Virus record (IMG/VR): IMGVR_UViG_3300006638_000031
Location: 1 to 20,243 of that record
Reading direction: 5' to 3' (one strand)
Source of the DNA: a virus
Length of the DNA: 20,243 nt
Shown here in pieces: positions 1 through 20,243 of this stretch (position 1 is the stretch's first letter; every line of letters begins with the position of its first letter). The notes below the pieces were generated by a model. It saw only the letters and a program-made list of their open reading frames with translations, had not been told where the DNA came from and ran no database searches. A program made the position numbers and the translations under genes.

Positions 1-1839
1 TTACCTGTGGATGATGTCAGGGATTTGTATGATCCTGTATACTGGGCTTCTAAACATATTAGAGTTATAGATGATATTAGTGGTGATATATCTTTGTTTT
101 CTGCGCGTGGTTATCAAGAACCTGTGCTGGCTTGTACAGCAGAACGTAAGGTAGATCGTATGGGTCGTGGTATGGGTAAGACATTGTTGGGTGTTATTGA
201 GGAACTACATAAAGTTACTACTAGAAAGAATTATGAGATCCTTATTCTATGCCCAGCAAAAGCTCAAGCTCAAAAATGGTTTGATGATCTTCTCCGTCAA
301 TGTGAGAATGATCCAGACCTTGATGGTACGGTAAAGAACTCAAAGCAGCAGCCATTCTATCTTATTGAGTTCATGAATAACTCTACTATATCTATATTCA
401 CTGCTGGGTCTTCATCTGGTAGAGCTGCTAATGTTATTCGTACGCAAGATCCTCGCCGCACTAGATTAGAAGAGCAAGACTTTCTCAATGAGGATGATTA
501 CAAGGCTGTAATGCCTTTCCTCAAACGACATCCTAACTCTGAATTCCATGGTGCTTCAACACCTACTGGAGCTAGATCAACATTCTGGGAAATGTGTACC
601 AAGAGATCTATCTATAAGGAATTCTTTGCCCCTATTACTCTTCATCCTGATTGGTCTCCAGAGATGGAAGCCACTCTAAAGCTCGACGCAAAAACAGATG
701 ATAATTATCGCCATGAGTTCCTAGCTGAATTTGCTGACTTAGCACAAGGGGTATTCAAATCCTTTTATGTAGATAGAGCCCGTACTCATTACACCTATAA
801 AACTTGCCGATACATTCCTGGCAAGAAATATTATATGGGTGTTGACTGGAATGGTCAGGGTACAGGTACTCGTATTAGGGTACTGGAGTATGAGGAATCA
901 ACCAAGAAACGGAGAGTAGTTGAGACTACTACCGTAGCCGGCCTACAAACAACTACGCAAGATAGTCTGGACAAGATCCGAGACATGAATAGATACTGGC
1001 ATTGTGAAGGTGTCTATATTGATAAAGGATTTGGTAATGTTCAGGATGAAATGTTGCGTCTCATTGGTAAGAACGCTACTAATCCTGATGATAAACGATT
1101 GATGGAAGTAAAGGTTATAGACTTCGGCGCCGAGATAAAAACCAATAGGCTAGTTCCGAATAGAGGTAACTCCAAGTATATAGATGAAGACGAAGAAAAA
1201 AGACGGACGAAACCTTTCATGGTTGAGGGTGCTGTCATGTGCCTGGAGTCTGGGTTATTCGAGTTCTCTGATGCAGACGACGTACTTGATGCACAGTTTC
1301 GAGCATACCGAGTAAAGACCTGGTCTCAGCATGGCTTTGCTAATACCTATGATTGTGGGTCAGAGGGTGACCATGATCTAGACGCTACAATGTTGGCACT
1401 GCTAGGTATAGAACTCAAGTATGGATTGACTGCTATACCACAAGCTAGACATATAGCTACTGTAGCTTATACTGGAGGTTTCGGTGAAGGACATAGTGAT
1501 ACACATGAAACTGCTACGAGAGCTGCTGAAGCCCGCCAACGTGCTCAAGAAACCTCTACTGTTCCTTCGCGCCAAATGCCGGATAAACCGGATGATACAG
1601 CCCCTACGATTATCCTCCCTGGACAACGAAGCCATATCGTTATACCAGGCAGATCTCGTGATGCTCACGTGTCTAGAGTTCCTAGTCGTACAGAGACTTT
1701 CAGACAACCAAGCACAAGCAGTCGCAGTATTCCTTCAAGGACTACTCCTGTAGGGCCTATGCGTACTCCAGCAGGACAAAGACCTAATCCATTCACATCA
1801 CCTTTCATAGCGCCGCGGCCAACGAGGGGAGGAAAGTAA
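1..1839 (+). CDS. terL: Phage terminase large subunit (TerL), probably 5'-partial
   Basis: Packaging motor protein: an ATPase that drives DNA into the prohead, plus a nuclease that cuts the concatemer. The frame is open from base 1, so the true start may lie upstream; the first visible possible start is GTG at 7, and residues are counted from it (610 aa). Walker A is GRGMGKT at residues 53-59. The Walker B position is LEEQD at 154-158, with Glu where the first Asp usually sits. STPTG near residue 180 fits the coupling motif. The RNase H-like nuclease shows GVDW (D280), IDKGFG (D339) and HDLD (D457/D459), the expected spaced acidic residues. From about residue 490 the tail is rich in P, S, T and R and looks disordered. 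The stop is one base before the next ATG, and the terminase end carries that gene's ribosome-binding site. The family call is firm; the packaging type (cos, pac or other) cannot be read here. Confidence 0.94.
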   Translation, partial: LPVDDVRDLYDPVYWASKHIRVIDDISGDISLFSARGYQEPVLACTAERKVDRMGRGMGKTLLGVIEELHKVTTRKNYEILILCPAKAQAQKWFDDLLRQCENDPDLDGTVKNSKQQPFYLIEFMNNSTISIFTAGSSSGRAANVIRTQDPRRTRLEEQDFLNEDDYKAVMPFLKRHPNSEFHGASTPTGARSTFWEMCTKRSIYKEFFAPITLHPDWSPEMEATLKLDAKTDDNYRHEFLAEFADLAQGVFKSFYVDRARTHYTYKTCRYIPGKKYYMGVDWNGQGTGTRIRVLEYEESTKKRRVVETTTVAGLQTTTQDSLDKIRDMNRYWHCEGVYIDKGFGNVQDEMLRLIGKNATNPDDKRLMEVKVIDFGAEIKTNRLVPNRGNSKYIDEDEEKRRTKPFMVEGAVMCLESGLFEFSDADDVLDAQFRAYRVKTWSQHGFANTYDCGSEGDHDLDATMLALLGIELKYGLTAIPQARHIATVAYTGGFGEGHSDTHETATRAAEARQRAQETSTVPSRQMPDKPDDTAPTIILPGQRSHIVIPGRSRDAHVSRVPSRTETFRQPSTSSRSIPSRTTPVGPMRTPAGQRPNPFTSPFIAPRPTRGGK

Positions 1840-1840
1840 A

Positions 1841-2257
1841 ATGTCTAATGAAGTGCAGAGTCAATTTTCCACTGATATATTGAATCAGTTTCATGTGAGT
1901 ATAGGTTTGAGTTTACAGAGCAAGCTGAATAACTGGCAAGGAAGACAGGATATACAGTATGAGTCTATAAAGGGATTGATGAATGTTGACTTCCATAGTT
2001 TGTTAGATTTCAAGTTCCAGATGGCTCTGTACTCTTCTACTAATAATATTCTCCAAGCAGCCTGGGCATTAATACAAGCCCTCGTTCCAAACAATGCAAA
2101 ACTATTAGCTACATTGATCCGATTACCGAATTTTGGTAATATTCCTTTGGGTAGTTCGGTGTTGTCTCTGGTGGGCGTTTCCAACATAGTAACGGCGCCT
2201 CAGGATATCCTCACCAATGCTAGCCAGTTTCAGGCTACTATATCTTCGGTGAGTTAA
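1841..2257 (+). CDS. Hypothetical protein, 138 aa, between terminase and portal
   Basis: I do not recognise this protein. It starts at ATG 1841 behind a strong purine-rich site (GGGGAGGAAAG) embedded in the end of the terminase gene. The protein is Gln/Asn/Ser/Leu-rich with no cysteine that I can see. The N-terminal half looks amphipathic and helical, and the C-terminal half (about residues 72-138) is more hydrophobic and Leu/Ile/Val-rich but without a clean membrane segment. The next gene follows after two bases, so the two are very likely co-translated. Position alone suggests a head, neck or packaging accessory role; that is inference. The reading frame is well supported by spacing and ribosome-binding site. 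Confidence 0.75.
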   Translation: MSNEVQSQFSTDILNQFHVSIGLSLQSKLNNWQGRQDIQYESIKGLMNVDFHSLLDFKFQMALYSSTNNILQAAWALIQALVPNNAKLLATLIRLPNFGNIPLGSSVLSLVGVSNIVTAPQDILTNASQFQATISSVS

Positions 2258-2259
2258 CT

Positions 2260-3879
2260 GTGAGTTTTAAACCAATCAAGTTCACGTATATACCACCACC
2301 AACTATTCCGCCACAGTCTGTCTTACAGCCCAGTACTAATCCTGTGGGAGTAGCGACTGCGGTATCCAATGAGTTTGGTACCAGTATAGCAGCCAATAGT
2401 AGTGCAGCAGCTCTAGTAACTAGATTATCAAAGATGTCAGAGACTGCAGCTTATCTACAACAGGCTATTATGTCGTTGGCTCCTAATCTAGGTATCGTAC
2501 TTGATTTCTCGTCTAATCCAGATTTGGGAAGGGCTCTATCTCGTATCTATAATGTAAAAACACCGCCGACAGCTATGGACATGACAATGTTCAATACGCT
2601 GCTACAAACATATATCAACTTTAATAGGTTTGATATAATGAATGCTACCGATTCTCCTGTAGAGATTCTACCAACTCAAAGGGCGGATGTTGGTTTAGCT
2701 GTAAAGGCTTTTCAGAACTCTCTTATTTCAACTGGGGTTTATAATCAGACTCTACCTATTCTGTTGAATTCATTGAGTGGGGACCAAGTAGTTTTCGACT
2801 CTTGGACTAATGCATTAAAGCAATATCCAATCTTATCGGTTTCACAGCAAACACCCGTTCAGTTAGCCCAGTCGGGTACCTCTACAGTGGCTTCAACTAG
2901 AGATCTGAATAGTTCATCTACTGATGTAAGTCCTGCTTTATCGGAGTTAATGAATGGAATACTGGATCAGTGGCAGCAAAGTTTTGCGGGGATCTATAAA
3001 GTGGTGGCTTCCCCCGATCCGACTGAAACGGCACTACCATCTGTCGTGGCTACGTTATCTACTCAGCCAACCTCGGATCTTAACAGACTAAGTACTCAAT
3101 TGACAAATTTGATTGCCTTTCAACATACGCCGTCGCTGCAACAGTCAGTTGATAGTGTTGATAATCAAATATTACCTAAGTTACTAAGTCAAGTCATTAA
3201 TCATGCTGGTAATATGGATTACATGACTCAAGTATCCGTTACTCCTTCTTTAACACTTACTGGATCTATGGGTAGCTTAATGTCTACTTTAGCTACGGTG
3301 AATATAGGTGCTATACTAAATGTAGGATTAACTGGTACTGTTGCTGTGTCAGCTGGGGGTTATAATCCTCCTCCAATAACGGCCGCTCAACAACAAACCC
3401 TGGCTGGTCTACCAGAAGGCTTACAAATATTGGGAGCTAACATATCCTGGTCACAAAATGAATCTACTAGACAGAATACATTGATACAACAATCGATGCA
3501 GCGTCTTGCAATACGCCGAATGACTAATCAGAGCAATCAAACGGAGATGTTGATTAGTTTGAAGTCCATAAGTTCCTCTATTGGGATAATACAATCTATT
3601 TTGCAGTCTGGATCTAATACCCCAATAGCTAGTGGTAATACAACAAGTTTGAATGCGAATATTGTAACACCATCAATTAGTCTTCAATCCTTTGGTACCT
3701 TGATTAGCTCATTACCGTCACAAAGTGGATCTTCGTATGCATTGGATGGAAACACACTGACCGTGACTCCTCCACAGATACCTACGGCATCAGCTAACGT
3801 ACAGTCCGTTCTTACTGCAGGTGGAGTTAATCAGATAACTACCCAATCATTACAAGTACCAGTTAGTCTTAATGTATAA
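2260..3879 (+). CDS. Hypothetical virion-type protein, 539 aa, between terminase and portal
   Basis: Unrecognised. It begins with GTG at 2260, two bases after the preceding stop, with GGTGAG at 2248-2253 as ribosome-binding site. The protein is dominated by Ser, Thr, Gln, Asn, Leu and Ile, has few charged residues, and I see no cysteine. It opens with a Pro-rich segment (residues 9-18), continues with probable helical stretches (about 50-190), and has beta-prone S/T-rich repeats of Val/Leu/Thr (about 320-360). There is a Gln-rich helical stretch around residues 375-450. This composition is typical of structural or ejected virion proteins, but no motif identifies it. Its stop lies 10 bases before the portal start chosen here. 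A head or neck component is the best guess, from context only. Confidence 0.8.
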   Translation: MSFKPIKFTYIPPPTIPPQSVLQPSTNPVGVATAVSNEFGTSIAANSSAAALVTRLSKMSETAAYLQQAIMSLAPNLGIVLDFSSNPDLGRALSRIYNVKTPPTAMDMTMFNTLLQTYINFNRFDIMNATDSPVEILPTQRADVGLAVKAFQNSLISTGVYNQTLPILLNSLSGDQVVFDSWTNALKQYPILSVSQQTPVQLAQSGTSTVASTRDLNSSSTDVSPALSELMNGILDQWQQSFAGIYKVVASPDPTETALPSVVATLSTQPTSDLNRLSTQLTNLIAFQHTPSLQQSVDSVDNQILPKLLSQVINHAGNMDYMTQVSVTPSLTLTGSMGSLMSTLATVNIGAILNVGLTGTVAVSAGGYNPPPITAAQQQTLAGLPEGLQILGANISWSQNESTRQNTLIQQSMQRLAIRRMTNQSNQTEMLISLKSISSSIGIIQSILQSGSNTPIASGNTTSLNANIVTPSISLQSFGTLISSLPSQSGSSYALDGNTLTVTPPQIPTASANVQSVLTAGGVNQITTQSLQVPVSLNV

Positions 3880-3880
3880 T

Positions 3881-3885
3881 AGGTG
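3881..3885 (+). promoter_or_regulatory. Ribosome-binding site that sets the portal start
   Basis: AGGTG lies 4 bases before ATG 3890. The in-frame ATG at 3872 has no comparable site and would overlap the previous gene, so 3890 is preferred. Confidence 0.6.
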
Positions 3886-3889
3886 TATA

Positions 3890-6127
3890 ATGCCAATCAA
3901 GAAATCTACAACTAAAAAAGTAAAGACTGAAGACATATCACCTCTTCTGACTTTAGCTGAACAACAGGCTTTAAATGCTGAGATTCGTCTGGACAATCTA
4001 CAGCGCAAAAAGCAAGGTCAGACTTATGGTAAGTCATTCACTGTAGTTGATATGAAGAAAGGATCCAAGCATTTGGATCCTAATGTACTTGGATTGGGCG
4101 ACCGTAGTAAAGAAACTATTCATCAGATATCAGTTCAAGATAGGATTCAAGGTGCATATGATCTCTTTAAGAATTGTACCCCGTTAGAAACTAGAGCTAA
4201 GGATCCTTTTACCTGGAAAGACAGAGACAGAGAACAAGCTTCTTTTGATAGAGTCACTCGGTTGATGCAGAGAGATGGTCTTAACTCGGAAGACTTGCCT
4301 GAGATACAAAGGAAGGTACGTAAAAAGATTGAACAAGAAAAGGATTATCTTAACAGCTACTATGGTCATTATGGTACTATCCTACCTGAGTACGATCAGT
4401 ATGAACCTTATACTATGTTGGATACAGAGGCTTATTTAATGCGGGCTATAAAACGCCAGCATTCTTTGATGTTTCGTCAAGGTTTTAAGATACAAGGAGA
4501 GAGCCATCGCTTTACTAGATATATTAATGCCCGCCTAAATCAAATAGGTTTTGTTATGGGTATGACAGTAGAGAGTTTTCTCAAGGATATACTAGAGAAT
4601 CTATTGATTATTTCCAATTGCTTCCTTCTGAAGATTAGAGATGATAACGGATGTAGCGGAGGTATCTCTAATAAAAAGAATGATGATCGTATACCAGTAG
4701 CAGCCTATATGATTCTTCCTCCTCACTCAATCTTTCCTTTCGTAAATCAAAGGGGTGAAATCATTAAGTGGCGGAGGTATTATGGTTCCGCCCGCAAGTA
4801 TAAAGATTATAAACTAGAAGACGTTATCCACTTCAAGTGGGACGTAAAGCCAGGACATGTTTATGGGACCCCGAGAACCGTATCGGTCCGCGATGATATT
4901 TTCGCTCTTAGACGCTTGGAAGAGAACGTTGAAATGCTCCTCATTAACCATCTTTTCCCTCTGTTTCATGTTAAGGTTGGGACGAAGGAAGCACCAGCTC
5001 AGATGCTCGTTGACGGAATCACAGAAGTCGATCTTATTAAAGCTGAACTGGAGAACATGCCAAAGGAAGGCGTGTTTGTTACGGATGAGAGAGTTGAAGT
5101 AGACGTAGTTGGTATCAATGGTGAAGCTCCTGATCCAGAAGATATAATGACACATTACAAAGCCCGTATCTTTACTGGGCTCGGTGTTAGTTCTATTGAT
5201 ATGGGTGAGACTGATACAGGAAATCGTGCCACAGCAGAGAATGTCTCCCAGAACTTGAAAGACCAAGTTAAGTCGGATCTAAACTGGTTCTGCGGCCAGT
5301 TCAAACATTACATTGTCCAGGAGATGTTTGAGGAGTCTAATGAACCTCTCTCTGTACAGCGTGCTATTCTAGATGTGAATCTAGTATTCCCTGACGTTGA
5401 TGTGGATGGACACATCAAGTGGGAGAACCACGTTATTGAGAAATTCAATAATCATCTTATTACAGAAAATGAAGCTCGTCGTCAAACTGGTATGATACCA
5501 TTCAACAAACAACAAGCTAAGATGACACATTACGAACTCCACGTTAAGGATTTGCAACAAGAAGGTATTAAGTTAAAGAACAAGGGTATGATTGAAGCTA
5601 TGGCTGTACGCGGTGAAGTTGCTGCTGGTGGATCAGATCCAGAAGGCAAGAGCAAGAAAATTAAAGTCAGCAAATCTAGTTCTAGCGCCGCATCAGTAAC
5701 AAATAAAAATAGACCTGCAAATCAACATGGAAGTAATATGGATCCTCATTCTGCACGCTCTTCTATGGATCCAAATCTGATATATGATTTGCTGGAACAA
5801 GAGATGGATAGGTTACAGGCAGAGGGCAAACTAAATAGTGCTGGATGGTATAAAGCGTCTGGGGTCGTAATCGATAAGTACGTTGAAACTTGCATGCGTG
5901 AAGCCCCTCAGGATTACTATACTAACCAGGAACAGATGGAGATAGAGTCCTTCCGTCAATTAGCAAAAGATCGAGTAGCTCAGACGACAGATCTAGATAT
6001 TATATCGGTTTTACTCAATGATCTTGTCGACCAGTATTTTGAGGAACCAGATGCCGAAGAATTCACCGAAAACTCGCGAACAGAAGACGAACCTGTTGAA
6101 CGGGAGCTTGGATCAAGTACTGACTAA
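3890..6127 (+). CDS. Portal protein
   Basis: Forms the ring at the unique head vertex through which DNA is packaged and ejected, and docks the terminase. The start at 3890 gives 745 aa beginning MPIKK. Residues about 150-560 carry the portal core: an N-terminal helical region with YEPYTMLDTEAYLMRA, a beta-rich wing containing ILPPHSIFPF and WRRYYGSARKY, then the LEDVIHFKWD and VYGTPRTVSVRDDIFALRRLEENVE segments expected of portal crown/stem strands and helices. GLGVSSIDMGE plus TGNRATAENVSQ matches the usual portal motif before the long helices. A Lys/Ser-rich linker with NKNRPANQHG follows (about 595-640), then an acidic helical C-terminal domain. Longer than compact portals (about 450-550 aa). 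Its end overlaps the next gene by 77 bases. Confidence 0.88.
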   Translation: MPIKKSTTKKVKTEDISPLLTLAEQQALNAEIRLDNLQRKKQGQTYGKSFTVVDMKKGSKHLDPNVLGLGDRSKETIHQISVQDRIQGAYDLFKNCTPLETRAKDPFTWKDRDREQASFDRVTRLMQRDGLNSEDLPEIQRKVRKKIEQEKDYLNSYYGHYGTILPEYDQYEPYTMLDTEAYLMRAIKRQHSLMFRQGFKIQGESHRFTRYINARLNQIGFVMGMTVESFLKDILENLLIISNCFLLKIRDDNGCSGGISNKKNDDRIPVAAYMILPPHSIFPFVNQRGEIIKWRRYYGSARKYKDYKLEDVIHFKWDVKPGHVYGTPRTVSVRDDIFALRRLEENVEMLLINHLFPLFHVKVGTKEAPAQMLVDGITEVDLIKAELENMPKEGVFVTDERVEVDVVGINGEAPDPEDIMTHYKARIFTGLGVSSIDMGETDTGNRATAENVSQNLKDQVKSDLNWFCGQFKHYIVQEMFEESNEPLSVQRAILDVNLVFPDVDVDGHIKWENHVIEKFNNHLITENEARRQTGMIPFNKQQAKMTHYELHVKDLQQEGIKLKNKGMIEAMAVRGEVAAGGSDPEGKSKKIKVSKSSSSAASVTNKNRPANQHGSNMDPHSARSSMDPNLIYDLLEQEMDRLQAEGKLNSAGWYKASGVVIDKYVETCMREAPQDYYTNQEQMEIESFRQLAKDRVAQTTDLDIISVLLNDLVDQYFEEPDAEEFTENSRTEDEPVERELGSSTD
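6041..6046 (+). promoter_or_regulatory. Ribosome-binding site inside the portal gene
   Basis: GAGGAA lies 4 bases before ATG 6051, in a different frame from the portal. It identifies 6051, not the earlier in-frame ATG at 6018, as the start of the small overlapping gene. Confidence 0.65.
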
Positions 6128-6272
6128 CCTTGGAGCAGCTCGCGGTACAGCAGCTCATGTTGCAAGTCATGGTACTCCAGAAGGAAGCAGCCGAGCTGGT
6201 TTATCTGGAATGAGCCCGAAAGATCGAAATGCTGTTATAGCTATGCAACTAGCCGAAAAGTCTAAGCGATAA
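6051..6272 (+). CDS. Small hypothetical protein overlapping portal 3' end (73 aa)
   Basis: Unrecognised basic 73-aa protein beginning MPKNSPKTREQK. It overlaps the portal reading frame by 77 bases and then fills the otherwise non-coding 145 bases before the protease gene, which supports it being real. The start is chosen from GAGGAA at 6041-6046. The protein is rich in Gly, Ala, Ser and Lys/Arg (GAARGTAAHVASHGTPEGSS near the middle) and has no cysteine or membrane segment. Its stop (TAA 6270-6272) partly overlaps the strong AAGGAGG site of the next gene, so translation is probably coupled. Possible head-assembly accessory by position only. Confidence 0.65.
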   Translation: MPKNSPKTREQKTNLLNGSLDQVLTNLGAARGTAAHVASHGTPEGSSRAGLSGMSPKDRNAVIAMQLAEKSKR

Positions 6273-6282
6273 GGAGGCTCTG

Positions 6283-8604
6283 ATGGGTCTCCTATTTATG
6301 AGGGACTTTTATAACCTCACCGTAAAAGAAGTAGAACCTTCCAAGAAGAACCTTTCAGAATGTAAAGATGATTCCGAAGTAACTGGTAAGTCTTTACTTG
6401 TAAAAGTAGAAGCTACTCATTCTGGAATAGTCAATGGTAACCAGCGTTTCTATCGTCCAGATCGTATGCAAGATTCGGTCTATCGTTGGACGGAACCTGG
6501 TAAGGCATTGAAGCCTGTTTTGGTCGAGCATGAGAAAGATGCCTCTGCAATAGGTAGAATTCATACTGCTCGTTATGTTGACTTTTCCCACAAGTATAGG
6601 GAAGAGCTACCAGAAATAGGTAATATGCTTTTTTATGCAGACGCCGTATCTAAGCGTCTGGACCTATATAGATCCATCAATATGGTTCTGGATAAACTCC
6701 AGCCACGTGAGGACTATAGAGGCCTAGGATACATCGAGTTGGGGATGAAAGTCACCAATCCGGATGCAATCCGAAAGGTGCTTTCAGGAGAGTATCTTAC
6801 AGTCTCGGTTGGTTTTCAGACTGATCAGGCTATCTGCTCTGCGTGCCACACGGATTGGGCTTCTGACGACCGATGTGAACATAAACTGGGAGAGTCAGTT
6901 GATGGTAAGAAGATGTTTCTTATCGCTGGCAACTTCTTCTATAAAGAATGCAGCTTCGTAAACTTTCCTGCCGACCCCTTTGCACAAGTTATCTCTAAGG
7001 AACTTCTGCGGGATAACCTAAACAATAAGATGTTCTTCATGGGTATGCGACCAGAAAAACAGGTCAAACTGCTGACAGTTTGTGAAATGGCCGATAGTAA
7101 AGACCTAGCAGTGATGTATGAATCCGATATTCAAGTTGCCGACCCCGACATCAAGGACAGTGAGATGCTTGCAGAACTCCAAAATTACCTAGATGAAATG
7201 AATAAAGCCCCTCTGACAAAAGAGAGGGCTGTTGCAATCTCTGATGCGATTAAGGCATTAGCACCAAAAGAAGATGCCGAGAAAGAGATGGTACGTAGGG
7301 TTAATACGACCCTGAAGTCACACGTACAGAAGCACAACCTTGAGGTTGTAGCTGACAAAAAGATTACTAAGGAACAAGTAGAAGCCAAGATTGAAGTTTT
7401 GTCTACTACCCTTAAAGATATGTCGGTTGAAGCGCGAACTAGCTATATAGCACGCATCACCGAAGAGGCCAAGCAGTTCGAACTGGAAGTTCCAGCTATC
7501 GATGTACAAAGCCTCAAACTTACTAAAACTCAGAAAGATGAGAAGCAAGTGACTGGGACTGATTCTAAGAACCTCCTTGCTGAACTCCATAAAGTTGCAT
7601 TGTTCTCTTTCGAAGATGCAAAGATCCCTTCGGATACACTTGCTTGTATTGATACCTTGCACGGCCATTATACCGCGGCCGATGAGCAGGGTAAGGGAAT
7701 AATGAGATATAGCCTGTATGCTAATTTGGGTACTTGGCAGGCAGCCTCTGATCGTGATTATGCAATGAATCGTTTGAAGGAACTCGAGACAGCAGAAAAT
7801 AAAGACTCTGTTGCTCCTATCGTTCTTACCGACGCTGAGACAAAAGCCCCTCTGATGGTGATCGGTGCTAGTCTCAAATCTGAAATGAGTAAAGGTTTAG
7901 TGCCAAAGGGAACATCTGATAGTTATGCTTCCCTGAACAAGGCCTATAGTGCAGCCGATGCAGAAGGCAAATCACATATACTTAGTGCCTCCGGCGCATT
8001 GTTAGAACACTGGCATGCTGGGTCTATGCTTGAGTTTCATCGCAAGCTGATGGCGCCAGGATCCGGCCAGATAGTAAAAGACGGCGAAATTGTCTTGACC
8101 AAGATCGAACATGATACTTTGATTACTGGTCAAGAGAGACTTGAGACTCAGTTGGCAGGAGTAAAAACTGACCTCGACGCTCTACAGCAACAGAATACAG
8201 TCCTAGTGAAGAGCCTGAAGAAAGATAGGGCCACCACACTTGTAGCAATTAAAGTGCTCACTGGAGAAGCTGGCTTCCAGGGTCTTTCTGATGCCGACGT
8301 GAAAACGAAGGTAACTGAAAGAGAACAGCGCAGCCTGGCAAGCTTGAGAGATGCATTGGATGATGAGCTAGGTAAGCTGTCTGGCTTCACCTTCCAAAGT
8401 AGTTCGGCAGCATTGAGGCCCAATGAGGCGGGGACTAGAGACGTAAAAGATAATGCTAAACTCCCCACCGATACTACAAACGTGACTGATAGCCAAGTGC
8501 CGCCAGCACGGAAGACACCTCTACCTAAGGATCCAAAGGCTGCAAGAGCCCTCCTGTTCTTTGAAGCAAAGACCAAGGACCTTGTTCCGGCCTCTAAGGA
8601 GTAA
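6283..8604 (+). CDS. Prohead maturation protease fused to a scaffold-like domain
   Basis: Serine protease that cleaves head proteins during prohead maturation, joined to a long tail likely to act as internal scaffold. ATG 6283 follows AAGGAGG at 6271-6277. Residues about 35-245 are the protease: KPVLVEHE supplies the probable catalytic His83, YLTVSVGF the nucleophile Ser175, and KECSFVNFPADPF the third residue (Glu222 or Asp231), all in the order known for caudoviral prohead proteases. A CCCH zinc-knuckle-like insert (C185, C188, C198, H200) sits directly after the serine motif. From about residue 290 the protein is charged and helical, with a coiled-coil-prone stretch about 612-650 and a duplicated segment at 463-498 and 555-589. 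At 773 aa it is far longer than stand-alone proteases (about 200-250 aa). It lies between portal and capsid genes, as expected. Confidence 0.82.
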   Translation: MGLLFMRDFYNLTVKEVEPSKKNLSECKDDSEVTGKSLLVKVEATHSGIVNGNQRFYRPDRMQDSVYRWTEPGKALKPVLVEHEKDASAIGRIHTARYVDFSHKYREELPEIGNMLFYADAVSKRLDLYRSINMVLDKLQPREDYRGLGYIELGMKVTNPDAIRKVLSGEYLTVSVGFQTDQAICSACHTDWASDDRCEHKLGESVDGKKMFLIAGNFFYKECSFVNFPADPFAQVISKELLRDNLNNKMFFMGMRPEKQVKLLTVCEMADSKDLAVMYESDIQVADPDIKDSEMLAELQNYLDEMNKAPLTKERAVAISDAIKALAPKEDAEKEMVRRVNTTLKSHVQKHNLEVVADKKITKEQVEAKIEVLSTTLKDMSVEARTSYIARITEEAKQFELEVPAIDVQSLKLTKTQKDEKQVTGTDSKNLLAELHKVALFSFEDAKIPSDTLACIDTLHGHYTAADEQGKGIMRYSLYANLGTWQAASDRDYAMNRLKELETAENKDSVAPIVLTDAETKAPLMVIGASLKSEMSKGLVPKGTSDSYASLNKAYSAADAEGKSHILSASGALLEHWHAGSMLEFHRKLMAPGSGQIVKDGEIVLTKIEHDTLITGQERLETQLAGVKTDLDALQQQNTVLVKSLKKDRATTLVAIKVLTGEAGFQGLSDADVKTKVTEREQRSLASLRDALDDELGKLSGFTFQSSSAALRPNEAGTRDVKDNAKLPTDTTNVTDSQVPPARKTPLPKDPKAARALLFFEAKTKDLVPASKE
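7669..8049 (+). repeat. Diverged protein-level duplication in the scaffold-like tail
   Basis: Residues 463-498 (YTAADEQGKGIMRYSLYANL and onward) and 555-589 (YSAADAEGKSHILSASGALL and onward) align as Y-[TS]-AAD-x2-GK-x-I-L/M-S/Y...L-x2-W-x-A...L. The DNA copies have diverged, so the duplication is old. The two copies occupy 7669-7776 and 7945-8049. Confidence 0.5.
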
Positions 8605-8609
8605 TTCAA

Positions 8610-10085
8610 ATGAGTTTGGATATTAACAACAACTATCGTGGTACACTCTATGGTCGTGACCGTTTGGGATACACGACTCCTGATGCGGATGCATCTGAAC
8701 CGCTGCGTCCTTTCCTTCCAGTTCCTTATCCTGCACCTTGGCTTCCGGGTCGTAGACTTGATGAGGGGCATCCTGTGGGAGCTCAAGTAGTTATCAGCTC
8801 GCACCAGATTGTTGGTCTAGATAAGTCAGGGGCTCTTATTCCCGCCGGCTTTATGTCTGGTACTACAGCTAGCTCTATTACCACTGCATCTACTAACACT
8901 CCTATCGGTGCTATTACTGCCTCTTCGCAAACCGGTTCGGTGGTTACCTTTACAGTTACCAGCACTGCTGGTCTGCAAGCTGGAGATACTATCTCTATTT
9001 CTGGTTTGGGAACCAACGGTACCGCTTGGAATGGAGCTTATACTATATTTGCTGTAACCTCCCCTACTCAATTCCAAGTTGTCCAAACTGCTACAACTGC
9101 AGGCTCTGACGGTTCTGGTACAGTCCGCGATTATGAAGGCTTATATTGTGCTATCCAATATGGTCAGAATGACGTCGGGTTTGCACGCAATGCTGTAACA
9201 GGTAATCCTGTGGCCGCGGCAGGTGAATATGTAATCCTCGCTGCCCCAGCTGATGCTGTACTCGGAGACATCGTTGTATTCCCAAATGGTAATACAATTG
9301 CTGTTACAGATGCCGACCTTACATTTGCAACTGGGTTTAATGACGCTGCTCATGCTTCTCGCGTAGTTGGTGTGACAGGTTGTAACCTTATCCCCAACGG
9401 AGTAGCCCGCCCAATCGGATATGCTATTCGTAACGTGTTTCAATTCCTCGGTGGTGTGAACTTGATTAGCACAACCGGTGGAATCTTCTATACCCTTGAA
9501 TCCATGGTTCCTATCCAGTTCCGTATCCACAACTACATGCATGAAATGGGAACAGCTATTCAGACTCATTTCTGTCTCCGCCTGCCTTGGATCGGAGCAA
9601 CTCCTACAGCCCTGCAGTCTTTTGCAGCTGCTGATGGTATCTCTGGATATGTCCAGACAGACTTCGGTCGCAGCTTTGTACACGCAACAGGTGGAATAGC
9701 AGGCAACCCATATGCATTAAATGGATTGTCAGTGGTTCCTTCCCGCTTGGGCTTTGGTTCTGATGCTGGAAATTATTCCTTCTATAACGCAGCCGTCAAT
9801 GGTTTCGATGAAATCTGCGGACGTGTTATTGGAGTGGAGTCTTTGTATCCTATTAGAGACTTTGCAAATAGGGTGAGAACACAGTTTGAACGAGCAACGG
9901 AAGCTGTTGGTCCGTTTACAACCAGAACGCCTTCTATCGGGCAGATGGGTGGTTCGGCAACCCGTGGTATGGATTACATGGTCAACTTGACAAACGATGG
10001 AATCTTCCGTTTGGCTTCTGACCAGAATAAAACAATCCGTCCTGAATACTCTACTTATGTTTATATTCACTTCCTCGCAAGATAA
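8610..10085 (+). CDS. Putative capsid-associated / head decoration protein with Ig-like insert
   Basis: Not assignable to a named family by eye. It starts at ATG 8610 with AAGGAG at 8596-8601 and encodes 491 aa. Residues 1-80 are a head-protein-like N-terminus (a Pro-rich stretch, then LDEGHPVGAQVVISSHQIVGLDKSGALIPAG, which reads as beta strands). Residues about 101-172 are an Ig-like module (GLQAGDTISISGL, NGAYTI, TSPTQFQV) of a type that recurs in later genes. The remainder is beta-rich and ends in a conserved-looking segment FANRVRTQFERATEAVGPF...YIHFLAR. Placement between the protease and the major capsid gene suggests a head-surface or vertex protein; this is inference. The gene that follows directly is not the capsid gene but a small inserted pair. 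Confidence 0.7.
   Translation: MSLDINNNYRGTLYGRDRLGYTTPDADASEPLRPFLPVPYPAPWLPGRRLDEGHPVGAQVVISSHQIVGLDKSGALIPAGFMSGTTASSITTASTNTPIGAITASSQTGSVVTFTVTSTAGLQAGDTISISGLGTNGTAWNGAYTIFAVTSPTQFQVVQTATTAGSDGSGTVRDYEGLYCAIQYGQNDVGFARNAVTGNPVAAAGEYVILAAPADAVLGDIVVFPNGNTIAVTDADLTFATGFNDAAHASRVVGVTGCNLIPNGVARPIGYAIRNVFQFLGGVNLISTTGGIFYTLESMVPIQFRIHNYMHEMGTAIQTHFCLRLPWIGATPTALQSFAAADGISGYVQTDFGRSFVHATGGIAGNPYALNGLSVVPSRLGFGSDAGNYSFYNAAVNGFDEICGRVIGVESLYPIRDFANRVRTQFERATEAVGPFTTRTPSIGQMGGSATRGMDYMVNLTNDGIFRLASDQNKTIRPEYSTYVYIHFLAR
8910..9125 (+). repeat. Ig-like module (copy in the 491-aa protein)
   Basis: Residues 101-172 show the pattern VTFTVTS-x2-GLQAGD-x-ISISGL...NGAYTIFAVTS-x2-QF-x-V...GSGTV, which resembles modules at 12409-12816 and in the 316-aa protein at 17344-17574. 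Confidence 0.5.
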
Positions 10086-10104
10086 TATTAGAGGGAATAT
10101 ATTT

Positions 10105-10167
10105 ATGGCGAGGACCAATGCGTCTCCTAAAGTTTATAACCAAAGGGCAAGCAGTTATTCAGGGTGA
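10105..10167 (+). CDS. Possible 20-codon leader ORF
   Basis: ATG 10105 follows GAGG at 10091-10094 with 10 bases between, and encodes a basic 20-residue peptide (MARTNASPKVYN...) that ends at TGA 10165-10167. It overlaps the start of the Com-like gene in another frame, and that gene's own ribosome-binding site lies within it. It may be chance or a translational coupling device. Confidence 0.2.
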   Translation: MARTNASPKVYNQRASSYSG

Positions 10168-10336
10168 CTCTTTACGCTGTGCAGCACCCAGAGCAAATGA
10201 TAGTCGTAGATCTTGCAACAAGCTTTTAGTAAAGATTAATGAACAGGGTCAAATAGCTGGCAACTTCCGGTGCGAAAGATGCCATCAAGAGATAGAAGTT
10301 AAACTCGCTCCTGCGAGAGAAGATTTAGCAAAGTAA
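10118..10336 (+). CDS. Com-like zinc ribbon protein (72 aa)
   Basis: Small probable nucleic-acid-binding protein with four cysteines, C21, C33, C52 and C55. The segment SCNKLLVK followed by GQIAGNFRCERCHQEIEVK resembles the zinc ribbon of the Mu Com family, in which Com activates translation of the mom DNA-modification gene. In Com the first two cysteines are separated by two residues; here the gap is 11 (RCAAPRANDSRRSC), so the first knuckle is expanded or altered. The start at 10118 has GCGAGGA just upstream. TAA 10334-10336 overlaps the ATG of the HNH gene, so the two are coupled and may have arrived together. No mom-like gene is visible in the window. A generic zinc ribbon regulator is the alternative. 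Confidence 0.6.
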   Translation: MRLLKFITKGQAVIQGDSLRCAAPRANDSRRSCNKLLVKINEQGQIAGNFRCERCHQEIEVKLAPAREDLAK

Positions 10337-10686
10337 TGAATAGTCCTTCTCACAAACGGCTGAACGACCGTTGGATACGAAAACCCACGTCCCGGTATAA
10401 ACAACTGATTAGAGTAGCCGGGTATCGTAAATTAGATGTTACGATTACGTTAGATGAATTTACCCAGTTGATAGAGCAATCTTGTTTTTATTGTAAGGGT
10501 TCATTACCCGCAACTGGTTCTGGATTAGACAGGTTAGATAATAAAATGGGATATGTTCATGGTAATATTGTCCCGTGTTGTAAGCGTTGTAACTTTGTAA
10601 AAGGTTGTTTAGAAAATGCTGGGTTTCGATATCCTAGAACTGAAGAGCTCCTTAGAGAGTTACTAAAGACAAATTTGGAGAATTGA
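10336..10686 (+). CDS. HNH endonuclease (free-standing homing type)
   Basis: Site-specific DNA nuclease of the kind often found as a selfish insert among phage late genes. The 116-aa protein has CFYC at residues 50-53 and the core GLDRLDNKMGYVHGNIVPCC followed by KRCNFVKG. These give the paired zinc cysteines and the N-x2-PCC-x2-CN signature of the HNH_3-like phage group, with Arg in place of the first His (LDR), as is common there. The start overlaps the preceding stop (TAATG). It is the only gene here ending in TGA; nearly all others end in TAA, in keeping with separate origin. It interrupts the block between the 491-aa protein and the major capsid protein. No intron is apparent, since both flanking genes look complete. 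Confidence 0.85.
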   Translation: MNSPSHKRLNDRWIRKPTSRYKQLIRVAGYRKLDVTITLDEFTQLIEQSCFYCKGSLPATGSGLDRLDNKMGYVHGNIVPCCKRCNFVKGCLENAGFRYPRTEELLRELLKTNLEN

Positions 10687-10691
10687 ATAAC

Positions 10692-12059
10692 ATGGCTACT
10701 AAAAAGACCACCGTTGACCAACTTGATTGGAATGATAAGCAAGTTCAGACTGAACTAGTCCGTATGGAAACTATTTTCCGTACTAGTGGAATTGACCCAG
10801 TCGAAAACAAAAGGATTACGATGTCAGACGCTTTGGATATTCCAAACGCTGCCTTCCTTATCCCTAGAGTTCTAACAACCTTCGTGCAAGAAGGTATTGA
10901 ACCAATGTTGATTGGAACTAGCTTGCTACAGCGCATTGATTACGTGCCTGGTATGCAGACAGTATTCCCAGCTATTGACGTCCTCACAGCTCGTGAGGTT
11001 GGCGATGGTATGGCACTTCCAATTTTCAATATCAACGTTGGTGGAGCACAGACCTTCGGTGTGACAGTCAAGCGGCATGGATTGTCTCTCCGAATCTCGG
11101 AACGCTTCGTTGAACAGTCTACTTATCCATGGATCCAGTACTGGATGAGGTTGGCTGGTAATGCTCTGGCCCGCCATAAAGAAGAGTTCATTTTTAACTT
11201 CATTACAGGTCTAGGCACGGTCATCTTTGATAATAGCCCGGCTGCTCGTACGGCTGGTGCTTCAGTACAACCTGTTAAAGGTATCACAACTGGCCGCAAC
11301 CTAAAGGGACAGTTCAATGGTTCCATGACCGCGGATGATGTGTATGATATGTATGCACAAGTCCTGATGCAAGGTTTCATTCCCGACATGATGCTCATCC
11401 ATCCTATGTCGTGGCTGCAATGGGTCAAGGATCCTGTCCTCCGTGAATTTGCTATCCAAGCTGGCGGTGGTTCTTTCTTCGCCCAGTTTACAGGTGACCC
11501 GTCTACAAAGGCCAATCCATTCTTCAACTTTGGAGGAATGGCTGGAGGACAAGGACAAACTGGTCAGTATAGTCAAGGTAACCTGTCTGGTGGACAAACA
11601 TCTACATCAGCCGGCCTGCCACAGAATCAACGTACTGCTCCTACACTTCCTAACTATCTAGGTTTGCCTTTCCGAATTGTAGTCAGTCCGTTTATGTCTT
11701 TTGATCCTATCAATCGTACCGTAGACACTCTCTTGTTCAACAGCCAGAACCTTGGTGCTCTTATCGTTGACCAAGATCCTCATGTTAACTCTTGGGATGA
11801 CCCAATGTATGATCTACGTAACATTGGTATTGAAGAGTCTTATGGTTTCGGTATCTTGAATGAAGGTCAGGCAATCGGTGTGGCAAAGAATATCAAGCTT
11901 CGTCCGAACGAGATCGTTCTTCCAGCCCGTTCTATTATGGACATCGGTGTCCAACAGGCAGCTGGGAACTTCCAGACTTACGAGAACGTGCAAGTCTTCG
12001 GTGCAGCCCCAATCGATCCTACAGCTTCCAGCTTGTCGGATCTGCCTTCCAGCGACTAA
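10692..12059 (+). CDS. Major capsid protein (HK97-like fold)
   Basis: Main shell protein, 455 aa from ATG 10692. An in-frame TTG at 10683 is possible but sits only two bases from GGAG (10677-10680); the ATG is 11 bases away. The N-terminus is a helical delta-like region (about 8-50). Then comes the usual order for this fold: ISERFVEQSTYPWIQYWMRLAGNALARHKEEFIFNFI (spine-helix-like), MTADDVYDMYAQVLMQGFIPDMMLIHPMSWLQWVKDP (P-domain strand and helix), and LPFRIVVSPFM...DTLLFNSQNLGALIVDQDP near the end. A Gly/Gln/Ser/Asn-rich segment at about 278-315 interrupts the core and probably forms a surface loop. The protease upstream and the terminator-like spacer downstream fit a highly expressed capsid gene. 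Confidence 0.85.
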   Translation: MATKKTTVDQLDWNDKQVQTELVRMETIFRTSGIDPVENKRITMSDALDIPNAAFLIPRVLTTFVQEGIEPMLIGTSLLQRIDYVPGMQTVFPAIDVLTAREVGDGMALPIFNINVGGAQTFGVTVKRHGLSLRISERFVEQSTYPWIQYWMRLAGNALARHKEEFIFNFITGLGTVIFDNSPAARTAGASVQPVKGITTGRNLKGQFNGSMTADDVYDMYAQVLMQGFIPDMMLIHPMSWLQWVKDPVLREFAIQAGGGSFFAQFTGDPSTKANPFFNFGGMAGGQGQTGQYSQGNLSGGQTSTSAGLPQNQRTAPTLPNYLGLPFRIVVSPFMSFDPINRTVDTLLFNSQNLGALIVDQDPHVNSWDDPMYDLRNIGIEESYGFGILNEGQAIGVAKNIKLRPNEIVLPARSIMDIGVQQAAGNFQTYENVQVFGAAPIDPTASSLSDLPSSD

Positions 12060-12089
12060 ATATAAGTTGGCGGCATAGAAAGAAACTTG

Positions 12090-12151
12090 AGGTGGCCTAG
12101 TGATTTTGGTCCGGTGGACAAACTGGGCTTAGACATTAGACCACCTTTTTT
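12090..12151 (+). terminator. Branched hairpin with U-tract after the capsid gene
   Basis: AGGTGG (12090-12095) pairs with CCACCT (12141-12146) and CTAGTG (12097-12102) with CATTAG (12134-12139), giving about 12 pairs around one C/A mismatch. The interior holds a second small hairpin, GTCC-GGT-GGAC (12109-12119). Six T residues follow at 12146-12151. It looks like a rho-independent terminator or attenuator for the capsid transcript. The long interior is unusual, so a structured RNA is an alternative. Confidence 0.65.
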
Positions 12152-12164
12152 GTTGAAATCAACA
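12151..12164. promoter_or_regulatory. Palindrome TGTTGA-AA-TCAACA before the 564-aa gene
   Basis: Perfect 6-base inverted repeat with a 2-base centre, directly after the terminator U-tract and 7 bases before the AGAGGA ribosome-binding site (12171-12176). It could be a DNA operator or, as RNA, a 5-pair hairpin with an AAAT loop. No promoter boxes are clear here. Confidence 0.35.
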
Positions 12165-12183
12165 GTTTAAAGAGGAATCCAAA

Positions 12184-13878
12184 ATGGCAACTCCATCTTA
12201 CACAGTTCCATCTACACAAGCTATCAGTCTACAATTGCCCCAGCCTGCAGTGAATGGAGCTGTGGTGTGGTCTGAGACCCCATCTATTGGGCACATCATT
12301 CCTACTAATGATGGTCAGTCTGCTTTGTTTAGTCCAGGGCCTGCTGTGTTTCCATTGACAGCGGCTACGTTAAATAGTGCTACTGCCGCATTAGTGTTGA
12401 CAGCAGTGGCAGCTTCTAGTGGTGGTACAGCAGTTTACACAGGTACAATTACTGGTGGTGCGGCTAATGCTCTGGTTGGTCAAGTATTTGTTGTTGCCGG
12501 GTTTGTGGGTGCCTATAATAATGGGACATTCCTCTGTACGGCTTCCTTGGCTACAACTTTAACATTGTCTAATGTCAGTGCACAGGCAGAAACACATGCT
12601 GGTACAGCTCAAGCAGCTGTTACCCATACAACTTATACAGGTACATTTGGAACTGCAGCTATCGGTAACGGACTAGCTGGAGTTTCAATTGTTGTAGCAG
12701 GTATGGCTGATGCAGCCAACAATGGTACATTTACCATATTGTCTTCTACAGGTACTCAAGTTGGTGTGACTAATGCTTCTGGAGTAACTAGAACTACCCA
12801 GACTGGAACAGCTACGGCTGCGGCTGTTACAAGTACAACAGTAACTGCAGTTATCACACCAAGCGTTGGTGTTTGGAAGCCTGGACATTTATATCGTGTT
12901 GGGGATCAGATCGTTGATGTCAATGGACATACCCAACAGGTCACTGCTGGATCAAGGAATATACAATCAGTTTTTACTCCTTATGCCGGCAAGATTCCAG
13001 GTAGTATTTCTATGCTATTAACTGGTGGTTCTGCTACAAGTACAGCACCGTCTGGTATTCCTTTGTCTGGTGGTTCTGTTGCCATTACTGGTATCTCGGC
13101 TACAGTTCCTTCTACCTTTGTAGTTGGTCAGACAGTTGTTATATCAGGTATGACAACTACAGCTGCTCCTTTGAATGGGAGTTGGGAGTTGTTAGCAGTT
13201 GGGGCAAATAGCCTTACCCTCTATTATAATGGTTCTCCTCTTTCTGCTGTTTCTTTGACCGCGGCCAGCACGGTTTCGGTATCTGGTGATGCTACGCAAT
13301 TTGGTACAGAATATGGTGGAAGTATAGTCAGCGGAACTGTACAGTATGGTACAGTGTTAAACCAAGGTCAGGGTATTAATGGTGATTGGCCAGCTGGTGC
13401 ATCGTCCGCTCTTACTGGTAATACCAAGAAGCCTTATCCAACAACAGGAGCTACCGTCATTTGGGTAGGTTGTGGTTTCTCGGCTGGTCCTCATTCTTAT
13501 GGTGCTTTAGGAGTACCAAGTTTTGATGGACCACAGCAAGACTTTTCTACACCTACTCCAGGTACTGGTTATGGTAATGATACACGAGCCCAATATGCTA
13601 CTTACTCTGAAATTGGTGCTCATGGACTTATTCCTTATTATGATGACGCGGGTAACCTTATAACAAGTGGTTGGCAAGTTGCAAAGGGTACACAGACTTT
13701 TAGTGAATCTTTGATCCTCACGGCGCCAACATTTAGTACAGGTGGTGGTACTACCGTAGATGGTGAGTTAACTTGGACAGATGAAGGCTTGGTTTCTACA
13801 GTAACTTATAATGCCAATCTCACGGTGTCGGCAACAGCTGCTCCTCCTGTTGGTTCTTACGTAACACTTGGTGCATAA
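12184..13878 (+). CDS. Modular virion surface protein with repeated Ig-like domains
   Basis: Large beta-rich protein (564 aa), very rich in Thr, Ala, Gly, Ser and Val. ATG 12184 follows AGAGGA at 12171-12176. Residues about 76-142 and 148-211 are two tandem Ig-like modules (GQVFVVAGF...NNGTF...TTLTLSN...HAGTA and GVSIVVAGM...NNGTFTI...GTA). A third, more diverged copy spans about 297-370 (GQTVVISGM...LNGSWEL...NSLTL). A W/P-type motif (W231KPGHLYRVGDQIVDVNGHTQQVT) precedes the third copy. Another at 515-535 (PTFSTGGGTTVDGELTWTDEG) resembles the motif in the 363-aa protein downstream. Such modules are common in phage decoration and appendage proteins that contact host surface or environment. 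Exact location in the virion is not readable. It is first after the capsid gene and its terminator. Confidence 0.75.
   Translation: MATPSYTVPSTQAISLQLPQPAVNGAVVWSETPSIGHIIPTNDGQSALFSPGPAVFPLTAATLNSATAALVLTAVAASSGGTAVYTGTITGGAANALVGQVFVVAGFVGAYNNGTFLCTASLATTLTLSNVSAQAETHAGTAQAAVTHTTYTGTFGTAAIGNGLAGVSIVVAGMADAANNGTFTILSSTGTQVGVTNASGVTRTTQTGTATAAAVTSTTVTAVITPSVGVWKPGHLYRVGDQIVDVNGHTQQVTAGSRNIQSVFTPYAGKIPGSISMLLTGGSATSTAPSGIPLSGGSVAITGISATVPSTFVVGQTVVISGMTTTAAPLNGSWELLAVGANSLTLYYNGSPLSAVSLTAASTVSVSGDATQFGTEYGGSIVSGTVQYGTVLNQGQGINGDWPAGASSALTGNTKKPYPTTGATVIWVGCGFSAGPHSYGALGVPSFDGPQQDFSTPTPGTGYGNDTRAQYATYSEIGAHGLIPYYDDAGNLITSGWQVAKGTQTFSESLILTAPTFSTGGGTTVDGELTWTDEGLVSTVTYNANLTVSATAAPPVGSYVTLGA
12409..12816 (+). 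repeat. Tandem Ig-like modules, copies 1 and 2
   Basis: Two adjacent modules of about 65 residues (12409-12609 and 12625-12816) share the framework TYTG/VYTGT...G-x-[SV]-[IF]-VVAG-[FM]...A-[YA]-NNGTF...TGTA or HAGTA. A third diverged copy lies at about 13072-13293. The DNA copies are no longer closely similar. Confidence 0.6.
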
Positions 13879-13894
13879 TAACAGTATGTGACCC

Positions 13895-13900
13895 TGGAGG
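13895..13900 (+). promoter_or_regulatory. Ribosome-binding site that sets the 157-aa gene start
   Basis: TGGAGG lies 5 bases before ATG 13906, which makes the upstream in-frame GTG at 13888 unlikely as the start. Confidence 0.65.
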
Positions 13901-13905
13901 TCCTT

Positions 13906-14379
13906 ATGTCTAATATAATTCAGTTCCCTACAAAGACTGATTATACTGGGAAGATAGTTTCAGTCTCACCTGAAACTCCCTTGTCTCGTTTTCAGTGCCG
14001 CGGATTCGTTGTCTTCAAATCCAAGCCTCAAGTAGTCGGTCCTGATGCCGACATGGATGCTATTCAAGTTGCTATCTTGGATGGTCGTCTCCTCGAACTT
14101 GCTCCTGGTGTTGCTACCAAAACAAAGAATGCTAGTCTAAACCCAGCTGGTGAGTTAGGGGATACAGATAAAAAGATATTCACCCTGCAAACCAACGAGG
14201 GTCTTATTGTGCTTACTACCGAGAGTGTAGAACAATCTATGGCGATTGAGAAAGAACTACAAGAAACTGGACAGTTAGACCTCTCCCATTTCCCCTACCT
14301 ACAAAAGAGTAAAGCTGCCGTACCTCATCTTAGTGCTATTACTATCACTGATTTAGAGCCCGAGAAACCTAATGAGTAA
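13906..14379 (+). CDS. Hypothetical protein, 157 aa
   Basis: Unrecognised. The start at 13906 (MSNIIQFPTKTDYTG) follows TGGAGG. It is a soluble, acidic-leaning protein. Residues about 20-50 are beta-prone (CRGFVVFKSKPQVV), and residues about 85-115 are strand-like (KKIFTLQTNEGLIVLTTES) followed by a helix (MAIEKELQETG). One Cys is visible near residue 31. No catalytic motif or membrane segment is seen. The end overlaps the following gene by 8 bases (ATGAGTAA), so translation is coupled. A small virion or assembly protein is plausible from its place between two structural genes. Confidence 0.75.
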   Translation: MSNIIQFPTKTDYTGKIVSVSPETPLSRFQCRGFVVFKSKPQVVGPDADMDAIQVAILDGRLLELAPGVATKTKNASLNPAGELGDTDKKIFTLQTNEGLIVLTTESVEQSMAIEKELQETGQLDLSHFPYLQKSKAAVPHLSAITITDLEPEKPNE

Positions 14380-15463
14380 TCCCACTATCCTATCGGTAGT
14401 CCCAATTGCAAATGCGACTGATGTAGTGTTGGGTTCATCTATTATTGTAGTCTTCTCGGAACCTATAGATACCGATTCAATCAATAATGCTACATTTGTT
14501 CTTACCGGTCCAGACTATAGTTCTGTTATAAGTCCCGGGCAATTCACAGAAGTTAATCCAATACCCAGTCAAGGCAGAGGTTACATTCTTGGTACGTTTG
14601 GATTCTCTACCAAGACTTATTTAGTATGGGCTCCTATTACTGCTTATGCTGTGGGGGCTCAAGTACTTGATAGTAATGGTAGTGTACAGACTGTTAGTGA
14701 GGCTGGTATTTCTTCTCCTTATCAGCCGGCCTGGCTAACAACAGTTGGAGACACTACTATAGATAATGATATTCCAGTATGGCAAGCTTTAATGCTTAAT
14801 CCATTTAGTCAGTTCATATTGGATTCTAATTCTAATCTACAAAAGGTTACTACAACTGGCGGAGGCACAACAGGAAGTGCAGTTCCATTATGGAATAAGA
14901 CTTTAAGTGGTACTACATTTGATGGTAGTCTTGTATGGACTAACTACGGGCCTCTCAATCCTATTGTTTGGGTAAATGGCGGCATAGCAAATAGTGGTGG
15001 TACTGTAGTAACCTTTACTCCATCTAGACCTTTAGCTCCTGGTATCGTTTATACAATACTAATTGTAGGATCTGATTCAACGTTAGCTTCTACTTTTGTC
15101 CATGACCTTTCTGGTAATAATCTGTTACAATCCTATCAATGGTCTTTTACTACAGGTACCATGGATGTAGCTACTCCTCCTACCCAGAATCCTATACCAC
15201 CTCCCAAATCTTTTATTAACCCAGGTCAGATACAAGTTATTCCTAGACCCGCTCCGGGAGCTGATGATCCAAGTATCTCTTCTATCTCTGTTATTGAGCT
15301 TATTTTTCCAGCTCCAATCAATCCGGATAGCTTTGATCCAACGCAGTTGCTTATAGGTATTGAGCCCATCATGGGGGATCCTGATGTGATGGTTCCTCCT
15401 GGTGCCAGTGCTTCTTATATTATTCAGGGTAATAAACTTATAGTTACGGTAACAGGAGTATAA
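14372..15463 (+). CDS. Big_5-type Ig-like virion protein with inserted W/P modules
   Basis: Probable surface or appendage protein, 363 aa. The first 47 residues (ILSVVPIANATDVVLGSSIIVVFSEPID...) match the opening half of a bacterial Ig-like Big_5 (SbsA-type) domain. Its closing half appears only at about 208-262 (TFTPSRPLAPGIVYTILIVG, DLSGNNL, WSFTTG). Between them lie two modules of another kind (about 84-139 and 145-193), with VLDSNGSVQTVSEAG...PAWLTTVGDTTIDNDIPVW and ILDSNSNLQKVTTTG...PLWNKTLSGTTFDGSLVW. A Pro-rich linker (268-281) follows, then the start of a second Big_5-like domain (300-363) that stops before its usual final strands. The start overlaps the previous gene by 8 bases; the stop TAA shares ATAATGTG with the endolysin start. 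Adhesive or host-recognition function is inference. Confidence 0.75.
   Translation: MSNPTILSVVPIANATDVVLGSSIIVVFSEPIDTDSINNATFVLTGPDYSSVISPGQFTEVNPIPSQGRGYILGTFGFSTKTYLVWAPITAYAVGAQVLDSNGSVQTVSEAGISSPYQPAWLTTVGDTTIDNDIPVWQALMLNPFSQFILDSNSNLQKVTTTGGGTTGSAVPLWNKTLSGTTFDGSLVWTNYGPLNPIVWVNGGIANSGGTVVTFTPSRPLAPGIVYTILIVGSDSTLASTFVHDLSGNNLLQSYQWSFTTGTMDVATPPTQNPIPPPKSFINPGQIQVIPRPAPGADDPSISSISVIELIFPAPINPDSFDPTQLLIGIEPIMGDPDVMVPPGASASYIIQGNKLIVTVTGV
14621..14950 (+). repeat. Two W/P-type modules inserted in the Big_5 domain
   Basis: Two related protein modules follow the pattern [IV]LDSN-[GS]-x-[VL]-Q-x-V-[ST]...G...P-x-W...G-[DT]-TT-[IF]-D-[NG]...VW. The same pattern recurs at the end of the 564-aa protein (residues 515-535). 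Confidence 0.5.
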
Positions 15464-15467
15464 TGTG
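15454..15467 (+). promoter_or_regulatory. Ribosome-binding site serving two overlapping start codons
   Basis: AGGAG (15454-15458) precedes ATG 15463 by 4 bases and GTG 15465 by 6 bases. GTG opens the endolysin; ATG opens a different frame of 108 codons. The preceding gene's TAA (15461-15463) overlaps the ATG. Confidence 0.55.
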
Positions 15468-15980
15468 GCCGACTATAATCTGGCTATCACATTTGTACTC
15501 ACTCTTGAAGACTCTTCTGGCCGCGGCAAAGTCACCGTCGACTCAGATGGGACGACTCGTTATGGTTTGCTCGACCGTTGGCATCCTGACCTTACTACGC
15601 AAGGGTTTTACACGATGCCGGCAGATGAAGCCCTCGTTATTGCTAAAACGTGTTATCGGACACAATACTGGAATCATATTAGTGGAGATGGCATCACCTC
15701 GAATATCGTCGCTGCGCAGATCTTTTCAATCGCAGTCAACGATGGTATTACATGGGCTACAAAGATGTCACAAGGCGTTTTGGGGCTAGTCCAAGATGGT
15801 GTATTAGGAGATCAAACTCTTACTGCTATTAACAGTATGGATCCAACAAATTTCATAACTGCTTTCAATATGGCTGCGAAAGCAAGATATGCTGCTATTG
15901 TTCAAGCCCATCCAAATAAAGTTGGAGACCTACAAGGGTGGTATAATAGAGTAGATTTAATTAGCACCTTCAAAGGATAA
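15465..15980 (+). CDS. Endolysin: GH108-type muramidase with PG-binding domain
   Basis: Cell-wall hydrolase that cuts the glycan strands of peptidoglycan at lysis. GTG at 15465 starts the frame (171 aa). Residues 1-80 match the glycosyl hydrolase 108 pattern: FVLTLEDS with the probable catalytic Glu15, then TRYGLLDRWHPDL, MPADEALVIAKTCYRTQYW and GDGI. Residues about 84-165 match the usual C-terminal peptidoglycan-binding partner of this family: VAAQIFSIAVNDG, DGVLGDQTLTAIN, ARYAAIV, LQGWYNRV. Length is typical (about 160-200 aa). There is no classical signal peptide, so export would depend on the holin gene that follows two bases after the stop. Assignment is strong. Confidence 0.9.
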   Translation: MADYNLAITFVLTLEDSSGRGKVTVDSDGTTRYGLLDRWHPDLTTQGFYTMPADEALVIAKTCYRTQYWNHISGDGITSNIVAAQIFSIAVNDGITWATKMSQGVLGLVQDGVLGDQTLTAINSMDPTNFITAFNMAAKARYAAIVQAHPNKVGDLQGWYNRVDLISTFKG

Positions 15981-15982
15981 GT

Positions 15983-16231
15983 ATGAAATGGTGTATAACA
16001 CCTCTTTATAGTTTCTTCGGTGGGACAACAGAGTTCTATGCCTTTGTTTTCACCGGGGTATCTATATTCTTTGCTTTTAAACATATGCTGACCCTTGAAT
16101 TCGTAGGGGCTATTGGTGCTATCCAAGCTATTATTACAGCTAATGATATTCATAATGATGTGGCAGTAACTAAAGTGATTGTTAATACTGGACAACCAGC
16201 AGATCCAGAGTTTCCAGGAGATCCTCATTAG
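15983..16231 (+). CDS. Holin-like small membrane protein
   Basis: Likely holin: a small inner-membrane protein that permits endolysin access to the wall at lysis. ATG 15983 follows AAGGA (15973-15977), which overlaps the endolysin stop. The 82-aa protein starts MKWCITPLYSFFGGTTEFYAF. It has one clear hydrophobic span (about 18-35) and a second weaker one (about 38-53, FVGAIGAIQAIITA), with a polar, Pro/Asp-rich C-terminus. The FFGGTTEFYA opening followed by two spans resembles a phage holin-like family, judged from memory of such sequences. Adjacency to endolysin and a spanin-like gene supports the call. It is the only gene here ending in TAG, and that stop lies inside a predicted RNA stem. 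Confidence 0.65.
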   Translation: MKWCITPLYSFFGGTTEFYAFVFTGVSIFFAFKHMLTLEFVGAIGAIQAIITANDIHNDVAVTKVIVNTGQPADPEFPGDPH

Positions 16232-16283
16232 GCGAAGTAAGTCTCGCTTCTTAGAGACGAAGCAAGCCTAACTTAGAAGGAGA
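16228..16283 (+). promoter_or_regulatory. Structured intergenic RNA with two mutually exclusive hairpins
   Basis: TTAGGC (16228-16233) pairs with GCCTAA (16266-16271) as an outer stem that includes the holin stop codon. Inside, GTCTC (16241-16245) can pair with GAGAC (16254-16258), or GCTTC (16246-16250) with GAAGC (16259-16263), but spacing is too tight for both. CTTCT (16247-16251) can also pair with AGAAG (16275-16279), which overlaps the AAGGAG ribosome-binding site of the spanin-like gene. This may tune translation of that gene. Confidence 0.45.
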
Positions 16284-16287
16284 TTAT

Positions 16288-17070
16288 ATGGTAACACCAC
16301 CAACAGGAATAGTAGCAACTGTAGAGAAAGACTTTGCACTTGTCTTCACCAAATCTCATATTATAATGGCAGTTATTATTCTTGCTTGTTTGCTGGGGCT
16401 GGCGTGGTTCTGGAAAGATCATGCTGCAGCTAGTGCTGATCTCGCTGCCGCCGTGGCTGATCAAAAGGCAGTAGCAGCAGATACATTGAATAAGCAACTA
16501 CAACAGCAAAACACAGTCACCCAGCAACAGACACAAGCACAGATTGCCGCTCTTACTATACAAAATCAATCGCTTCAAGCACAAATAGCTGCACTTGTTA
16601 ATGCTATATCTACAAGAAACACAGTGCTAGTTACACAGCAGAAAACCGATGCTACATTGCCTCCTACAGACTTATCCACTCGCTGGCAAAGTCTTGTACA
16701 TATGCCTACTGGTGTTGTACCTTCTACTAGTGGTTTTTCTGTAAGTCCACCTGCAGCTGTAGCAACAGTTCAAGAGCTTGAAAGTATAGATACCATAACT
16801 GCTGATAACACTGATTTAAAGCAGCAAGTAGTTGATTTAGATGGAGTTATAGGACACGATGGGACAATAATGTCGGCATCAACTGATGCTCTTATCAGTG
16901 AGAAGAAAGCCCACGCATCCGACCAAGCTACTTGTACAACAGACCTAGCAGCCAAAGATGCTACCATTAAACAAGTAAAAGCCGACGCAGCAAAAGGTAA
17001 AGCAAAATGGTTCATCATAGGTGGTATTATTGGTGAAATCTTTCACGTAGCTATTTCACATACATTATAA
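16288..17070 (+). CDS. Spanin-like membrane coiled-coil protein
   Basis: Probable inner-membrane spanin or related lysis protein that helps disrupt the outer membrane. ATG 16288 follows AAGGAG (16277-16282). The 260-aa protein has an N-terminal membrane anchor (about 24-42, HIIMAVIILACLLGLAWFW). A long Gln/Ala-rich coiled coil follows (about 45-118). Next is a conserved-looking middle segment with DLSTRWQSLV and a Pro/Ser-rich stretch (about 121-165), then a second helical region with one Cys (C216). It ends with a hydrophobic tail KWFIIGGIIGEIFHVAI (about 240-257). Rz-type i-spanins are usually about 100-180 aa with a single N-terminal anchor, so this one is long and has a second hydrophobic end. 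No o-spanin lipoprotein was found nested or adjacent. Confidence 0.6.
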   Translation: MVTPPTGIVATVEKDFALVFTKSHIIMAVIILACLLGLAWFWKDHAAASADLAAAVADQKAVAADTLNKQLQQQNTVTQQQTQAQIAALTIQNQSLQAQIAALVNAISTRNTVLVTQQKTDATLPPTDLSTRWQSLVHMPTGVVPSTSGFSVSPPAAVATVQELESIDTITADNTDLKQQVVDLDGVIGHDGTIMSASTDALISEKKAHASDQATCTTDLAAKDATIKQVKADAAKGKAKWFIIGGIIGEIFHVAISHTL

Positions 17071-17079
17071 GAGGTACCT

Positions 17080-18030
17080 ATGTATTACGCTGGAGATACT
17101 TATCATTTCATTCTAAATATTCCCACTATAGCAGGGACTCCTACTGTTACTAGTGCTCCTTTGATTACAGTCTTGGATATAACTCTTCCAGGCTCTCCTA
17201 TTGTGACTGGCGCCACTATGACTCTTATGACAGGCACCAGCTTTCTGTATTATTATTCATTTGCTATTCCAAACGTTTCACCAAAAGACTATGTAGCAAT
17301 ATACAGTTATGCAGTTAGTAACTCCCAGACCTTGGGCACAGCTACAGTAGCAACTTGGGCAACTAATGTCGCTACATTCACATTCCCTTTGCCTTTGCCA
17401 GCTGATGCTGTTCCAGGTTCATTACTTACTACTACAGGTTTTACATCTACAGGTACCGGTAGTTTCAATGTTACGAATGCTCCTATTCTAACTGTCAATC
17501 CAGCAACAGGTGTTATTACAGTTGCTGATATTGGTACTACTTTGGTTGAGACTGGTCTAGGATCTGGTACTGCTATCAAGAACACAGTAATATCTAATCA
17601 ACTATTATCTGATTCAGATAAGGTTCATGTTGGAGATTCCAATATTCTAGGACAGGTAGCTTTGAATTCTACTGTTGCTCAAGATGCTACAGTAGCTAAA
17701 GATGCTACAGTTTTCAAGTCGGCTTCCTATATAGCTCCACAGAATGATCCTATGGTTCAGACTATCAATACAGCTACCACGACTATTCTTTCTAATAGCA
17801 ATGCTGAAGTAACTCTTTTGGGTACTCTTTCAGCCGGTACACTTTCGGGTCTTCTACAGGATGTGTATGATAACCTCTTTGGATCATGGAATATTGACCA
17901 GACTGCAAACCCACCAATGCTATATATAAAGAGGATTAATGGAACGCCTATTGCTAGCTTCCAGCTGATTAACAATGCATCTAATACCCAAAGAAATACT
18001 ATAACGTACCCGCCAGAAAGCAACGTTTAA
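17080..18030 (+). CDS. Virion-type beta-rich protein with Ig-like module
   Basis: Not assignable to a named family. ATG 17080 follows GAGG at 17071-17074. The 316-aa protein begins with a Thr/Pro/Ile-rich beta domain (about 5-82). It continues with an Ig-like module (about 89-165: ATWATNVATFTFPLPLPADA, PGSLLTTTGF, GTGSFNVTN, GVITVADIGTT) similar in framework to those in the 491- and 564-aa proteins. A short tandem repeat of VAxDAT (about 199-211) leads to a helical stretch. The C-terminal segment includes VYDNLFGSWNIDQTANPPMLYIKRINGTPIASFQL (about 262-296). Such layouts are typical of tail-fibre, baseplate-associated or decoration proteins of environmental phages. Role is inferred from context. 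Confidence 0.7.
   Translation: MYYAGDTYHFILNIPTIAGTPTVTSAPLITVLDITLPGSPIVTGATMTLMTGTSFLYYYSFAIPNVSPKDYVAIYSYAVSNSQTLGTATVATWATNVATFTFPLPLPADAVPGSLLTTTGFTSTGTGSFNVTNAPILTVNPATGVITVADIGTTLVETGLGSGTAIKNTVISNQLLSDSDKVHVGDSNILGQVALNSTVAQDATVAKDATVFKSASYIAPQNDPMVQTINTATTTILSNSNAEVTLLGTLSAGTLSGLLQDVYDNLFGSWNIDQTANPPMLYIKRINGTPIASFQLINNASNTQRNTITYPPESNV
17344..17574 (+). repeat. Ig-like module (copy in the 316-aa protein)
   Basis: Residues 89-165 follow the same framework as the modules at 8910-9125 and 12409-12816: a VATFTF strand, PGSLLTTTGF, GTGSFNVTN, then GVITV and a closing Thr-rich strand. Confidence 0.4.
17665..17712 (+). repeat. Short 18-base in-frame tandem repeat
   Basis: GATGCTACAGT occurs at 17683 and again at 17701, in an 18-base period with a third, partial unit before it. 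It encodes DATVAK-type units. This pattern is common in phage tail proteins as a short helix or trimer linker. Confidence 0.6.
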
Positions 18031-18045
18031 TACAAGTCTTATCCT

Positions 18046-18079
18046 CTTCTCCTTTAGGTATACTAACCAGAAGGAGAAG
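18046..18079 (+). terminator. Strong hairpin between two structural genes
   Basis: CTTCTCCTT (18046-18054) pairs perfectly with AAGGAGAAG (18071-18079), and TAG/CTA can extend the stem inside to a GTATA loop. Only a weak T-rich run (TTTGTATTTAT) follows, so termination is plausible but not certain. The 3' arm contains AAGGAG, a ribosome-binding-like sequence held in the stem, about 25 bases before the next ATG. Confidence 0.45.
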
Positions 18080-18099
18080 TTTGTATTTATAGGATACTT

Positions 18100-18864
18100 A
18101 TGTCCGTAAACATTGTCGTTACTGTTCAATTACCTGAAGGCTTTGGACTTACGAATGGAGCTATTCTTCGTGAGCCTATGCAATTCCAAGTCATATCTGG
18201 TTTAACACCATATTATTCCTCCGTAGATATTGTCAGACTTCACGGTGGAGTGTATCTACGTAAGGTCTCTGATCTTACGCTGGCTGGTATGATCTATTGG
18301 CAGAGTAAACAAGCTGATGCCTTAACTTGGTCTTTGCCTATGATACCACCTTCATACGCTCCCTTTACTGATTTCCAAGAAGTCCATTTCCGTAACTTTA
18401 TGATGGCTCGTTCTAGTTGGGTTACTTTTATGTGTGCTCAACAGCTGATCCTTAATATGTTTGATCTCAATGCTGTCCGCGGCAGCAAGACCTTGGCTAA
18501 TTTCTCTGTTAGCAGGCAGGACTTCTCTAGCGATAGTGGAGTGCCTGGCAAACTAAAAGACCTGAAGCAACAGGTTCTAGATTGGGAGATAGCTCTCAAG
18601 AGCGGTGGTAATATAGGTCATAAGGGTCATGTCAAACCTCGCATGGCAGCCAAAAGTCTATATGATGACAGCGATAATACTCCTGGTCGTACATGGCTGA
18701 ACTCTGGTCCTGGTGCCAATACATACTCCCTGACTGGTGTTAGTTCTGCCGGCGGCAGAAGCAAGACAGTAAAGTTCTATTCCCCAGTAGTAGTGGGTAA
18801 TAGGATTGGAAGGTATTTTGGGCCTACAGTTTTAACATCCTGGCCAAGAGTGCCATCGTTCTAA
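18100..18864 (+). CDS. Hypothetical protein, 254 aa
   Basis: Unrecognised. ATG 18100 follows AGGAT a few bases upstream. The first 110 residues are mixed beta/alpha (MSVNIVVTVQLPEGFGL, PYYSSVDIVRLHGGVYLRKVSDLTLAGMIYWQSKQAD). Then come MARSSWVTFMCAQQLILNMFD and a central segment with VSRQDFSSDSGVPGKLKDLKQQVLDWEIALKSGG (about 145-170). The C-terminal part is Gly/Ser/Lys-rich and basic (HKGHVKPRMAAKSLYDDSDNTPGRTWLNSGP). No membrane span or catalytic motif is clear. Position among structural genes after a hairpin suggests a virion or head-tail joining component, but nothing in the sequence proves this. It may begin a new transcription unit if the upstream hairpin terminates. Confidence 0.7.
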   Translation: MSVNIVVTVQLPEGFGLTNGAILREPMQFQVISGLTPYYSSVDIVRLHGGVYLRKVSDLTLAGMIYWQSKQADALTWSLPMIPPSYAPFTDFQEVHFRNFMMARSSWVTFMCAQQLILNMFDLNAVRGSKTLANFSVSRQDFSSDSGVPGKLKDLKQQVLDWEIALKSGGNIGHKGHVKPRMAAKSLYDDSDNTPGRTWLNSGPGANTYSLTGVSSAGGRSKTVKFYSPVVVGNRIGRYFGPTVLTSWPRVPSF

Positions 18865-18874
18865 TATAGATTGA

Positions 18875-18880
18875 AGAGGA
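18875..18880 (+). promoter_or_regulatory. Ribosome-binding site that sets the 245-aa gene start
   Basis: AGAGGA lies 5 bases before ATG 18886. The in-frame TTG at 18871 has no such site and overlaps this one. Confidence 0.6.
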
Positions 18881-18885
18881 TTAAA

Positions 18886-19623
18886 ATGAACAAATCAGTT
18901 GAAACAACTCCTTTAGGTACTACTAGGAGTGTTATATTACAGGAAGGCTCTATGCCCGTACCTGATCCTACTGTACTAACTACTCAACAACTACATCGAG
19001 AGCTAGCAGCTCTACGAGAACTAATAGAAACACGTCTTAACGGTTATGATAAAGCCATTACCTTGTTGCAAACTACAATGGATAAATCTCCTAGTATTGG
19101 TGAGATGTATGCCAAACACGAGGAAATGTTTAAAAGTATTGCGACTGAGTTTTTAGAACGCGATAAAGCGTTAGTACTAATTCATGAATTCATTACGCAG
19201 CATCCTACGGTGATTGAGGCCACAGTAAACACGCTGCGTAATTTGCATGATGAGAAGTTCAACTCGATTCAGAAGCAGTTCAACGAACGGGATATACGCA
19301 CGGAGCAAACGCAGCGAGACTCCAAAGTCGCTGTGGATGCGGCGTTGCAGGCGGCGAAAGAAGCTGTCAGCGAGCAGAACAAGTCAAGTGCTCTGGCAAT
19401 TGGAAAGAGTGAAGCATCTACCACTAAACAGATTGACCAGATCAATGTTCTCGTTGCGAGTTCTGCCAAGGGCTTGGATGATAAGATTAGCGATATGAAA
19501 GATCGCCTGACTTCGCTAGAAGGTCAAAAGACAGGTGGTAGTGCTGTTTGGGGATATATGGTAGGGGCTGCTGGATTAATAACAGCACTTGGAGCTATCG
19601 TCGCTTTGATACTAAAACATTAA
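18886..19623 (+). CDS. Coiled-coil protein with C-terminal membrane anchor
   Basis: Unnamed phage protein of a kind I have seen only as hypothetical. From ATG 18886 it is 245 aa. Residues about 34-65 form a first helix (LTTQQLHRELAALRELIETRL), and 75-215 form long charged coiled coils. An internal repeat is visible: HEEMFKSIATEFLERDKA (79-96) and HDEKFNSIQKQFNERDIR (121-138). The tail has a hydrophobic segment (about 221-243, VWGYMVGAAGLITALGAIVALIL) ending in KH, so a tail-anchored membrane protein is likely. The middle (about 19230-19400) uses GCG, CGC and ACG codons far more than the surrounding genes, suggesting mosaic origin. Role may be membrane-associated, perhaps in infection or lysis control; this is speculation. 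Confidence 0.7.
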   Translation: MNKSVETTPLGTTRSVILQEGSMPVPDPTVLTTQQLHRELAALRELIETRLNGYDKAITLLQTTMDKSPSIGEMYAKHEEMFKSIATEFLERDKALVLIHEFITQHPTVIEATVNTLRNLHDEKFNSIQKQFNERDIRTEQTQRDSKVAVDAALQAAKEAVSEQNKSSALAIGKSEASTTKQIDQINVLVASSAKGLDDKISDMKDRLTSLEGQKTGGSAVWGYMVGAAGLITALGAIVALILKH

Positions 19624-19630
19624 GGAATAA

Positions 19631-20243
19631 ATGTCTATTAGCAATGTCTTTACTATCGATCAAAACTATCCCACATCTAACGCTCTTCTGGTCCCCGGGC
19701 CCAATCAAAGTACATATACTGTCTTTATATTCAACTACTCTGATTGGGCAGTTGGTAATCAGGATCCAATCTATGCGATAGCACAGAGTGGCGTTAATAC
19801 GGATGGCACATGGAAAGGTGTGTTTGATCCTATTCTGCAGACCTATTCTCCTGTTACTCTTTCAGAATCTTCAATAGATGATACGCCAGCAGCTTATTAT
19901 ACAGTTGTAGCAATTAGTCCATCAGCTGTTATTATATTAGGGCTTCAAGTTGTAGCTCCGGCTACTACTACTTATATTCTTCCAGTTGTTGATGGTGGAA
20001 CTGGTACTGATACTCCTTCTCTGATCGCTGGTGCTAATGTAATAATCACTGGCACATGGCCTGATCAAACTGTAGCTTCAACAGGTGGTGGAGGTGGAGG
20101 CCCAGCTACAGATCTTGAAACTACAGGTGCGGCAGTAAATGTAAGTTTATCTTCTCCTCCTACTCATGCAGGGGAGATCTTAATATCTCAGCCCGGCAAC
20201 ACAACAGCAGTCTGGGCTGATCCTTTAGTTCAAGGTATCCAAG
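19631..20243 (+). CDS. Fibre- or appendage-like virion protein, 3'-partial
   Basis: Open from ATG 19631 to the right edge (204 complete codons, no stop). AAGGA at 19622-19626 serves as ribosome-binding site, overlapping the preceding stop. The protein starts MSISNVFTIDQNYPTSNALLV and runs through beta-rich, Thr/Val-rich sequence (YTVFIFNYSDWAVGNQDPIY, YYTVVAISPSAVIILGLQVV, TYILPVVDGGTGTDTPSLI). A six-glycine linker lies at about 20089-20100. The segment after it, ATDLETTGAAVNVSLSSPP...GEILISQPGNTTAVWADPLVQG, resembles the hinge-and-repeat part of phage tail-fibre or receptor-binding proteins, judged from memory of such sequences. The full gene lies beyond the window. Confidence 0.7.
   Translation, partial: MSISNVFTIDQNYPTSNALLVPGPNQSTYTVFIFNYSDWAVGNQDPIYAIAQSGVNTDGTWKGVFDPILQTYSPVTLSESSIDDTPAAYYTVVAISPSAVIILGLQVVAPATTTYILPVVDGGTGTDTPSLIAGANVIITGTWPDQTVASTGGGGGGPATDLETTGAAVNVSLSSPPTHAGEILISQPGNTTAVWADPLVQGIQ

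Follow-up and report, generated by a model that had tools for sequence, protein, structure and literature searches.

Genes and modules of the locus

The window, i.e. the whole stretch of 20,243 nucleotides of viral DNA that was analysed, encodes three proteins, p491, p564 and p316, in which copies of one module were located. The relevant features are as follows.

8610..10085, + strand: p491 (491 aa), its gene lying between those of the likely protease and the likely capsid protein; one module
8862..9125, + strand: p491 module (residues 85-172), replaced or absent in relatives
8937-9101: match of the E1_FCCH profile in the p491 module (E value 0.0014, under the cut-off)
12184..13878, + strand: p564 (564 aa), first gene 3' of the likely capsid gene; a mosaic with three modules
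12382..12624, + strand: p564 module copy 1 (residues 67-147), from the p564-family profile
12607..12831, + strand: p564 module copy 2 (residues 142-216), from the same profile and in tandem with copy 1
13000..13290, + strand: p564 module copy 3 (residues 273-369), from the same profile; of the p564 copies, the closest to the p491 type
17080..18030, + strand: p316 (316 aa), one module
17317..17595, + strand: p316 module region (residues 80-172), an FCCH-like barrel in the model; absent from the relatives L010, L014 and L016

The initial annotation had described an Ig-like module of 65-75 residues, present once in the 491-aa protein, two to three times in the 564-aa protein and probably once in the 316-aa protein. 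The open reading frames are as it gave them, and the presence of one common module is confirmed, with a single copy in p491, three in p564 and one, the weakest case, in p316. The measured copies are about 70-97 residues long. No module was found in the 458-aa likely capsid protein, and those located are confined to p491, p564 and p316, which are tied to the virion solely by the location of their genes close to that of the likely capsid protein. PHROG scans gave weak and mixed matches, the top one falling on p491 (phrog_5838, 'virion structural protein'; 2.2e-6). Near the modules, a 363-aa protein (p363) matches Big_5 (E value 7.4e-15). A 116-aa gene had been judged by eye to encode an HNH endonuclease, which Pfam did not confirm.

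Searches of the phage collection returned zero matches to p491 (E limit 1e-5), to its module (E limit 1) and to its N-terminal 81 residues (E limit 1). Among the genome contigs searched for p491 relatives none was confirmed, and the matches of ME3_21 were confined to two ME3 records. Foldseek against viral models gave two matches at E <=0.001, with low whole-chain TM-scores.

Sequence relationships among the module copies

A p564-family profile was built from 13 copies, with the three copies of the window p564 among the seeds, and it recovers three domains in that protein (E values 1.6e-29, 6.5e-19 and 2.4e-19 for copies 1, 2 and 3, respectively). No reversed decoy was present among the matches listed, and in the iterated search the best decoy of round 0 had an E value of 6.5. 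Such a profile had been proposed as a check on the other two proteins. By itself, six iteration rounds included, it reached neither p491 nor p316, but with sister-phage intermediates the iterative profile reached three p491 orthologs in the last round (L002, E value 6e-8; L003, 0.0032; L004, 0.016), the best decoy lying at 2.0. The inclusion limit was 0.01 and therefore some p491 orthologs were already inside the profile by that round. The window p491 itself appeared at 0.025 in round 2 and was lost in later rounds. In the reverse direction, the p491 profile matches copy 3 of the window p564 (E value 0.0011, with Z set to 1000). Judged from the sequences, the relation of p491 to p564 is established through the sister-phage intermediates.

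The p316 copy is linked to the others by a marginal, same-register profile match together with its fold. Profile-profile comparison with hhalign gave E values of 0.053 and 0.6 with small profiles, and 0.0081 in the same register with a 39-row profile that included p491 rows and excluded those of p316. This alignment comprised 38 of 45 stretches plus the window p491 module, seven having been left out as duplicates, short or marginal. It is unlikely, in our estimation, that the p316 segment is an unrelated look-alike beta domain, the true family consisting of p491 and p564, although HMMER profiles give no link between p316 and either protein, hhalign assigns at most 5% probability (the 39-row profile reaching 5%), and scans of the PDB with the p316 module profile yielded no convincing match (trypsins at 0.16), nor did four p316 modules match any PHROG. 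Against this, none of 200 column shuffles equalled the p316 score with the 39-row profile, and when the p316 and p491 alignments were compared window by window, the module windows ranked first, the best 11 of 36 all overlapping a module. Moreover, fold and sequence routes both lead to FCCH and to the same domain of the phi92 endosialidase, and the p316 module is a clean insert, like the other copies.

Fold of the module

The p316 module is the sole copy modelled with fair confidence; the structure prediction for p564, made with a 10-row alignment, had a pLDDT mostly of 30-48 on the modules. The best fold matches of residues 81-168 of the p316 model are ubiquitin-activating E1 enzymes, which occupy rows 1-20 of the best 50 (Z 8.8 to 7.7) and stem from few distinct proteins; according to the note of the fold-search tool, a Z under about 8 can reflect merely a common arrangement. 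In the best row, the FCCH (first catalytic cysteine half-domain) beta-barrel was superposed over 80 residues at 2.5 A with Z 8.8 and 12% identity. The entry in row 26 is itself titled first catalytic cysteine half-domain, and its range agrees with that of the E1 rows. The sole window match of the E1_FCCH profile (PF16190) is the p491 module, at 13.5 bits compared with a curated cut-off of 29.5; as to specificity, six of eight records had no match, while four of 14 control genomes also matched. The p316 module is predicted by its model to be an FCCH-type barrel, and the copies in p491 and p564 presumably adopt the same fold. A PDB scan with the p491-family profile gave nothing convincing.

The label 'Ig-like' is not supported by these results. 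A reading of the modules as genuine Ig-like (Big-type) domains, distributed among decoration proteins and serving as adhesins as proposed for T4 Hoc, appears improbable to us. Among 39 module copies, Big_5 matches one (E value 6.3e-4) and Big_3_5 two (best 0.039), and the neighbouring p363 with its Big_5 match would fit such a reading. So would the N-terminal domain of p564, which resembles the Ig-like domains 7quz (Z 6.7) and 2l04 (Z 6.0); this part of p564 is probably Ig-like material beside the modules. However, no Ig entry occurs among the best 50 listed for the modelled p316 copy, which matches E1 FCCH first, and the sequence matches of the modules are E1_FCCH, the phi92 endosialidase and the I-domain of the CUS-3 coat protein, a six-stranded barrel (PMC11243222). 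In Pfam, no Big or Ig family matches the window p491 and p564 modules above its curated cut-off; the Ig_NUP210 match of p316 (0.041) is under its cut-off, and antibody light chains among the PDB matches of the p491 profile have E values of 0.17 and weaker.

Exchange among related phages

In relatives of p491, p564 and p316 the module is missing or placed elsewhere. Two p491 orthologs, L015 and L017, are without it. Over nine others, mean amino acid identity is 94% before the module and 91% after it, compared with 32% in the module itself (means that exclude L015 and L017, with L001 outside that alignment). The sibling genotypes X and Y have zero mismatches across the 300 nt upstream of p491 and one in its first 272 nt, after which identity is 49% in the module and 93% beyond. 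The corresponding values for L011 and L012 are 97%, 50% and 91%. In p564, too, a break between close relatives falls on a module.

Pairwise comparison of 20 sequences (190 pairs) gave 29 internal breaks between well-aligned blocks (blocks of >=80% identity and >=200 nt, gaps of 90-1200 nt), of which 25 lie on a module and the other four are indels of one small gene family; when breaks are merged by genotype pair, the figure is 8/10. The loss of the p316 module in X falls outside this count because its flanks align at 70% and 83%. In four sequences, the p316 module has 61% identity and its flanks 75% and 68%, i.e., no hypervariability. These data show that the module acts as a cassette which is swapped, added or removed in one piece amid genes that hardly change, and this suggests a part evolving by exchange. 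The initially suggested spread of one module through several proteins is supported, and the module is mobile, with DNA-level traces of exchange between related phages; inside the window no repeats join module copies of different genes, the repeat search having given three short families.

It is possible, although we regard it as doubtful, that the module is a passive, little-constrained spacer whose variation reflects neutral turnover and exchange, with no selection for new binding. Relatives survive without it, its sequence is of low complexity and rich in A, S, T and G, and near-invariant residues across the 39 copies are few. Yet glycine and asparagine positions are kept over these copies, which were chosen by similarity, and the reading frame is preserved in every swap seen. 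Rewriting of the module by a programmed system, either a retroelement or silent donor copies borne by the phage itself, would account for variation restricted to a single cassette of a conserved gene, but is highly improbable. The reverse transcriptase of a diversity-generating retroelement (RVT_1) was found in 0/3 records, which may be incomplete; a further copy of the Y module DNA was found neither in the 215-kb record that contains it nor in four other, possibly incomplete, records; and allele lengths differ.

Proposed explanation

With moderate confidence, we propose that an FCCH-like beta-barrel of about 80 residues forms a cassette inserted into three or more proteins, among them p491, p564 and p316, and diversifies by exchange. 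Its entry and exit points would lie at fixed sites of otherwise conserved genes, so that the cassette can be gained, lost or replaced with the host protein intact. Replacement would most likely occur by recombination between related phages, the flanking conserved DNA supplying homology and the unrelated cassette between the flanks being exchanged as a block. Given where their genes lie, the three proteins may be virion components that display the module. The benefit might be altered contacts of the particle, with host or environmental glycans, or altered recognition of the particle; the common binding role proposed initially is putative. More tentatively, we speculate that these large phages have a head-surface 'serotype' system, in which co-infecting relatives trade the barrel cassettes of several head proteins via conserved flanks, so that near-identical backbones present different surfaces.

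For phages, the best-documented cases of recent domain exchange concern receptor-binding proteins such as tail fibres. The piece exchanged here belongs to a highly conserved gene next to that of the likely capsid protein, and another such piece to the first gene 3' of the capsid gene. The exchanging phages are otherwise very similar over kilobases, and exchange amid such near-identical backbones means that natural swaps could tie a change in binding or recognition to one variable domain. The results also caution that not every NNG-type beta module in phages is Ig-like. In titles and abstracts on FCCH with phage, and on hypervariable Ig-like decoration proteins, no FCCH-type modules in virion proteins were found, which does not prove their absence.

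Comparison with known systems

The E1 FCCH domain is linked to both the p316 module, by fold, and the p491 module, by profile, yet it differs in the score far under the curated cut-off, in the low identity of the best row and in its ubiquitin-type context, which was not seen here. The barrel of the phi92 endosialidase (gp143; PDB: 4hiz) is matched by the p491 profile at gp143 residues 278-329 (E value 0.0077) and by the p316 model over the stretch 255-338 (Z 6.8), the former lying within the latter provided that PDB numbering follows gp143. That barrel, however, is part of a tailspike enzyme, whereas the present modules belong to proteins whose genes lie near the capsid gene. The I-domain of the P22-like CUS-3 coat protein (PDB: 6mnt and 8skg), described as an inserted barrel (PMC11243222), is the top PDB sequence match of the p564 profile (E value 0.0016; 0.016 with a wider profile). 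P22-type I-domains are inserted in the HK97-fold coat protein itself; the modules of the window lie outside the likely capsid protein.

Gp7 of Tunturi_3 (PP885686), a podovirus (PMC11924767), has two tandem modules with about 62% identity to an L003 module over 53 residues, and its gene is directly 3' of the major head protein gene, although it is annotated as a tail fibre protein. The host of Tunturi_3 is Tunturiibacter psychrotolerans X5P2. Domain shuffling in phages is already known, and recent domain-level shuffling between phage proteins has been documented (PMC10684548), in a study whose main text does not mention FCCH. In the present phages, the exchange affects a conserved gene that adjoins the one for the likely capsid protein.

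Genomic context

The window is a linear virus record of 20.2 kb which codes for a phage structural region. It includes the genes for terminase large subunit, portal, likely head maturation protease, p491 (the principal proteins are named by their length in amino acids), a 72-aa protein (p72), a protein of 116 aa, a 458-aa protein that is the likely major capsid protein, p564, p363, a lysozyme-like protein, p316, and others. Among named phages, ME3, MTATph1, and KLEB27-3 have the closest relatives of the capsid protein, with ~30% identity. A relative of p491 is present in 18 viral loci, the longest record being 215 kb, and the gene order is kept wherever contigs reach far enough. The 116-aa gene (10336-10686), which follows p72 and precedes the capsid gene, is missing from the sibling locus L001, and its relatives come and go at other places. 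By eye the gene resembles HNH endonucleases, a likeness that Pfam did not confirm.

The features considered here are:
8610-10085: p491, module at residues 85-172
12184-13878: p564, modules at residues 67-147, 142-216, and 273-369
12184-12342: N-terminal 53 residues of p564, well modelled
12874-12951 and 13636-13797: second module type in p564
14378-14527: Big_5 Ig-like domain in p363, two stretches (E value 7.4e-15)
14591-14971: second module type in p363
17080-18030: p316, module at residues 80-172

Module copies in three proteins

The initial annotation placed one type of Ig-like module in p491, p564, and, probably, p316. The presence of three copies in p564 is beyond doubt from profile searches, and at the level of sequence the p491 module is tied to them. 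The p491 profile matched copy 3 of p564 (E value 0.0011; Z 1000) as well as a protein from a sister phage (E value 3.7e-6), and a separate comparison of the p564 and p491 profiles gave an E value of 1.7e-4 with a probability of 50%. The last round of an iterative search seeded with a sister-phage module recovered three p491 orthologs (6e-8, 0.0032, and 0.016; best reversed decoy 2.0), some of which were already inside the profile; p491 of the window reached 0.025 at best and dropped out in later rounds. The weakest of the three carriers is p316, for which HMMER found no link to the other module proteins and hhalign with small profiles gave E values of 0.053 with p564 and 0.6 with p491. Against a 39-row module profile, p316 aligned in the correct register (E value 0.0081; probability 5%); none of 200 column shuffles was as good, and the top 11 of 36 test windows all overlap a module. 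Other genes with the module are two in the 215-kb record (frames of 878 and 1298 aa) and two in the related record G002 (frames of 240 and 368 aa).

Each of the three proteins carries the module as a clean insert. It is absent from p491 of L015 and L017, from p316 of L010, L014, and L016, and from the p564 relative of L014, which has zero modules. Among p564 relatives it occupies four different sites:
Site 1, after the N-terminal domain: window, L002
Site 2, near window residue 273: window, L018, L004, L010
Site 3, after a GI(E/D)SPVP stretch: L011, L012
Site 4, after a YSE-like stretch: L003, L011, L012, L018, L004

Copies 1 and 2 of p564 seem to be inserted directly after the N-terminal domain. 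The predicted structure of that domain, together with later strands, resembles Ig-like domains and VirB9-type domains of type IV secretion.

Replacement of the module

The module is the variable part of p491. Among nine orthologs the mean identity is 32% within it, 94% before it, 81% directly after it, and 91% towards the C-terminus. The p316 module does not stand out in this manner (61%, versus 75% and 68% in the flanks; four sequences). Two sibling genotypes, X (L004, L005, L006, L016) and Y (L007, L008, L009, L013, L018), show replacement of the module in p491. Between L004 and L018, the 300 nt upstream of p491 carry no mismatch and the first 272 nt of the gene a single one; identity then is 49% within the module and 93% beyond. 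The 7.9 kb aligned between L005 and L018 contain a single break, located at the module. Where compared, X contigs are mutually 99.98-100% identical, and Y contigs 99.96-100%. The X module was recovered in three contigs and the Y module in five, from metagenome records which differ but are not necessarily independent samples; this recurrence argues against an assembly error. Likewise, p491 of L011 and L012 share 97% identity before the module, 50% inside, and 91% after, and at one p564 module L053 is distinct from X as well as from Y. Between the window and L001 no p491 swap was found, the module being common to both (85% in DNA). Over nt ~600-1050 of p491, identity between L004 and L018 is 0.60-1.0 per 30 nt, below the values beyond this stretch (mostly 0.93-1.0), as though the imported DNA extended past the module.

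The 190 pairs formed by 20 sequences were scanned for breaks of 90-1200 nt that separate blocks with an identity of 80% or more. Twenty-five of the 29 internal breaks overlap a module, and the other four are indels of 116-aa gene relatives; merged by genotype pair, eight lie at modules (six p491, two p564) and two at the small gene. In the pairs with a module break, 4.5-33% of the span compared is module sequence; no probability is attached to the count, because the pairs have lineages in common. In distant pairs fast divergence and replacement look alike, and the firm cases are X-Y and L011-L012.

That an unrelated cassette lies between nearly identical flanks suggests exchange of the module by homologous recombination between related phages. 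Three records were found to contain no reverse transcriptase, and the DNA of the Y module had no second copy in the five records searched.

Predicted fold

An FCCH-like barrel, i.e., the fold of the first catalytic cysteine half-domain of ubiquitin-activating E1 enzymes, is favoured over the Ig fold first proposed, on the basis of a predicted model of one copy and of profile matches. Fair model confidence was reached for the p316 copy alone, with a ten-residue mean pLDDT of 74-84 at 81-120 and 131-150, 55-66 at 121-130 and 151-170, and at most 68 in every block outside 81-170. Of the 50 PDB matches listed for it, the first 20 are to ubiquitin-type E1 enzymes (Z 8.8 to 7.7), all at one region, which is that of row 26, titled FCCH. 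The next listed matches include Upf1, a phage head-to-tail protein (9jlf_E, Z 7.7), ribosomal proteins, and riboflavin synthase, and phi92 endosialidase is also among the 50 (Z 6.8); according to the search tool, Z under ~8 may reflect nothing beyond a common arrangement.

Within the window the E1_FCCH profile (PF16190) matches a single place, which is the module of p491 (E value 0.0014); the family is not assigned to this module because its 13.5 bits do not reach the cut-off of 29.5. The profile has one match in G002, likewise on a module, none in six of eight records, and matches in four of 14 control genomes too. The best PDB match of the p491 profile is phi92 endosialidase (E value 0.0077), with antibody light chains lower in the list (0.17 and weaker). 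This match covers gp143 residues 278-329, which fall within the 255-338 matched by the p316 model, provided that PDB and gp143 numbering agree. For the p564 profile the best match is the CUS-3 coat I-domain (E value 0.0016; 0.016 with a wider profile), described in PMC11243222 as a six-stranded barrel. A Pfam scan of 39 module copies returned E1_FCCH three times (best 0.033), Big_3_5 twice (0.039), a zinc-finger family twice (0.003), and Big_5 once (6.3e-4).

The Big_5 domain of p363 places genuine Ig-like material next to the barrel-type modules. A second module type (Y..GD.I.D.NGH.Q.VT ... TT.DG...W) is common to p564 and p363, and comparable stretches can be seen in proteins of sister phages; between window p363 and the p564 relative of L018 the match has an E value of 7.4e-10. 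A 1117-aa sister-phage protein (L077, 7226-10579, minus strand) consists mostly of short TSSTGTVTESGSA-type repeats.

Putative function

Binding by the module, for which a common role on the particle surface had been proposed, is plausible; its turnover might possibly also be explained by neutral exchange of a spacer. ME3_21, whose gene lies just before the capsid gene of ME3, shows similarity to p491 across approximately residues 41-83 (E values 7e-5 and 3.4e-5; single comparisons), but since this 300-aa protein is annotated as hypothetical, the likeness says nothing on virion location. The proximity to the likely capsid gene, the variability of the module in p491, and its use in Tunturi_3, where the module-bearing gene directly follows the head protein gene, suggest a displayed domain.
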